Of a stretch of DNA of 64,000 nt, positions 1 to 64,000 are shown one piece after another. The stretch's first letter is position 1. Each line of letters opens with the position of its first letter. This DNA comes from Hyphomicrobiales bacterium (GTDB lineage Bacteria > Pseudomonadota > Alphaproteobacteria > Rhizobiales > Xanthobacteraceae), in contig JAFKKH010000019.1 of the NCBI GenBank assembly GCA_017305665.1, forward strand, positions 1 to 64,000, given 5' to 3'. The notes beneath the pieces were generated by a model that was given only the letters and a program-made list of their open reading frames with translations, had not been told where the DNA came from and did no database searches. The translations under genes were made by a program, and so were the position numbers.

Positions 1-172
1 CGATGGCTGCCGAGTCATTCCAGTCGCCGTCGACCAGTTCCACGCCCCGCTTCGCCCAGTCAGCTGCCTTCTCGCGATTGCGGACGAGCGCGCGTACTTT
101 CTTGCCGTGGCCCAACAGATGTTCTGCGGTTGCACCACCAACTTTTCCGGTGATTCCCGTGACTAAAAACAT
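1..172 (-). CDS. NmrA-like NAD(P)-binding reductase, N-terminal part only
   Basis: The - strand reads MFLVTGITGKVGGATAEHLL from an ATG at 172 and stays open to the window edge, giving 57 residues. GxTGxxG (residues 6-11) is the Rossmann nucleotide-binding loop of atypical short-chain dehydrogenases of the NmrA / SDR-a5 type, and the following RALVR is the usual second strand. The substrate cannot be told. It lies 46 bp downstream of the DoxX-like gene on the same strand, so the two are probably cotranscribed and perhaps controlled by the divergent LysR regulator. The catalytic half of the protein is outside the window. Confidence 0.8.
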   Translation of the reverse strand, partial: MFLVTGITGKVGGATAEHLLGHGKKVRALVRNREKAADWAKRGVELVDGDWNDSAAI

Positions 173-218
173 GTCTTTTCTCCTGATATTGACGGACAGA
201 GCACTGTCCCTGCTTGGT

Positions 219-650
219 TCAGCGGATGAGCGGTAGAAGGGCGCGGATACGGGGATCGCGCAGATAGAGGCCGCCCCACGTCATCGCGCCCAGAAGCAGG
301 GAGATGATTTCCGGCGGCGAGCCCAACTCACCGATGCGGACATGGGCGCAAATTGCGCCCCCCAGAAAGCCAGTCACCAGGATCGCGCCGAGAACGGCAG
401 TCGCCGGGATGGCGTAGAGGATCGCGCAGGCGAGAATGATCGGAGCCATGACACGGGTCAGTTCCATCGCGAACCCGGTTTCCTGCAACGTGCTCGCGAT
501 CTGTGCCGGCGCGAAAAGCTGGGTAGTGCCGTCGGCCACCAGAGCGACAACGACAGCCGCACTCATGATCCGGCTGATCCGGCCGGCCCACAGAGCGCGC
601 TGCAGGTTCATGGCTTCCGGCGCCTGATGAAGGTTCATAGTTTCGGACAT
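219..650 (-). CDS. DoxX-like small membrane protein
   Basis: A 143-residue integral membrane protein. After a polar N-terminus it has about four hydrophobic segments: near residues 28-45, 66-88, 90-110 (rich in Gly/Ala) and 116-130. The segment order and the GFLGGAICAHVRIGE stretch (residues 94-108) fit DoxX-like (DoxX_2) proteins, usually annotated only as a family. Later Met codons at residues 5 and 14 are possible starts. It faces a LysR regulator across 125 bp and is followed by an NmrA-like reductase. This layout is common for LysR-controlled stress or quinone/xenobiotic modules, but the function here is unknown. Confidence 0.75.
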   Translation of the reverse strand: MSETMNLHQAPEAMNLQRALWAGRISRIMSAAVVVALVADGTTQLFAPAQIASTLQETGFAMELTRVMAPIILACAILYAIPATAVLGAILVTGFLGGAICAHVRIGELGSPPEIISLLLGAMTWGGLYLRDPRIRALLPLIR

Positions 651-775
651 TTGGCGTTCTCCGAGAGGGTCACCTGTGTTCGAGGCCTCTTACTTACTGT
701 GCCTCCTGGATGTGATAAATGTCGGAAAAATGAACCAACTGTTCTCCGTAAGATGAACAATACGAAGGCCCGAAA

Positions 776-1681
776 ATGCAAAATCTCGAGCCCATCCTCA
801 TTTTCATAACGGTCGCGGACATGGGGAGCTTCACCCGTGCGGCCGATAGCCTGGGCATCCAAAAAGGGAGAGCTTCAACGGCGGTCCGGAAGCTGGAAGA
901 AGATGTCGGTGTCAGGCTTCTGCACCGGACGACGCGCAGCGTGCAATTGACGGAAGACGGACGCGTATTTCACGCGCGTGCCCGCGATCTGCTTGCCGAA
1001 GTCGATGACCTACATTCGATGTTCGCCGGTGATCGCGTGGCGCTTCGTGGACGCTTACGGGTCGATCTTCCGACCGAGGTGGCGCGCTCGACGATCGTAC
1101 CGGCCTTGCCGGATTTCATGACGACTCACCCCGAGTTGGAATTGGAGGTGTCGAGTACGGATCGGCAAGTCGATCTGGTTCAAGAAGGGTTCGACTGTGT
1201 ATTGCGTCTTGGTCCCATCAGGGACGAGACGCTGATCGCCCGCCCGCTGGGCCTGTTGCGCATGGTCAACGCCGCCAGTCCCGCCTATCTGGCGCGCCGT
1301 GGCGTTCCTCGATCGCTCGAAGATCTCCAACGTCAGGAACATCGGACAATTCATTTTTCGACGATGCTGGGCGGAAGACCGATCGGATGGGAATATCCGG
1401 ACGGCGACAGCTACGCGACGCTTCAGTTGCCAGGCGCGTTGCATGTCAACAGTGCACAGACCTACGAAGCCGCTGCCCTCGCCGGCCTTGGCCTGATTCA
1501 GGCGCCACTGTTGGGGATCGGCCGATACTTAGAGAGTGGGGAGCTAGTGGAGGTCATGCCCGAATTTCGTCGCCGGTCGCTCCCGGTGTCACTCGTCGTC
1601 GCACATCGAAGCAATCTGTCGCGCCGCGTCCGCGCATTCATGAAATGGATCGAAGAGGTGCTGAAGCCGTATCTGGAGTAG
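776..1681 (+). CDS. LysR-family transcriptional regulator
   Basis: 301 residues, normal family length. The N-terminal winged helix (residues 1-60) reads FITVADMGSFTRAADSLGI and VRKLEEDVGVRLLHRTTRSV, the classic LysR helix-turn-helix. Residues 90-295 form the periplasmic-binding-like effector domain (VDLP, FDCVLRLGPI). The start at 776 has GAAGG about 9 nt upstream. It is divergent from the DoxX-like and NmrA-like genes, which are its probable targets by the usual LysR geometry. The ligand is unknown; the sequence is of the CrgA/DmlR-like subgroup (AAASPAYLARRG-like text). Confidence 0.92.
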   Translation: MQNLEPILIFITVADMGSFTRAADSLGIQKGRASTAVRKLEEDVGVRLLHRTTRSVQLTEDGRVFHARARDLLAEVDDLHSMFAGDRVALRGRLRVDLPTEVARSTIVPALPDFMTTHPELELEVSSTDRQVDLVQEGFDCVLRLGPIRDETLIARPLGLLRMVNAASPAYLARRGVPRSLEDLQRQEHRTIHFSTMLGGRPIGWEYPDGDSYATLQLPGALHVNSAQTYEAAALAGLGLIQAPLLGIGRYLESGELVEVMPEFRRRSLPVSLVVAHRSNLSRRVRAFMKWIEEVLKPYLE

Positions 1682-1772
1682 CGAGACGAAGCCCCCATCA
1701 GCAAGCGGCATAGAGCGCGCCAATTCTACGATCCGGCCACCGCCGGCGGTGTTGTGCGACGCTAGAGCTAGC

Positions 1773-1862
1773 TGGCGGAAGGGGTGGGATTCGAACCCAC
1801 GGTACCCTTGCAGGCACGCCGGTTTTCAAGACCGGTGCCTTAAACCACTCGGCCACCCTTCC
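1773..1862 (-). tRNA. tRNA-Ser (UGA)
   Basis: A 90-nt tRNA read on the - strand: GGAAGGGTGGCCGAGTGG at the 5' end, long variable arm typical of class II tRNAs, T-loop GGTTCGAATCC, and 3' end with encoded CCA. The anticodon stem ACCGGT/ACCGGC encloses loop CTTGAAA, giving anticodon TGA, which reads UCA/UCG serine codons. Confidence 0.97.
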
Positions 1863-1955
1863 GTCCGGAATTTCGACCGCTTAGCGCAGGCCCGGTTCGA
1901 ACGCAATGCGCCCCTGGTCGGGTCGAACGAGCCCCAGTCGTCGATGAGGGAGTCC

Positions 1956-2282
1956 TCAGTCGGGGATCCGGACGAGCGTCGCCTCGAAGAGCAATTCGGG
2001 AAGTTGTTTTGCGAAGCCGGAGCAGGATGCGGTGATGCCGGCGGTCGACTTTCCCTCCAGGCGGATGTCGACTTCATCAAGCCCGAAAACCGATGGTTCT
2101 CCCGCCGTATGGCGCCAAGTGCTGACGTTCGCCTTGAACTGATCGCCATCCTCCTCGAACGAACCGCTATAGCCGAGCATGGCGTCGCCACCGGAAACAT
2201 GTCCGTCGCGCAGCGTGACAGTACCCATGCCTTCGCCGCGCGGTGTGCGGTACCAAACCGAATACTGGCCGTTCTGGAGCAT
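1956..2282 (-). CDS. GrlR-like small regulatory protein
   Basis: 108 residues, probably cytoplasmic beta-sandwich. The pattern MLQNGQYSVWYRTPRGEGMG, then GTVTLRDGHVSGGDAMLGYSG, matches the GrlR family (small lipocalin-like proteins named after the negative regulator of the LEE type III secretion locus). In enterics GrlR sequesters the activator GrlA. No GrlA-like or type III gene is visible here, so the partner is unknown and the family name should not be taken as function. It stands alone beside tRNA-Ser with its own upstream region. Confidence 0.7.
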   Translation of the reverse strand: MLQNGQYSVWYRTPRGEGMGTVTLRDGHVSGGDAMLGYSGSFEEDGDQFKANVSTWRHTAGEPSVFGLDEVDIRLEGKSTAGITASCSGFAKQLPELLFEATLVRIPD

Positions 2283-2619
2283 GGGCTGCGCCTCGCGTTG
2301 AGGTCGTCGGATTTGTGCGGTGGAGAAGGAGAGGTTGCCACGAAGGTTATCTTCGATTGCGTGTCCTTGGAGCCCTTCAACACGTCCTGATTGTCACAAA
2401 AAACCCCATCGAGCCATCCGCGGCGCGGTGAAGCGGTTAGCGGGACGTAAAGAACCCAAAGTAAAGCGGGCACTCGCCTCGTATTGATGTTTCATTAGGT
2501 CGACCGCGATAAAATCCGATCCGATTGGGGCAGCATTTTTCCGCAGGACGGAGAGCGCACTCTCTCGGCTCGCGACGGTGCTTGAACCGCAGAAGCGTGA
2601 CAGACAGCCGTGATCCGGA
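2283..2619. other. Intergenic region, no gene recognised
   Basis: 337 bp between the divergent GrlR-like and PilZ genes. Open frames here have no recognisable protein content. It must hold both promoters; I see no clear repeat, RNA or terminator. Confidence 0.5.
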
Positions 2620-2904
2620 ATGGACGATCGCCGCAAACATCCGCGTATCGAGACCGAGGAGCCGGCTTACATTTCGGTGGACGGATCGAGCACGCGATGC
2701 CGGCTAGTGAATATCTCCGAGAAGGGGGCGGCCGTTGAGGTCCCTGACCCAGCCTACGTGCCGTCGCATTTCCAGTTGATGACCGAAAAGGACCGTGTGA
2801 TCCGGAATTGCCGCCTGATCTGGATCAAGCAAAACCGGATCGGAATCGCATTCGATGAGGTTCGTCCCGGTGCACATCCAGCCCGGCCGAATGGCAACGT
2901 TTGA
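2620..2904 (+). CDS. PilZ-domain protein
   Basis: 94 residues, a stand-alone PilZ domain. It begins MDDRRKHPRIETEEPAYI, where the RxxxR motif (RRKHPR, residues 4-9) and the later NISEKGA segment (N/DxSxxG, residues 31-37) are the two c-di-GMP-contacting elements of the family. The second half is a beta strand series (CRLIWIKQNRIGIAF). Such single-domain PilZ proteins are abundant in Bradyrhizobium-type genomes and are presumed c-di-GMP receptors. The ribosome-binding site is weak. No neighbour indicates which process it controls. Confidence 0.88.
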   Translation: MDDRRKHPRIETEEPAYISVDGSSTRCRLVNISEKGAAVEVPDPAYVPSHFQLMTEKDRVIRNCRLIWIKQNRIGIAFDEVRPGAHPARPNGNV

Positions 2905-3022
2905 TTTACCACCGTTCTGCTGGCAGCCGGTTCTCCCCATTTTCGCCGTGTTCGCACTGAGATATGTTCACGACTTGGTACGGATGTGGGCCGTATCATG
3001 GTGATCGGCGGCGCGATGCATC

Positions 3023-3994
3023 ATGCCACGCTGCTGGGGAATGGAATTGGGGCGCATGGGGAAACCAGGCTCAGATCGAATCGGCCGGGCCGCACGCGCT
3101 GTGACAGCCGTCGGCGTATGTCTGCTGCTGGCCAACTGTGCCTCGTCAGGGAAATTCAGCCGAATCGATCCGAAATATGGTGTTTCCAGCAGCCCTCGCG
3201 TGGTTGGCTTCGGCGAACCTGTGCCGAAAGGCGGCGGGACCTATCGCGTTGGCAAACCTTATATGGTCGGTGGCCGGCTCTACGTGCCCGAGGAAAACAA
3301 GCATTATCGCGCCGAGGGCCTGGCGTCGTGGTACGGCGACGACTTCCATGGTCGCTTGACGGCCAATGGCGAAGTCTTCGACATGACCTCCCTGACCGCG
3401 GCCCATCCGACAATGCCGCTGCCGTCCTACGCGCGGGTCACGAATCTGAGCAACGGCCGGTCGCTGATCGTTCGCGTCAATGATCGCGGTCCCTATCATG
3501 GCAACCGGCTCATCGACGTTTCCAACCGGGCGGCCGAGTTGTTGAAATTCAAGCGCAATGGTGTTGCGCGGGTGCGGGTCGAATACGTTGGACGCGCGCC
3601 GCTCGAGGGGTCGGACGACCGGCAACTGTTGGCGACGCTGCGAACGGGCGAGCCGGCGCCATCGCCATCGGCCGTCAGGATTGCATCGGCGCGACCGTTC
3701 GTGCCTGAATTCGCTTCGTCGGGACATGCGATCCGCGGCGATATTCCGACGCCGGAAGGGCGGCCCTATACGCTCGGGCACACGTCGATGGACGTCGCCT
3801 CGATCAATGCGACCTCCGAGATGTCGGCCTCCAGCCGAGCCCGGCCGCATCCACAGCCGTCCGATAATCCGCGCGCGGTATCGTACAACACCAACGGTGA
3901 CTACGCCGCGCGCAACGTCAGCCCAGTCACGGCCTATGCGCCGGTTGACCGGCGCGGCCCCAGCGAACTGCTGTCAGGGCGAGGTCTTTATTAG
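3023..3994 (+). CDS. rlpA: RlpA-family septal-ring lytic transglycosylase, lipoprotein
   Basis: A lipoprotein with a lipobox LLANC (Cys39 from this start), followed by a double-psi beta-barrel: ASWYGDDFHGRLTANGEVFD, then MPLPSYARVTNLSNGRSLIV and RVNDRGPY, whose Asp is the catalytic residue in RlpA. RlpA cleaves glycan strands lacking stem peptides. The C-terminal 120 residues are low complexity and I see no clear SPOR domain. The start is uncertain: ATGs at 3041 and 3056 would also leave a good signal peptide. The stop overlaps that of the convergent hydrolase by 4 bp. Confidence 0.85.
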   Translation: MPRCWGMELGRMGKPGSDRIGRAARAVTAVGVCLLLANCASSGKFSRIDPKYGVSSSPRVVGFGEPVPKGGGTYRVGKPYMVGGRLYVPEENKHYRAEGLASWYGDDFHGRLTANGEVFDMTSLTAAHPTMPLPSYARVTNLSNGRSLIVRVNDRGPYHGNRLIDVSNRAAELLKFKRNGVARVRVEYVGRAPLEGSDDRQLLATLRTGEPAPSPSAVRIASARPFVPEFASSGHAIRGDIPTPEGRPYTLGHTSMDVASINATSEMSASSRARPHPQPSDNPRAVSYNTNGDYAARNVSPVTAYAPVDRRGPSELLSGRGLY

Positions 3995-4953
3995 GCAGCC
4001 GAAGCTTTTCCGACCTGTTTGAGAAATGCGATCAGCGCTGCATTGACCTCAGCGGGACGCTCCTGCTGAATCCAGTGCCCGGCGCCTTCGATGATCAGCT
4101 TTCGGGTGAGGTTGGGCACCACACGCTCCATGTCACCGACACGCTTGGCACCGATCAGGCCGGTGATCACGGAATCCTTCGAACCCGCGATGAACAGCGC
4201 CGGCTGATGAATCTGCGCGCCGTGCCAGGGCGTGGTCAGCTCCCAGTTGCGATCGATGTTACGATACCAGTTGAAGCCTCCGCGAAAGCCGGACGCCCGA
4301 TATGTTTCAACAAAATGGGCGAGTTCGTCCTCACCGATCCAGTCCGGCAGAATGCGTGGGACCGAGGGATCGCCCAAAAAGCCCTTGCCCGCCTCGACGA
4401 ACAGGGACGCCGCCGGATCGGTGAAGCCGCGGCCGACGATCGCCCGCATCGAGAAGGCGACATCGCGCTCGAACTCGCGTTCTGCGACGCCCGGCGTCTG
4501 AAAATACTGCCAGTAGAAATTGGTGATGCCGTTCTTGCGCAGCGTTTCCAGCGGCCGTTCGCGGCCGCGCAGGGGCGGCGGAACGCTCAGGCCCGCGACG
4601 GCGGTGAAGATATCCGGCCGGAACATGGCGCTGTGCCACGCGACGGGCGCACCCCAGTCGTGGCCGACGATCACTGCCTGCTTTTCGCCGAGGGCGTCGA
4701 CCAGCGCGACCATGTCGCCGACGGTGTCGAAGATGCTGTAGGCCGCGATATCGGCGGGCGCGGTGGTGCGGCCAAAGCCCCGCATGTCCGGCGCCACCAC
4801 ATGAAAGCCGGCGTCGGCAATGGCCGGGATCTGGTGTCGCCATGAATAGGACAGTTCCGGCCAGCCATGACACAGGATCACCAGCGGCCCCTGACCCTGC
4901 TCGCGGACAAAGAGGTCTATTCCATTGGCGGAAATGGTCCGTGACGACTGCAT
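3991..4953 (-). CDS. Alpha/beta hydrolase, epoxide-hydrolase-like
   Basis: 320 residues. HGWPELSYSWRHQ (residues 29-41) carries the HGxP oxyanion motif of soluble epoxide hydrolases. GHDWGAPVAW has Asp as nucleophile rather than Ser, as in epoxide hydrolases and haloalkane dehalogenases. The cap holds tyrosines (YRASGFRGGFNWYRN) in the position of the epoxide-polarising pair, and GAGHWIQQERP gives the catalytic His. The natural substrate cannot be told. It is monocistronic, convergent with rlpA (4-bp overlap) and divergent from dacA. Confidence 0.9.
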   Translation of the reverse strand: MQSSRTISANGIDLFVREQGQGPLVILCHGWPELSYSWRHQIPAIADAGFHVVAPDMRGFGRTTAPADIAAYSIFDTVGDMVALVDALGEKQAVIVGHDWGAPVAWHSAMFRPDIFTAVAGLSVPPPLRGRERPLETLRKNGITNFYWQYFQTPGVAEREFERDVAFSMRAIVGRGFTDPAASLFVEAGKGFLGDPSVPRILPDWIGEDELAHFVETYRASGFRGGFNWYRNIDRNWELTTPWHGAQIHQPALFIAGSKDSVITGLIGAKRVGDMERVVPNLTRKLIIEGAGHWIQQERPAEVNAALIAFLKQVGKASAA

Positions 4954-5094
4954 CGCTGTTCCGCCTTGTTTCGGAGGTGTGGTCTTGAGGAGGTCGCGGA
5001 CAGGATAAGGACACGCCGGATACCGCGCAATCGGGCGCCGCGTGTTGTTAGGGCTGGCCCCAACTGTTAGAACGCTTCATCCGGAACACAGTGC

Positions 5095-6348
5095 ATGACT
5101 GCCCGATTTTTCACGCCTGACAAACACCGAAGGCTCGCGTGGCGCGGCCTGATCGCCGTCGTTATCGCCCTTGCAGTCGGCATGAGCGGCATCGCGCTCG
5201 CTGCCAATAAAAGCGTGCAGGGAGCGCCGCCGGTCAAGAAGGATGAAGGCTACGAGACCGATGCGCCGACGGCTATTCTGATCGAAGCCAACAGCGGCAG
5301 CGTGCTGTTCGAGAAGAACGCCGACGAGTTGCGCGCGCCGTCCAGCATGATGAAGCTGATGACGGTCGAGGTGGTGTTCAACGCCATCAAGAAGGGCGAG
5401 ATCAAGCTCACCGACGAATACGTCATCAGCGAGAACACCTGGCGCAAGGGCGGTGCGCCGGCCGGCGGGTCGACCATGTTCGCCGCGATCCACAGCCGTA
5501 TTTCGGTCGACGATCTCCTGCACGGCGCAATCATCCAGAGCGGCAACGATTCCTGCATGGCGCTGGCGGAAGGCATCGCCGGCGGCGAGAGCGCGTTCGC
5601 GGAACGGATGACGGCGCGAGCGCGAGAATTGGGTATGACCCGCTCCACCTTCGCCAATTCCAATGGTCTGCCCGACCCCGGCAACAAGATGACGGTGCGC
5701 GAACTCTCGATGCTCGCCCGCCACATCATTCTGACGTATCCGGACTTCTATAAGCTGTTCGGCGAGCGCGAATTCACCTGGAACAAGATTCGCCAGTTCA
5801 ATCGCAATCCGCTGCTCGCGACCATGGAGGGAGCCGACGGTCTCAAGACCGGCTACACCAAGGAGGGCGGCTACGGCATGGTCGGCTCGGCCGTACAGAA
5901 CGGAACGCGGTTGATCGTCGTCGTCAACGGCCTGCCAAGTTCGGAGGAGCGCGCGGCGTCGGCCAAGAAACTCCTGGAATGGGGTTTCCGGAATTTCGAA
6001 GTTAGAACCCTGTTCGCGGCGAAACAGCCGATCGGCTACGCCAAGGTGTTCGGCGGGACCAGCGGTTCGGTTCAGGTCGCTGCATCGGAACCGGTTCAGG
6101 TCATGGTGCAGAAGAACGGCAATGACAAGCTGCTCGCCCGCATTGTCTACACTGGGCCGGTGCGCGCGCCGATTGCTGAGGGACAGCCGATCGGCGTCAT
6201 CCGGGTCTGGCGCGGCAAGGAAGTTGCCGTCGAGACGCCTATTCATGCCGCAGAGGCGGTCGGCGTCGGCTCGACCATGCGCCGTGCCATGGACGGAGCG
6301 CTCGAACTTGTCATCGGCGCGGTGCGCTCGGGCGCGGCGAGGCTTTGA
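5095..6348 (+). CDS. dacA: D-alanyl-D-alanine carboxypeptidase (penicillin-binding protein 5/6 type)
   Basis: 417 residues with an N-terminal signal peptide (hydrophobic residues about 17-36, cut near ALA). It has the three serine-DD-peptidase motifs: SxxK in PSSMMKLMT, SxN in IQSGNDSC, and KTG in GLKTGYTKEGG. The C-terminal part after about residue 290 fits the PBP5 C-terminal domain. It removes the terminal D-Ala of peptidoglycan pentapeptides in the periplasm. It heads a tight + strand operon: the stop TGA (6346-6348) overlaps the ATG of tmk by one base. Confidence 0.95.
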   Translation: MTARFFTPDKHRRLAWRGLIAVVIALAVGMSGIALAANKSVQGAPPVKKDEGYETDAPTAILIEANSGSVLFEKNADELRAPSSMMKLMTVEVVFNAIKKGEIKLTDEYVISENTWRKGGAPAGGSTMFAAIHSRISVDDLLHGAIIQSGNDSCMALAEGIAGGESAFAERMTARARELGMTRSTFANSNGLPDPGNKMTVRELSMLARHIILTYPDFYKLFGEREFTWNKIRQFNRNPLLATMEGADGLKTGYTKEGGYGMVGSAVQNGTRLIVVVNGLPSSEERAASAKKLLEWGFRNFEVRTLFAAKQPIGYAKVFGGTSGSVQVAASEPVQVMVQKNGNDKLLARIVYTGPVRAPIAEGQPIGVIRVWRGKEVAVETPIHAAEAVGVGSTMRRAMDGALELVIGAVRSGAARL

Positions 6349-7034
6349 TGACCGAGGCAGCGCAAAAGGACAACCCGCTGCGCGGGCGGTTCATCACCTT
6401 CGAGGGCGGCGAGGGCTCCGGCAAATCGACCCAGATCAAGATTCTCGCCGACCGCCTCAACGCGGCGAAGCTGCGCGCGATCGTGACCCGTGAGCCCGGC
6501 GGATCGCCCGGCGCCGAAATCATTCGCCACCTCGTGCTGTCGGGCATGGGAAAACTGCTCGGCGCCGATGCCGAAACCCTGCTGTTCGCAGCCGCGCGTG
6601 ACGATCACGTTCACGCGGTCATCAAGCCGGCGCTGGAGCAGGGCATCTGGGTGCTGTGCGACCGGTTTGCGGATTCCACCCGCGCCTATCAAGGCCGGCT
6701 GGGCGACGTCCTGCCGGGCGTCCTCAACGCGATGGAGCGCGTGACCATCGGCGATCTCAAACCCGACCTGACCGTGATCCTCGACATCCCCGTCGAAATG
6801 GGGATGCAGCGCGCCGCCACCCGTCGTGGAAGTGGCGCGCCTGACAGGTTCGAAGCCGAGGACGTCGCATTTCACCAGAAGCTGCGCGAGGCCTATCGGG
6901 AAATCGCCACCAGCGACCCGGAGCGCTGCGTGCTGATCGACGCCAACGCCGACGCGGACACCGTTGCCGCGAAGGTCTGGACGGCACTACGCGATCGCGT
7001 GCTGACCAAAACAAAGGAAGTCACACGCGCATGA
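6348..7034 (+). CDS. tmk: Thymidylate kinase
   Basis: 228 residues, normal size. The P-loop FEGGEGSGKST lies at about residues 16-26, and TREPGG (dTMP binding) and DRFADSTRAYQG follow at the positions seen in bacterial dTMP kinases. It phosphorylates dTMP to dTDP for DNA synthesis. I use the ATG at 6348, which overlaps the dacA stop by one base; a TTG at 6345 is the alternative. Its stop overlaps the holB start (ATGA, 7031-7034), so the genes are translationally coupled. Confidence 0.96.
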   Translation: MTEAAQKDNPLRGRFITFEGGEGSGKSTQIKILADRLNAAKLRAIVTREPGGSPGAEIIRHLVLSGMGKLLGADAETLLFAAARDDHVHAVIKPALEQGIWVLCDRFADSTRAYQGRLGDVLPGVLNAMERVTIGDLKPDLTVILDIPVEMGMQRAATRRGSGAPDRFEAEDVAFHQKLREAYREIATSDPERCVLIDANADADTVAAKVWTALRDRVLTKTKEVTRA

Positions 7035-8063
7035 GCCGCTCGACGCCAGCGGAGCTATCCATTCCGCATCCGCGCGAAACCACCGCGTTCTTCGGTCATG
7101 GCGAGGCGGAACGAACATTGCTGGACGCTTATCGCAGCGGCCGCATTCCGCATGCCTGGCTGATGCGCGCAGGGCATCGGCAAGGCGACACTGGCCTATC
7201 GAATGGCACGGTTTGTCCTGGCCCATGGCGATCCCGCCGCGCCTATAGTGCAGAAGGCAGAGACGCTCGAACTCGATCCGTCGCATCCGGTTGCCCGCCA
7301 TGTCGCGGCCGATACCCATGGCGGCCTGCTGACGCTTGAGCGGACGGCCAACGACAAAGGTGTCATGCGCACGGTCATCAGCGTCGAGCAGACCCGCGAG
7401 ACTATCGCCTTCTTCGGTTCGACGGCGGCCGTCGATGGCTGGCGGGTGTGCATCGTCGATACTGTCGACGAACTCAACCCCAACGCTGCCAACGCGCTGC
7501 TCAAGGTGCTCGAAGAGCCGCCGCGCCGCTCGCTGTTTCTTCTCGTCAGCCACGCGCCGGCCCGTGTGCTGCCGACGATCCAGTCGCGCTGCCGGAAACT
7601 CGCGCTGCGGCCGCTCGCAACCGACGATGTCATTCAAGCTGCGGCGCAGGCCGCGCAGATGTCATCGAACGACACCTCCTTGCAGGAAGCGGCCGACGCT
7701 GCCGAGGGAAGCGTGGCACGAACGCTGGCGCTAGTTAGCGGCGGCGCGCTCAAGCTGCATCAACGGACGGCTGCGCTGCTGGACAATCTTCCGCAGGTCG
7801 ATCCCCGCGAACTTCATGCGCTGGGCGATGCGCTCGGCGGCAGCGACCGCGCGGCGCTCGGTGCGTTCGTCGACAGCGTCGATCGCTGGATCGGCGAGCG
7901 TCTCCGGACTGGCGATGCCAATGCCAATCTTCCGCGCCTTGCACGGCTCGCGGAGGTATGGGAAAAGATCGGCAACGCTGCGCGCGAGACGGAAACCTAT
8001 AATCTCGAGCGAAAACCGCTGGTTTTCTCGGTGTTCGGGCTTCTTGCAGAAGCAACGCGATAA
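7031..8063 (+). pseudogene. holB: DNA polymerase III delta' subunit, frameshifted
   Basis: The 5' part (from ATG 7031) reads MSRSTPAELS...FFGHGEAERTLLDAYRSGRIPHAWL, the normal start of alphaproteobacterial delta'. The frame then breaks near 7162-7170 and the rest continues in another frame as QGIGKATLAYRMARFVLAH and on to 8063. Later text DTVDELNPNAANALLKVLEEPP and SQSRC-like IQSRCRKL is typical clamp-loader AAA+. Relative to the family, about five bases appear lost where the P-loop should begin (xxGGPQGIGK). The joined length (about 344 residues) is right for HolB. The gene is essential in bacteria, so an assembly error or an internal start at 7203 must be considered. Confidence 0.85.
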
Positions 8064-8117
8064 AGCACTCCGCCCGATGCTCATTCTCGATCGTCCAGCC
8101 TGAATCATAAGGAATTT

Positions 8118-10049
8118 GTGGTGGCTCCCGCTAAGAAAAAAACGGCCAAAAAATCCCGCGCAAGCAAATCTCGCAAGACCGCTCGTGCCCCGGCTGGCCG
8201 CGCTTCGGCTGTGAAGAAACGCGGCAAGAAGGCAGGTGCCAAGAAAGCAGCCAAGAAAAAGACCAAGGCGCGCGCAAAGACGAAGGCTAAAACGCGGGCG
8301 CCGAAGAGGGCTAAAAAGGTCGCGAAGAAGGCGGCCAGGCGAACGGCCAAAAAACAACCGGCCAAATCTGCGAAGAAGACAGCACCGAAAAAGGCGGCAG
8401 CGCCGAAATCCGTTGCGAAGCGTCCTGCAAAGGCGCCGAAGCCGGCAACTCCGAGCCGTCCGAAAGCCGCTCCCATCGCGACCTCTCCGGTCGCCGAATC
8501 TGCTCGCGCAAATACCTTCTATATCACGACGGCCATCGTCTATCCGAACGGCGCGCCGCATATCGGCCACGCCTATGAGGCGATCGCAACGGATGCGCTG
8601 GCACGTTTCCAGAAGCTCGACGGCAAGGACGTGTTCTTCCTGACCGGAACCGACGAACACGGCCAGAAGATGGTGCAGACCGCACAACGCGAAAATATCA
8701 CCGCGCTCGAGCTCGCCACCCGTAATGCCGACCTGCTGCGTAAACTCGACGAGACGCTGAACATCTCGTTCAACCGCTTCATCCGCACCTCCGAGCCCGC
8801 GCATCATCGTTCGGTGCAGGAAATCTGGAAGCGGATGGAGGCGAACGGCGACATCTACCTGTCGAGCTACGCCGGCTGGTATTCCGTGCGCGACGAGGCC
8901 TATTACGCCGAGGACGAGACCATCGTCGGCGAGGACAATGTGCGGCGCGGTCCGCAGGGCACGCCGGTCGACTGGGTCGAGGAGAAGAGCTACTTCTTCA
9001 GGCTGTCCGCCTATCAGGACAAGTTGCTCGCACTGTATGAAAGCCAGCCGGATTTCATCGGTCCGGATTCCCGCCGCAACGAGGTCGTCAGCTTCGTGAA
9101 GGGCGGCCTGAAGGATTTGTCGATCTCGCGCACCACGTTCGATTGGGGCGTCAAGGTCCCCAATGATCCCGAGCACGTGATGTATGTCTGGGTCGATGCG
9201 CTGACCAACTACATCACCGGCGTCGGTTTCCCTGATGAAAGCGACAAGAACTGGCACTACTGGCCAGCCGACGTGCACATCATCGGCAAGGACATCATCC
9301 GCTTCCATGCCGTCTATTGGCCGGCCTTCCTGCTGTCAGCCGGCATCCCGCTGCAAAAGCGCGTTTACGCCCACGGCTTCTTGTTCAATCGCGGAGAGAA
9401 AATGTCGAAGTCGGTCGGCAACGTTGTCGATCCCTTCAACCTCGCCGCGCAGTATGGCGTTGATCAGGTGCGCTACTTCTTCCTGCGCGAAGTGCCGTTC
9501 GGGCAGGATGGCAGCTACAATCACGAGGCGATCGTCGCGCGCATCAACGCCGATCTTGCCAACGACTTCGGCAATCTAGCGCAGCGCTCGCTGTCGATGA
9601 TCGCGAAACAACACAACGGCGTCCTGCCGGAGCCTGGCAATTTCAGCGACACTGACAAGGCGATCCTGGCGCAGGCCGACGGCATGGTTGCGATCGCGCG
9701 CGAGGCGATGCGGACGCAGCAGATCCATCAGGCGCTGAATGCGGTCTGGGCTGTCGTCGCCGAAGCCAACCGCTACTTTGCCGGCGAGGCGCCATGGGTG
9801 CTGGCCAAGACCGATCCGGCGCGGCAGAAGACGGTGCTTTACGTCACCGCGGAGGTGGTTCGTCAGATCGCGATCCTTGCGCAGCCGGCGATGCCGGCAG
9901 CCTGCGAAAAGATGCTCGATATTCTCGGCATCCCTGCGGACGAGCGCGATTTCGCGAGGCTCGGCGGACACGTCCGTATCAAGCCGGGCACAACGCTGCC
10001 GGCGCCCGCACCGGTGTTCCCGCGCTACGTCGAACCAACCGCTGCGTGA
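8118..10049 (+). CDS. metG: Methionyl-tRNA synthetase with lysine/alanine-rich N-terminal extension
   Basis: 643 residues. The catalytic body begins near residue 132 with [20 protein letters not shown] (HIGH motif 148-151) and has KMSKS at 428-432; from there to the end it is a normal MetRS of about 510 residues. In front lie about 130 extra residues of histone-H1/AlgP-like composition: 36 Lys and 11 Arg among the first 110, with Ala, Pro and Thr. The GTG start at 8118 has AAGGAA upstream at good spacing, and no start codon with a ribosome site is evident inside the extension, so it is probably translated. It charges initiator and elongator tRNA-Met. Confidence 0.95.
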
Positions 10050-10063
10050 ACTGTTAACCGCCG

Positions 10064-10855
10064 ATGCTCGTTGACAGCCACTGCCATCTCGATTTTCCGG
10101 ATTTCGCCGATGATCTCGACGGGATCGTTGCACGTGCGGAGGCCGCCGGCATCGCGCGCATGGTCACGATCTCGACGCGCGTGCGCCGGATCGAAAAGCT
10201 GCTTGAAATCACCGCGCGATTTCCGAATGTCTATTGCTCGGTCGGCACCCATCCGCATCAGGCAGACGAGGAGGACGGTATCTCCGCCGATGAACTGATT
10301 GCGCGGACTCGGCAATCCAAGGTCGTCGCGCTCGGGGAGGCAGGGCTGGACTACTTTTACGAACATGGTTCGCGCGAGGCGCAGGCGCGGGGCTTTCGCA
10401 CTCACATCGCCGCGGCGCGTGCCACCGGACTTCCGCTGGTCATTCATACCCGCGAGGCCGACGAGGATTGCGGCCGCATCCTCGACGAGGAAATGGCGAA
10501 GGGCGCGTTCCGTGCGGTCCTGCATTGCTACACCGGTGGTCGCGCTCTCGCGATGAAGGCGGTCGCACACGGCCTCTATATCGGCTTCACTGGTATCCTG
10601 ACCTTCAAGAAGTCCGAAGCATTGCGGGCCCTTGCTGCAGAATTGCCTGCTGACCGCATCCTCGTCGAGACCGACGCCCCATATCTCGCGCCCGGAAGAT
10701 TTCGCGGCAAGCGTAACGAGCCGTCCTACGTGGTCGAGACCGCGAAGGTGCTGGCCGAAACGCGCGGTGTTTCGCTCGAGGAGGTCTCGCGGCAGACCAC
10801 GGAGAATTTCTTTCGCCTCTTCTCCAAGGTCCCGCCTCCGGGGACCGCCGCATGA
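10064..10855 (+). CDS. TatD-family metal-dependent DNase/hydrolase
   Basis: 263 residues, normal TatD length. The metal ligands are visible: DSHCHLD (HxH, residues 4-10), GEAGLDYFY (Glu), IHTREA (His), LHCYTGG (His) and ETDAPYLAP (Asp). Members of this TIM-barrel family act as 3'-5' exonucleases or D-aminoacyl-related hydrolases; the exact substrate cannot be read from sequence. It starts 14 bp after metG, a very common arrangement (metG-tatD), and overlaps the next gene by ATGA. Confidence 0.93.
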   Translation: MLVDSHCHLDFPDFADDLDGIVARAEAAGIARMVTISTRVRRIEKLLEITARFPNVYCSVGTHPHQADEEDGISADELIARTRQSKVVALGEAGLDYFYEHGSREAQARGFRTHIAAARATGLPLVIHTREADEDCGRILDEEMAKGAFRAVLHCYTGGRALAMKAVAHGLYIGFTGILTFKKSEALRALAAELPADRILVETDAPYLAPGRFRGKRNEPSYVVETAKVLAETRGVSLEEVSRQTTENFFRLFSKVPPPGTAA

Positions 10856-11655
10856 CGATAACGCTGACTATTCTCGGCTCCGGCTCGTCCGCCGGCGTGC
10901 CGCGCCCCGCGCTGGGGTGGGGGGCCTGCGATCCAAAAAATCCGAAGAACCGCCGGCGTCGCTGCTCGCTGCTGGCCGAACGCACGTCGGAGCAGGGAAC
11001 GACGCGCGTCGTCATCGACACCTCGCCCGATCTGCGCGAGCAGTTGATCGACGCCGATGTTGATCACATCGACGCGGTGTTTCTCACCCACGAGCATGCC
11101 GACCAGACCCACGGAATCGACGATCTCCGCTCCGTGGTGCTGCACCAGCGTCGCCGGATTCCGGTCTATCTCAACCAGTCGACGTCCAAGGATATCCTGT
11201 CGCGGTTTTCGTATTGCTTCGTATCGCCCGAGGGCAGCGACTATCCACCGATCCTCGAACAGCGCGCGATCGAGGCCGGCGAGAGCCGCAGCATCGACGG
11301 CAAGGGCGGAACGCTGACGTTGTCCGCGTTTCTGCTGCAGCATGGCAGGATTCCGGCGCTCGGCTATCGCATCGGCAACGCCGCCTACACGCCGGATCTG
11401 AACGATATTCCGCGCGAAAGCTGGTCCGCGCTCGAAAACCTCGACCTCTGGATCGTGGACGGTCTGCGCTACGCGCAACATTCCAGCCATTTCAGCGTGG
11501 CCGATGCATTGTCGTGGATCGAGCGCTTCAAACCGAAGCGCGCCGTCATCACCAACATGCACTCCGATCTGGATTACGAGGTGCTGCGTCAGAAATTGCC
11601 GGCCAACGTTGTACCAGCCTACGACGGGATGCGACTGACGATCGATCCGGCCTGA
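10852..11655 (+). CDS. MBL-fold metallo-hydrolase, PhnP-like
   Basis: 267 residues. It begins MTITLTILGSGSSAGVPRP, as in PhnP / RNase Z-like phosphodiesterases, and carries THEHADQTHGIDDLR. The canonical HxHxDH has Gln in place of the last His; I recall this variant as usual in rhizobial members. Later ligands include HSSHFS and the terminal region NMHSDLDY. Its start overlaps tatD by 4 bp, making it the last gene of the dacA-tmk-holB-metG-tatD operon. The physiological substrate is unknown. It ends 3 bp from the convergent acyl-CoA ligase. Confidence 0.88.
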   Translation: MTITLTILGSGSSAGVPRPALGWGACDPKNPKNRRRRCSLLAERTSEQGTTRVVIDTSPDLREQLIDADVDHIDAVFLTHEHADQTHGIDDLRSVVLHQRRRIPVYLNQSTSKDILSRFSYCFVSPEGSDYPPILEQRAIEAGESRSIDGKGGTLTLSAFLLQHGRIPALGYRIGNAAYTPDLNDIPRESWSALENLDLWIVDGLRYAQHSSHFSVADALSWIERFKPKRAVITNMHSDLDYEVLRQKLPANVVPAYDGMRLTIDPA

Positions 11656-11658
11656 CGC

Positions 11659-13302
11659 TCACGCCGAAATCGCCTTCGCCGAGTTGACCTGATCGCGCAG
11701 CAGGAATTTCTGGATCTTGCCAGTGGAGGTTTTTGGGATCACGCCGAACACCACGGCTTTCGGCGTCTTGAATCCCGGCATGTGTTCGCGGCAATAGCCG
11801 ATGATCTCCGCCTCGGTCGCCCGCGCACCATCTTTCAGTTCGACGAAGGCGCAGGGCACCTCACCCCATTTCGGGTCCGGTTTGGCAACCACCGCAGCGA
11901 ACAGCACAGCGGGATGCTTGTAGAGGATGTCCTCGACCTCGACCGAGGAAATGTTCTCGCCGCCGGAGATGATGATGTCCTTGGAGCGGTCCTTAATGAT
12001 GACGTAGCCCTTGTCATCCAGCACGCCGAGATCGCCGGTGTGGAACCAGCCGCCGGCGAAGGCGTCCCTGGTCGCAGGCTCGTTCTTGAGATAGCCTTTC
12101 ATCACGATATTGCCGCGGAACATGACCTCGCCGATGGTCTCGCCATCGCGCGGCACCTCGCGCATCGTCTCGGGATCGAGGACGGTGATCGCCTCCTGCA
12201 GCGGATAGGACACACCCTGCCGGCGCTTGAGCTGTGCGCGCTGGTCGGCGGGGAGGGCATCCCAGCCCGGCTGCTCGGCACAGACCGATGCGGGGCCATA
12301 GACTTCGGTCAGCCCGTAGACGTGGGTCAGCTTGATGCCGATATTTTCCGCGCCTTCCAGCACCGCGACCGGCGGCGCGGCGCCTGCAATCAGTCCGACG
12401 ACGGGACGCCCTGCCTTGCCCTTCGGTGCGCCCGGCGTGTTGATCAGGGTGTTGTAGACGATCGGAGCGCCGCACATGTGGGTGACGCCGTGCTTCGGGA
12501 TCAGCTCGAAAATCTTGGCAGGGTCCACCTTGCGCAGGCAGACGTTGACGCCCGCCGTGGCGGCGACGGTCCAGGGGAAGCACCAGCCATTGCAGTGGAA
12601 CATCGGCAACGTCCAGAGGTAGGCCGGATGCTGCCCAAGCCCGCCCGCGAGGATGTTACTGACCGCATTGAGGTAGGCGCCGCGATGATGGGTCACGACG
12701 CCCTTGGGGTTGCCCGTGGTGCCCGAGGTGTAGCTCAGCGCGATCGCGTCCCACTCATCCTGCGGCGGCACGACGACGAAGGCCGGATCGCCCGCGGCCA
12801 CAGCCGCCTCGTATTCGACGGCGCCGATGCGCTTGCCGCCAGAGAAGGCTGCATCATCCACGTCGATGACGAATGGCTTCGGGCCGCTCATCAGCGCCAG
12901 CGCTTCCGCGATTACGCCGGCGAACTCCGGATCGACTAGAATGACCTTGGCTCCGCCGTGATCCAGCATGAAGGCGATCGACGCCGCCTCGAGCCGGATG
13001 TTGAGTGCGTTGAGGACGGCGCCGGTCATCGGGACCGCGAAATGGGCCTCGTTCATGGCGGGGATGTTTGGCAACATCGCCGCGACGGTGTCGCCGCGTC
13101 CGATGCCCCGGCTGGTCAGGAACGAGGCGAAGCGTCGGCAGCGCTCGTAGGTCTCGGCCCACGTAAACGTGCGTCCCTCATAGACCGTGCTCGGCAAATC
13201 CGGATAGACCGCAGCGCTTCGCTCCAGGAAGCTCAGCGGCGTCAGCGGCACGAAATTGGCCGCCGTCTTGTCCAGGCCGACATTGTATTGATTTGCACCC
13301 AT
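11659..13302 (-). CDS. Acyl-CoA synthetase (AMP-forming, medium/long-chain type)
   Basis: 547 residues of the ANL superfamily. Motifs in order: YTSGTTGNPKGVVTHH (P-loop-like A3 motif, about residue 190), YGLTEVYG (A5), GWFHTGDLG (A7), KDRSKDIIISGGENIS (A8) and the C-terminal TSTGKIQKFLLR with the catalytic Lys (A10). It activates a carboxylic acid as acyl-AMP and then acyl-CoA. It lies 91 bp downstream of the TRAP permease on the same strand, so the TRAP substrate is plausibly the acid it activates. Chain length or aromatic preference cannot be read. Confidence 0.9.
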   Translation of the reverse strand: MGANQYNVGLDKTAANFVPLTPLSFLERSAAVYPDLPSTVYEGRTFTWAETYERCRRFASFLTSRGIGRGDTVAAMLPNIPAMNEAHFAVPMTGAVLNALNIRLEAASIAFMLDHGGAKVILVDPEFAGVIAEALALMSGPKPFVIDVDDAAFSGGKRIGAVEYEAAVAAGDPAFVVVPPQDEWDAIALSYTSGTTGNPKGVVTHHRGAYLNAVSNILAGGLGQHPAYLWTLPMFHCNGWCFPWTVAATAGVNVCLRKVDPAKIFELIPKHGVTHMCGAPIVYNTLINTPGAPKGKAGRPVVGLIAGAAPPVAVLEGAENIGIKLTHVYGLTEVYGPASVCAEQPGWDALPADQRAQLKRRQGVSYPLQEAITVLDPETMREVPRDGETIGEVMFRGNIVMKGYLKNEPATRDAFAGGWFHTGDLGVLDDKGYVIIKDRSKDIIISGGENISSVEVEDILYKHPAVLFAAVVAKPDPKWGEVPCAFVELKDGARATEAEIIGYCREHMPGFKTPKAVVFGVIPKTSTGKIQKFLLRDQVNSAKAISA

Positions 13303-13393
13303 ATCCGTTGCCCTTCAATGGCTTGCGAAGGGATATTTGACCATCATCTTGCTTCGCTGAGACATCAGGAGTGAGTTGATACCCAAGCCCTTG

Positions 13394-15280
13394 TTATTTC
13401 AAGAAACCAATCGAAATCCACGGGAATGCCGCGACGATGATCAATCCGATCAGCAGCGCCAGCATGTAACCCCAGATTGGCCTGATGCCCTCGGCCGGAT
13501 CAACGCGACCAATGGCGCAGGCCGCATAGTAACCGACGCCGAACGGCGGCGCGAACAAGCCCATACCCATCGCGAGGATGATGATCATCGCATAGTGGAC
13601 CTCGTGGACCCCGACGGCCTTGGCGATGGGAAACAGCAGCGGCCCGAACAGCACCACGGCCGGGATACCCTCGAGCACGCTGCCGAGGATGGTGAATGCA
13701 ACGATCGAGACGGCGATGAAGGTGGCGCTCCCACCGGGCAGGCCGGTCATCGCCGCCGCCAGCGCCCGCGAGAAGCCGGACTGGGTCAGTCCCCAGGCCA
13801 TGCCGGTCGCCGTACCGATGATCAGCAGGATCGCGCCGGACAGGCAGGCGGTGTCGATCAGCATCGGCAGCAATCGTCGCCAGTCGAACTGCCGGTAGAG
13901 CAGCAGGCCAGCCAGCACGGCATAAACGATGCCGATGGTCGAGACTTCGGTGGCCGTGGCAACGCCTTCGACCACAGCAGCCCGGATCACGAACGGCAGC
14001 GCCAGCGCGGGCAGGGCAATGACGAAGGTCCGGGCAATCTGGCCGATCCCGGCCTTTTTGACGTGACTCAGATCCTCGCCGCGATAGCGCCACCACACCA
14101 GCGAGCAAAGCGTGACGGCCAGCACGACGCCGGGCAGCAGGCCGCCGGTGAACAGCGCCGCGATGGAAACGCCGGTAACCGAACCGATGGTGATCAGGAC
14201 GAGGCTCGGCGGAATGGTCTCAGTCTGGGCGCCGGTGGCCGCAAGCAGGGCGATGAGATCACCCGGCTTGGCGCCACGCTTCTTCATTTCGGGAAACAGC
14301 ACCGGCGCCACGGCCGCCATGTCCGCCGCCTTGGAGCCGGAAATGCCCGACACGAGGTACATGGCGCCGACCAGCACGTAATGCAAACCGCCGCGCACAT
14401 GACCGAGCAGGCTGGCGAGGAACGCCACCATGGCCCGCGCCATGCCGGTCATTTCGATCAATAGCCCAAGAAAGACGAACAGGGGGACGGCGAGCAGAAT
14501 GAGGTGGCTCATACCCTCGTCCATCCGGCCGACCAGCACCATAAGCGGTGTCCGCGTGGTCAGCGCCAGGTAGCCGAAGATCGCGAGGCCAAATCCGAAT
14601 GCGATCGGCACGCCGGCGAACACGCAGAAGCCGGCGACGCCGACGAAAAAGATCACGAGGTTCAGATTGCCTAACGGCCGTAGCCACGGCTGCATCAGCC
14701 AGAACGCGAAAATGATGATCGCGACAGTCGCAGCGGCACCGAGCAGCATGCGGATATTGCCGGTGCGTGCCAGCCGTAGCAGCGCAAAAACCGCCATCAG
14801 CCCGACGCCGATCGGCAGCGCTATGGCGCGCCACATGTTGGAAATCTGCAGCGCCGGCGTCGTGATGTAGCTTTCCTCGTAGGCGTAGTCCCACGAGGGA
14901 TGGGCGATCAGCAGCAGGAACGCCAGTGCCGCGCAAGTTGCGACCACGTCCAGAAACGCCTGCTGCGAAGGTGTTGCGCGCGCGACCAGCGCCGTCATCC
15001 GCATATGCTCGGCGCGGCGGAATGCGACGACGGCGCCGAGCATCGCAAGCCACAGGAACAGGATCGAGGCCAGTTCGTCCGACCAGATCAGCGGCTGGTG
15101 CAGCACGTAGCGAAACACGACGCCCGCGAACAGCACGACGATCTCGGCCACGACGAGTGCCGCGGCCGGGATTTCGACGAGATATCCGAGGAATGTATCC
15201 AACGATGCCGCAAACGAACGCTGACGCGGAAAAACGGTTTCCGCGCCAGCCGCTGTCTCGCTGACTTCGGCGTGAGCCAT
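13394..15280 (-). CDS. TRAP transporter permease, fused small and large subunits (DctQM)
   Basis: 628 residues. Residues about 30-190 form a DctQ-like small subunit of four membrane segments (VVFRYVLHQPLIWSDELA is the typical first loop). From about residue 200 a DctM-like large subunit with about twelve segments follows, including GLLIEMTGMARAMVAFLASL and the family loop SGISGSKAADMAAVAPVLFP. It uses the ion gradient to import a carboxylate delivered by the periplasmic protein encoded 32 bp upstream on the same strand. Confidence 0.93.
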   Translation of the reverse strand: MAHAEVSETAAGAETVFPRQRSFAASLDTFLGYLVEIPAAALVVAEIVVLFAGVVFRYVLHQPLIWSDELASILFLWLAMLGAVVAFRRAEHMRMTALVARATPSQQAFLDVVATCAALAFLLLIAHPSWDYAYEESYITTPALQISNMWRAIALPIGVGLMAVFALLRLARTGNIRMLLGAAATVAIIIFAFWLMQPWLRPLGNLNLVIFFVGVAGFCVFAGVPIAFGFGLAIFGYLALTTRTPLMVLVGRMDEGMSHLILLAVPLFVFLGLLIEMTGMARAMVAFLASLLGHVRGGLHYVLVGAMYLVSGISGSKAADMAAVAPVLFPEMKKRGAKPGDLIALLAATGAQTETIPPSLVLITIGSVTGVSIAALFTGGLLPGVVLAVTLCSLVWWRYRGEDLSHVKKAGIGQIARTFVIALPALALPFVIRAAVVEGVATATEVSTIGIVYAVLAGLLLYRQFDWRRLLPMLIDTACLSGAILLIIGTATGMAWGLTQSGFSRALAAAMTGLPGGSATFIAVSIVAFTILGSVLEGIPAVVLFGPLLFPIAKAVGVHEVHYAMIIILAMGMGLFAPPFGVGYYAACAIGRVDPAEGIRPIWGYMLALLIGLIIVAAFPWISIGFLK

Positions 15281-15312
15281 CTCGCTCCCCGTGGTCGCCC
15301 GAGGGCAGGCGG

Positions 15313-16332
15313 TCAGGCCAGCTTGCCGACCGATTTCTCAAGCAGCGACCAAGCGTGCTCGCCGTACTTGCCCTTCCATTCGGCGTAGAACTTGGCTTCG
15401 CGCAGCTTCTGACGGAACGGTGCCGTATCGGGCTGATTGAAGATCAGGCCCTTGCCCTTGAGGTCGGCCATGACAGTGGCGTTGAGCTTCTCGGTGTCGG
15501 CGCGTTCCTTTTCCGCAGCGGCGTTGATGTTCTTGGCGACGATGGTGCGGATGTCAGCCGGCAGCGCTTCCCAGGCGCGGCGGTTGGCGAGGAACCAGAA
15601 GCCGTCCCACATGTGGTTGGTCAGCGAGCAATACTTCTGGACTTCGTACAGCTTCGCGGTCGAGATCAGCGCCAGCGGGTTTTCCTGGCCCTCGACGACC
15701 TTGGTCTGCAGTGCCGAATAGACCTCGTTGAAGTTGATCGAGGCGGGCGAGGCGTCGAACGCCTTGAACATCGAGGTCCACAGCGGCGATACCGGCACGC
15801 GGATCTTGAAGCCCTTGAAATCGTCAGGCCCGTTGATCGCCTTGGTCGAGGACGTGGTCTGGCGGAAGCCGTTGTCCCAGATCTTGTCCATGACCTCGAG
15901 GTTGGCCTTGCGGATCTCGCCGCGCACATAAGCGCCGAGATCACCGTCCATGGCCTTCCAGACCGTGGGGTAATCCGGGAACGCAAAACCGATGCCGTTG
16001 ATCGATGCCGCCGGCACCAGCGTCGACAGGATCAGGCCCGACAGCGTGAAAAACTCGATGCCGCCGGAGCGGATCTGGCTCAGCATGTCGGTATCCGAAC
16101 CGAGCTGGTTGTTGGGGAAAATCTGCAGGTCGACGCGGCCGTGAGTCTCAGTCTTGATCGCCGCGGCCATTTCCTTGGCGCGGATGTTCATCGGATGCGA
16201 ATCCGGCAGGTTGTTGGCGTATTTGTAGGTGAACTCGGCCTGCTGGGCGCGCGCCACGAAGGGCGCTCCGATGCTGCCCAGGACAGCCGATGCCGCCGAC
16301 GCCTTCAACACTGTACGACGCGAGAAACCCAT
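15313..16332 (-). CDS. TRAP transporter substrate-binding protein (DctP family), Tat-exported
   Basis: 339 residues from the ATG at 16332, chosen because AAGGAG lies 8-9 nt upstream and because it opens with the twin-arginine signal MGFSRRTVLKASAASAVLGS. The mature part reads FTYKYANNLPDSHPMNIRAKEMAAAI, the standard DctP opening, and GFKIRVPVSPLWTSMFKAF includes the Arg that clamps the substrate carboxylate in DctP proteins. It binds an organic acid in the periplasm and docks on the DctQM permease. First gene of the probable operon SBP-permease-ligase. Confidence 0.93.
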   Translation of the reverse strand: MGFSRRTVLKASAASAVLGSIGAPFVARAQQAEFTYKYANNLPDSHPMNIRAKEMAAAIKTETHGRVDLQIFPNNQLGSDTDMLSQIRSGGIEFFTLSGLILSTLVPAASINGIGFAFPDYPTVWKAMDGDLGAYVRGEIRKANLEVMDKIWDNGFRQTTSSTKAINGPDDFKGFKIRVPVSPLWTSMFKAFDASPASINFNEVYSALQTKVVEGQENPLALISTAKLYEVQKYCSLTNHMWDGFWFLANRRAWEALPADIRTIVAKNINAAAEKERADTEKLNATVMADLKGKGLIFNQPDTAPFRQKLREAKFYAEWKGKYGEHAWSLLEKSVGKLA

Positions 16333-16713
16333 CTGAACCGTCTCCTTGACGTTTGTTGTTGTTTGTAAGTCCACCATACGGACTGCGCAGCGTCTGGTCA
16401 TCATTCAACGGCCGCCGGGTCAAGGCCTTCGTACAAATAAGCTGCCAGCGATTGGCGATTTGCTGCGGAGAATGGAATGCGGTCCGGGACCAGGCGGCCG
16501 GCTTGCGGGCTCATTCCACATCTTCCTGCGGTCGAGCCAGAGCATTTGATCGTAAGTCATTGTCGGTTCTGGTATAAAATATATTCCATAATATACCTTA
16601 TGCGAATTACGGGTAAACCGATCCCAGATCGAGACTGCGCAGCCGTGCTCAGCAACCGCCTCGGCCATGCCAGACCGATGCCTCCGCCGCAGGTCCCGTA
16701 CGTCCTGAGAACG
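16333..16713. other. Intergenic region upstream of the TRAP operon
   Basis: 381 bp between two - strand genes. Open frames here lack recognisable protein content. The stretch 16555-16610 is markedly AT-rich against its surroundings and holds an inverted repeat listed separately. It probably carries the TRAP operon promoter. Confidence 0.5.
16571..16597. promoter_or_regulatory. Inverted repeat GGTATA-N15-TATACC, possible operator
   Basis: A perfect 6-bp inverted repeat in an AT-rich island about 240 bp upstream of the TRAP binding-protein start. TATA-containing dyads of this kind are common for GntR-family regulators, but no such regulator gene is in the window. The AT-rich core could also be a -10 element. 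Function is inferred only. Confidence 0.35.
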
Positions 16714-18036
16714 TCAATGTTCTTTCAAAGGAATGCTTACGCGCACCCGCAAACCGGACCCCTTCGAGTGAGGCTTGTTTTCCAGGCGGATCGATCCGTG
16801 ACACTGGTCCGCAATGCGTCGCACGATCGAAAGACCAAGGCCGGTCCCTTCTCCACGGAAACGGCTGCCCCTGAAGAAGGGCTCAAAAATCCGATCGAGA
16901 TCGACCTCCGGAATTCCCGGCCCGGTGTCGTCGACCTGAAAAACCACATGCTCGTCCTCGACGAATAAACTCACGTCCACGCGCCCGCCGGCAGGCGTGT
17001 GCCGCAGTGCATTGTCGATAAGGTTTCGGGCGAGCACGCCGAGCGCGACGGACTCGGCGCGAACCGACACCGCCTCCACCCGGATAAATCCGAGATCAAT
17101 CGATCTGTCGCGCGCAACAGGCAGCAGATCGGCCACGACGCCCTTGACGATGCGATCGAATTCGCTGGATGGCGGATCGGTGGCAGCTTCGGAATCGTAT
17201 TTCGCCAGCGTAAGAAGCTGCTCCAGAAGGTGCGCCGTCCGTCGGGTACCGCTCTTGAGCGATTGAAGACGATCGCGTCCATCTTCGGAAAGGGCCGCCC
17301 GCTCCAGATTGTCGGCCTGGACGATCAGTGCCGTGATGGGCGTGCGCAGTTCATGCGCCGCGTCTGCAACAAACCGCCGCTCTTTGTCGAACATCGCTCC
17401 GATACGTTCGAGGAGACGATTGATCGACGCCACGAACGGAAGAAGCTCGGTTGGAATGCCTGCTATCGGCAACTTTTCCAAATGATCAGACTGTTTGGCG
17501 TCAAGATCTTTGGCAAGGCTTGAAAGCGGCCGCAGACTTCGATCCACCACGATCGCGATCACTACCATCAGGCATGGAATCAGCACCCCTAGCGGCACGA
17601 TTGTCCGCAAGGCGCTGTCCTGGGCCACCTCGTCGCGGTTGGCCGTCGGTTGGCCCACCGCGACGCGGCTTCCGTCGGAACGGGTCCGAACGAGGATACG
17701 CCACTGCTCCCCGTTCCATGCGATCGTCTGAAGACCGTCGGATAGGTCGCTCGGCAATCCGTAGTGTGTAGTTCCTGAATTGCCTGTAGCATTCCGCGGT
17801 TGCAGATCCTGGATAAGGAGTTGCGCTTCTCCATCGATATTGCCTTCGGAAGGAAGTCTGCCTTCGAGGCGATTGTTTGCCGCCAACGATCCGACCTGGA
17901 GCAAGATAGCGTCCTGAAGTTCGATAGCTTCATCAAATGCCCACCTGAAGGCCAGATAACCCGCGACGAGCGCTGTCCCGACGACGAAGACGGCAAGGCC
18001 CGCGAAAAGGCGGCCGCGCAGAGAGGCGATCAGCAT
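16714..18036 (-). CDS. Sensor histidine kinase, QseC/PmrB-like
   Basis: 440 residues from the ATG at 18036 (MLIASLRGRLFAG), which overlaps the response-regulator stop by 7 bp. Two membrane segments (about 9-30 and 146-168) flank a periplasmic domain of about 115 residues. A HAMP-like linker follows (VDRSLRPLSSLAKDL), then the H-box VADAAHELRTPITAL, the N-box NLIDNALRHTPAGG, and DDTGPGIP / GTGLGLSIVRRI of the ATPase domain. It signals to the adjacent regulator. The ligand is unknown; in QseC/PmrB/TctE relatives it can be metals, acid or carboxylates. Confidence 0.93.
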   Translation of the reverse strand: MLIASLRGRLFAGLAVFVVGTALVAGYLAFRWAFDEAIELQDAILLQVGSLAANNRLEGRLPSEGNIDGEAQLLIQDLQPRNATGNSGTTHYGLPSDLSDGLQTIAWNGEQWRILVRTRSDGSRVAVGQPTANRDEVAQDSALRTIVPLGVLIPCLMVVIAIVVDRSLRPLSSLAKDLDAKQSDHLEKLPIAGIPTELLPFVASINRLLERIGAMFDKERRFVADAAHELRTPITALIVQADNLERAALSEDGRDRLQSLKSGTRRTAHLLEQLLTLAKYDSEAATDPPSSEFDRIVKGVVADLLPVARDRSIDLGFIRVEAVSVRAESVALGVLARNLIDNALRHTPAGGRVDVSLFVEDEHVVFQVDDTGPGIPEVDLDRIFEPFFRGSRFRGEGTGLGLSIVRRIADQCHGSIRLENKPHSKGSGLRVRVSIPLKEH

Positions 18037-18692
18037 GACCGATCCACCATCCACCCCACTCCCCTTACGTTGCGGATGGCTGATGCGCCGAGCTTCTTCC
18101 GGATCGCGTGGATCAGGAATTCGACGGCGTTGCTTTCCACTTCCTCGTTCCAACCGTAGATATGCCGTTCAAGGTCAGTGCGAGATAAAATCGTTCCCGG
18201 ACGCGTCATGAGCGCCTGAAGCAACGCGAACTCCCGGGCGGTCAAGTGAACACTCTCGCCGTCCTGAACCGCCTCATGGGTTGAGGGATTCAAGCTGATT
18301 GCGCCGTTGCTCAAGATCGCCGAACCGCCGCTTCCCTGCCGACGCAGAACCGCACGCATGCGGGCAAGCAATTCTCCGATTTCAAACGGCTTCACAACGT
18401 AATCATCGGCCCCGAGATCCAGCCCGTGGATGCGATCGTCGATAGCATCGCGCGCCGTCACGATAATGACGGGTAATCGATGGTCTCTATTCCGGAATAC
18501 TCGCAGCACCTCCATGCCATCGGAGGGCGGCAACCCAAGATCGAGCAACGCTAGGTCGTACGTCTCGTTGCGGGAGGCTTCGATCGCCGTGTCGCCGTCC
18601 GTTACCCAATCGACGGCATAGGCGGCATCCTTCAGGGCCTGGGCCACGGCCGCGCCAACCATTTGATCGTCTTCTACCAGCAAGACACGCAT
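18030..18692 (-). CDS. OmpR-family response regulator, QseB/PmrA-like
   Basis: 220 residues. Receiver domain 1-115: acidic pair VEDDQ (residues 6-10), phospho-acceptor Asp in LALLDLGLPPSDG, and KPFEIGELLARMRAVLRR. Winged-helix DNA-binding domain 125-220 with LTAREFALLQALMTRPGTIL and VEFLIHAIRKKLG. It is cotranscribed with its kinase (7-bp overlap) and divergent from the COG4705 operon. The 187-bp space between carries two CTTAGC-N5-CTTAG repeats, which fit the tandem half-site spacing of this subfamily. Confidence 0.95.
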   Translation of the reverse strand: MRVLLVEDDQMVGAAVAQALKDAAYAVDWVTDGDTAIEASRNETYDLALLDLGLPPSDGMEVLRVFRNRDHRLPVIIVTARDAIDDRIHGLDLGADDYVVKPFEIGELLARMRAVLRRQGSGGSAILSNGAISLNPSTHEAVQDGESVHLTAREFALLQALMTRPGTILSRTDLERHIYGWNEEVESNAVEFLIHAIRKKLGASAIRNVRGVGWMVDRSC

Positions 18693-18741
18693 GGAACACC
18701 GTTTCCTGACGGGGGACGCATGGCGCGTATCCCTCGCTTAA

Positions 18742-18758
18742 CTTAGCAACAACTTAGC
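18742..18758 (+). promoter_or_regulatory. Tandem repeat CTTAGC-N5-CTTAGC, candidate response-regulator box
   Basis: Two identical hexamers at 18742-18747 and 18753-18758, in direct orientation with an 11-bp period, one helical turn apart. PmrA/QseB-type regulators bind tandem CTTAA-like half-sites at this period. It lies 50 bp upstream of the response-regulator start in the divergent promoter region. Confidence 0.6.
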
Positions 18759-18803
18759 ACCAGAACGCCCGAGCGCGACCTGATCCGAACGCGGCCGCTG
18801 TTT

Positions 18804-18820
18804 CCTAAGCCACCGCTAAG
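18804..18820 (-). promoter_or_regulatory. Tandem repeat CTTAGC-N5-CTTAGG on the opposite strand
   Basis: Read on the - strand: CTTAGC (18820-18815), five bases GGTGG, CTTAGG (18809-18804). Same 11-bp period as the box at 18742 but inverted relative to it, and 60 bp upstream of the first COG4705 gene. The pair suggests that both divergent transcripts are controlled by the same regulator. Confidence 0.55.
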
Positions 18821-18879
18821 TCAAGCCTCGCACCGTTCCCATCAGAATACACGAACGCCGATCGAACCAGGAAGACGAC

Positions 18880-19656
18880 ATGGATGTTGCAGAAATCAGC
18901 CGGACGGCTTCCTTGAACAAGGTGCCGGAAGTAACCTTGGCCTTCTGGATCATCAAAGTGCTGTCAACAACCGTCGGCGAGACCGGCGCGGACTACTTGG
19001 CTGTCCACGTTGGTTTAGGGACGGCCCTGACTGACTGCATAACGCTGACGCTCTTGGTTGTAGCTGTAGCAATTCAGCTTCGAACCTCACGCTACATTCC
19101 ATGGATTTACTGGCTTACCGTCGTGCTCATTAGCGTCGTCGGGACCCAGATCACTGATGCGCTCACTGACGGAATGGAGGTGAGCCTTTATGTCAGTACC
19201 CCGGCATTCGGGGCGACATTGGCAGCAACATTTGCGACTTGGTACGCGGTGGAGCGGACTCTCTCGATCCACACAATCACCACCCTCCGACGCGAATCGT
19301 TCTATTGGGGCGCCATTCTTTGCACTTTCGCGCTCGGTACCGCTGCGGGTGATCTGGCGACAGAGGCGCTGGGCCTCGGATTCAATATGGGCGTCATCAT
19401 TTTCGGTGCGATGATCTCTTTCGTCACGATTGCTTATTTCATCGGCGCAAACGCGGTGCTTTGCTTCTGGCTGGCTTACATCCTGACAAGGCCTTTGGGA
19501 GCTCTCGGCGATTTGCTGTCACAGTCGCGCGAATACGGCGGAGTGGGACTCGGTTCGGTCTACACCAGCATCGGCTTTCTCACTCTCATCGTCATCCTGG
19601 TTGCATTCCTGAGTCTCGACCAACGGCAAACACAGTCACCCTCAACAAGATCCTAG
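18880..19656 (+). CDS. COG4705 / DUF347 repeat membrane protein (first copy)
   Basis: 258 residues, nearly all membrane. Four copies of the DUF347 motif are visible: residues 15-40 (FWIIKVLSTTVGETGAD), 74-95 (PWIYWLTVVLISVVGTQITD), 140-161 (SFYWGAILCTFALGTAAGD) and 193-214 (LCFWLAYILTRPLGALGD). The core is [F/Y]W-x3-[L/I]-[T/S]-x3-G-x4-D, so conserved Asp or Asp/Glu residues recur inside membrane segments. The family has no proven biochemical role. It is the first gene of a probable four-gene operon and the divergent partner of a two-component system. Confidence 0.85.
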   Translation: MDVAEISRTASLNKVPEVTLAFWIIKVLSTTVGETGADYLAVHVGLGTALTDCITLTLLVVAVAIQLRTSRYIPWIYWLTVVLISVVGTQITDALTDGMEVSLYVSTPAFGATLAATFATWYAVERTLSIHTITTLRRESFYWGAILCTFALGTAAGDLATEALGLGFNMGVIIFGAMISFVTIAYFIGANAVLCFWLAYILTRPLGALGDLLSQSREYGGVGLGSVYTSIGFLTLIVILVAFLSLDQRQTQSPSTRS

Positions 19657-19704
19657 AACTCGATTCTAGAACTCTCTGAGCGAAATTCCAAAAGGAGATC
19701 AAAT

Positions 19705-20124
19705 ATGGCTGTTCAAAGCTCGTTCCGCCCCACGCTCGCCTTGATATTGCTCGGCGCGGCTCTTTCGATAGGTGCCCTTCCGTCCATTTCCGGCGGCTTC
19801 ATGGCTCCGACGGCCGCAGAGGCTGCATCGCCGGCCAGGCTGGGTGACCTCAGCCGCTTCCGGAAGATCGCGATCGATGCGCGAACATTGCTCGACAAGA
19901 GCGATATCATGAGAGCGAAGACGCGCATGAAGGACCTCGAGATGGCATGGGATGAAGCGGAAGCCGGCCTCAAGCCACGGGCAGTCGCGGAGTGGCATGT
20001 TGTTGACAAAGCGATCGACCGGGCGCTCGCAGCAATCAGAGCGTCCGCACCCGACCTTACAAATTGCAAGAACACTCTCGATGAATTGATCATCGTCATG
20101 GATCGAAGCGGAGGAAAAGCCTGA
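19705..20124 (+). CDS. Small exported protein of the COG4705 operon
   Basis: 139 residues with a signal peptide (hydrophobic 10-27, likely cut after AEA near residue 40). The mature part is about 100 residues and mostly helical: [20 protein letters not shown] and [20 protein letters not shown]. One Cys is present (TNCKNTLDE). AAGGAG stands 9 nt before the ATG. It sits between the two COG4705 genes (48 and 52 bp gaps). I do not recognise a named family; by position it is a periplasmic partner of the membrane proteins. Confidence 0.8.
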
Positions 20125-20176
20125 ACGGCCGATGGCCTCTTCGAACCATCCACGACTTGAATGAAAGCGACTTCCG

Positions 20177-20971
20177 ATGAAACCCCAACTGAGACATGAA
20201 CTAACTGAAACCCTGGCCAAGGTCCCTGCCGTGACGCTTGGCTTCTGGATCATCAAGATTCTGGCGACGACTCTTGGAGAAACTGGCGGCGACGCAGTTA
20301 CGATGAGCGTTTTCCATGCTGACACCAATGCGCACAACGGCGGATACCTGATCGGTACGGGGATTTTCCTTGCGGTGTTCGTCGCAGCGGTTGCTGCCCA
20401 GATTTCGACGAAGAAATTCAATCCCTGGATTTACTGGCTGGCCATCGTGGCGTCGACGACCGTGGGGACGACCATGGCGGACTTCTTTGACCGTTCGTTG
20501 GGTATCGGATACACGGGCGGCGCATCGATCCTCTTCCTCTGTGTTTTGGCATCCTTGACGATCTGGTATTTTGCCATGGGGAGCATCGACGTTCAGACAG
20601 TCGCGACTCCCAAGGTCGAGATATTCTATTGGGTCACGATCACATTCTCGCAGACTCTCGGCACAGCCCTCGGCGACTGGCTCGCCGATACGGGTGGGCT
20701 CGGCTATGACGGCGGCGCGCTGGTCTTCGGGGCCGCGCTCGTGATCGTCGCAGCACTGTATTATTGGACGAACGTTTCGCACGTGCTTTTATTCTGGGCT
20801 GCATTCATCCTGACCAGGCCGCTTGGGGCGACTGTCGGCGATTTTCTGGACAAGCCGTTGGCGCACGGCGGCCTTGCACTGAGCCGATACACGGCATCGG
20901 CCGTCCTTGCCGCGTTCATCGTCGCCTTGATTGCCTTGCTGCCGCAGCGGGCAGGTCGACATCCCGCATGA
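20177..20971 (+). CDS. COG4705 / DUF347 repeat membrane protein (second copy)
   Basis: 264 residues, paralogous to the protein at 18880 (shared KVPxVTLxFWIIKxLxTTxGETG at the N-terminus and ILTRPLGA near the C-terminus). It has the same four repeats: KILATTLGETGGD, PWIYWLAIVASTTVGTTMAD, IFYWVTITFSQTLGTALGD and LLFWAAFILTRPLGATVGD. Two copies in one operon suggest a hetero-oligomeric membrane complex or an alternate pair. The transported or sensed molecule is unknown. Confidence 0.85.
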   Translation: MKPQLRHELTETLAKVPAVTLGFWIIKILATTLGETGGDAVTMSVFHADTNAHNGGYLIGTGIFLAVFVAAVAAQISTKKFNPWIYWLAIVASTTVGTTMADFFDRSLGIGYTGGASILFLCVLASLTIWYFAMGSIDVQTVATPKVEIFYWVTITFSQTLGTALGDWLADTGGLGYDGGALVFGAALVIVAALYYWTNVSHVLLFWAAFILTRPLGATVGDFLDKPLAHGGLALSRYTASAVLAAFIVALIALLPQRAGRHPA

Positions 20972-21024
20972 CCATGAAAGTGCTATGCTCCGAAGTTCCG
21001 TAACGGTCGGACCACGAGGACGCC

Positions 21025-21792
21025 GTGAGCAATGTTTCTGGAAGAACCATGTCGCGGTGGATTGGCCTTGCCGTTTTGGTGGTCGGCCTACCCGTCGTGT
21101 GTTCCTCCCCGGCAGTTGCAGGCCCACCCTATCAGTCGGATGATCCGGAACCGACCGACTACGGTCACTACGAAATTTACGCTTTCAATAAGGGGACTCG
21201 CGCGAAGAGTGACCTCTCGGGCGCGAGCGGCGTCGATTTCAACTACGGCGCAGCACCAGACCTGCAGATCACGGCAACACTCCCTATCGGCTTCGACTTT
21301 CCTTCGAACGGTATGTCCGCTTTCGCGCCCAGCAACGTCGAACTCGCCGCCAAATACCGCTTTCTGCATCAGGATACATTCGGATTTGATGTCGCGGTGT
21401 TCCCACGAGTCTTTCTACCCAGCGGGTCCCGGCAGATCGGCGACAGCCAGGCATCCTTTCTGCTTCCGATCTGGGTCCAGAAGGACTGGGGCAAGTGGTC
21501 AGCCTTCGGAGGCGGCGGATGCCAGTTCAGCGCCGCCGGCCGCTCCCACGATTTCTGCATGTACGGCGCCACCCTGACCCGACAAGTCTTGCCCAAGCTG
21601 CAGCTTGGCGTCGAACTGTTCCATCAAACCGCAGACCGGGCAGGCACACCCTCAACGACGAGCCTGGGAATCGGAGCGAAATACGATCTGGATAAAAACG
21701 TTCACCTACTAGGCTATGTGGCGAAGGGCGTTCAAAACGCGCCGACGACAAATCAATATTCCTGGTACGCGGCGATTTTATTTACGTTTTGA
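21025..21792 (+). CDS. Outer-membrane beta-barrel protein, phenol MetA-pathway-like family
   Basis: 255 residues from a GTG start with GAGGA 5 nt upstream; signal peptide ends near AVAG (residue 32). The mature part is alternating amphipathic strands (YGHYEIYAFNKG, NVELAAKYRFLHQ, TTSLGIGAKYDLDKNVHLLG) and ends in ...YAAILFTF, a C-terminal Phe as in outer-membrane barrels. It matches the general pattern of the MetA-pathway / transporter-like barrel family. It is 53 bp behind the second COG4705 gene, so the operon spans inner membrane, periplasm and outer membrane. Confidence 0.75.
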   Translation: MSNVSGRTMSRWIGLAVLVVGLPVVCSSPAVAGPPYQSDDPEPTDYGHYEIYAFNKGTRAKSDLSGASGVDFNYGAAPDLQITATLPIGFDFPSNGMSAFAPSNVELAAKYRFLHQDTFGFDVAVFPRVFLPSGSRQIGDSQASFLLPIWVQKDWGKWSAFGGGGCQFSAAGRSHDFCMYGATLTRQVLPKLQLGVELFHQTADRAGTPSTTSLGIGAKYDLDKNVHLLGYVAKGVQNAPTTNQYSWYAAILFTF

Positions 21793-21941
21793 TCTGTTCA
21801 CTTTTGGAGTGTTTGCCTCGCGACTGCCACGGAAATCATTGAGTTTTCTGGATTTTGGGCCGCCTTTAATGCGGAGAATAACACTTCCCAACTGTGCGAT
21901 GCGCTATCCCATCTCGCCGACGGCAATCGCAAACTGGCCAC

Positions 21942-22744
21942 TCAGCGTCCTTTGAACCGTGGTTTGCGCCGGCCAAGGAATGCCGCGACGCCTTCCTTGT
22001 GATCCTCGGTGAGGCTTGCCAGCGCGAACTGATCGACGTCCATGTGACCAGCCAGATCGTCCAGCGCGTGCGCCAGCCGGTTCACGGTGAGCTTGGTCAT
22101 CGCTACCGAAATCGGCGGCTGCTCGGCGATCTTCGCGGCCAGCACCATGGCGACGTCGAAGGCTTTCCCGGGATCGGCGACCTCCTCGACCAGCCCCCAG
22201 TCGTGGGCCTCGGTCGCCGAGATGCGGTCACTGGCCAGGATCACGGCCTGCTTGGTGCGCGCCGGTCCCATCAGGTGCAACATGCGCGGCACGCTCTGCC
22301 AGCTCATGTTCATGCCGAGGCCTCTGGCACGCGCATATGGGCGTCGCGCGCCATGACCCGGAAATCGAGCGCGACCGCCAGCGCCACGCCGCCGCCAACG
22401 CAAAAGCCCTCGATAGCGCCGATGGTGATCTGCTCCATGTCCTGCCAGGCACGCGACAGCCGCGGCCCGAGCTTCAGGTGCCGCCGCAGCGATCCGATAT
22501 CCATGGTTGCGCGGGAGCGGCCCTCGGGGTCCTTCAGGTCGAACCCGGCGCTGAAGGCCTTGGGGCCGCCAGTCAACACCACGACCGACGTGCCGGCGTC
22601 ATCCTCGAAACTGCGCGCGGCGTCGGTCAACTGGCGCAACGCTTCCGGGGACAGGGCGTTGATATTGTCTCCGCGATCGAAGCGAACGATGGCGATGCGG
22701 CCTTCCGGGCCGAACCCCTTTTCAATTTTAACGAAATCCGCCAC
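21942..22744 (-). pseudogene. Enoyl-CoA hydratase/isomerase, frameshifted
   Basis: The first part (from ATG 22744) reads MADFVKIEKGFGPEGRIAIV and has the crotonase motifs GGPKAFSAGFDLKD and AIEGFCVGGGVALAVALDFR. It stops at 22310. The second part continues in another frame as LGMNMSWQSVPRMLHLMGPA through to RKPRFKGR at 21942. Restoring a single C in the string around 22319-22322 would give VPEALGMNMS, the expected family sequence. Joined length about 267 residues is normal. It is either a recent one-base loss or a sequencing error. It is divergent from the nitrile hydratase genes. Confidence 0.8.
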
Positions 22745-22865
22745 CGCACTGAATCTCCCTGCCCGCGAACGCCGAGTTTAGCGCAGTTATCATACGGATG
22801 CTCGTGTGGTGCGGTCTATCAGGGTTGCTCTCGACATCACCCGAATCCTGCGCCTATGCTTGGGC

Positions 22866-23492
22866 ATGACCGATCACGACCATGACCATCACCACGATCA
22901 TTCCGAGCTGTCGGAACTCGAATTGCGGGTCCGCGCGCTCGAAACCGTCCTGACCGAAAAAGGCTATGTCGAGCCGGCCGCGCTCGACGCCATCATTCAG
23001 GCCTACGAGACCAAAATTGGCCCTCATAACGGCGCGCAGGTTGTCGCCAAGGCGTGGACCGATCCCGCGTTCAAGAAAGCCCTGCTCGACGATGCCAGCA
23101 AGGCCGTCGGTACGCTTGGCCATGTCGGCCGCACCGGCGACCATCTGGTCGCGGTCGAGAACACGCCGCAGCGCCACAACATGGTCGTCTGCACACTGTG
23201 CTCCTGTTACCCTTGGGAAATGCTGGGCCTGCCGCCGGTTTGGTACAAGGCGGCGCCCTATCGGACGCGCGCCGTGAAGGATCCGCGCGGCGTGCTCGCA
23301 GATTTCGGCATCAGCCTGCCCAAGGAGACAGAAATCCGGGTCTGGGATTCCACTGCCGAGACGCGTTTCCTGGTGCTGCCGATGCGGCCCGCCGGTACCG
23401 AGGGCTGGAGCGAGCAGCAGCTCGCCGACCTCGTGACGCGGGATTCCATGATCGGCACCGGTTTTCCGAAAACGCCGGGCGCGCCGTCATGA
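22866..23492 (+). CDS. nthA: Nitrile hydratase alpha subunit, cobalt type
   Basis: 208 residues. The metal-binding claw [10 protein letters not shown] (Cys109, Cys112, Cys114) has Thr after the first Cys, the mark of cobalt-type nitrile hydratase, where iron types have Ser. Two of these Cys become oxidised to sulfenic and sulfinic acids. The enzyme hydrates nitriles to amides. The N-terminus [14 protein letters not shown] has six His in twelve residues, possibly a metal-gathering tail. Its stop overlaps the beta-subunit start by ATGA. I start at ATG 22866 because an upstream frame lacks family sequence. Confidence 0.95.
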
Positions 23493-24148
23493 ACGGCGTT
23501 CACGACATGGGCGGCATGGACGGCTTCGGCAAGGTCGAGCCCGAGCCAAACGAGCCGGTGTTCCACGAGACCTGGGAAGGCCGGGTGATGGCGATGACGC
23601 GTGCCATGGGCGCCGCCGGAGCCTTCAACATCGATGTATCGCGCTTCTATCGGGAGTCGCTGCCACCGACGGTCTATATGACCAGCTCGTACTACAAGAA
23701 ATGGTTTCTCGCCCTGCAGGATTCGCTGATCGCACGCGGTTACATCAACGACGCGGAAGTGAAGCAGGGTCATGCCGCTGCACCGGCGAAAGACCTCAAG
23801 CGCGGTCCATTCAAACTTGATGACGTGAAGCGGGTCATGACGCGCGGCAGTTTTGCCCGCGCGGCTGAGGCACCCGCAAAGTTCAAGCCGGGCGACCGCG
23901 TCCGCGCCAAGAACATCAATCCGGTCACGCACACCCGCCTGCCCCGTTATGTGCGCGGCCATGTCGGGACCATCGAACGCCATCATGGCGTTCACGTCTT
24001 CCCCGATACGGCAGCGAAGGACGCCGGCGAACATCCGACCTGGCTTTACACCGTGGTGTTCGATGGCGCGGAACTGTGGGGACCGGACGCCGATCCGACC
24101 GTGAAGGTCTCGATCGACGCGTTCGAGCCCTATCTCGAGCCGGCGTGA
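23489..24148 (+). CDS. nthB: Nitrile hydratase beta subunit
   Basis: 219 residues. [16 protein letters not shown] is the family N-terminus; [20 protein letters not shown] and the C-terminal SH3-like barrel ([45 protein letters not shown]) follow in order. It forms the alpha-beta heterodimer and supplies arginines to the oxidised Cys claw. Start at 23489 overlaps the alpha stop by 4 bp; its stop overlaps the activator start by one base. Confidence 0.95.
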
Positions 24149-24525
24149 TGGATCAGACGGCGGCACGCAAGGCGACGACGGAAGTCCCGAGCATTCCTTG
24201 CGATGCCGAGGGTCCGGTGTTTCGCGAGCCCTGGGAAGCGCAGGCCTTCGCCATGGCGTTGACGCTGCATGATCGCGGTGTGTTCACGTGGCCCGAATGG
24301 GCGGCAGCACTCGCCGCCGAAATCAAGCGCGCGCAGGCCGCTGGCGATCCCGATACCGGCGAGACTTACTATCGGCATTGGCTCAACACGCTCGAAGGAT
24401 TGGTCGCAGCCAAAGGCGTCAGCACACGCGAAACGCTGCTTCGTTATCGCGACGCATGGGATCATGCCGCCGACCGTACACCCCATGGTCAGCCGATCGT
24501 GCTGAGACCGGACGACTTCCGCTAG
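24148..24525 (+). CDS. Nitrile hydratase accessory/activator protein (cobalt chaperone type)
   Basis: 125 residues. [22 protein letters not shown] and [13 protein letters not shown] resemble the beta-subunit N-terminal half, as in the P14K / NthE class of activators that form a complex with apo-alpha and deliver Co. [20 protein letters not shown] is the typical core. Overlaps the beta stop by one base, so all three genes are coupled. Its stop overlaps convergent queC by 4 bp. No amidase or cobalt importer gene is visible nearby. Confidence 0.9.
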
Positions 24526-25232
24526 GCCGCCCGTGCGGCATATTCGCGCCAGCCCTTTGCGCGCAATTTACAGGCCGGGCATTCGCCGCAGCCAAAACCC
24601 CAATCGTGCCGCGCGCCGCGTTCGCCGAGATAGCAGGTGTGCGAGTGTTCGCGGATCAGGTCGACCAGCCCTGATCCGCCAAGTTCGTGCGCTAATCCCC
24701 ATGTCGCGGCCTTGTCGAGCCACATCAGCGGCGTGTGCAACCGGAACGGCTTGTCCATGCCGAGCTGGAGCGCACTTTCAAGCGCCTTGATGGTGTCGTT
24801 GCGGCAATCCGGATAGCCGGAATAATCAGTCTCGCACATCCCGCCGACGATGTGGGTGACGCCGCGCCGATAAGCTAGCGCGGCGGCAAAGGTGAGGAAC
24901 ACCAGGTTGCGGCCGGGCACGAACGTGTTGGGCAATCCACCCTCACCCATTTCGATAGCGACATTGCGCGTCAGCGCGGTGTCGGAAATCTCAGCCAGCG
25001 TCGGGATGGCGAGCGTGTGGTTCTCGCCGAGCCTTTCCGCCCACGCGGGGTGCAGATCTTTCATGCCCTCGAGCAGTTTCTGACGGCAATCCAGTTCAAC
25101 GGCGTGGCGCTGACCGTAATCGAACCCCAGCGTTTCGACCCGCGCAAAACGGTCCAGCGCCCAGGCGAGACACGTCGCGGAATCCTGTCCGCCGGAGAAC
25201 AGCACAAGCGCAGTTTCAGATGCATCGGTCAT
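24522..25232 (-). CDS. queC: 7-cyano-7-deazaguanine synthase
   Basis: 236 residues from ATG 25232. [18 protein letters not shown] is the PP-loop ATP pyrophosphatase motif. [11 protein letters not shown] and [18 protein letters not shown] follow, and the C-terminal zinc site is [13 protein letters not shown] together with the Cys in SHTCYLG. It converts 7-carboxy-7-deazaguanine to preQ0 in queuosine synthesis. No other que gene is in the window. The upstream 66 codons of the open frame lack family sequence, so the later start is chosen. Confidence 0.96.
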
Positions 25233-25365
25233 GAGTGGCCAATAGCATCCCTCGGCCTTCGCGCCAATCGGCTGGAATTGCCGGCTCAATCGACCTTTTT
25301 GCTGGGATGGTGCCATCGCTTGCGGCATAGAAGGATGCAAATCTCCAGCCCATACCGGTGCACAA

Positions 25366-26214
25366 ATGACCCCTTCCCGCGATATTTCACGCCTGATCGA
25401 GATCATGGCGCAACTGCGCACACCCGGCACCGGCTGCCCCTGGGATCTCGAACAAACCTTCGCGACGATTGCGCCCTATACCATTGAGGAAGCCTACGAG
25501 GTCACGGACGCGATTGCGCGCGACGATCTGATCGATCTCTGCGACGAACTCGGCGATCTCTTGTTGCAGGTCGTGTTTCACGCGCGCATGGCGGAGGAGC
25601 AAAACGCGTTTTCGTTCGGTGACGTGGTCGAGGCGATCACGCGAAAAATGATCCGCAGACATCCGCATGTCTTCGCCGACAGCACCGGCTATATCGCGCC
25701 GTCGGACGTGAAGGGCACCTGGGAGCGCATCAAGGCCGAGGAAAAAGCCGAACGCGCCGCACGCAAGCCTGCGGCGGAGGCACCGGCCTCCGGATTGTTG
25801 CTCGCGGGCGTCAAGGCCGGCCAGCCTGCGCTGGTGCGCGCCATGGCGCTACAGCGAAAGGCTTCGACCGTCGGTTTTGACTGGAACGATCCGCGCGCGG
25901 TGCTCGACAAGATCCGTGAAGAAGCCGACGAGATCGAGGCGGCACTCGATCGCGGCGACAACGCCGAGATCGCGGCGGAAACCGGCGACCTGATGTTCGC
26001 GCTGGTCAACCTCGCGCGCCATGTCGACGTTGATCCCGAAATGGCGCTGCGTGGCGCCAACACTAAATTCGAGCGTCGCTTCGCTTATATCGAGCAGGCG
26101 CTGGCTGCGAAGGGTCGCCCGCTTGAAAGCGCGTCACTTGCCGAAATGGACGCGCTGTGGAACGAGGCGAAGGAAAAGGAGAAACCCGTTTCGCGTACAC
26201 CACCGTCATCCTGA
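25366..26214 (+). CDS. mazG: Nucleoside triphosphate pyrophosphohydrolase
   Basis: 282 residues with two MazG domains. The first has [26 protein letters not shown] and the ExxE...[13 protein letters not shown] helix. The second has [10 protein letters not shown] and [15 protein letters not shown]. It hydrolyses non-canonical or excess NTPs. The last codons (TPPSS and the TGA) lie inside the left arm of an inverted repeat, so the natural C-terminus may have been altered by that element. Confidence 0.95.
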
Positions 26215-26307
26215 GGAGCCGCGCGTTTTTGCGCGGCGTCTCGAAGGATGGGCTGAGTCAGATCTCGCATCCTTCGAGGCGCGCAAGGGCGCGCACCTCA
26301 GGATGAC
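26205..26307. repeat. Palindromic intergenic repeat (about 100 bp) between mazG and the dehydrogenase
   Basis: GTCATCCTGAGG at 26205 is mirrored by CCTCAGGATGAC ending at 26307, a perfect 12-bp terminal inverted repeat. Inside, CTCGAAGGATG is mirrored by CATCCTTCGAG, and GC-rich GCGCG blocks occupy both arms, so the whole folds into a long cruciform. Repeats of this text are, from memory, dispersed in Bradyrhizobium-type genomes. It sits between two convergent genes and could end both transcripts. Confidence 0.8.
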
Positions 26308-26320
26308 GAGATCTTCCAGC

Positions 26321-27757
26321 TTACACGCCCGTCTGGCTGATGAACTTGGTGTTGAGATAGGCTTCCATCGCCTCGGTACCGCCTTCGGAGCCGTAACCGG
26401 AATCCTTGACGCCGCCGAACGGATTTTCCGGCATGCCGAGGCCGACATTATTGATCGCGACCATGCCGCTCTCGATTGCCGCACCGATGGCGGTCGCGGT
26501 CTTGGTCGAACTGGTGAAAGCGTAGGACGCGAGACCGTAAGGCAGACGGTTTGCTTCCTCCGCGACCTCGTCGAAGGTCGTGAACGGCGAGATCAGGGCC
26601 AGCGGACCGAACGGCTCCTCATTCATGGCGCGGGCATCCTTCGGCACATCGGTCACGACCGTCGGCTCGAAGAAGTAACCCTTGTTGCCGACGCGATGAC
26701 CGCCAGTCGTGAGCTTGGCACCCTTGCCGACCGCGTCCTGCACAAAACCTTCAACGGCCGTGATGCGACGCGGATTGGCGAGCGAACCCATTTTGGAATC
26801 GGCATCGAGCCCGTTACCGACCTTGAGCGCCTTGGCGGCCTCGGTGAACTTGCCGACAAAATCCTTGTAGACCTTGTCCTGCACCAGAAGGCGCGTCGGC
26901 GCGATGCAGACCTGACCGGCGTTGCGGAATTTGGCGCCCGAGATGATCTGCGCGGCGCTCGCGACGTCGGCGTCGTTGAACACGATCGCTGGCGCGTGGC
27001 CCCCGAGCTCCATGGTGGCACGCTTCATGTGCTTACCTGCTAGCGCCGCGAGTTGCTTGCCGACCACGGTCGAACCGGTGAACGACATCTTCTTGATGAT
27101 CGGATGCGGGATCAGATATTCGGAGATTTCCGCCGGCACGCCGAATACCAGATTGATGACGCCGTCGGGCACGCCCGCGTCGACGAAAGCGCGCAGCAGT
27201 TCGGCCGGAGACGCCGGGGTTTCCTCAGGCGCCTTGACGATGATCGAGCAGCCTGCAGCCAGCGCGGCCGACAGTTTGCGGCAGACCTGATTGATCGGGA
27301 AATTCCAGGGCGTGAAGGCCGCGACCGGACCGACCGGCTCCTTCACCGCGATCTGATAGATGCCTGGTCCGCGCGCGGGGATCAGCCGGCCGTAGGCGCG
27401 GCGGGACTCCTCGGCAAACCATTCGATGACATCGGCTGCGGCCAGCGTTTCGATCTTGGCTTCCGCCAAAACCTTGCCCTGCTCCATGGTCATCAGGGTC
27501 GCGATCCGGTCGGCGCGCTCGCGCATCAGCGCGGCGGCCTTGCGCATCACCTTGGCGCGCTCGAACGGCGCAACCGCGCGCCAGACCTTAAAGCCTTTTT
27601 GCGCGGCCGCGAGCGCCTCGTCGAGGTCGGAGCGATCGGCATGAGCCACGGTGCCGATCTTTTCCTCGGTCGCCGGATTCACGACATCGATGGTTTTGTT
27701 GGACGTGCTGGCGCGCCACTTGCCGTTAATCAGCAGCGATGTGTTCTGATAGCTCAC
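26321..27757 (-). CDS. gabD: NAD(P)-dependent succinate-semialdehyde dehydrogenase
   Basis: 478 residues from a GTG at 27757 preceded by AGGGAGAG; an ATG at 27799 would add 14 residues unlike the family. ALDH motifs: [15 protein letters not shown] (cofactor), [23 protein letters not shown] (Glu general base) and [13 protein letters not shown] with the catalytic Cys. [13 protein letters not shown] and [13 protein letters not shown] are typical of SSADH. It oxidises succinate semialdehyde to succinate; other semialdehydes are possible. No gabT is adjacent. Confidence 0.88.
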
Positions 27758-27884
27758 GAGGCTCTCCCTGCAATGTTCATGCGATCGATTGACCGGCATG
27801 GAATAGTGCCGCGGCCTTGCCGGTCAAGTAGTTCCTGCGTGACCCTGCCTTGCGGAGATTGGGGCAAGATGGCGCAATGTGGCG

Positions 27885-29258
27885 TCAAAGAGGATGCGGC
27901 GTCGCGTCGTACCGGTTGACTACGATGTCGCGCTTGGTCTCGTCGACGCGCACAGTCATGTCGTAGCGGCCGTCATGAAGCTCCTTGGCGAGCACTTCCG
28001 AATTGCGGTGCAGCCAACTGACGGCCGCGCCATCGGAGGCATCGACCGAAAGATCAAGCGTGGTTCGCGTCGCCGCCAGCCGGTCCTCGATCGCCGCCAG
28101 CAGCGTGTCGATACCCTCGCCGGTTTCGGCGGAAACAAGAAAACAGGGCACATCGCTCGACCGGCGCGCGGCGATGTTCTCCAGATTTTCTCGCTGATCC
28201 GCGTCGAAGCGATCGATCTTGTTCCAGACCTCGAGGAGGCGCGCGCCTTGCCCGGGATCGATGCCGAGCTGGCGCAGCACCGCTTCGACATCGTGCTGCT
28301 GGGCCTCGGCGTCCTCGTGCGAAATATCGCGAACATGAAGGATGACGTCGGCTTCCATCACCTCTTCCAGCGTCGCGCGAAATGCCGCGACAAGCTGGGT
28401 CGGCAGATTCGAGATAAATCCAACGGTATCCGACAGCATCGCCTTGCCACCATGCGGCAGTGTCAACGCACGCAGCGTCGGATCGAGCGTCGCGAACAGC
28501 ATGTCGGCAGCTTGCACGTCCGCGCGCGTCAGTCGGTTGAACAGCGTCGATTTGCCGGCATTGGTATAGCCGACCAGTGCGACCACTCGATAAGGAACGC
28601 GCTGCCGCCCGGCGCGATGCAGCCGCCGCGTCGCCTGCACTTTCTTCAATTCGTTTTCCAACCGCGTTATGCGTTCGCCGATCAACCGGCGGTCGGCTTC
28701 GATCTGGGTTTCGCCGGGACCACCCATGAAGCCGAAGCCACCACGTTGCCGTTCAAGGTGGGTCCACGACCGCACCAGCCGGCTGCGCTGGTAGTTGAGA
28801 TGGGCGAGTTCGACCTGAAGCGCACCCTCCTTCGTCTTGGCGCGGCGTCCGAAGATCTCGAGAATGAGGCCGGTGCGATCGAGCACCTTCGTGCTCCAGG
28901 CTTTTTCGAGGTTGCGCTGCTGGATCGGCGACAGCGCACAATCCATCACGACCAGATCGGCGTGATGGGCCGCAATCAGGCCGGTGAACTCCTCGACCTT
29001 GCCCTTGCCGAGATAAGTCGCGGGCCTGATTTCGCTGACGGGCGCAATGATGGCCTCCGCGACGTCGAGATCAATGGCGCGCGCAAGGCCCGCGGCTTCG
29101 TCGATGCGGGCCTCGGGATCACGCACAGCACTGCCCTGCGGCGCGTCGGTGTCGCGTCGCATTCGCAGATAAGGGCCGATGACGACCACCCGCCCTGTCG
29201 GTTTGCCCTGCATCGACCGCGGACGGTCGATACCCCCCTCAACGTGTCGGGGTTCCAA
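27885..29258 (-). CDS. hflX: Ribosome-associated GTPase HflX
   Basis: 457 residues. The N-terminal HflX domain (TYLGKGKVEEF, VMDCALSPIQQRNLEKAW, GETQIEADRRLI) is followed by a G domain: G1 VGYTNAGKSTLFN, G3 DTVGFISNLP, G4 NKID. HflX splits stalled ribosomes under stress. It lies 23 bp downstream of hfq on the same strand, the classical hfq-hflX pair. Confidence 0.96.
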   Translation of the reverse strand: MEPRHVEGGIDRPRSMQGKPTGRVVVIGPYLRMRRDTDAPQGSAVRDPEARIDEAAGLARAIDLDVAEAIIAPVSEIRPATYLGKGKVEEFTGLIAAHHADLVVMDCALSPIQQRNLEKAWSTKVLDRTGLILEIFGRRAKTKEGALQVELAHLNYQRSRLVRSWTHLERQRGGFGFMGGPGETQIEADRRLIGERITRLENELKKVQATRRLHRAGRQRVPYRVVALVGYTNAGKSTLFNRLTRADVQAADMLFATLDPTLRALTLPHGGKAMLSDTVGFISNLPTQLVAAFRATLEEVMEADVILHVRDISHEDAEAQQHDVEAVLRQLGIDPGQGARLLEVWNKIDRFDADQRENLENIAARRSSDVPCFLVSAETGEGIDTLLAAIEDRLAATRTTLDLSVDASDGAAVSWLHRNSEVLAKELHDGRYDMTVRVDETKRDIVVNRYDATPHPL

Positions 29259-29281
29259 TCAGGAAACTTTCAAACAGTTGC

Positions 29282-29530
29282 TCAAGCCGGAGCGTCCTCG
29301 CCGCCTTCGAACAACTGGATCGGAGCACCGGGCATGATGGTCGAGATCGCGTGCTTGTAGACAAGCTGCGAATGACCGTCGCGCCGCAGCAGCAAGCAGA
29401 AATTGTCGAACCAGGTGACAATTCCCTGCAGTTTGACTCCGTTTACCAGAAAGATGGTCAGGGGCGTTTTGGTTTTTCGAACGTGATTGAGGAAGGTGTC
29501 TTGTAGGTTTTGTGCGCGGTCTGCCGCCAT
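29282..29530 (-). CDS. hfq: RNA chaperone Hfq
   Basis: 82 residues. The Sm1 motif [20 protein letters not shown] and Sm2 [10 protein letters not shown] (YKHA) are unmistakable. It forms a hexameric ring pairing small RNAs with mRNAs and, in rhizobia, affects nifA and nitrogen control. The acidic C-terminal tail is short, as in alphaproteobacteria. Transcribed towards hflX. The 186 bp upstream hold the promoter; no gene is seen there. Confidence 0.98.
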
Positions 29531-29716
29531 TGTTGTTATCCCGCAGTTTCGCTTTGGGTTTTTTATCGCACCAGATGCAGCCCTCTGCGGAGCGTCTCCT
29601 GGCTGCCGGGGTTCCCTGAGATCCCCCTCTTGGACTCCGGCGGTTCGATTAGAGGGCAGAGCTCGGGCTTAGGCAAGCCGGTTCGGACGCCGGATCGCCG
29701 TAAGGCGGAAAAACCC

Positions 29717-30574
29717 TCAGGAAAATGCTGAAAAACGATGGAATTCCTCCCGTAATCGTTTCGCGACCCCGCCCGGCTGGCCATTTCCGACCGCCTGGCC
29801 GTCGATCGCGACAACCGGTATGACGATCTGGGACGCCGAGGTGACGAAGGCCTCCGCCGCTTGTTTCGCTTCCGCCGGCGTGAACGGACGTTCCTCGAGC
29901 TTGATCTGGAGCGCCGCCATCACCTCCATGAGGACCGCCCGGGTGATGCCGGCCAGGATGCCGTGGTCCGCCGAGCGGGTGACGACGCGGCCATCCCCGG
30001 TCACGATCCAGGCGTTGCTCGAAGCTCCCTCGGTGACAAAGCCGTCGGTCCCGACGTACCAGGCCTCATAGGCCCCCTTCTCGCGGGCCTCCTGCTTCGC
30101 CAGCACATTGGGCAGCAGCGACACCGATTTGATGTCGACGCGAGGCCAGCGGTTTTCCGGCACCGTGATGACTTTGATACCGCTCGCGGCCGTCTGCTGG
30201 TTCTTGGCGTAGTTGAGCGCCCGGGCGGTAATGACCACGCTCGGCTTCACCGGGTTAAGCGGAAATGCGTGATCGCGCCGGGCCACGCCTCGGGTAATCT
30301 GCAGGTAGACCAACCCGTAGGTGACGCGATTGCGCCGGACCACCTCGTGCATGACGATGCCGAGTGCCGACAGCGGCATCGGCTCGGCGATCCGCAATTC
30401 CCTCAGGGAGCGCTGCAGCCGCGCCATGTGCCGAGGGAAGTCCACCAGCCGGCCGCCGCGAACTTCACAGACCTCATACACCCCGTCGGCGAACTGATAG
30501 CCGCGGTCTTCGACATTCACATTGGCGTCGCGCAGATCGCGATACTGACCGTTGACATAAGCAATCCGCGACAT
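29717..30574 (-). CDS. dat: D-amino-acid transaminase
   Basis: 285 residues, fold-type IV PLP enzyme. YVNGQYRDLRDANVNVEDRGYQFADGVYE is the family start (shown in parts), DIKSVSLLPNVLAKQEA contains the PLP Lys context, and EGASSNAWIV plus GILAGITRAVLME bind the phosphate. It interconverts D-amino acids and 2-oxo acids, supplying D-Glu or D-Ala for the wall. It lies between ntrX and hfq on the same strand, a conserved order in this group. Confidence 0.9.
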   Translation of the reverse strand: MSRIAYVNGQYRDLRDANVNVEDRGYQFADGVYEVCEVRGGRLVDFPRHMARLQRSLRELRIAEPMPLSALGIVMHEVVRRNRVTYGLVYLQITRGVARRDHAFPLNPVKPSVVITARALNYAKNQQTAASGIKVITVPENRWPRVDIKSVSLLPNVLAKQEAREKGAYEAWYVGTDGFVTEGASSNAWIVTGDGRVVTRSADHGILAGITRAVLMEVMAALQIKLEERPFTPAEAKQAAEAFVTSASQIVIPVVAIDGQAVGNGQPGGVAKRLREEFHRFSAFS

Positions 30575-30604
30575 CGAGCGTTTCCAGCTTTCGTATAAAG
30601 GTTT

Positions 30605-31975
30605 CTAGTTGACGCCGAGCGCCTTGAGCTTGCGATGCAGCGCCGAGCGCTCCATGCCGACAAATTCCGCGGTCCGCGAGATGTTGTTGGAGAAACGGCT
30701 GATCTGGGCGATCAGATAGTCCCGCTCAAAGACCTCGCGCGCCTCGCGCAACGGCAGGCCCATGATGTGCTCGCCGTTGACGCCGGTCGGCATCGCCGGA
30801 ACCATCGAACCGACATCCTGCGGCAGCATGTCCGCGGTGATGACGACCTCCGGGCCGCCGCCGGCAAGGATCATGACGCGTTCGACGTTGTTGCGGAGCT
30901 GCCGGACGTTGCCCGGCCAGACATGCGACTGCAGCACCGCCATGGCGTCGTCGCCGATCTTGCGCCGAGGCAATCCGCTCGCGACAGAAATCTGCTCCAT
31001 GAAAAACCCGATCAGTTCGGGAATGTCCTCGCGCCGCTCAGAGAGCGGAGGAACCCGGATCGGCACCACGGAGAGCCGGTGATAGAGGTCCTCCCGGAAA
31101 CGGCCGGCTGCGATCTCTTCCTCGAGATTGCGCGCAGTCGACGAAATGATGCGCACGTCGACGTTGATCTTGGCGGTGCCGCCGGCGCGCTGGAACGTCT
31201 GATCCACCAGAACGCGCATGATCTTGTTCTGGGTCTCGCGCGGCATGTCGCCGATCTCGTCGATGAACAGCGTGCCACCATGCGCCTCTTCCAGGGCGCC
31301 GGCCTTGCGCGGCTGTTGACCATCCATCTGCTCGACGCCGAACAGTTCGAATTCCATGCGTTCGGGTGTAATCGCCGCGGCATTGATAACGACAAAGGGC
31401 CCTTCCGACCGGGCCGACTGGCCGTGAAGCGTCCGCGCAGCCAACTCCTTGCCGGAGCCGGACGGGCCGACGATCATGATGCGACTGTTGGCTTTCGCCG
31501 CGCGCTCGATGGTCTGGCGCAACTGGTTCATGCAGGGCGAGCGGCCGACCAGCGAACTGGCGGCCGGCGCGAGCTGCTTCAGCTCCCTGACTTCGCGCTT
31601 GAGCCGAGAGGTTTCGAGCGCGCGCGTCGCCACCAGAATCAAACGATCGGACTTGAACGGCTTTTCGATGAAATCATAGGCGCCGCGCTTGATCGCCGCG
31701 ACTGCGGTTTCGATGTTGCCGTGTCCCGAGATCATGACGACCGGCATGTCGGGGCTGTCCTGCTTGATTTTTTCAAGCAACTGCAGTCCATCGAGCCGGC
31801 TGCCCTGCAGCCAGATATCGAGAAAAACCATATGCGGCCGGCGGCTCGAAACCTCCGCAAGCGCCTCGTCGCTGTTGCGCGCAGTTCGCGTCGCAAAACC
31901 CTCGTCTTCGAGAATGCCTGCGACAAGGTCGCGAATATCCGCCTCGTCGTCGACTATCAGGATGTCATGTGCCAT
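30605..31975 (-). CDS. ntrX: Nitrogen-regulation response regulator NtrX
   Basis: 456 residues. Receiver 1-118 (DDEADIRDLV, phospho-Asp in MVFLDIWLQGS, KPFKSDRLI), AAA+ domain about 140-370 (Walker A GPSGSGKE, Walker B GGTLFIDEIGD) and a Fis-type C-terminal helix-turn-helix (ISRTAEFVGMERSALHRKLK). The sigma54-contacting GAFTGA loop is absent: the site reads FGVEQMDGQQPRKAGALEEA. This fits reports that NtrX works without sigma54 activation. Starts 17 bp behind ntrY. Confidence 0.95.
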   Translation of the reverse strand: MAHDILIVDDEADIRDLVAGILEDEGFATRTARNSDEALAEVSSRRPHMVFLDIWLQGSRLDGLQLLEKIKQDSPDMPVVMISGHGNIETAVAAIKRGAYDFIEKPFKSDRLILVATRALETSRLKREVRELKQLAPAASSLVGRSPCMNQLRQTIERAAKANSRIMIVGPSGSGKELAARTLHGQSARSEGPFVVINAAAITPERMEFELFGVEQMDGQQPRKAGALEEAHGGTLFIDEIGDMPRETQNKIMRVLVDQTFQRAGGTAKINVDVRIISSTARNLEEEIAAGRFREDLYHRLSVVPIRVPPLSERREDIPELIGFFMEQISVASGLPRRKIGDDAMAVLQSHVWPGNVRQLRNNVERVMILAGGGPEVVITADMLPQDVGSMVPAMPTGVNGEHIMGLPLREAREVFERDYLIAQISRFSNNISRTAEFVGMERSALHRKLKALGVN

Positions 31976-31992
31976 GGGTTGGATCCGCCTCG

Positions 31993-34296
31993 TCAGTTGC
32001 CGGTCGCAACTTCAGTTCTTGTTTGGTTACTGGTCGCAGCATCGTCGTTTGTCGCGCCATCGCCCCCATTGGTCTCATCATTCGGCGCGCGTCCGGACAC
32101 GGCAAACCGCAGCCGCATCCAGGCCCCTCGCGCACCTGGTCGTATGGCGGAAGCATCGTTGAGTTCGAGCTTCCCGCCGTGGTCTTCCAGCACACGTCCC
32201 ACGATCGCCAGGCCGAGACCGGTCCCCTTTTCACGCGTCGTGACGTAGGGCTCCAGCAGCCGCGCCCGCGCGACTTTCGGCAAGCCGACGCCGTTGTCGA
32301 TCACGTCGATGACGATATCGTCGTTCTCACGCTCGGCAATCACGTCGATACGGCCCTTGCCGAGCGTCTCCGGCGGCACGACCTCGATGGCTTCCGTCGC
32401 GTTCTTGATGATGTTGGTTAGCGCTTGCGAGATCAGCCGCCGGTCGAACTGGGCGCGCATCGGTTCTGTCTTGATGTCCGCCTCGATATGGATATCTGGG
32501 TGCCCCACCCGCATGAGGAAAACCACCTGACGAACGGTGTCGGCGACGTCCTCGCCCTCCATCACAGGCTTCGGCATCCGCGCGAAGCGCGAGAACTCGT
32601 CGACCATTCGCCGGATATCTTCGACCTGACGCACGATCGTGTCGGTGCATTGTTCGAAGATGGGTTTGTCTTCGATAATAACCTTGCCGAATTTACGGCG
32701 GATACGCTCGGCCGACAGCTGGATCGGCGTCAGGGGATTCTTGATCTCATGCGCAATGCGCCGTGCCACGTCGCCCCAGGCCGACGTGCGCTGGGCCGTC
32801 ACGAGTTCGGTGATGTCATCCAGCGTGATGATATAGCTGTCACGCGACTGGCTGGTCTGCTCGGCGCTGACACGCACCGACAGATTGCGCTCGTTGCCAT
32901 CGCGATTGATGGTGATCTGTCCCTGCACCAGCCGCTGCGATCCCTCCCTCGCCGTCCGCATGAGGTCGTCGAGTTCGGGAATGACCTCCGACAGAGGGTG
33001 TCCTAGGGTTTCGGACTCCGAGTGGCCGATCAGTTTCTCCGCCGAACGGTTCAGAATGCCGATGGTATTGGCGCCATCGACTCCGATGATACCAGCGCTC
33101 GCGGACGACAGCACCGCCTCGATGAAGCGGCGCCTGCTGTCGATCAGGCCGCTGGCATTGACCAGTTCGTCGCGTTGCGTGCGCAACTCCTGCGTCATCT
33201 TGTTGAAGGTCTCGCCGAGCTGGGCGAGATCGCCTTCGGATTTCAAAACCGGCACCTGAACGTTCAAATCGCCGGTGGATACGATGTTGGCGGCGCTCAT
33301 CAGCCGGCGCACCGGCGCGACGAACCGGTCGGCGAAATTCAGACCGATCAGCACCGACGCCATCAGGATGCTCAGAGCGATCACCGCGAACATCAGCGCG
33401 AAGGCGACCTGGATGCCGAGACGCCGCGCCTCGATCGTCGCATACTCGGCTACGCTCGCCTGGGTCTGTTTCAGTTGCGCGACGACGTGGGGATCGAGGA
33501 GCCGGGCGACATACAGAAAGACATCCTGATAAGCGCGAAGCCGGATGACCGCGGCAACATAATTCGCCTCCGGAAAGACGGCGATCTGCGGTTCGTCTTC
33601 GTGCACGTTCTTCAGGAAGTCGGGGTTTGGTGTGGTGTACGCACGTTCAATACCGGTCTGTGCGGTTTCGAGCAGATGGCCTTCCTTGTCGATCAGCATC
33701 GCGCCGGGAAGATTGCGGGCCCTCGCACTCGAGGTCAGAAGCTGGCGAAACGTTCCGCGGTCCTGATCGTAAAGCGGCCGCGCATTGGAAATGTCGTTCG
33801 CCATGCCCAAAATGTCGCCGCGAATGAGCTGCGCGTGCTCATGGAGATAGGCGTTGGCGACGATCAGGGAGTTCTGAATGACTTCCTTGGTCGGACCGGA
33901 AAACAGCCGGTCGAGGCCGCGGTCGATCGTGACGTTCGCCACAATGGCCACCAGCACCGCCGGCAGCACCGCGATCACCGAGAACAGACTGACGATCTGA
34001 ACGTGCAGCTTGGCCGCGGCCCGGCCCCGGCGGCGGGCCTGCACCACGTTCCAGACTTCGCGGGCGATAATGACAACCAGCAGGAGAATGGCGGCGGCGT
34101 CGATCAGCAGGAATGTAACGACGACGCGGTGGGTTGGCTCGATCGGCGTAAGGCCGGTCAGGACCACAAAGGTCAGGAAGGACGAGAGCAACGCGAGGCC
34201 GATCGCAGCCGCCGCCAGCAAGCGGCGTAAGGTCCCGCCGCGCGGTTCGGCGAATGACGAATCGGACGATGGAGCTGGCGTGTCTGCGCTAGTCAT
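31993..34296 (-). CDS. ntrY: Nitrogen-regulation sensor kinase NtrY
   Basis: 767 residues from ATG 34296 (MTSADTPAPSSD); a longer open frame upstream lacks family sequence. Several N-terminal membrane segments (about 24-48, 56-80, 100-122 and 315-340) flank a periplasmic domain. Then HAMP (APVRRLMSAANIVSTGDLNV), PAS (about 400-500), H-box [20 protein letters not shown]-box ALTNIIKNATEAIE and DNGVGLPK / GTGLGLAIVGRV. It phosphorylates NtrX and may cross-talk with NtrC. It has its own 193-bp leader behind ntrC. Confidence 0.95.
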   Translation of the reverse strand: MTSADTPAPSSDSSFAEPRGGTLRRLLAAAAIGLALLSSFLTFVVLTGLTPIEPTHRVVVTFLLIDAAAILLLVVIIAREVWNVVQARRRGRAAAKLHVQIVSLFSVIAVLPAVLVAIVANVTIDRGLDRLFSGPTKEVIQNSLIVANAYLHEHAQLIRGDILGMANDISNARPLYDQDRGTFRQLLTSSARARNLPGAMLIDKEGHLLETAQTGIERAYTTPNPDFLKNVHEDEPQIAVFPEANYVAAVIRLRAYQDVFLYVARLLDPHVVAQLKQTQASVAEYATIEARRLGIQVAFALMFAVIALSILMASVLIGLNFADRFVAPVRRLMSAANIVSTGDLNVQVPVLKSEGDLAQLGETFNKMTQELRTQRDELVNASGLIDSRRRFIEAVLSSASAGIIGVDGANTIGILNRSAEKLIGHSESETLGHPLSEVIPELDDLMRTAREGSQRLVQGQITINRDGNERNLSVRVSAEQTSQSRDSYIITLDDITELVTAQRTSAWGDVARRIAHEIKNPLTPIQLSAERIRRKFGKVIIEDKPIFEQCTDTIVRQVEDIRRMVDEFSRFARMPKPVMEGEDVADTVRQVVFLMRVGHPDIHIEADIKTEPMRAQFDRRLISQALTNIIKNATEAIEVVPPETLGKGRIDVIAERENDDIVIDVIDNGVGLPKVARARLLEPYVTTREKGTGLGLAIVGRVLEDHGGKLELNDASAIRPGARGAWMRLRFAVSGRAPNDETNGGDGATNDDAATSNQTRTEVATGN

Positions 34297-34390
34297 CCGG
34301 AAAACGATTGAGCGTTGAGGACTTGCTGCCCGTCGGCCCCGCCGACAGCGAACTGATGCATTCCTACAACAATGTTGCTCAATTACGACA

Positions 34391-34437
34391 TTTCCGCGGC
34401 GTTCACCATGGGACACCGCGGCCAAAGACCGCGGAAA
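34391..34437. repeat. Inverted repeat TTTCCGCGG...CCGCGGAAA between ntrC and ntrY
   Basis: Two perfect 9-bp arms at 34391-34399 and 34429-34437, with a third CCGCGG at 34416-34421. On the - strand CCGCGG-N7-CCGCGG can also form a short hairpin just after ntrC. It may be a terminator/attenuator for ntrBC or a binding site for ntrYX control; no T-run follows. Confidence 0.4.
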
Positions 34438-34489
34438 TCACCGAATTCGCTTGGTATCAGTCCAGAATCTGCTGCGGTCGAGCCAATGA

Positions 34490-35932
34490 CTATCCTCCGG
34501 TTCGGTAGACCTGGATATCGAGGTCGCGGATTTTCTTGCGCAGGGTGTTGCGATTGAGGCCCAGAAGGTCAGCGGCCCGGATCTGGTTACCGCGGGTCGC
34601 CGCCAGCGCCGCGGTCAGGAGCGGTACCTCGATCTCCCTGAGAATTCGGTGGTAAAGCCCCGGCGGCGGGACGCCATTCGGAAAGCCCGAGAAATGCGAC
34701 GACAGGTACATCTCGACGGCGCCGCCGAGATTGTCGACGCTTTGCGGGCCGCTGCCGCCGGAGACGATCGCCGGAGGCGCGAGTTCGCCATCGATCACCG
34801 ATCCAGTGATCACATCCTGTGGATAGAGAGCTGCCAGCCGTCGCGCGAGATTTTCCAGTTCGCGGACGTTGCCGGGCCAACGGTGCTGCTTCATGCGCTC
34901 GAGCGCCAGCGCATCGAGCTTCTTGGCCGGCAATCCATCCTTCTCCGCAAGCGCAAAGAAGTGCCGGACCAAATCAGGCAGGTCCTCGATGCGCTCGCGC
35001 AGCGGCGGCAACCGCAGCGGCACGACGTTGAGACGGAAGAACAGGTCTTCGCGAAACAGGCCCTGCTGGATCAGGATGCGAAGGTCCTTGTTGCTCGCCG
35101 CGACGATGCGAACATCGGTCTTGATCGCGGTTCGACCGCCTACGGTGGTGTATTCGCCCTGCTGCAGAACGCGCAGCAGGCGCGTCTGCGCCTCCATCGG
35201 CATGTCGCCGATTTCGTCGAGGAACAGCGTCCCTCCCTCGGCCTGCTCGAACCGACCGGAGGCGCGTGTATTGGCGCCGGTGAAGGCGCCGCGCTCATGA
35301 CCGAACAGTTCTGACTCGATCAGGTCGCGTGGAATCGCCGCCATGTTGACCGCGACGAACGGACCGTTGCGCCGCTTGCCGTAGTCGTGAAGCGCGCGCG
35401 CGACCAGTTCCTTGCCGGTGCCGGACTCGCCTGAGATCATCACGGTCAGATCGGTCTGCATCAGCCGCGCCAGCACGCGATAGATTTCCTGCATCGCCGG
35501 CGAGCGGCCGACCAGCGGAATGGAATCGAATTCGCCCTCGTCGTCGGACGCGGACACCCGTTCCTTGGGCTCCGCGAGTGCACGTCCGACGATCGCGATC
35601 AGTTCCTTCAGATCGAATGGCTTCGGCAGATACTCATAAGCGCCGCGCTCGGAGGCACGGATCGCGGTCATGAACGTGTTCTGCGCGCTCATCACGATGA
35701 CCGGCAAATTGGGCCGCATCTTCTTGATGCGCGGCAGCAGGTCGAACGCATTCTCGTCCGGCATCACCACGTCGGTGATGACCAGATCGCCTTCGCCCTG
35801 ATTAACCCAGCGCCACAGCGTCGCGGCATTGCCGGTCAGGCGAACCTCATAGCCGGCGCGCGACAGCGCCTGGTTGAGCACAGTGCGGATCGCTGCGTCG
35901 TCGTCGGCGACAAGAATGCTGGCTGCGGGCAT
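34490..35932 (-). CDS. ntrC: Nitrogen-regulation response regulator NtrC
   Basis: 480 residues. Receiver ([11 protein letters not shown], phospho-Asp in [20 protein letters not shown]), AAA+ domain with Walker [10 protein letters not shown], intact GAFTGA loop in [13 protein letters not shown], Walker [12 protein letters not shown], and C-terminal HTH ([20 protein letters not shown]). It activates sigma54 promoters for nitrogen assimilation. It follows ntrB by 9 bp on the same strand. Confidence 0.97.
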
Positions 35933-35941
35933 GTTTTATCC

Positions 35942-37114
35942 TCATCTCGTATCATGTGAGGCAGCTGACGACGTACCCGGCACGGCGTCGTCATTGCTTT
36001 GGTGTTTGGAACTGGTGTTGAACATCGGAAGTAGAACGCGAAAACTTGTCCTGCGCGGCTGCGACTCGCACTCGACGATCCCGCCATGGTCACCGACAAT
36101 CTTGGCAACCAGCGCGAGACCGAGGCCGCTTCCAGTCGCCTTGGTGGTGACGAAGGGGTCGAACAAATTCGGCAGCAGGTCCTCCGGCACGCCGGGACCA
36201 TTGTCCTTGACGCAAAATTCCAGCGGCAGCGACACCCGCGTTTTCTTGCCCGGCACCGACAGGCGAACACCGGGACGGAACGCGGTCGTCAACTGGATTT
36301 CGCCTTCGCCGCCAAGATCGGCGACGGCCTCGGCGGCGTTCTTAACAAGGTTCAGGAACACCTGAATGAGCTGATCCTGATTGGCGAGCACCGGCGGCAG
36401 CGACGGATCGTAATCCTCGGTGAATTTCACGTTGCGGGCGAAACCTGACTGCGCCAGCCGCTTCACGTGATCGAGCACCGAATGGATATTGACCGGACCG
36501 CGCGCGACCGGGCGCTCGTCGCCGAACACCTCCATGCGATCGACCAGCGTCACGATGCGGTCGGCCTCGTCGCAAATGAGACGTGTCAGCATCCGATCTT
36601 CCGAGGACGCCGCCTGCTCCAGCAATTGCGCCGCGCCGCGAATGCCTGACAACGGATTTTTGATCTCGTGTGCGAGCATGGCGGCAAGCGCCGTCACCGA
36701 GCGCGCCGCACTGCGATGGGTCAATTGCCGGTCCATCTTGTCGGCAATGGTGCGCTCCTGAAGCATCACCACCACATGCCCCGGCCGCTCCGTCAGCGGA
36801 GCGACGTGCAGATCGACCTGGCGGTCGCGGCCGATGCGCGGCGTCCCCAGATCGACCTTGAACTCGTTGACCGGCGAACCGCTGTCGCGGACCTGATCAA
36901 TCAGCGCCAGCAGCGGGCTGCCGAACGGGATGACCTCCTTCAGCGATTGCCGCTGCAAAAACTGCGTCGACATTTCGAAGAATGACTCTGCTGCCATGTT
37001 GGCATCGACGATGCGACCATCGGGACTGACCAGCAGCACCGGATTCGGCAGCGCGTTGAGAATGGCCTCGCCGTCAGAAGGATCGATCCGTCGCGGTTCG
37101 GCCATCGCGGTCAT
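35942..37114 (-). CDS. ntrB: Nitrogen-regulation sensor kinase NtrB
   Basis: 390 residues from ATG 37114, which overlaps the dusB stop by ATGA. No membrane segment. PAS domain about 15-125 ([20 protein letters not shown]), H-box [21 protein letters not shown]-box [13 protein letters not shown], and [10 protein letters not shown] / [13 protein letters not shown] cytoplasmic kinase/phosphatase for NtrC governed by PII. The N-terminus before residue 51 of the longer frame is not family-like. Confidence 0.95.
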
Positions 37115-38157
37115 GCCGCAGCGCTCCATGCGAAATCGTCGAATGCATCGCCGAGCGTACGCCGCACCTCGTTCGGATCGTCCGAGGTCAGGAGCTTCTG
37201 ACGCCAGGACTTCAATGTGGCCGACGGCGCGCGGCTGCATGTCGCCGCGACATCGAGCGCCCATCCGAGATGCTTTCGCGCATGGCGCAGACCGATCCGC
37301 AGACCGTAATGCCGAAGCATGTCCTCGTAGAGATCACGGATATGAGCCAGTTGATCGCTAAGCAACGGAGGCTTTTCCGCGATCCCCGTTTCCAGTTGGC
37401 GTCCGATTTGGCCAGGCATCCAGGGTTGGCCCTGCGCGCCCCGCCCCATCATGACGGCATCGGCGCCGGACGTTTCCAGCGCGGTGACGGCAGCATCGAA
37501 CGACGTGATGTCGCCATTGACGACGACGGGAACGGCGACTGCGTTCTTGACCGCCCGCACCGCCTGCCAGTCGGCTGTCCCCTTGTAGAACTGGCATCGG
37601 GTGCGGCCATGAACGGTAATCATCTGCACCCCAGCAGATTCCGCGCGCTGTGCCAGCTCCGGTGCATTGAGCGAGCGCTCGTCCCAACCGAGCCGCATCT
37701 TCAGCGTCACCGGAATATTCACAGCGCCGACGGTCGCATCGATCAATGTCAACGCGTGATCGAGATCGCGCATCAGCGCCGAGCCTGATTGACCGCCGGT
37801 CACATGGCGGGCGGGACAGCCCATATTGATGTCGATGATGTCGGCGCCGGCTGCTTCGGCAACGCGAGCACCCTCTGCCATCCAGCGGGTCTCGCAGCCC
37901 GCGAGTTGAACGACATGCGGCCCGACGCCCGTGGCTTCGCAGCGGAGCACCGACATCGGCCGTCCGCGGACGAGGTCGTCACTGGCGGTCATTTCGGAGA
38001 CGACGAGTCCTGCGCCCAGCGCTTCGGCCAGACCTCGAAACGGCCGGTCGGTAATCCCTGACATCGGAGCCAGGAGCACCCGGTTGGCGATCGAAATATC
38101 ACCAATCCGCAAAGGCTCAGGACCTGATCGCGTCGGATTTGTCGGTTTTGTGCTCAT
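37111..38157 (-). CDS. dusB: tRNA-dihydrouridine synthase (NifR3)
   Basis: 348 residues. FMN-binding TIM barrel: [40 protein letters not shown] with the catalytic Cys, [15 protein letters not shown] and [16 protein letters not shown]. It reduces U to dihydrouridine in tRNA. As in Rhodobacter and rhizobia, it heads the nifR3-ntrB-ntrC operon. Its promoter should lie in the 245 bp shared with divergent ispDF. Confidence 0.95.
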
Positions 38158-38260
38158 CGGCCGTGTGAGGCCGCTCCGCCACGGCCGATAGTGTGAAAGC
38201 GCCAGCTTATTTCTTGAGCAATAGAATTCAATGCCTACACTTTAGCCAAATCCTGATATC

Positions 38261-38277
38261 TTGCAAGTGCGCTGCAA
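38261..38277. promoter_or_regulatory. Dyad TTGCA-N7-TGCAA in the dusB/ispDF divergent region
   Basis: Perfect 5-bp arms (38261-38265 and 38273-38277) about 104 bp upstream of dusB. It resembles the TGCAC/GTGCA dyad of NtrC but with different arm spacing and composition, so NtrC binding is only a guess. Confidence 0.25.
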
Positions 38278-38402
38278 CACAAATCATCTCCCTCGCCCAC
38301 AGCCATGGAATCCTGCTGTTTTTTGCCCGGGCATGGTAAGGGCAGTGGCACCAAACGTGGGATTCTGTCCCGTCCGATCTCCCGAGTTGCCTGCCGATTC
38401 TC

Positions 38403-39599
38403 ATGCCGACCTCAAAACGAACAGCCGCCATCATCGTTGCCGCAGGCCGCGGGCTCCGCGCCGGGTCCGGCGGACCCAAACAGTACCGGACCATTGCTGG
38501 ACGAACCGTGATCTCCCGGGCCATGGAGCCGTTCTGCACCCATCCTGGAATTGTCGCCGTGCAGCCGGTTCTGAACCCCGACGACCTCACGATGTTCAAT
38601 CAGGCCGTCAGCGGCTTTCGCTATCAGCCGCCGGCGAATGGCGGCGCCACCCGCCAGGCGTCGGTGCATGCCGGTCTCGAAGCCCTCGCCGCGGATGCAC
38701 CGGACATCGTGCTGATCCACGATGCCGCCCGCCCCTTCGTGACGCCGGCGCTGATCTCGCGCGCGATCGATGCCGCCGACAAGACCGGCGCGGCCGTGCC
38801 TGCGATTCCCGTCACCGACACCATCAAGCAGATCGACGCCTCCGGTGCGGTCGATGCGACGCCCGATCGGGCAAAGCTGCGGATCGCGCAGACGCCGCAG
38901 GCGTTCCGCTTCGACGTGATCCTCGATGCGCACCGCCGTGCGGCCCGCGATGGCCGCGACGATTTCACCGACGATGCCGCGCTCGCGGAATGGGCGGGAT
39001 TGACGGTTGCGACATTTGAAGGCGATGCTGCCAACATGAAACTGACAACTCCGGAAGACTTCGTGCGCGAGGAAGCGCGCCTCGCCGCCTCGCTCGGCGA
39101 CATCAGGACCGGCACCGGTTATGACGTCCACGCCTTCGGCGACGGCGACCACATCATGCTCTGCGGCGTGAAGGTGCCGCACAACCGCGGTTTCCTGGCC
39201 CACTCCGATGGCGACGTCGGCCTGCATGCGCTGGTCGATGCCATTCTCGGGGCGCTCGCGGACGGCGACATCGGTTCGCACTTTCCGCCCAGCGATCCGC
39301 AGTGGAAAGGCGCGGCGTCCGACAAATTCCTGAAATACGCCGTCGATCGTGTCACGGCGGGCGGCGGCCGCATCGCCAATCTCGAGGTCACCATGATCTG
39401 CGAGCGACCCAAGATCGGACCGTTGCGCGACGTCATGCGCGCGCGTATCGCCGAAATCACCGGCGTTGCCATTTCGCGCGTTGCCGTGAAGGCGACCACC
39501 AGCGAGCGGCTCGGCTTCACCGGCCGCGAGGAAGGCATTGCGGCCACGGCAAGCGCGACCATCCGGCTGCCGTGGGACGACAAGGGTTGGAGCGCCTGA
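38403..39599 (+). CDS. ispDF: Bifunctional MEP cytidylyltransferase / MECDP synthase
   Basis: 398 residues. IspD part 1-235: [20 protein letters not shown] (nucleotide site), [11 protein letters not shown], and TPQAFRF. IspF part about 238-398: [20 protein letters not shown] with the zinc ligands [23 protein letters not shown], and [15 protein letters not shown]. It catalyses steps three and five of the non-mevalonate isoprenoid pathway. The fusion is usual in alphaproteobacteria. pncC starts 1 bp after its stop. Confidence 0.97.
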
Positions 39600-39600
39600 C

Positions 39601-40224
39601 ATGAGCGGCAGCGACACCCGCGCTCTCTCGCGTTCGCTGCTCGATCTCTGTCGCATGCGCAAGCTGACCATCGCCACGGCTGAGTCCTGCACCGGCGGCC
39701 TGGTTGCCGGCGCGCTGACCGACATTCCCGGCTCCTCGGACGTGATTGATCGCGGCTTCGTCACCTACTCCAACGACGCCAAGCGCGCGATGCTCGGCGT
39801 CAAGGCGACCACGCTGGACAGCTTTGGCGCGGTCAGCAAGGAAACCGCGACCGCCATGGCGGTCGGTGCGATGGAACGCGCGGGCACCGATCTTGCCGTT
39901 GCGATCACCGGCATCGCCGGTCCCGGCGGCGCGACGCCAGGCAAACCCGTCGGTCTCGTTCACTTCGCGGTCGCTGCGCGGGATGGCCGCCTGCTCCATC
40001 GCGAATGCCGCTTCGGCGCCATCGGCCGCAGTACGGTACGGCAACGCTCGGTGGTCGAAGCTCTCCGAATGCTGATGGAATTGGCACGCGGACCGAAACC
40101 GCCCGCAAAGCCTCGGCGAGAAAGCGCTAGCCGCTTGCAGCCGCGGACAAAGCGCGTGCCGCTGCGGCGGGCCGGCGAACGCCGCCGCACCACAACACCG
40201 CGCAAGCCGTCGAAGAAGAGCTAG
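39601..40224 (+). CDS. pncC: CinA-family nicotinamide-nucleotide amidase with basic tail
   Basis: 207 residues. Residues 1-162 are a stand-alone CinA C-terminal domain: TIATAESCTGGLVAGALTDI, SYxN-like TYSNDAKRAMLGV, and ITGIAGPGGATPGKPVGLVH. This domain deamidates NMN to nicotinic acid mononucleotide. The last 45 residues are an unusual Arg/Lys/Pro tail (RTKRVPLRRAGERRRTTTP), not part of the family. It follows ispDF by 1 bp and ends 13 bp from the convergent COQ10-like gene. Confidence 0.9.
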   Translation: MSGSDTRALSRSLLDLCRMRKLTIATAESCTGGLVAGALTDIPGSSDVIDRGFVTYSNDAKRAMLGVKATTLDSFGAVSKETATAMAVGAMERAGTDLAVAITGIAGPGGATPGKPVGLVHFAVAARDGRLLHRECRFGAIGRSTVRQRSVVEALRMLMELARGPKPPAKPRRESASRLQPRTKRVPLRRAGERRRTTTPRKPSKKS

Positions 40225-40237
40225 GACGCCAATTCTT

Positions 40238-40705
40238 TCAGGTTGCAGCGCGGCCCGTGCCGTAGACGGCATCGGCGCGCTTTTCGAACGCCGACGCGAA
40301 GCGCTGGAACGCGGTATCGAACATCGCACCCATCAGCATCGCCAGCATCCGACTCCTGAATTCGTAAGAGATGAAGAAGCCGACATCGCAGGCCTGATCC
40401 GACTTCGGCTCGAAGGTCCAGCGGTTCTCCAGATTGCTGAACGGCCCGCGCAGGTATTCAACGAGGATTTTGAGATTCGGCCGGTCCAGCGTCACCTTGC
40501 TGGTGAATGTCTCGCGCACCAGCTTGAACGAGACGGTCATATCGGCCACCACGATCTCCTTGCCATCGGCCGCTGGCGTGCGCTGCCGAACCTTCAGCGA
40601 ATGGCACAGCGGCACGAATTCAGGATAGCACTCGACATCGGCAACGAGATCGAACATCTGGTCCGCGCTGTGTTCCACACGACGTTTGCTTGAGAAGCGG
40701 GGCAT
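40238..40705 (-). CDS. COQ10 / RatA-like START-domain protein
   Basis: 155 residues. RRVEHSADQMFDLVADVECY and YPEFVPLCHSLKV are the family opening (YPxFxPxC), and GPFSNLENRWTFEP and SYEFRSRMLAMLMG continue the helix-grip fold. COQ10 proteins bind ubiquinone and aid its use in respiration; the RatA label comes from E. coli and is doubtful here. Start overlaps the stop of the upstream P-loop gene by one base. It is downstream of lipA on the same strand. Confidence 0.92.
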   Translation of the reverse strand: MPRFSSKRRVEHSADQMFDLVADVECYPEFVPLCHSLKVRQRTPAADGKEIVVADMTVSFKLVRETFTSKVTLDRPNLKILVEYLRGPFSNLENRWTFEPKSDQACDVGFFISYEFRSRMLAMLMGAMFDTAFQRFASAFEKRADAVYGTGRAAT

Positions 40706-41232
40706 CAGTACATGCTCCTCGAGGCAGCGAGATCATGCAGGTATCGATCGGCCTCGGCTCGGTGGACGAAGCGGATCATTGTCTGATCGGCGCGGAAACT
40801 CTCCACGAAACTGATAAGACGCGGTCGCCGCTTCCGGCGGTAGGTCCAGACGTAACGGAGAAATTCGAGATCGATTCTTTCCGGGCAGCCCGGCGCCATC
40901 TCCGCCCGCACCCGTCCATAACTGGTCGCGATTCTCGTCATAACCCCGATCATACAGGTGACGCGCGGAAGATCGAACCAGATTGCGGTGTCGGCCCGCT
41001 CGCGCCGCAAGTTGACGACATGCGCGAGATAGTCGCCGTCCATAATCCAGCATGGAGCGTTCATCGCTTCGGTGACGCGCTGCTCGAACTCGGCTGCGAC
41101 GGACGGGCTCCAGCCGGGTTTCCAGAACAGTGCGTCCAGAGAAATTATGGGAATTCCCGTCATCGCTGACAGCTTGCGCGCGAAGGTGGATTTGCCGGAC
41201 CCGGATGATCCCATGACCAGAACGCGCTGCAT
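40705..41232 (-). CDS. P-loop kinase-like NTPase (AAA_17 / FlaR-like)
   Basis: 175 residues. MQRVLVMGSSGSGKSTFARK gives Walker A at residues 7-15; then LDALFWKPGWSP and WIMDGDYL are the pattern of small adenylate-kinase-like proteins sometimes annotated as topology modulation protein FlaR. Substrate unknown. It lies between lipA (14 bp gap) and the COQ10-like gene (1-bp overlap). Confidence 0.82.
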   Translation of the reverse strand: MQRVLVMGSSGSGKSTFARKLSAMTGIPIISLDALFWKPGWSPSVAAEFEQRVTEAMNAPCWIMDGDYLAHVVNLRRERADTAIWFDLPRVTCMIGVMTRIATSYGRVRAEMAPGCPERIDLEFLRYVWTYRRKRRPRLISFVESFRADQTMIRFVHRAEADRYLHDLAASRSMY

Positions 41233-41246
41233 GGGCGGAGCGCGAA

Positions 41247-42206
41247 CTAGCGCGCCTGCGCGGCACGCGCGGCCTGCAGCTTTGCGAAATCCTCGCCGGC
41301 ATGATGCGACGAGCGGGTCAACGGGCTCGCCGACACCATCAAGAACCCTTTGGTGTAAGCGACGGTCTCGTAACCCTGGAATTCATCGGGGGTGACGTAA
41401 CGCATCACGGCGTGGTGCTTGCGGGTCGGCTGCAGGTATTGCCCGATGGTCAGGAAGTCCACCTCCGCAGAGCGTAGATCGTCCATCACCTGCAGCACCT
41501 CATGCCGCTCCTCACCAAGGCCGACCATGATGCCGGACTTGGTGAACATGGTCGGATCGAGTTCCTTGACCCGCTGCAGCAGTCGGATCGAATGGAAGTA
41601 GCGCGCGCCCGGACGTACCGTCAGATAGCGCGACGGCACGGTCTCGAGATTGTGGTTGAACACGTCTGGCTTCGCTGCGACCACCTTTTCCAGCGCGCCG
41701 TCCTTGCGCAGAAAGTCCGGCGTCAGGATCTCGATGGTCGTCGTCGGGCAGCGTTCGCGAATGGCGCGAATGGTCTGCGCGAAATGCTCGGCGCCGCCAT
41801 CGGCAAGATCGTCGCGATCGACCGAGGTGACGACGACGTGGGTCAACCCCAGCTTACGGGTCGCCTCGGCGACGTATTCGGGCTCCGAGGCTTCCAGCGC
41901 GCCGGGCATGCCGGTCTTGACGTTGCAGAAGGCGCACGCGCGGGTGCAGGTGTCGCCCATGATCATGAAGGTGGCATGCTTCTTGTCCCAGCACTCACCG
42001 ATATTCGGGCAACCGGCCTCCTCGCACACCGTGACGAGGCCGTTCTCCTTGACGATTTTCCGCGTATCCGCATAGCCGCGCGTGTTCGGTGCCCGCACGC
42101 GAATCCAGTCCGGCTTCGGCGGCGACAGCGCATCGGGCCGGTTGGCCTTTTCGGGATGGCGCGGCCGAACAGGATTGGCTGAAACGGTATCGAGGACGAC
42201 GACCAT
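41247..42206 (-). CDS. lipA: Lipoyl synthase
   Basis: 319 residues, radical SAM. The auxiliary 4Fe-4S cluster ligands are in [14 protein letters not shown], the radical SAM cluster in [10 protein letters not shown] (CxxxCxxC), and the C-terminal [10 protein letters not shown] supplies the serine ligand. It inserts two sulfurs into octanoyl groups on the E2 and H proteins. lipB is not in the window. It heads the lipA - P-loop - COQ10-like set. Confidence 0.97.
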
Positions 42207-42338
42207 GGATTGTCCGCTTGATGAGACCTCTAGCTAGTCGGTGGGCCGGGACCGTGCAACCCGCTCTCGCCCAACGCTGCCAAACGTGTAACACATCAGG
42301 CTGAATTCGCATCACCCCAGCGCTGATTCCCGCCCAAA

Positions 42339-42950
42339 ATGGTTCAAAAGCCCCGTTCGACCTCACCTGCGATCGGCAAACCGCTCAAGTGCTCGTTTTT
42401 CTCGCGCAATGTGCTCGAGGTGGCGCCGGACCTGATCGGCGCAACCCTGCTTGTGAACGGGGTCGGTGGCGTCATCGTCGAGGTGGAGGCTTACCATCAC
42501 ACCGAACCCGCGGCGCACTCCTATCGGGGTCCGACACCGCGGAACATGGTGATGTTCGGCCCGGCCGGCTTTACCTATATCTACCGTTCCTATGGCATCC
42601 ACTGGTGCATGAATTTCGTCTGCGAGAAGGAAGGCTCCGCCGCCGCGGTCCTGATCCGCGCGCTGCAACCGACCCACGGTATTCCGGCGATGCGTCGACG
42701 GCGTGGATTGCATGACGAGCGCTCGCTGTGCTCCGGGCCAGGCAAGCTGTGCGAGGCGCTCGGCATCTCGATCGCGCACAATGCATTGCCGCTCGATGCG
42801 CCGCCGATCGCGCTCTACCGGCGCACGGAAGCGATTGACGTCGTTACAGGCGTCCGCATCGGCATCACCAAGGCCGCCGCGCTGCCGTGGCGCTACGGAT
42901 TGAAGGGGTCGAAATTCGTCAGCAAGCCATTCAGGACCGCTGACTCCTGA
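42339..42950 (+). CDS. mpg: 3-methyladenine DNA glycosylase (AAG/MPG family)
   Basis: 203 residues. [20 protein letters not shown] holds the catalytic Glu, [20 protein letters not shown] and [14 protein letters not shown] the base-flipping pocket, and [13 protein letters not shown] the C-terminal motif. It removes alkylated purines. The 3' end overlaps the convergent MFS gene by 20 bp. It is divergent from lipA. Confidence 0.95.
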
Positions 42951-44097
42951 GGTCCATCGCCAGCGGGATCACAACCATTGGCACCAGCGCAAGTCCGACC
43001 GGCACGAATGCGAACGCGGCATTTCCGGTCATGTCCCACACCATGCCGCTGATGACTGAGATCAACATGGCAATGCCGTAGCCGATGGTGAAGACGCCGG
43101 CCGCGGTGCGCGGCACATCATCGGGCGCCACCAGCAGCGCCGGCAGCGTCAGCACGAGCGTCAATCCGATGGCGCAGGTGAAGCCTATCAGCGCGGCGGC
43201 GCAGGCGATTCCCCAGAGGTTGGTGATGGTCGCAACGCCAACGACGCCGAGGATCCCGAACACACCCGACAGGATAAGCGGCCATTTTTTGCGTTCCATG
43301 CGGCTCGCGGCGACCAGCAGCAGGATCGATCCCGGCAACTGGCCCGCATTGAGCGCCGACAGCGCCGGCCGGATCAGGTCGGTATGTCCAGTTTGCAGCA
43401 ACAGGCCCGGCAGGAACGCGTTGGTGCAAAAATAAAGCTGGTTGTTGGCGCTGGTGACGAGCCCGATCTTCCACAGCAACGGATCGCGCCAGTCCGGCAT
43501 CCAGCGGCGGTGATGAACCGCGGCACCGTCGCCGCGAGGCCGCGCGACGAAAATGACCAGGGCGCTCAGCGCCGATGCGATCGACCAGAATTCAAGGCTG
43601 CCGCGCCAGCCGCCGCCCAACAAAGGTACGATGACCGCCGCGAGTACGACCGGAAAGATTTCGCCGCACAAAAGACCATTGGTGTAGACCGCCGTCGCGA
43701 AACCGATCCGGTGCGGTACCCACTGCCGGACCAGCGGCGGCAGCGCCGGCTGCATCACCGCAACGCCCGCCGCCATCACCGCCGTCGCGACGAACAAGGC
43801 CGCTCCGCTTAGAGCAAAACCGCGCAGCGCCGACCCGATCGCGGCAATCAGCAGGCCGACCACGAGGGCCCTGACGGCTCCGACCCGCGCGATTAGCAGC
43901 GATCCCGGCACCGCGATCAGTGCGAATAGCGCAACGGGAATGGCGTTGAGAATCCCGACCTCGGTTCCGGACAGGCCGAGATCCGAAATGATCAAGGCCA
44001 GCACCGGCGGCACGGCAAGGATTGCAAGCCGCAGCCCGACGCCTCCGAGCCAGAGCAGGCTTAACGGCCGCAGCGATGACGACGGTGGAGCGCTCAC
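42931..44097 (-). CDS. MFS transporter, CynX/NimT family
   Basis: 388 residues with about twelve membrane segments. The N-terminus [20 protein letters not shown] and [18 protein letters not shown] fit the cyanate/nitroimidazole (CynX/NimT) subfamily; [20 protein letters not shown] is the loop after segment 4. Substrate unknown. Its start overlaps the valS stop by ATGA, so it is translationally coupled to valS. Confidence 0.85.
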
Positions 44098-46958
44098 TCG
44101 GCCGCCTTCAATCGCTCCAGCGCCTCGACGAATTTGGCCTTGCGTGCGATCGCGGCTTCGCGCTTCTCTTTTTCTTCCTCGACGATTTCTTCCGGCGCGT
44201 TGGCGATGAACTTCTCGTTGGCGAGCTTGCTGTCGACGCGCTTGATGTCGGCGTCGGCCTTGGCGATTTCCTTGTCGAGCCGCGCCCGTTCCGCCGCAAG
44301 ATCGATCACGCCCTTCAGCGGCAGCGCGGCCACCTCGCCGCGAACCAGCAACTGTACGGCGCCTTCAGGGGCGTGATCCGCGAATGAAATATCCGCAAGC
44401 CGCGACATGCGCTTGACGACATCGCTCCAGCGCGCCGCACGCGCCTTCGTTTCGGCGGATGCACCCGCAAGCACCAGCGGCGTCAAGGTCGCCGGCGGAA
44501 TGTTCATCTCGGCGCGGACCGAACGGATCGCGGTGACGAGATCGACAACCCAGCCGATCTCGGCCTCGGCCGCGTCGTCGCGGAAATCCGGCTTCGATTG
44601 ATCGGCGAGCAGCACGGGCGCGGCCAGCGGATCGCTCGCAGCCGTCGCGATCAGTGCCTGCTGCTCGGCGGTGAGGCCGGCCTTGATCGGCCACGGCGTC
44701 AGCACCAGCAGTTGCGGCCGCGCGGCGGTCACCGCCCACAATTCCTCGGTGAGGAACGGCATGAAGGGATGCAGCAGCTTGAGGATCTCATCGCGCGCCC
44801 ATGCGACCATGGCGCGGGTCTCGGCCTTGGCCGGACCGTCCTCGCCCATCATCACGGGCTTTGCGAGCTCGAGATACCAGTCGCAATAGACGTTCCAGAC
44901 GAAGCGATAGATCGCGCCAGCAGCATCGTTGAAACGATAGGCCTCGATCGCTTCGGTGACCTCGCGCGTTGTGTGCGCGGTCTCATGCACGATCCAGCGG
45001 TTGAGCGTTTCCTTCGCTGCGGTCGCATCGAAGCCGGCCGGCAACACGCACTCGTTCATCTCGGCGAAGCGACAAGCGTTCCAGAGTTTCGTCGCAAAAT
45101 TGCGATAGCCTTCGACCCGCTGCGGCGACAGCTTGATGTCGCGGCCCTGCGCCGCCATCGCGGCCAGCGTGAAGCGCAGCGCGTCGGCGCCGTACTCGTC
45201 GATCAGATGCAGGGGATCGATGACGTTGCCTTTCGACTTCGACATCTTGGCGCCCTTCTCGTCGCGGACGAGCGCGTGGATGTAAACGGTCGAAAACGGC
45301 GCTTCCTTCATGAAGTGCAGGCCCATCATCATCATCCGGGCGACCCAGAAGAAGATGATGTCGAAACCTGTCACCAGCACGTTGGTCGGATAGTAGCGTT
45401 TCACCTCCGGCGTCTCATCGGGCCAACCCAGCGTCGAGAACGGCCACAGCGCCGAGGAGAACCAGGTGTCGAGCACGTCCTCGTCGCGCGTGATGAAGCC
45501 TTCGCGCTTTGCCGGATCGCGCGCCATGGCGTCGCCCTGCTCGGCGGTGATGACACCCTGCTCGACGTAGTAGCCGAGCGCATTGCCGACCGCTTCGTCC
45601 TCGGTTTCGGCGACGAACACCTTGTCGTCCGGGCCGTACCACGCCGGAATCTGATGTCCCCACCAAAGCTGGCGCGAGATGCACCACGGCTGGATATTTT
45701 CCATCCACTCGAAATAGGTCTTTTCCCAGTTCTTCGGCACGAAATTCGTCGCGCCGCTGCGCACCGCCGCCATCGCCGGCTGCGCCATCGTCTTGGCGTC
45801 GACGTACCACTGGTCGGTCAGATAGGGCTCGATCACGACACCGGACCGATCGCCGTGCGGCACCATGTGCGCGTGCGGCTCGATCTTGTCGAGGAAGCCG
45901 AAGTCCTCCAGTCGCGCGACGATCGCCTTGCGCGCGGCGAAGCGATCCATGCCGTCGAGCTCTTCGGCCAGCATCAGCGCGCCCTCTGGCAGACCGCGCA
46001 GATAGTCCTCGTTCGCGGTCAGCGTGAGCCGCCCTTCCCGGTCGAGCACGCCGATCTGCGGCAGGCCGTGGCGCTTGCCGACCTCGAAGTCGTTGAAGTC
46101 GTGCGCCGGCGTGATCTTCACCGCGCCGGTGCCCTTCTCCGGGTCGGCATAGTCATCGCCAACAATAGGAATGACGCGACCGACCAGCGGCAGCACGACC
46201 TTGCTGCCGATCAGGTGGCCGAGCTTTTCGTTCTCCGGGTGCACCGCGACCGCGGTGTCACCAAGCATGGTTTCGGGGCGCGTCGTCGCGACAACGATGA
46301 ACGTCGAGGGATCGTCCGGGTTGAAGCTCTTGCCTTCGAGCGGATAGCGCAGATGCCACAGGCTGCCTTTAACCTCGATCTGCTGCACCTCGAGATCGGA
46401 GATCGCGGTGAGCAGCTTCGGATCCCAGTTAACGAGCCGCTTGTCCTTGTAGATGAGGCCATCGCGATGCAGCTCGACGAACACCTTCGCAACGGCGCGC
46501 GACAGGCCCTCGTCCATGGTGAAGCGCTCGCGCGACCAGTCGCAGGAGGCGCCAAGCCGCTTCAACTGGTTGACGATGACACCGCCGCTTTCAGCCTTCC
46601 ACTGCCAGACGCGTTCGAGAAACTTGGCACGGCCCATATCGCGGCGGCCTGGCTCCTGCCGCTCCATCAACTGGCGCTCGACCACCATCTGGGTCGCGAT
46701 GCCGGCATGATCGGTGCCAGGCTGCCACAGCACGTCGCGGCCGCGCATCCGTTCGAAGCGGCACAGCACGTCCTGCAGCGTATTGTTGAGGGCATGCCCC
46801 ATATGTAGCGAGCCGGTGACATTCGGCGGCGGGATCACGATCGTGAACGGCTGGGCCCCGCTGCGGTCCGGGCGTCCTGCCTTGAAGGCTTCGGCGTCGT
46901 CCCATAGGCGGGACATGCGGCCTTCGATGTCGGCAGGCTGATAGGTTTTTTCGATCAT
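44094..46958 (-). CDS. valS: Valyl-tRNA synthetase
   Basis: 954 residues. [19 protein letters not shown] carries the HIGH-like [26 protein letters not shown] the KMSKS. The editing domain (about 190-340) has [20 protein letters not shown]. The C-terminal 75 residues form a Lys/Glu-rich coiled coil ([19 protein letters not shown]). It attaches valine to tRNA-Val. Coupled downstream to the MFS gene. Confidence 0.97.
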
Positions 46959-47137
46959 GGCAATGCAATCACAGTCGGCGCCGTTTCAGGCGAACTCGCG
47001 GAATAAGGACGTTTGACCGCGTAAAAGCCTTCCGGCACACGCCAAGTCAACATGACGGGGGAATAAAGCGCCCGGCGGCCGCGAATACCAGCCCCACGAG
47101 CACAGAGGATCAGTGTCCGGATCGGGCTGAGCGCGGG

Positions 47138-47890
47138 TCAGGACCGCCCGCGCGATACTCGCTCGATCTCGGCCTTGACGATACGCTCGACCAGTCCCGG
47201 CAGGTTGTCGTCGAGCCAGGATTTCAGCATCGGGCGCAGCATCTCCTTGACGAGGTCTTCAAGGGTGCGGGCGTTGTTGCTCAAAACCGTATTGGCCAGC
47301 GTATTGAAGGCGGACTCGACCGCGGAGACCGTCGAGTGCGACAGAATTTGCGCCGCCTGGATTTGCGGTGCCGATGCGGGGTTCGAGAAGCTGGCGCTCG
47401 AAACCGATGGCTGCGCTGCCGGCGGAACTGGCCGGGGTGGCGGCGGTGGCGGTTCGGCAAACTCCAGATCGTCCTGCGGGTCGACCTTCTGGAACGCTGC
47501 CGGCGCAGGCGCCACCGGATCCGGCAATGCCATCTCGTCGGTCAACTCGAACACCTCATCGGCCTGCGCCGGCCGAACCTCTTCCTCGGTGGTCGCGGCA
47601 TCGAGGCTCGCAAGCATCGCATCGATGTCGTCCTGACTGTTGGTCGCAGCCGGAGCCGGCATGGGCGGTGGCGGCGGACTTGCGGCCGGCTTTTGTGCGA
47701 TTGCGGACGGCGGAATGCCGGTCATCTTGGTGGCGGGCTTTGCCGGCGCTGCGGCAGGTGCGGCTGGCTTCGCAGCCGCCGGCTTTTCAGCGGCCGTCGC
47801 GGGCTTGGCATCGTCATCGGCGATGATGCGGCGGATCGACGCCAGAATCTCCTCCATCGAGGGTTCTTGGACCTTTGCAGGCTGCGTCAT
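47138..47890 (-). CDS. popZ: Polar organising protein PopZ (DUF2497)
   Basis: 250 residues from ATG 47890. The conserved N-terminal helix EPSMEEILASIRRIIADDD (about 8-26) binds client proteins. A long Pro/Ala/acidic disordered middle follows. The C-terminal part VESAFNTLANTVLSNNARTL and LEDLVKEMLRPMLKSWLDDN to the end is the oligomerisation helix set. In Caulobacter PopZ forms the polar matrix anchoring the chromosome origin through ParB. It lies upstream of valS on the same strand, 179 bp away. Confidence 0.93.
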   Translation of the reverse strand: MTQPAKVQEPSMEEILASIRRIIADDDAKPATAAEKPAAAKPAAPAAAPAKPATKMTGIPPSAIAQKPAASPPPPPMPAPAATNSQDDIDAMLASLDAATTEEEVRPAQADEVFELTDEMALPDPVAPAPAAFQKVDPQDDLEFAEPPPPPPRPVPPAAQPSVSSASFSNPASAPQIQAAQILSHSTVSAVESAFNTLANTVLSNNARTLEDLVKEMLRPMLKSWLDDNLPGLVERIVKAEIERVSRGRS

Positions 47891-48139
47891 GTCCAACTCC
47901 ACATCTTCAACGCCTTCGTCAGCGTCCTGGCATCAAGCGGCAGAGGGCTTTCTGGTTCCGGAGATTATAGGTGCCGATTGTGATGGCCCGCCGACTAGTC
48001 CCCAGATCAAGCGTCCGCAAATGCGACGTCGCTTGAAATTCCGCCCCGCTTATTCGCTGCAACACCTGCAAACGTCGGAAACGCGAATCGTTTCGCGCCC
48101 CCGTGCAAGGGTATGTCACGGCAACATTTGATTGCAAGC

Positions 48140-48163
48140 AAAGGGCTGTGGACACGGCCCTTT
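48140..48163 (-). terminator. Hairpin terminator downstream of tolC
   Basis: On the - strand AAAGGGC-cGTGTCCACa-GCCCTTT forms a 7-bp stem extended by a GTG/CAC pair. It starts 16 bp past the tolC stop. The tail (TTTGCTTGC) is only moderately T-rich. Confidence 0.6.
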
Positions 48164-48178
48164 GTCATGTTCGCGCGA

Positions 48179-49576
48179 TCAGCGCCCATCCGGCGTACGC
48201 ACGCCGATCCAACTGTCACGAACCTGATGATAGTGGACACTCGGATCGTAGACCGTGGTGTGGAGCTTCAGCACCTGGGGCGACAGCCGTCCCACCGCGC
48301 TCAGCACGGCATAGGATGCAACGACACGGTCATGCTGCGCGGTCACCAGCGCGACGCGCGCATTGACCAGCGCCTGCTGAGCATTCAACACGTCGAGCGT
48401 GGTGCGCTGACCGGCCTTGGCCTCCTCGCGGACGCCGTTGAGCGCGATCTCGGATGCGCTGACCTGGGCTTGTGCCGACGCGACCTGCGACTTGCCCGCG
48501 ACGAGCTGACCCCACGCCTGCACCACGCTGGCGCGGGTCTGGTCGCGCACCTGTTCGAGGGTGAGGCGCTGCTGCGCCAGCGTTTCCTTGGACTGGCGGA
48601 TCAAGGAATACTCCGCGCCGCCCTGATAGATCGGCACCGACACCTGCGCGACCGCGGAGGCAAAGAACTGCTTCTGTATCGTGAGCTGCTGCTGGTAGGC
48701 CTGCTGCACGTTGGCCTGAAGCGTGACGGTCGGGAACAGCGCGCCCTCCGCGACCTTGACCTGCAGGTGGCTCACGTCGATGCCGAACATTGCTGCGGTC
48801 ACGTTCGGGTTTTGCGTGAGACCGAGATCAACCGCTCCCGTCAGTGATCCCGGCAGAAAACGATCCACCGGCGATCCCGGCGCCAACTGCGACGGCTCGT
48901 TGCCGATGATGCGGCGGAAGTTCGAGCGCGTGGTGGTCAGCGTGGATTCGGCCTGCAGGAGTTGCGTGCGGCCGGCGGCGAGTTGCGCCTCGGATTGTGC
49001 GACGTCGGTACGGGTGACCTCACCGACTGTGAAACGATCGCGCGTCTGCTTCAGCGTCTGTTCCAGCACGCGTACGTTGCTGCGTTGGACTTCCACGATG
49101 GCGGAGTCGCGCAAGTAATCCATGTAGATGGTTGCCGCGGCGAGCAGCACGGTCTGCTCGAGAACGCGCAGGCCTTCGCGCGACGCGGACACCTGCCCTT
49201 CCGCCGCACGGGTCTTGTTGGCGGTCTGGAACCCGTTGAAGAGAGTCTGCGACACCGTTGCGCCGACCGCTACCGGGGTCTGGGTGCCATGAAGCGCGGA
49301 ACCTGTACCGCCCGGAACACCCTGCGTCGCATCCGTGTACTGAACGCCTCCACTCGCGGTCACCGACACGTTGGGCCGGTAGCCCGACAAGGCCTGCGGC
49401 ACGTTTTCGTCGGTGGCGCGCACCGAAGCGCGCTGCGCGTTAAGTTGAGGATTGTTCTGGTAGGCGCGCACCAGCGCTGCCTCGATCGTATCGGCGAGAA
49501 CCGGTGTCGCCGCCCCCGACCATGCAGTCATAACAGCCAGGACAGCAGCCCCGGCCAGTAGTTTCACGCGACCCAT
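48179..49576 (-). CDS. tolC: TolC-family outer-membrane efflux protein
   Basis: 465 residues from ATG 49576 with a signal peptide (MGRVKLLAGAAVLAVMTAWS, cut after VLA). The mature start DTIEAALVRAYQNNPQLNAQ is the TolC repeat opening. A second half-repeat begins near SLTGAVDLGLTQNPNVTAAM. Long heptad-rich stretches form the helical barrel. It is the exit duct for type I secretion and RND pumps. A TTG/GTG start further up is possible. It follows the pcm-like gene on the same strand, a conserved order. Confidence 0.92.
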   Translation of the reverse strand: MGRVKLLAGAAVLAVMTAWSGAATPVLADTIEAALVRAYQNNPQLNAQRASVRATDENVPQALSGYRPNVSVTASGGVQYTDATQGVPGGTGSALHGTQTPVAVGATVSQTLFNGFQTANKTRAAEGQVSASREGLRVLEQTVLLAAATIYMDYLRDSAIVEVQRSNVRVLEQTLKQTRDRFTVGEVTRTDVAQSEAQLAAGRTQLLQAESTLTTTRSNFRRIIGNEPSQLAPGSPVDRFLPGSLTGAVDLGLTQNPNVTAAMFGIDVSHLQVKVAEGALFPTVTLQANVQQAYQQQLTIQKQFFASAVAQVSVPIYQGGAEYSLIRQSKETLAQQRLTLEQVRDQTRASVVQAWGQLVAGKSQVASAQAQVSASEIALNGVREEAKAGQRTTLDVLNAQQALVNARVALVTAQHDRVVASYAVLSAVGRLSPQVLKLHTTVYDPSVHYHQVRDSWIGVRTPDGR

Positions 49577-49869
49577 CCGCAGAATTCCGTTCTTCTTTTT
49601 ACCGGACACCAAACGGGGCTGCGCCCCCACACCGGATCGCGCCCTGTCCCGAGTAATGTCCCAGCGCAAACATATTCGCCGCCGGAGCGCTACGGAACCC
49701 CTGGAGACCGTCTCTCAACCGAAACTCTCGGGCTGGGGCATCGGGGCCACACTTGACGTCACAAATGGAACCGTGGTCGAACGAATCGTGCGCAACTCGA
49801 TGATTTCAATATGATTTAGCTTCGAAGCTTCGCTTCGTCGGATACGCGGCAAGGTTCCCGATTGTCGGC

Positions 49870-50535
49870 CTAGAAAACGAATGCCGCCGGCCGTTCAAGG
49901 CCGGGCAAAATCGGCGCCGAAGCATCGAAAAGCGGCCTGTCTCCAAAGTCGGAATACGAGTGCGTGATGATGACCGCGCGCTGCGGACGGCTCGTTGCGA
50001 ACACGCCTACCAGCCGTCCCTCGGGAGCGAGCTGTGCATAAAGTGCATGCGGCACCACCTCGGTCGCTCCCTCCAGAACAATCACGTCATAGGGGGCATT
50101 GGCCGGCGCGCCATCGGGTGCGGCGGCGGTGACGACGCTCACGCCGCCGAGGCCGAGCGTCGCGAGAACACGGGCCGCCGTGGCAGCCAATGCGGGATCG
50201 CTTTCGGTCGCCGTCACGCGGCTTGCGAGCTTTGCAGCGAGCGCGGCGGTATAGCCGGTTGCGCACCCCACCACGAGGACGTTGTCGGTGCTCCTGATCT
50301 CGGCCGCCTGCATCATCTTGGCGACGACCATCGGCTTGATCAGATATCGCTTGGGCGCGCCCTTCTGGCTGACGGTCAGATCGAGATCGAGATAGGCCAT
50401 CGCCCGCTGATCGTCGGGAACGAACGCTTCCCGGGGGAGCGTCAGCATCGCGTCGATAATTCTGATGTCGGTGACGTCGCTGGTCCGCACCTGACCGTCA
50501 ACCATGTTCCGGCGCGCGGCTGAAAAGTCAGACAT
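49870..50535 (-). CDS. Protein-L-isoaspartate O-methyltransferase-like protein
   Basis: 221 residues from ATG 50535. MSDFSAARRNMVDGQVRTSD and REAFVPDDQRAMAYLDLDL are the Pcm family opening (VRPxxVxD variant). The SAM-binding loop reads VLVVGCATGYTAALAAKLAS instead of GxGxGY, and the post-motif is DVIVLEGATEVVP. It probably methylates damaged Asp residues, or is the non-catalytic paralogue frequent in alphaproteobacteria upstream of tolC. Confidence 0.85.
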   Translation of the reverse strand: MSDFSAARRNMVDGQVRTSDVTDIRIIDAMLTLPREAFVPDDQRAMAYLDLDLTVSQKGAPKRYLIKPMVVAKMMQAAEIRSTDNVLVVGCATGYTAALAAKLASRVTATESDPALAATAARVLATLGLGGVSVVTAAAPDGAPANAPYDVIVLEGATEVVPHALYAQLAPEGRLVGVFATSRPQRAVIITHSYSDFGDRPLFDASAPILPGLERPAAFVF

Positions 50536-50883
50536 CGGCGATCCCCAAACCCATGCAAAAGTCCCGGGGACCACTAGGACAGCGCCACTTTCGATGCAAG
50601 GGTTTGCTGAACGCATCCCCGCGATTGGCTCGGATAAACCGGCGACCCGAGGCAGCACCGGGCGCATCGTCCGTTGCGGAACGTGCGAAATCGCCTGAAG
50701 GCCCCTCGTGAACGATTCCGGGCGGATTGACGTTCCAATCTTTCATCGTCAGATGAACTGCAAAAGCCGGATTCGGACAAATTCACCCTGTATTGACGGC
50801 GGTGCAAATTGCTCGATTTCCCGCTTTGCAAGCGTCGGAGGCTTTGTTATAGGCTCCCCGCTGCGAACAGATAGTTCGCCTGT
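50536..50883. other. Intergenic region between the Pcm-like gene and tRNA-Asn
   Basis: 348 bp, divergent. It contains the tRNA-Asn promoter (listed) and presumably the promoter of the Pcm-like gene. The open frames across it have no recognisable protein content. Confidence 0.5.
50826..50853 (+). promoter_or_regulatory. Promoter of tRNA-Asn
   Basis: TTGCAA (50826-50831), 16-bp spacer, TATAGG (50848-50853), about 30 bp before the mature tRNA. Good spacing for a housekeeping sigma factor. Confidence 0.5.
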
Positions 50884-50958
50884 TCCCTGGTAGCTCAGCG
50901 GTAGAGCATTCGACTGTTAATCGAATGGTCGCTGGTTCGAATCCAGCCCGGGGAGCCA
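50884..50958 (+). tRNA. tRNA-Asn (GUU)
   Basis: 75 nt: acceptor TCCCTGG pairing with CCGGGGA, D-arm GCTCAGCGGTAGAGC, anticodon stem TTCGA/TCGAA around loop CTGTTAA (anticodon GTT), T-loop GGTTCGAATCC and encoded 3' CCA. Confidence 0.97.
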
Positions 50959-50989
50959 ATCTCGCCACCAATCGCAAATCGTCGAATGG

Positions 50990-51325
50990 ATGAGCGCCAT
51001 GATCGGCTCGATGGCACTGACGCTCGTCGCGGCCCTCACGGCCCCGATCGTTTCGGAGACGATCGACGTCGACCGCATTGGCCGTGTCGATCTCAAATCC
51101 TTCACATGTTCCGACACACCGCGGAGCACCGTGATTCAACGGGTGTGCTACGCGCGACCGCAACGCGTCATGATCGTCAGCTTGCGCGGCGACTATCGTG
51201 CCTCCTGCGGCATGCCGCCGAACCTGTATCGGAACTTCATTACGGCCGATTCGATGGGATCGTTTTACAGCCATGCCATCGGTGACAATCCGGTGTTTCG
51301 GTGTCACGCGCCGCTCCAGAGGTAG
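50990..51325 (+). CDS. Small exported protein with KTSC-like C-terminus
   Basis: 111 residues with an N-terminal hydrophobic signal (about residues 4-20). The C-terminal half, MPPNLYRNFITADSMGSFYS followed by HAI, resembles the KTSC domain pattern (PxxVYxxFxxAxSxGxFxNxxI). Four Cys are present in the mature part (two in FTCSDTP and RVCYARP), suggesting disulfides in the periplasm. Function unknown. It starts 31 bp after tRNA-Asn. Confidence 0.65.
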   Translation: MSAMIGSMALTLVAALTAPIVSETIDVDRIGRVDLKSFTCSDTPRSTVIQRVCYARPQRVMIVSLRGDYRASCGMPPNLYRNFITADSMGSFYSHAIGDNPVFRCHAPLQR

Positions 51326-51575
51326 TGGGCTTTAAATTTCGCGCACGAGTTGCACAACAAACCGGGCGCTCCTTTTACTAATCGCGCGACAGCCAGAACG
51401 AAGCGGCCGCTTTTGCTCGATCGGCGGAGACGTCCGCGCTCGCAACGCGCGATGACGCGTTAGAGATCGTAGCTGGAGGGGACAAAGCCCCTCGCTTGAC
51501 GTCCTGCCTCAATCAAGAGCACCATCGCCACCGTTTTTCAGCCGTTGCTTTATTTATTTCATCGAGGGATTTTTC

Positions 51576-52436
51576 ATGAGGCATTTTCCTGCCCGTGCGT
51601 TGATTGCTGTCATCTGCTCACTTGCGAGCACCTTCGCCCAAGCCGCCCCTCCATCAAGTTGCGCCGGAAAGTTCATTGGAGACTGGCGACATAGCGGCAG
51701 CGGCAACAGAGGGATTCTGAAACCGGACGGGCGAGCCTTGTGCAGCGAACATCCCGCGTGCGTGCAGGGAACATGGACGTGTTCGGGCAATGTATTGATG
51801 TATACGAACAGCCTCGGAACGTGGAACTACACGCTCGCTCCAGATGGAAAGTCCATGTCCGCCAACGGCGGCGCTGCCGTGGCTGTCCGACTGGGCCCCG
51901 TGCCGGCCGGTGCGCGTGCGAAAGATCTCGGTTCGGCTGCGAAGAACGTCACATCGGACTTTCTCGGATTTGATCGCACGCCTTCAGCGGACGAACGGCC
52001 ACAGGCGTCCGCGCCGGCACCGTCAGCGCAACCCGCCAAGCGGACTCCTCAGACATCGAGCGAAGGACTGGCGCTCCTCAATACGGGAAATGATTTCTTC
52101 AACACCGCGCTGAGGGCCGGTGACAACCGGAATTCCTATCTTCGGTCGGCGGAACGTTACTACAGCAAGGCCGCGGACGAATTCCGAAAGGCCGGCGATG
52201 CAAGGAATGAGCGCATCGCGCTCAGCAAGGCCGCCAATGCCAAAAGCGAATCGGAGAAGCCGCAGCGTCCGACTGTCCAAACGTCGGACAGAGGGAATAG
52301 AGGAAAAGGGCGTGTCGCAAAGAACAGCCTGCGCTGCAGGATGTATCGGAAGCAGCTTGAGGCGAACGCCGACGATCCGCGAACGGCTGAACTGATCGCA
52401 AAAATAAAAACCGAAGTCCCCGACTGCTTCCGCTGA
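51576..52436 (+). CDS. Exported protein of unknown function
   Basis: 286 residues; signal peptide MRHFPARALIAVICSLASTF with AQA cut near residue 23. Residues 28-105 form a compact Cys-containing domain (CAGKFIGDWRHSGSG, CSEHPACVQGTWTC) resembling small lipocalin-like exported domains. A Pro/Ala/Ser linker (120-160) leads to a helical, TPR-like C-terminus (YLRSAERYYSKAADEFRKAG) ending with two more Cys. I do not recognise the family. Confidence 0.7.
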   Translation: MRHFPARALIAVICSLASTFAQAAPPSSCAGKFIGDWRHSGSGNRGILKPDGRALCSEHPACVQGTWTCSGNVLMYTNSLGTWNYTLAPDGKSMSANGGAAVAVRLGPVPAGARAKDLGSAAKNVTSDFLGFDRTPSADERPQASAPAPSAQPAKRTPQTSSEGLALLNTGNDFFNTALRAGDNRNSYLRSAERYYSKAADEFRKAGDARNERIALSKAANAKSESEKPQRPTVQTSDRGNRGKGRVAKNSLRCRMYRKQLEANADDPRTAELIAKIKTEVPDCFR

Positions 52437-52612
52437 CGATCAGGGAGATCATTGTCGCGATGGGCTCATGACTTTCGGTTCCTGGTTGACTTGTGTCCGG
52501 CCTGCTCGATGAGGCCCGGCCAGAACCGGATGTTCGTATGCCCGTAATCGGCTTGCGCTTTGGTCTTCCGAACGCCTAACCTGACGTCCGGGGCGTATTA
52601 CAAACCGGGTGA

Positions 52613-52948
52613 ATGTTCGGCATGTTGTCCTTGAAATTCTTGGGAAATACACAAATTCAAATGACATCAGCCGCAATTCTGCTGATGGCAGCCGTCGGAT
52701 CGCAGGCCGCCCTCGCGCAGTCCCCGCTTCGCCGTCAGCCCAACGCGCATGAAAAGCAGAAACTCTCCGAGCAGATTGCCGCCGACGGCCTGAACTGTCC
52801 GGTGGTGGGGACGGTCGACAATGCTGGCGAGGACGGCCGCGGCAAGATGATCCGCATCCATTGCACGTCGTTCAGCGGAGCCGCCAAATGGGACATCCGC
52901 GGCATCGCCGTCCCCCATGCACCCACGCTTCGCTTCGAAAGCTGGTGA
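52613..52948 (+). CDS. Small exported protein of unknown function
   Basis: 111 residues from ATG 52613, or 95 from ATG 52661, which fits the signal peptide better (MTSAAILLMAAVGSQAALAQ). The mature part of about 75 residues has two Cys (GLNCPVV and RIHCTSF) that could form one disulfide. No ribosome site is obvious. Family unknown. Confidence 0.6.
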   Translation: MFGMLSLKFLGNTQIQMTSAAILLMAAVGSQAALAQSPLRRQPNAHEKQKLSEQIAADGLNCPVVGTVDNAGEDGRGKMIRIHCTSFSGAAKWDIRGIAVPHAPTLRFESW

Positions 52949-53045
52949 TCGCGCCCCAACTGCACGACCGTTCGATTTTGCCCTATCGCCTTAACGAACG
53001 CGCAACGTTTTTGCCGAAACCTCTAAGCACAGGAGGGTCACGGCG

Positions 53046-53273
53046 ATGAGCGACACGCGCGATCCCAAGAGCGGCGGACGGCGCTACTTTTCGTCGGCGC
53101 AGACCCATTCGCTCGAGCAGACGCCGTCGCGCCTCGCGCATTGGCCGCCGCCGTTCCGCAGCACCGCTGCCAAGCCAAAAATCATCCGGCACAAGCCCGA
53201 CGAAAAGCCGCAGCGCGCGAAGCCGCGTGGCTGGCGCCTGACGCGCGCGATGTTTTCGGAGTTCGAGGAGTGA
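53046..53273 (+). CDS. Small basic protein of unknown function
   Basis: 75 residues, rich in Arg, Lys and Pro (KPKIIRHKPDEKPQRAKPRG), no signal peptide. AGGAGG stands about 10 nt before the ATG, a strong ribosome site that supports a real gene. Convergent with glmU. Family unknown; possibly nucleic-acid binding by composition only. Confidence 0.6.
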   Translation: MSDTRDPKSGGRRYFSSAQTHSLEQTPSRLAHWPPPFRSTAAKPKIIRHKPDEKPQRAKPRGWRLTRAMFSEFEE

Positions 53274-53309
53274 GATTTCGGCCTGCGCGATCGCGGGGCC
53301 GATCCGATG

Positions 53310-54668
53310 TCAGCCGGTCTTCGGCTTTCTATTGAGCAACTTCATCTCGCGGAATCGTTTTGCCCAGCCTTCGCGCACGCTTTGCTCGCTGCGTTCGACC
53401 ACGAGGGCGTCGTCCGGCACGTTTCGCGTAACCACGGAGCCCGAACCGATATAGGCGCCGCTGCCGATCTTCACCGGCGCGACCAGCGACGAGTTGGAGC
53501 CGACGAAAGCGCCGGCGCCGATCTCGGTGCGATGCTTGTCGAAGCCGTCATAGTTGCAGGTGATGGTGCCCGCACCGATGTTGGCACCCGCGCCCACGTG
53601 GGCGTCACCGACGTAGGTCAGGTGGTTGACCTTGACGCCGGCTTCGAGCACGGCCGCTTTGGTTTCGACGAAGTTACCGATCCGCGCGCCCTCGCCGAGC
53701 GACGTGCCCGGCCGCAACCTTGCATAGGGACCGACCGAAGCATTCTTGCCGACCGACGCCTGCAGCAGATGGGAAAAAGCGTGGATCACCGCGCCGTCGG
53801 CGATGGTGACACCTGGTCCGATCACCACGTACGGTTCGATCGTCACGTCCTTGCCGAACGTGGTGTCGGCGGCAAGGAAAACCGTCTCGGGGGCGACCAT
53901 CGTCACGCCGGCATCGAGCGCCGCCTTGCGCAGCCGCGCCTGCATGACCTGTTCGGCTTCGGCCAGTTGGGCCTTGGTGTTGATGCCGCGCACTTCATCC
54001 TCGCTGGTTTCGATCACCGTTGCCGTCAGGCCGAGCTCGCGGACGATGGCGACCGCATCGGTGAGATAATATTCGCCCTTGCTGTTGGCATTGCCAATCT
54101 TGTCGATGATCCGGAGCGCGGTCTTGCCGTCGAATGCCATGACGCCGGCATTGCAGAGCGTGATGCGGCGCTCTTCCGCGCTGGCATCGGCCTGCTCACG
54201 GATCGCCGTGAGCCGGCCGTTTTCCACGATCAGCCGGCCATAGCCTGTGGGATCCGCGGCATGAAATCCGAGCACGCTCAGTGCCGCACCGGCCTGCAGC
54301 GGCGCGCGCATCCGCGCAAACGTCTCGACCGAGATCAGCGGCGTATCGCCGAACGCGATCACGATATCGTCGGCGCCGCGCGCGATCGCCTCGCGCGCGG
54401 CGAGCACGGCATGCGCGGTGCCAAGACGCTCGCGCTGGACGAAGGTCGTGGCATCCGGACGCACGCGCATCGCCTCCTTGGCAACCGCCTCATATCCCGG
54501 ACCGACGACGACCGCGAGCGACGTCTGCGGCCCCGCCGGTGCGGCCGACAGAACATTGGCGAGCAGCGTCTGTCCTGCGACGGAATGCAGCACCTTCGGC
54601 AGCGAGGAGCGCATCCGCGTCCCCTCGCCCGCGGCAAGCACGATGGTCAGACAGGTCCGGCCGGTCAT
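53310..54668 (-). CDS. glmU: Bifunctional GlcN-1-P acetyltransferase / GlcNAc-1-P uridylyltransferase
   Basis: 452 residues. Uridylyltransferase part: [43 protein letters not shown]. From about residue 250 a left-handed beta helix of hexapeptide repeats ([39 protein letters not shown]) ends with [16 protein letters not shown]. It makes UDP-GlcNAc for peptidoglycan and LPS. Divergent from the SPOR-like gene. Confidence 0.97.
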
Positions 54669-54820
54669 TCAGGTCCTCATCATCCGGCGCACCAGGACGC
54701 CGCCGCCGTCATAAAGCGTTTTTGTCCGAAGTGGAAACTGCTTGGCCTCCCTGAGATCGGACCAGAATTCCTGTTAACATTCCGCCATGATTCGGGGTGC
54801 AGGGGACCGGCGTCATTATT

Positions 54821-56365
54821 ATGGCGAAGAATCAAAAGGATTTGGCCGAAAATCCGCTGGCCGATGAGAGTCCGGGCTGGCTGACCGGCTTTCTGGCCGA
54901 CGAAGACGAGATGGATCGGCGCGCGCTATGGCGGCTCGCCTCTTGGGGCGTCGGCTCGGTTGGCGCCGTAATCATTGCCATCATGGCGCATCAATCCGGA
55001 GTCGGGTTGCGACACGAGCAGATCGCCGCCGCCGATCTCGCAAGGCAATCACAGCAACTTCAGTCGGTCGCCAAAGCCAACGAAAACGAAACGAGGCGTC
55101 TCGCCTCCGCCATCGACACCTTGAATAGCGATCGCGACCGGCTGTTCACGCGTATGACGGTTCTCGAGCAGGGACTCGATTCCGTGACCGGCTCCATCAA
55201 TCGGAAAAGCGCCGCACCGAACGAACCCCGATCCTCGCAAAACGAAGCTGCGTTGAGTTCGCCGCAAGCGACGCCTTCATCCCCGGCGCCGGATAAGGCT
55301 CCGCCATCGCAAGCGACCGCTCTATCCCTCTCGCCCTCGTCAGCCGCAACAACGACCGTCGCCGCATTGCCCGCGATCGCCTCGGACGCGCCGAAGACAT
55401 CCGATAGGCCCGAGACCAGTGCGTCAAAAACAGACGTCCTGACGGCGGACTCAAAAACAGATTTGCCAAAGGCGGATTTACCGAAGACCGCGGGATTGTC
55501 TGCAAACACACCTTCATCGCCGTCGCCGATGGTTGCGCCGGTAGCTTCGGCTGCGCTAACCGAGATGGTGGTCGCCAAAACATCCGCCGCAAAGCCGTCG
55601 CCGGGCAAGACACCGTCCGCAGATATCTCGGCGACGACATCGCCGTCTGACAAATCGCAGTCTGCAAAGTCGGCATCCACGACTCCGCCCGCCACGGAGG
55701 ACGTTGCTGCAACGAAACCCGCGAACGTTGCGCAGGATTTGCCTTCGGCTAAACTCGACAAGCCAACCAAAACTGCATCGGATGCGCTCGCCAAATCCGA
55801 ACCGGAACACGACGCGAAGCTTCAGACAAACAAGGATACCAAGATCGTCGTCGCATCGATTCCCGCCGTCACCGACGCCGGGTCGGTTTCCCCTGCTCCG
55901 GTTAGCATTCCGGCGGCCCACACCGATTTCGGCGTCGACCTCGGAAGCGCCAGTTCGATCAAAGGCCTGCGTGCGCTGTGGCTCGGTGTCCTGAAATCCG
56001 AGGCGAAGGAACTAGCCTCGTTGCATCCGATTATCGTGCTGAAGGAACGCACCAACGGATTGGGCATGCAGTTGCGCCTCGTCGCCGGACCGCTGGTCGA
56101 CGCGGCAGCAGCCGCAAAGATTTGCGCCGTGCTGTCCGAGAACGGCCGCACTTGTGAGACCGCCGTCTTCGACGGGCAGCGCCTGGCCATGAAAGAGACC
56201 CCCAAGGCGAACGATCCGGCCGTCACGACAAAGAAGCCGCGGTCGTCGCACACGTCACGGCATCACCACAACCGGCGAGCGGCGCGCGTCGAAGAACCGA
56301 TACCGGTACCACCGCCTCCCCCGCCGCCAAAGCCGTCGACATTCAGCTCGTTCTTCTCCCGCTGA
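54821..56365 (+). CDS. Membrane-anchored envelope protein with C-terminal SPOR-like domain
   Basis: 514 residues from ATG 54821 (a GTG at 54797 is the alternative). One membrane segment (about 40-57, WGVGSVGAVIIAIMAHQSG) follows a short acidic cytoplasmic tail; a coiled coil (about 70-115) and a 240-residue Ser/Ala/Thr/Pro/Lys low-complexity stretch follow. The domain about 375-465 (FGVDLGSASSIKGLRALWLG, MQLRLVAGPLVDAAAAAKIC) has the SPOR-like pattern. It ends in a His/Arg and poly-Pro tail. Probably binds peptidoglycan; partner unknown. Confidence 0.75.
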   Translation: MAKNQKDLAENPLADESPGWLTGFLADEDEMDRRALWRLASWGVGSVGAVIIAIMAHQSGVGLRHEQIAAADLARQSQQLQSVAKANENETRRLASAIDTLNSDRDRLFTRMTVLEQGLDSVTGSINRKSAAPNEPRSSQNEAALSSPQATPSSPAPDKAPPSQATALSLSPSSAATTTVAALPAIASDAPKTSDRPETSASKTDVLTADSKTDLPKADLPKTAGLSANTPSSPSPMVAPVASAALTEMVVAKTSAAKPSPGKTPSADISATTSPSDKSQSAKSASTTPPATEDVAATKPANVAQDLPSAKLDKPTKTASDALAKSEPEHDAKLQTNKDTKIVVASIPAVTDAGSVSPAPVSIPAAHTDFGVDLGSASSIKGLRALWLGVLKSEAKELASLHPIIVLKERTNGLGMQLRLVAGPLVDAAAAAKICAVLSENGRTCETAVFDGQRLAMKETPKANDPAVTTKKPRSSHTSRHHHNRRAARVEEPIPVPPPPPPPKPSTFSSFFSR

Positions 56366-56422
56366 ATCCTACTGAACGGGTTTCAGGTTGTTTGGCCGAT
56401 CGATCCAGACCATATTGATCTC

Positions 56423-56803
56423 ATGAAAAAAGATCCGTTCCGACTGACGCCGTATCAGGTGCAATGGCTGCTGATCGTTGGTTTCCTCAGCGTCGGCTAC
56501 GCGCTGTACCTTCGCTATCTGGCGGTCGAACTGTCCACGGTATCGCTGGCCTGCGACGGTGGTCTGCAAACCATGCTGTGCAAAAGCCGCAGTCTCGCGA
56601 CCTACCTGTTTCGCAACTCGGTATTCGGCACCGCGGCTCTGGTCATCGCGGTACTGAACATCATGCGGCCGTCGATCGTGCTTGTGACCGCGGGTCTGAT
56701 CGCTGCCGGCTTCGGCATCGTACTCTACAATGTCGCGCTGTCCGGCCTCGCGATCGGCCTGCTCATCCTTGGATTTGCACGGCCCGCGCCCGCCACAGCG
56801 TGA
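56423..56803 (+). CDS. Small membrane protein of unknown function
   Basis: 126 residues with about four membrane segments (15-34, 62-78, 82-98, 103-120). A loop holds two Cys (SLACDGGLQTMLCKSRS), spaced as in some thiol-redox membrane proteins, though no CxxC is present. The 3' end overlaps convergent ndvC by 41 bp. Position beside the glucan genes is the only hint of role. Confidence 0.7.
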   Translation: MKKDPFRLTPYQVQWLLIVGFLSVGYALYLRYLAVELSTVSLACDGGLQTMLCKSRSLATYLFRNSVFGTAALVIAVLNIMRPSIVLVTAGLIAAGFGIVLYNVALSGLAIGLLILGFARPAPATA

Positions 56804-58433
56804 CGCCGAGCATCGCGTAGACGATGCAGGTCCACAGCGACTCCCAGTTGTTCGGACCCTCGTTGAATCCGACATAAATGGCTGCGATCACCAGAAGGCC
56901 GGCGAATACCGACTCGGCAATGGGGCGGACGCCGACAAGCGGACGATTGAGCCAGGCCAGCGCCCAGCATGGCACGACGGCCATCGTCAGCGCGGCAAAC
57001 GGAAAGTCGCGATAGCGGGCATCGAAAACGAGACCGAGCGCCGTCTCCGTACCGATCAATGTCGTGACGAGCAGCGTCAATCCCAACATCATGGTCAGAA
57101 TTGAGCCGGTGCGGCCGGGACGCGGCCCGATCAATTCGAGGAAGGTCGGCAACGCCCTTCCGGCCATCAGGGCATTCGCACCCAACAGTGGCGATATGAT
57201 TCCAGCCGCCAACAACAGGCTCCAGCGCAGCGAGTTACCCCATCCGTAACTCTCGGAACACAGCTTGTCCGCGGCGACACCGAGCAGGATTCCGGCCGCC
57301 GTCGCTGACACCGCAACGGCGATCCAGGACATCAGTCGCGGCGTCCACGGTCGACGCCGCAACGTTAACAAGGCGACCGCGAAGATAAGGACGCACAATC
57401 CCATCCCCGCGCCCATCTGGATTTTCCAGCGCGGAAAATTGCTGATGGGCACCCCGGCGGGATATTTCAGTTTACGTTGGGTGGCGTCGATCAAACCCCA
57501 GTTGCCGCCGACCGTCCCTTCGAGCTGACGCTTCCACGGCTGGTCGTAGGCTTCGATCAGATTGACGCGAAAATGCTCGCGCTTCGCCATGTCGAGGATT
57601 TCAGATACCACGCGCGCCTGATTGGTGCGCGACGGGAGCGCGCCTTCGCGCATGCGTCCCGCGCTCGGCCATCCGGTTTCGCCGATCAGGATTTCCTTGC
57701 CGGGAAATACCGCGGCAACCTGCTTTCGGATGGCATCGACGTGCGCGGCAGCGAAACGCGCCCGGATCGGGAAGTCCTCCCAATACGGCAGAATGTGAAT
57801 CGTGACGAAATCAACGGCATCGTAGACTTCGCGGTTGCGCAGCCAATATTCCCAGACGTCGGCATAAGTCACCGGCACCTTCACCTGCGATTTCACCAGC
57901 CGGATATTGGCGGCCAGATCCGAGGCGGTCATCTCGCCGCGCAGCAGGACTTCGTTGCCGACCACGAGCGCCGTTATGACGTCTGGATACTCCTTGGCGA
58001 GGCCGACAGCGACATTGATCTCGGCGAGGTTCTTCAGGCGGTTGTTACCAAGCCAAATGCCCTGAATGACCTTGAGCCCAACCTTCGCTGCGAGCCCCGG
58101 CAGCCGATCGAGGCCATTTTGGACGGAATAGGTGCGGACGCATTTCGATATCTTGGCCAGTTGCGCGAGATCTTCGGCGATCTGCTCGGGCGGGATCATC
58201 GTTGTCGCGATCAGCGGCGACTGGTCGTCCCGGAACGGTGCATAGGACACGCATTCGAGCTTCGCCGCGGGGTCGATCGGCGCGCGCACAAGCTCGATCG
58301 GCGTGGCCAGCCACCACCACACCGCTGCGATCAGGCCCAGGGAAACGACGAGAAGCGCCAGGGGCGTACGAAAGGAAATCGGCTCCGTCCTCCGTGAGAA
58401 ACGTCGATTACCCGGTCGTAACGCATCTGCCAA
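56763..58433 (-). CDS. ndvC: Beta-glucan synthesis protein NdvC, GH17-like
   Basis: 556 residues. One membrane anchor (about 22-43), then a glycoside-hydrolase-17-like domain (60-325): CVSYAPFRDDQSPL, VVGNEVLLRGE (acid/base Glu) and ILIGETGWPSAGR (nucleophile Glu). The C-terminal 220 residues contain about seven membrane segments. In Bradyrhizobium NdvC is needed for the beta-1,6 linkages of cyclic beta-(1,3),(1,6)-glucan, with the GH17 domain probably acting as a transglucosylase. Divergent from ndvD and ndvB. Confidence 0.88.
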   Translation of the reverse strand: MADALRPGNRRFSRRTEPISFRTPLALLVVSLGLIAAVWWWLATPIELVRAPIDPAAKLECVSYAPFRDDQSPLIATTMIPPEQIAEDLAQLAKISKCVRTYSVQNGLDRLPGLAAKVGLKVIQGIWLGNNRLKNLAEINVAVGLAKEYPDVITALVVGNEVLLRGEMTASDLAANIRLVKSQVKVPVTYADVWEYWLRNREVYDAVDFVTIHILPYWEDFPIRARFAAAHVDAIRKQVAAVFPGKEILIGETGWPSAGRMREGALPSRTNQARVVSEILDMAKREHFRVNLIEAYDQPWKRQLEGTVGGNWGLIDATQRKLKYPAGVPISNFPRWKIQMGAGMGLCVLIFAVALLTLRRRPWTPRLMSWIAVAVSATAAGILLGVAADKLCSESYGWGNSLRWSLLLAAGIISPLLGANALMAGRALPTFLELIGPRPGRTGSILTMMLGLTLLVTTLIGTETALGLVFDARYRDFPFAALTMAVVPCWALAWLNRPLVGVRPIAESVFAGLLVIAAIYVGFNEGPNNWESLWTCIVYAMLGVTLWRARAVQIQG

Positions 58434-58677
58434 GAGTCTGCCAAGAGGAGCCGACAGACCTCCCGGGCTTTATCACAGTCGGATTAAATTACCGGTTTGC
58501 TGGACAAATTCCAAAATGTCGGCCATGGGAGCCTAGTGGAGTGAATTTGACATTCGCGACCCTCGGATGCGGATGTTAGAACGAAGACCACAGGGGCGCC
58601 GCCGCATTGGGGACCAATTTGGGCGGCATCAGACATCCGGAAGGATGCGACCGTAGGAAACGGGAGTCGGGGACTTC

Positions 58678-59262
58678 ATGCGTCGAGTGCTGTTTGGGTT
58701 CCAGAACGTGATTTTGCGTGGCCTTGCCGTGCCCGGTTTTGCGCTGCTGTTCGGTATCGGTGGCGCGATCGCACAGAGCGGCGACCTCCGTGCCCAGGAC
58801 CAGCAAACCAAACCTGCCGCGGCCAACCCGGCCAATGCCGCGGCCGATGCCGCCAAGGACAGCAAGCGCAAGACCGACGAGTTCGTCGAGGCGGCGCACG
58901 CGATCAACGGTCCGGCAGGAAATCCGGAATGCGTTTGGCTCGGGCGCCGCGTGGTGGTTCTAATGTGGCGCGACGATCTGGACACCGCATTCCGTCATCT
59001 CGATCTCTATGATCGCTTCGGCTGCCCCGGCGGCCACGTTCAGGCAACCTTCCGTTGTCTGGTCCGGTTCGGACCGATCGATCCCAAGGCCCCGGACGCT
59101 CTGAGCAGCCGTGTCCATACCTGCTGGATCAACCCGAACGCGCAACCGTCTCAGCCCGCCGCGGCGGCAGCTACCCCGCCGGCCGCTGGCGCAGCAACTC
59201 CGGCGCCTGCTGCGGCAGCGCCTCCGCAAGCTGCACCCGCAACCCCCGCCCCGGCCAAATAG
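58678..59262 (+). CDS. ndvD: Exported beta-glucan biosynthesis protein (NdvD-like)
   Basis: 194 residues with a signal peptide (hydrophobic 12-32, cut near AIAQ). A Lys/Ala-rich spacer leads to a domain about 68-150 with three or four Cys: GNPECVWLGRRVVVLMWRDD, DRFGCPGGHVQATFRC, HTCWINP. The last 45 residues are Ala/Pro repeats. It lies between ndvC and ndvB, where Bradyrhizobium carries the third glucan gene ndvD, and similar proteins are annotated as beta-1,3/1,6-glucan biosynthesis. The symbol rests mainly on position. Confidence 0.65.
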   Translation: MRRVLFGFQNVILRGLAVPGFALLFGIGGAIAQSGDLRAQDQQTKPAAANPANAAADAAKDSKRKTDEFVEAAHAINGPAGNPECVWLGRRVVVLMWRDDLDTAFRHLDLYDRFGCPGGHVQATFRCLVRFGPIDPKAPDALSSRVHTCWINPNAQPSQPAAAAATPPAAGAATPAPAAAAPPQAAPATPAPAK

Positions 59263-59449
59263 GCCGGAATCACGGAACGATTCCCGATTTTCATCGTTGG
59301 GACCGGCGGTCGCCCTTAAAACGCCATGGCGTAATACGAGTTGTTAATTCACTTGGCAGAGATATGCTTTGCTCTGTCCGTGTGTTGGTCGGACCTAGGG
59401 GACGGGTCCGTAGTCCTGCCATGCTCGCGCCCCTTATGGTTGAGTTGCG

Positions 59450-62119
59450 ATGCGCGCTGTCGTCGCCGTCTTGTTGTTTGTGACCGCTGCACACGCCGCT
59501 CTCTGGGGACTTCTTCAGGAGAAGCAGGAGGCGCCCGACTTCAAGGGCGTCCTGGCGAGCGTATCCTACGCGCCGTTCGAAGGAACGGCGAATCCGGACG
59601 TCGACAACATCCCGACCGCCGAGAAAATTCGCTCGGATATGAAGGCGCTGGTGCCGTTGACCCGCGCCATCCGCCTGTATTCCTCGACCGGCGGTGTGGA
59701 ACTGGTGCCTCCGATCGCCAACGAATTCGGCCTCAAGGTCATGGTCGGCGCCTGGATCGACAAGCACACCGAGCGCAACGAGCGCGAGTTGAGGGCCGCG
59801 ATCGATCTCGCCAAGCATAACAGCAACGTCAACGGCGTCGTCGTCGGAAACGAGACGATTTACCGCGGCGATCAGAAGATCGACGATCTCATCAAACTTA
59901 TTCAGCGTGTGAAGAGCTCTGTGAATGTGCCTGTAACAACAGGCGAAATCTGGAACATTTGGCTCGAACACCCCGAACTGGCGTCTTCGGTCGATTTTAT
60001 CGCAGCGCATATCCTGCCCTACTGGGAAGGCTTTTCCAGCAAACAAGCCGTCGATCAGGCCCTTATCATCTATCAGAAGCTGCGCGACGCATTTCCCGGC
60101 AAGCGGATCCTGATCGCCGAATTCGGCTGGCCGAGCGCCGGATACAACCTCAAGAACGCCGACCCCGGTCCGTTCCAGCAAGCCGTCACGCTTCGCAACT
60201 TTGTCACCAAGGCCGAGTCGATCGGCATGGAATACAACATCGTCGAAGCCATCGATCAGCCCTGGAAGTTCTTCGAAGGCGGCGTCGGGCCCTACTGGGG
60301 CATTCTCAACGCGGATCGCGAGCCGAAATTCTCATGGACCGGTCCGGTCGTCGATCAGGATTACTGGAAACTCGCCGGCATTGCCCTGCTGATCGGCATC
60401 CTGCTGTCGCTACCCATCCTGCGGCTGGTCCAGCCGACCGTGATGCAGGCCGGGCTACTTTCAATCGCGGCCAACGGCGTCGGCGCCTGGGTCGCGACCG
60501 TGTTCTCCTACTGGACCACCCATTACTTTGTGTTTGGCTCGGCCTTCGCTCTCACCCTCGGCCTGATTCTGCTGGTGCCCCTGATCCTGATCGCGATGGC
60601 GCGGATCGAGGAGATTGCCGCCGTCGCCTTCGGCCGCGCGCCCCAGCGATTGATCACGAAGAACGTCGCAGCGGCCGCACAGGCGGCAACCAGCACGCCG
60701 CTGCCCAAGGTCTCAATTCACGTGCCGGCCTATTTCGAGCCGCCGGAAATGCTCAAACAGACGCTCGATGCGGTCGCAGGCCTCGACTACCCGAATTTCG
60801 AATGCGTCGTGATCATCAACAACACGCCGGATCCGGCATTCTGGCAGCCGATTCAGGATCACTGCCGCGCGCTGGGCGAACGTTTCAAGTTCATCAACGC
60901 CGAGAAGGTTCAGGGCTTCAAGGCCGGTGCGCTGCGCATCGCCATGGAGCGCACCGCGGCCGATGCAGAGATCATCGGCATCATCGATGCCGACTATGTC
61001 GTCGAGCCGAACTGGCTCAAAGATCTGGTGCCCGCGTTCAATGATCCGCGTGTCGGCCTCGTACAGGCACCGCAGGATCACCGCGACGGTGACCGCTCGC
61101 TGATGCACTATGTGATGAACGGCGAATATGCCGGCTTCTTCGACATCGGCATGGTCCAGCGCAACGAGGCCAACGCCATCATCGTTCATGGCACCATGTG
61201 CCTGATCCGTCGCGCGGCGATGGACATGGCCGGCGGCTGGGCCGGCGACACGATCTGCGAGGACACCGACCTCGGCCTCGCCATCATCGAGCAAGGCTGG
61301 GTCACGCACTATACCAACACGCGCTATGGCTTCGGCCTGCTGCCCGACACCTACGAGGCCTTCAAGAAGCAGCGTCACCGCTGGGCCTATGGCGGCTTCC
61401 AGATCGTCAAGAAGCACTGGCGCCGTTTCCTACCCGGCGCGAGCCGGCTATCGCAGGACCAGAAGCGCGAGTTCACACTGGGCTGGCTCAACTGGCTCGG
61501 CGCCGAGAGTCTCGGCGTTCTGGTGGCGATCCTGAACCTGATCTGGGTGCCGATCGTCGCCTTCGCCGACATCGCGATCCCCGACAGGATCCTGACGTTG
61601 CCGATCATCGCGGCGTTTCTGGTCTCGCTGATCCACTTCCTGACGATGTACCGGCTCCGCGTGCCCGTCAAAACCGCACAGATGCTGGGCGCCATGGTGG
61701 CTGCCATGTCGGTTCAATGGACCGTATCGCGAGCAGTCGCGCAGGGGCTGATCACGGAACATCTCGCCTTCGCGCGCACCTCCAAGGGAGGGTTATCGCG
61801 GATGTCGATCGAGTTCCAGGCGTTCTGGGAGGCCGTGATCGGCGTTCTGCTGCTGGTCGGCGCCGTCGTGCTGGTCGCCTCCAACCGGTACAAGGAGGTC
61901 CGCGAGATCTACATCTTCGCGGGCGTGCTGGTGCTGGAAAGCCTGCCGTTCCTGTCGGCGGTCGCGATCGCCATTCTGGAAAACTCGCGCATCAACCAGT
62001 TCTCGTTCTGGCGCCACGCCCGCATTCGCAGCGCCGAACTGATCGGACTTCGGCCGGCACCGATGCCGACGAACGTGCAGCCGCCGGTCCGGACCGAGAT
62101 TCATCACGAGGCGCGCTGA
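59450..62119 (+). CDS. ndvB: Cyclic beta-(1,3),(1,6)-glucan synthase NdvB, GH17-GT2 fusion
   Basis: 889 residues. After a signal anchor, a GH17-like domain (about 30-285) has VVGNETIYRGD and ILIAEFGWPSAGY with the two catalytic Glu. Membrane segments follow (about 305-385), then a family-2 glycosyltransferase: VSIHVPAYFEPPEMLKQTLD, IGIIDADYVVEP (DxD, about 512), CEDTDLGLAI (about 603) and KQRHRWAYGGF (QxxRW, about 640), and further membrane segments. It polymerises UDP-glucose to beta-1,3 chains and exports them. In Bradyrhizobium it matters for osmotic adaptation and effective nodulation. Confidence 0.93.
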   Translation: MRAVVAVLLFVTAAHAALWGLLQEKQEAPDFKGVLASVSYAPFEGTANPDVDNIPTAEKIRSDMKALVPLTRAIRLYSSTGGVELVPPIANEFGLKVMVGAWIDKHTERNERELRAAIDLAKHNSNVNGVVVGNETIYRGDQKIDDLIKLIQRVKSSVNVPVTTGEIWNIWLEHPELASSVDFIAAHILPYWEGFSSKQAVDQALIIYQKLRDAFPGKRILIAEFGWPSAGYNLKNADPGPFQQAVTLRNFVTKAESIGMEYNIVEAIDQPWKFFEGGVGPYWGILNADREPKFSWTGPVVDQDYWKLAGIALLIGILLSLPILRLVQPTVMQAGLLSIAANGVGAWVATVFSYWTTHYFVFGSAFALTLGLILLVPLILIAMARIEEIAAVAFGRAPQRLITKNVAAAAQAATSTPLPKVSIHVPAYFEPPEMLKQTLDAVAGLDYPNFECVVIINNTPDPAFWQPIQDHCRALGERFKFINAEKVQGFKAGALRIAMERTAADAEIIGIIDADYVVEPNWLKDLVPAFNDPRVGLVQAPQDHRDGDRSLMHYVMNGEYAGFFDIGMVQRNEANAIIVHGTMCLIRRAAMDMAGGWAGDTICEDTDLGLAIIEQGWVTHYTNTRYGFGLLPDTYEAFKKQRHRWAYGGFQIVKKHWRRFLPGASRLSQDQKREFTLGWLNWLGAESLGVLVAILNLIWVPIVAFADIAIPDRILTLPIIAAFLVSLIHFLTMYRLRVPVKTAQMLGAMVAAMSVQWTVSRAVAQGLITEHLAFARTSKGGLSRMSIEFQAFWEAVIGVLLLVGAVVLVASNRYKEVREIYIFAGVLVLESLPFLSAVAIAILENSRINQFSFWRHARIRSAELIGLRPAPMPTNVQPPVRTEIHHEAR

Positions 62120-62139
62120 TTTCGGACGGTGTCCGGCAA

Positions 62140-62157
62140 CTTGCAGATTGCTGCAAG
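62140..62157 (+). terminator. Hairpin downstream of ndvB
   Basis: CTTGCAG-ATTG-CTGCAAG, a perfect 7-bp stem 20 bp past the ndvB stop, followed by ATTTATCC. Weak T-run, so a probable but not certain terminator. Confidence 0.45.
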
Positions 62158-62231
62158 ATTTATCCATAAAGCATGGATTCTTGTGAGCTAATTCGGTTAT
62201 TCAACAACCACCGCGCCAAACCCGGGCGCTA

Positions 62232-62260
62232 TTGACCCGCGCGGACGGGACCCCTACACA
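62232..62260 (+). promoter_or_regulatory. Promoter of tRNA-Lys
   Basis: TTGACC (62232-62237), 17-bp spacer, TACACA (62255-62260), 11 bp before the mature tRNA. Confidence 0.55.
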
Positions 62261-62271
62261 GCGCGGCACGT

Positions 62272-62347
62272 GAGCGCGTAGCTCAGGCGGTAGAGCACGT
62301 GACTTTTAATCATGGGGTCGAGGGTTCGAGTCCCTCCGCGCTCACCA
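62272..62347 (+). tRNA. tRNA-Lys (UUU)
   Basis: 76 nt: acceptor GAGCGCG pairing with CGCGCTC, D-arm GCTCAGGCGGTAGAGC, anticodon stem CGTGA/TCATG around loop CTTTTAA (anticodon TTT), T-loop GGTTCGAGTCC and encoded 3' CCA. Confidence 0.97.
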
Positions 62348-62407
62348 TTGATTCGACCATCTGGATGTCCTTGTCGATATGATCTCGGACAGACCGCCGA
62401 TGTGAAC

Positions 62408-62427
62408 CGGCGGGCTCTCGCCCGCCG
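62408..62427. repeat. Perfect GC-rich hairpin upstream of the peptide gene
   Basis: CGGCGGGC-TCTC-GCCCGCCG, an 8-bp perfect stem with a tetraloop, 61 bp after tRNA-Lys and 100 bp before the peptide ATG. No T-run follows, so it is either a processing/termination stem of the tRNA transcript or a leader structure. Confidence 0.5.
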
Positions 62428-62526
62428 CCGACCCATGTGATTTCCCTCACAGCTCAATCATGCCGAATCCATTCTGCTCAACATCACGGTGGGAATGGTC
62501 TCGCCGACCTTTGAATGGAGATCACC

Positions 62527-62706
62527 ATGAACAAGCAGGAACTCGGCATCGCCGAACTCACGTCGGATGAGGTAGAGGCCGTTAGCGGCGCAATGACGCC
62601 TTTGGATGCCGTCTGGAGAGGGGTCATCCGTGGGTTTGTCGAGGCCGGTGGCGCGGTCGTGTGCAACCCGGGCGCTCACGGCTATGACTGTGACTTCTAT
62701 CCGTAG
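62527..62706 (+). CDS. Double-glycine-leader peptide, candidate bacteriocin or signal precursor
   Basis: 59 residues from ATG 62527 (an in-frame ATG at 62515 is possible; GGAG lies between them). The first 22 residues, with ELTSDEVEAVSGA at the end, match the double-glycine leader rule: Gly at -2, Ala at -1, and hydrophobic residues at -4 (Val19), -7 (Val16) and -12 (Leu11). The predicted 37-residue core has a GxxxG motif (Gly32, Gly36) and two Cys (46 and 55) able to form a disulfide. A strong terminator follows. No peptidase-transporter or immunity gene is in the window. Function inferred from the leader only. Confidence 0.7.
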   Translation: MNKQELGIAELTSDEVEAVSGAMTPLDAVWRGVIRGFVEAGGAVVCNPGAHGYDCDFYP

Positions 62707-62715
62707 CCGCATCTT

Positions 62716-62745
62716 AAGGCCCCCGGCTGCGGTCGGCGGGCCTTT
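62716..62745 (+). terminator. Rho-independent terminator of the peptide gene
   Basis: AAGGCCC (62716-62722) pairs with GGGCCTT (62738-62744), enclosing further CCGGC/GTCGG pairing, and is followed by TTTCTCTCTC. It begins 10 bp after the peptide stop codon. Confidence 0.75.
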
Positions 62746-62995
62746 CTCTCTCAAATGACCTCGTAACTCATCGACACAACATGCGCCCGTAGCTGGTCAA
62801 TCAACGGACGGGCGCGATCAAGCTGGCACGTCAAATTCACACTCGGCGCTGGTTCAAGCCGTACACGCTGCCCGCCCCTGGGGATTACCGGCCCGCCCTT
62901 ATCGACGGACCCGACCGGATATTGCTAAGTCTGTCCAGCCGTCCCAAGCCGGCCGTGCCGGCCTGTCCAGCCTTCCCAAAACGGAAAGAATGCTC

Positions 62996-63586
62996 ATGCG
63001 GATTACGCTCGTCGGCTCCCGCCACTTCGGCGTGACGACCCTCGACATGCTCCGGAAGCACGGCGTCGATATCGTGCGCGTCGTGGTCGCCGATGCGGAG
63101 GACCGGTTGGCCGCTGCGGCCAAAACGGCTGGGATCGAGGTCGTGGTGCAGGCCAATCCGAAACTCGTGGTCGCCAGCGAAATCGCCCCCAACAGCGACC
63201 TGATCGTCACAGCGCACAGCCATGCCCGCGTCAGCAAGGAGGCACTCGCGGCCGCGCGCTTGGGCGGCATCGGCTATCATCCGTCGCTGCTGCCGCGGCA
63301 TCGCGGCATCGCCGCCGTGGAATGGACCATCCGCGAGGGTGACCCGATTGCTGGCGGCACGGTCTATCATCTCGCTGACCGTATGGATGCCGGTGCGATC
63401 GCCGCGCAGGAATGGTGTTTTGTGAAGAAGGGCGAGACCGCGCGCGAATTGTGGGAACGGGCACTCGCGCCGCTCGGCCAAAAGCTGCTCGCGCAGGTCA
63501 TCGACTATGCGAAAACGCACAATGCACTGCCCGCGCGCGCCCAGGACGAACAGTTCGCCACCGCTGCGCCAAAACTCGCTGGCTAA
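62996..63586 (+). CDS. Formyltransferase-family protein, atypical active site
   Basis: 196 residues from ATG 62996 (62990 also possible). The fold is that of the formyl-THF-dependent transferase domain: MRITLVGSRHFGVTTLDMLR, ...GIGYHPSLLPRHRGIAAVEW and YHLADRMDAGAIAAQEW. His of the HPSLLP motif and Asp of MDAG are kept, but the position of the catalytic Asn (NxHxSLLP) is Gly. There is no Fmt C-terminal domain. It may act on a sugar, nucleotide or amino compound, or be inactive. Confidence 0.75.
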   Translation: MRITLVGSRHFGVTTLDMLRKHGVDIVRVVVADAEDRLAAAAKTAGIEVVVQANPKLVVASEIAPNSDLIVTAHSHARVSKEALAAARLGGIGYHPSLLPRHRGIAAVEWTIREGDPIAGGTVYHLADRMDAGAIAAQEWCFVKKGETARELWERALAPLGQKLLAQVIDYAKTHNALPARAQDEQFATAAPKLAG

Positions 63587-63788
63587 CCTCCAGAAAGCCC
63601 ACGTTGCGACCAAACGGCTATCCGTCGCTAGGGCCGAAACCGACGGAAATTCTCGCTGCGGCGGGAACCAAAAATCGTTCCGAGGATTAACGTTACGGCA
63701 GGTCTGATATCCCTCTGTGCATTGCAGCAAATTTTGAACACAATCTGCCGAAATAAGGCGCCGATCACCACATCGGGACTTTTGATTC

Positions 63789-64000
63789 ATGCGCGTCGCC
63801 CGCATTCATGCTGTTCTTTTCATATCCGCTCTAGTCGGCGGTTTTGCCGCGCCGGCGCTCGCCCGGAATCCTTATGACGGGCTTTGGAACGTCAAGATCA
63901 TGACCAGGACCGGAAGCTGCGACGCGGTCGCGCAATATCCGTTGACGGTCACCGATGGAAAGGTTTCGGCCGCCGGAGCCGAGGTCACTGGCAGCGTCGG
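63789..64000 (+). CDS. Exported protein of unknown function, N-terminal part only
   Basis: Open from ATG 63789 to the window edge, 70 residues. It has a signal peptide (VLFISALVGGFAAPALA, cut before RNPYDG) and the mature part NPYDGLWNVKIMTRTGSCDA has the (D/Y)GxW pattern of small exported lipocalin-like proteins common in Bradyrhizobium. Function unknown. Confidence 0.7.
   Translation, partial: MRVARIHAVLFISALVGGFAAPALARNPYDGLWNVKIMTRTGSCDAVAQYPLTVTDGKVSAAGAEVTGSV

Follow-up and report, generated by a model that had tools for sequence, protein, structure and literature searches.

A 59-codon gene near the end of the window (the whole 64-kb stretch of DNA that was analysed) is best read as encoding a small secreted peptide, one member of a dispersed, co-regulated set of double-glycine peptides that would share a single exporter. 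The sequence evidence gives this reading a probability of roughly 0.78. Its parts differ in firmness: export of the peptide is well supported by its sequence, the pairing with the exporter is likely, and the biological role outside the cell is, above all the rest, conjectural. Double-glycine peptides are usually sought beside their exporter. Leader and exporter are of a familiar type, and no description of a dispersed, box-marked regulon such as this was found in the open-access literature searched; some members may be listed by Dirix et al. (2004), a genome-wide screen of Gram-negative bacteria cited in PMC3140520. If the reading is true, 15 or more secreted peptides, all different, are released together under a single regulator, and the function of such peptides gains a direct genetic handle (one exporter, one regulator). 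Box and leader together find double-glycine peptides even when these are scattered and, like the window peptide, unmodelled by Pfam or NCBIfam. The features of the locus, in window coordinates, are as follows.

62436..62451, no strand assigned: CRP-type palindromic box TGTGATTTCCCTCACA, a perfect TGTGA-N6-TCACA
62487..62506, + strand: 5′-leader RNA hairpin CGGTGGGA-ATGG-TCTCGCCG (by folding; z -0.34, insignificant alone)
62517..62520, + strand: Shine-Dalgarno GGAG (from the sequence)
62527..62706, + strand: peptide open reading frame, 59 codons plus stop (from the sequence)
62527..62592, + strand: 22-codon double-glycine (GA) leader (sequence and leader regex)
62593..62703, + strand: 37-codon core peptide with two Cys and a GFVEAGG motif (translation; homologous cores in the seven-peptide alignment)
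62704..62706, + strand: stop codon TAG (from the sequence)
62716..62744, + strand: terminator-like hairpin (by folding; -22.7 kcal/mol, z -2.2 to -3.2)

The product consists of the leader MNKQELGIAELTSDEVEAVSGA and the core MTPLDAVWRGVIRGFVEAGGAVVCNPGAHGYDCDFYP, with the GA cut between them. The leader carries L at -12, E at -8, V at -7, V at -4, G at -2 and A at -1, and thus has the hydrophobic residues at -12, -7 and -4 and the GG/GA pair at -2/-1 that define double-glycine leaders. An earlier note on this DNA, made from the sequence alone, had described 59 codons with a 22-residue leader obeying this rule and two cysteines in a 37-residue core; the reading frame, the residues and the coordinates are all as it described. 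The ATG at 62527 is preferred over an in-frame ATG at 62515 because GGAG (62517-62520) precedes it, 6 nt upstream. A strict leader regex, which also required an upstream ATG and a core of 20-80 aa, occurs once in the 64-kb window and in none of 40 Markov-1 surrogates. The peptide belongs to no family in Pfam or NCBIfam, and no bacteriocin model of either collection matches it. Nor is it of the NHLP type, the leader having 22 residues and no NCBIfam match.

The earlier note had taken the peptide for an orphan, stand-alone product, a view that no longer holds: its own genome (G000; 5.03 Mb in 47 contigs) encodes at least 15 leader peptides, this one included, whose cores differ widely, most of these peptides lying behind the same CRP-type box. 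Judged by its formyltransferase gene, G000 is close to Bradyrhizobium and Rhodopseudomonas. The set comprises the window peptide and those of L170, L171, L172 (two, divergent), L173, L264 (two), L265 (two), L266 (two), L267, L268 and L290. It was assembled with family and leader models, by reading fetched stretches and, for L290, from the box; L290 is also a weak leader-model match (E 0.84), and leader-model matches above E 0.1 were taken as chance except where the stretches were read. The search for same-genome peptides with the same leader and variable cores, which the note had proposed, is therefore positive, the relatives having a conserved leader and a variable core. One recurrent core type (MKW or MKT ... 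DVIDARGG ...) is common to leader peptides of three genera and is seen at L137, L152, L266, L271, L273, L275, L279 and L280.

The box at 62436-62451, absent from the earlier note, is centred 83 nt upstream of the peptide-gene ATG. It is the only perfect TGTGA-N6-TCACA in the 64-kb window, and TGTGATTTCCCTCACA is one of 11 perfect sites in the 5.03-Mb genome, where the box pattern is enriched as a whole (71 sites against 17 for a reversed control). When a box is counted only if centred 65-95 nt before the ATG, 10/15 own-genome leader peptides have one at no more than one mismatch and 12/15 at no more than two; the remaining three are L268 (1 mismatch, 109 nt) and the second genes of the L265 and L266 pairs. 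The null set was made of 226 Shine-Dalgarno-preceded ATGs opening ORFs of at least 35 aa in 178 kb (the window, L099, L100 and L124-L127). Only two of these have a box at one mismatch or less, both being leader peptides of the same family, which leaves 0/224 others; at two mismatches or less the figure is 6/226, a raw count in which leader peptides are not separated. Leaving out the box-led L290, the own-genome count of 9/14 compares with 2/226 in the null (p = 2e-11).

Other genomes give a similar picture, in counts that treat orthologues separately and are therefore not independent: on a first list of leader peptides, 33/54 have the box at one mismatch or less and 40/54 at two or less; on a second list of leader ORFs the figures are 7/19 and 10/19, and pooled they come to 40/73 and 50/73. 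Many peptides lacking a box are second genes of tandem pairs. In eleven of the 14 first-list misses a further leader-like ORF lies no more than 400 nt upstream; the remaining three are L138 and the orthologous L146 and L153. Outside these counts stand L127 and L133 (no in-frame ATG near the leader), L144, L154, two leader ORFs in L224 and L225, and duplicates of loci that were fetched twice. G061, a genome of another genus, has TGTGC as the first half-site in four of its nine first-list peptides and no box in two.

The same box also precedes genes other than leader peptides. Of twenty further sites that were read, taken from the first 50 of the 71, one revealed the leader peptide of L290, and several lie before genes whose products have Sec-like N-termini by eye. 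Because such non-leader genes also follow boxes, the box is taken to be that of a broader CRP-type regulon. Its motif and its fixed distance upstream are those of a CRP-type site, binding being putative, and CRP-type control of the peptide gene by a putative regulator is likely. Two side observations concern the boxes themselves. Boxes of the same type stand before several genes with Sec-like N-termini (by eye) at L283-L291 and L302, suggesting a broader envelope or secretion regulon. At L172:1450-1700, two different leader peptides diverge around one shared box.

That an exporter would be encoded elsewhere had been proposed in the earlier note, and a search of G000 for C39 transporters with PF03412 bears this out. 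It finds two C39-type transporters, one of which, together with its HlyD gene, lies on another contig than the peptide.

L099 8232-9476: HlyD gene, preceding the C39 exporter gene
L099 9434-11638 (contig C3): C39 ABC exporter with C39, ABC membrane and ATPase domains

The C3 exporter retains the Cys, His and Asp residues, so that the genome does contain a C39-peptidase ABC transporter gene of the kind the note had asked to look for. Six residues before the Cys, the Gln of the other C39 domains read is replaced by Ala, a substitution that could weaken cleavage. Ala-for-Gln is common to the exporters of G000, G002, G003 and G061 (L099:9434-11638 and its orthologues in L003, L004 and L212), that is, to four genomes of two genera. 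The best match of the G000 exporter is NHLM_micro_ABC1, far under the cut-off (453 bits, where 853 are required). The 19.5-kb stretch read around the exporter holds no leader peptide. The second C39-like transporter (contig C36, L100) was set aside as RTX-type, since its C39 match is weak and no catalytic Cys is seen by eye; an RTX-type repeat protein, also recognised by eye, is encoded near it. A near-box upstream of hlyD, TGTGTCGCAAGTCACA, is not claimed as a site: it falls inside a coding region, and one such match is roughly the chance expectation for 20 kb.

Orthologues of the exporter, 94-96% identical, are found in the genus mates G002 and G003, and the other six genus mates give no exporter match at E ≤ 1e-120. 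At E ≤ 0.1 the leader model matches 12 times in G000, 12 in G002 and 11 in G003 (all three exporter-bearing genomes of the genus), numbers inflated by the model itself, 15 of whose 25 rows come from these genomes (6, 6 and 3, respectively). In the exporter-less G001 and G004-G008 the matches number 0, 0, 1, 0, 0 and 0, the G002 and G004 assemblies being 89% complete; the single G005 match has a core shortened by eye relative to its relatives. Looser leader matches, up to E 3, occur in all genomes of the genus. G061, which lies outside the leader model, has the same exporter subtype and 10 leader matches at E ≤ 0.1. Its exporter is apparently split over two contigs, and seven leader ORFs lie on the 5.8-kb contig that carries the C39 domain.

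Searched with the single sequence of the window peptide, eight genus mates give nothing at E ≤ 0.01, and no close homologue turns up in the genome_contigs, plasmid, phage and viral-contig collections at the limits used. The 391 genomes of the family yield one homologue, L013, weak but real; the weaker matches L014-L018 were discarded, as no leader is found there by regex. A profile of two rows (the own genome and G350) gives seven matches at E ≤ 2e-5 in five genomes, the two profile genomes included. At E ≤ 0.1 it matches 21 of the 391 family genomes, those at E ≥ 0.017 being taken as chance without individual inspection. The seven aligned peptides have the leader in common, as well as a core built around G...GF..E.GG; four columns of the alignment are invariant, and the paired Cys are not kept by the homologues. 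Homologues of the window core are found in another genus of the same family, alone or in tandem pairs.

Among the 265 genomes of that genus (g24, to which G350 belongs), 21 match at E ≤ 0.01. Reading the loci confirms a leader in 20 of them; the match in G374 was rejected as a leader peptide, there being no leader at the locus. Two more genomes (G536, G442) and probably a third (G399) have the same core type, and the rest are leader matches with other cores. The G350 homologue has an in-frame stop between ATG and leader, and in that of G442 the leader is preceded by no in-frame start codon (ATG, GTG or TTG); both genomes, which have no strong C39 exporter, also hold intact-looking leader genes. 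Degenerate or shortened leader peptides are seen at L127:9619-9800, L133:1500-1700 and L269:1480-1610, in three genomes with no strong C39 exporter.

Co-occurrence with an exporter is no more than suggestive in g24, the C39 scan taking in 52 genomes. Of the 21 leader-positive genomes 18 have a strong C39 match (E ≤ 1e-30), against 9 of 16 others drawn from those with no peptide match (p = 0.05). The three positives with no strong C39 match are G374 (the false leader match), G350 and G442. Within the 16 comparison genomes, leader matches at E ≤ 0.1 occur in four of the nine with a strong C39 match and in none of the seven others; five g24 genomes with a strong C39 match have no leader match at that limit. 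The three g24 exporters scanned (G410, G354, G348) all pass the NHLM_micro_ABC1 cut-off and are of a different subtype from that of G000. Ten exporter regions were read: boxed leader peptides lie within about 5 kb of the exporter in four (G348, G195, G354, G375), leaders with no box in two (G531, G410), and no leader peptides in four (G424, G003, G002, G487).

The transcript to which the peptide gene belongs appears short. The 3′ hairpin begins 9 nt past the stop codon, and a terminator-like hairpin also folds 3′ of the G195 homologue. A clean rho-independent terminator, as the earlier note put it, is nonetheless generous: the hairpin after the stop is there, but its tail is made of pyrimidines (TCTCTC) with no clean U run, and a terminator scan of the + strand does not list 62716-62744. 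On the 5′ side, a hairpin similar to that at 62487..62506, with the same ATGG loop, lies upstream of the G354 and G375 homologues and was not seen by eye upstream of those of G195 and G536.

Upstream of the peptide gene are a GT2-type glycosyltransferase gene and a tRNA-Lys gene, which ends at 62347, 88 bp before the box; downstream is a formyltransferase-like gene. The same three genes, for glycosyltransferase, tRNA-Lys and formyltransferase, lie side by side in a Rhodopseudomonas MAG (L077), where the last two are about 65 bp apart and enclose no peptide; because the gene order is the same there, the peptide gene can be regarded as an extra piece relative to L077. The tRNA-linked unit proposed in the earlier note looks incidental: ARAGORN finds no tRNA in any of the 10 stretches (1.6-3.7 kb each) holding the other 14 own-genome peptides, nor is there one in the four tested stretches with full-length homologues (L124-L127). 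tRNA linkage is not a feature of the leader-peptide family. The idea of integration at a tRNA was dropped, since L077 alone has the same order with no peptide and none of the other peptides read lies at a tRNA gene.

The leader, the box, the peptide family and the exporter gene, all shown by sequence, can be assembled into a mechanism. A CRP-family regulator would bind the box and start a short transcript ending at the 3′ hairpin, with a 5′ leader of about 40-45 nt if the geometry is that of class II. The HlyD/C39-ABC pair encoded on contig C3 would bind the leader, cut after Gly-Ala and export the core of 37 residues, in which one disulfide may form once it is outside. The other leader peptides would pass through this exporter too, so that one regulatory input would release a mixture of unrelated small peptides. 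A broader generalisation, which we hold tentatively at a little below even odds, is that of a cassette system made of a box, a leader, an exchangeable core and often a terminator-like hairpin. Such cassettes would be scattered over the genome under one CRP-type regulator and one shared C39 machine. Between species, their cores would be gained, exchanged and lost, and would tend to decay in genomes that lack the exporter.

Several known systems resemble parts of this arrangement. Peptides of the microcin V type are double-glycine peptides exported by peptidase-containing ABC transporters. Class II microcins of this type share with the present set the leader rule, the C39 ABC and HlyD exporter and the short core; here, by contrast, the gene is clustered neither with the exporter nor with a recognised immunity gene, one genome holds at least 15 peptides, a CRP-type box is shared, and no curated family model is reached. 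The prochlorosins of marine picocyanobacteria are lanthipeptides with a shared modifying enzyme. They too combine many precursors and one leader type with variable cores, but no such enzyme is recognised here.

A further parallel, likened by description, is offered by EbfG1-4 of the cyanobacterium Synechococcus elongatus, a group of small proteins with a GG motif that are secreted efficiently only when the peptidase transporter PteB has its Cys (PMC4997328). The EbfG genes are adjacent in that account (PMC4997328), whereas those of the present alphaproteobacterium are dispersed, most leading genes having their own box. Among alphaproteobacteria, the Cdz system of Caulobacter crescentus also exports small proteins through a type I secretion system, but its two glycine-zipper proteins come from one cluster with its own immunity gene, and these proteins reportedly have ends that look like RTX secretion signals (PMC5380434). 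NHLP/N11P precursors and their three-gene NHLM exporters, as outlined in PMC3140520, are paralleled by those relatives in the other genus that adjoin exporters passing the NHLM_micro_ABC1 cut-off (3/3 scanned); they differ in that the leader here is short and bacteriocin-type, no NHLP model is matched and the G000 exporter is under the cut-off. Finally, CRP control of bacteriocin export in Pectobacterium also ties a bacteriocin-related system to CRP (PMC10253576); that system concerns carocin and apparently has no dispersed peptide set.

What the peptides do once outside is the part on which readings diverge. The one to which we lean slightly is a community or surface role (adhesion, biofilm, signalling) rather than killing, because no immunity-type gene is recognised beside the peptide and core types recur across genera. 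In its specific form, a secreted community or biofilm factor comparable to the EbfG peptides, it is quite plausible by analogy, if somewhat short of an even chance: several small GG-motif proteins are secreted there via a peptidase transporter for biofilm formation, as reported (PMC4997328), and several genes with Sec-like N-termini by eye are preceded here by a box of this type.

A microcin-like or class II bacteriocin whose core kills close relatives, with self-protection by a distant gene or by absence of the target, is possible but the more doubtful reading. The double-glycine leader and the C39/HlyD pair do reproduce the layout of the microcin V type, and three of eight sister peptides scanned have Bacteriocin_IIc matches (E 0.0003-0.004), all below the curated cut-off. 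Against this, the peptide itself matches no bacteriocin model, its neighbours are the tRNA-Lys and formyltransferase-like genes and small ORFs in which no immunity-type gene was recognised by eye, a separate immunity would be needed for each of at least 15 different peptides, and the recurrence of core types across genera fits poorly with killing.

That the gene encodes a modified-peptide (RiPP) precursor whose tailoring enzymes are encoded at another place in the genome is unlikely. The leader-plus-core layout, the cysteines of the core and the NHLM-type exporters that are likely partners of relatives in the other genus would suit it, but no modification enzyme is recognised beside the peptide or, by eye and with model scans of three of them, among the ORFs around the G000 exporter. 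As for a chance reading frame with a leader by coincidence, which the missing Pfam or NCBIfam family and the empty searches of the eight genus mates and of the contig, plasmid, phage and viral collections would allow, it is already very unlikely given homologues with related leader and core, and the position of the box upstream of leader peptides and the surrogate test count against it as well.

Two further arrangements were noticed in passing. In L229 (2590-2864 and 10420-10694) and L230 (2584-2859 and 10356-10631), a leader-peptide pair is repeated, nearly identical and in inverted orientation, on either side of NHLM-type exporter genes, with a box before the first gene of each pair. In the window itself, the gene at 56763-58433 (-) matches no NCBIfam family at E ≤ 1e-150; it diverges from the GT2-type glycosyltransferase gene at 59450-62119 (+), which also has a sub-threshold GH17 match, and by eye the two products have similar N-terminal halves.
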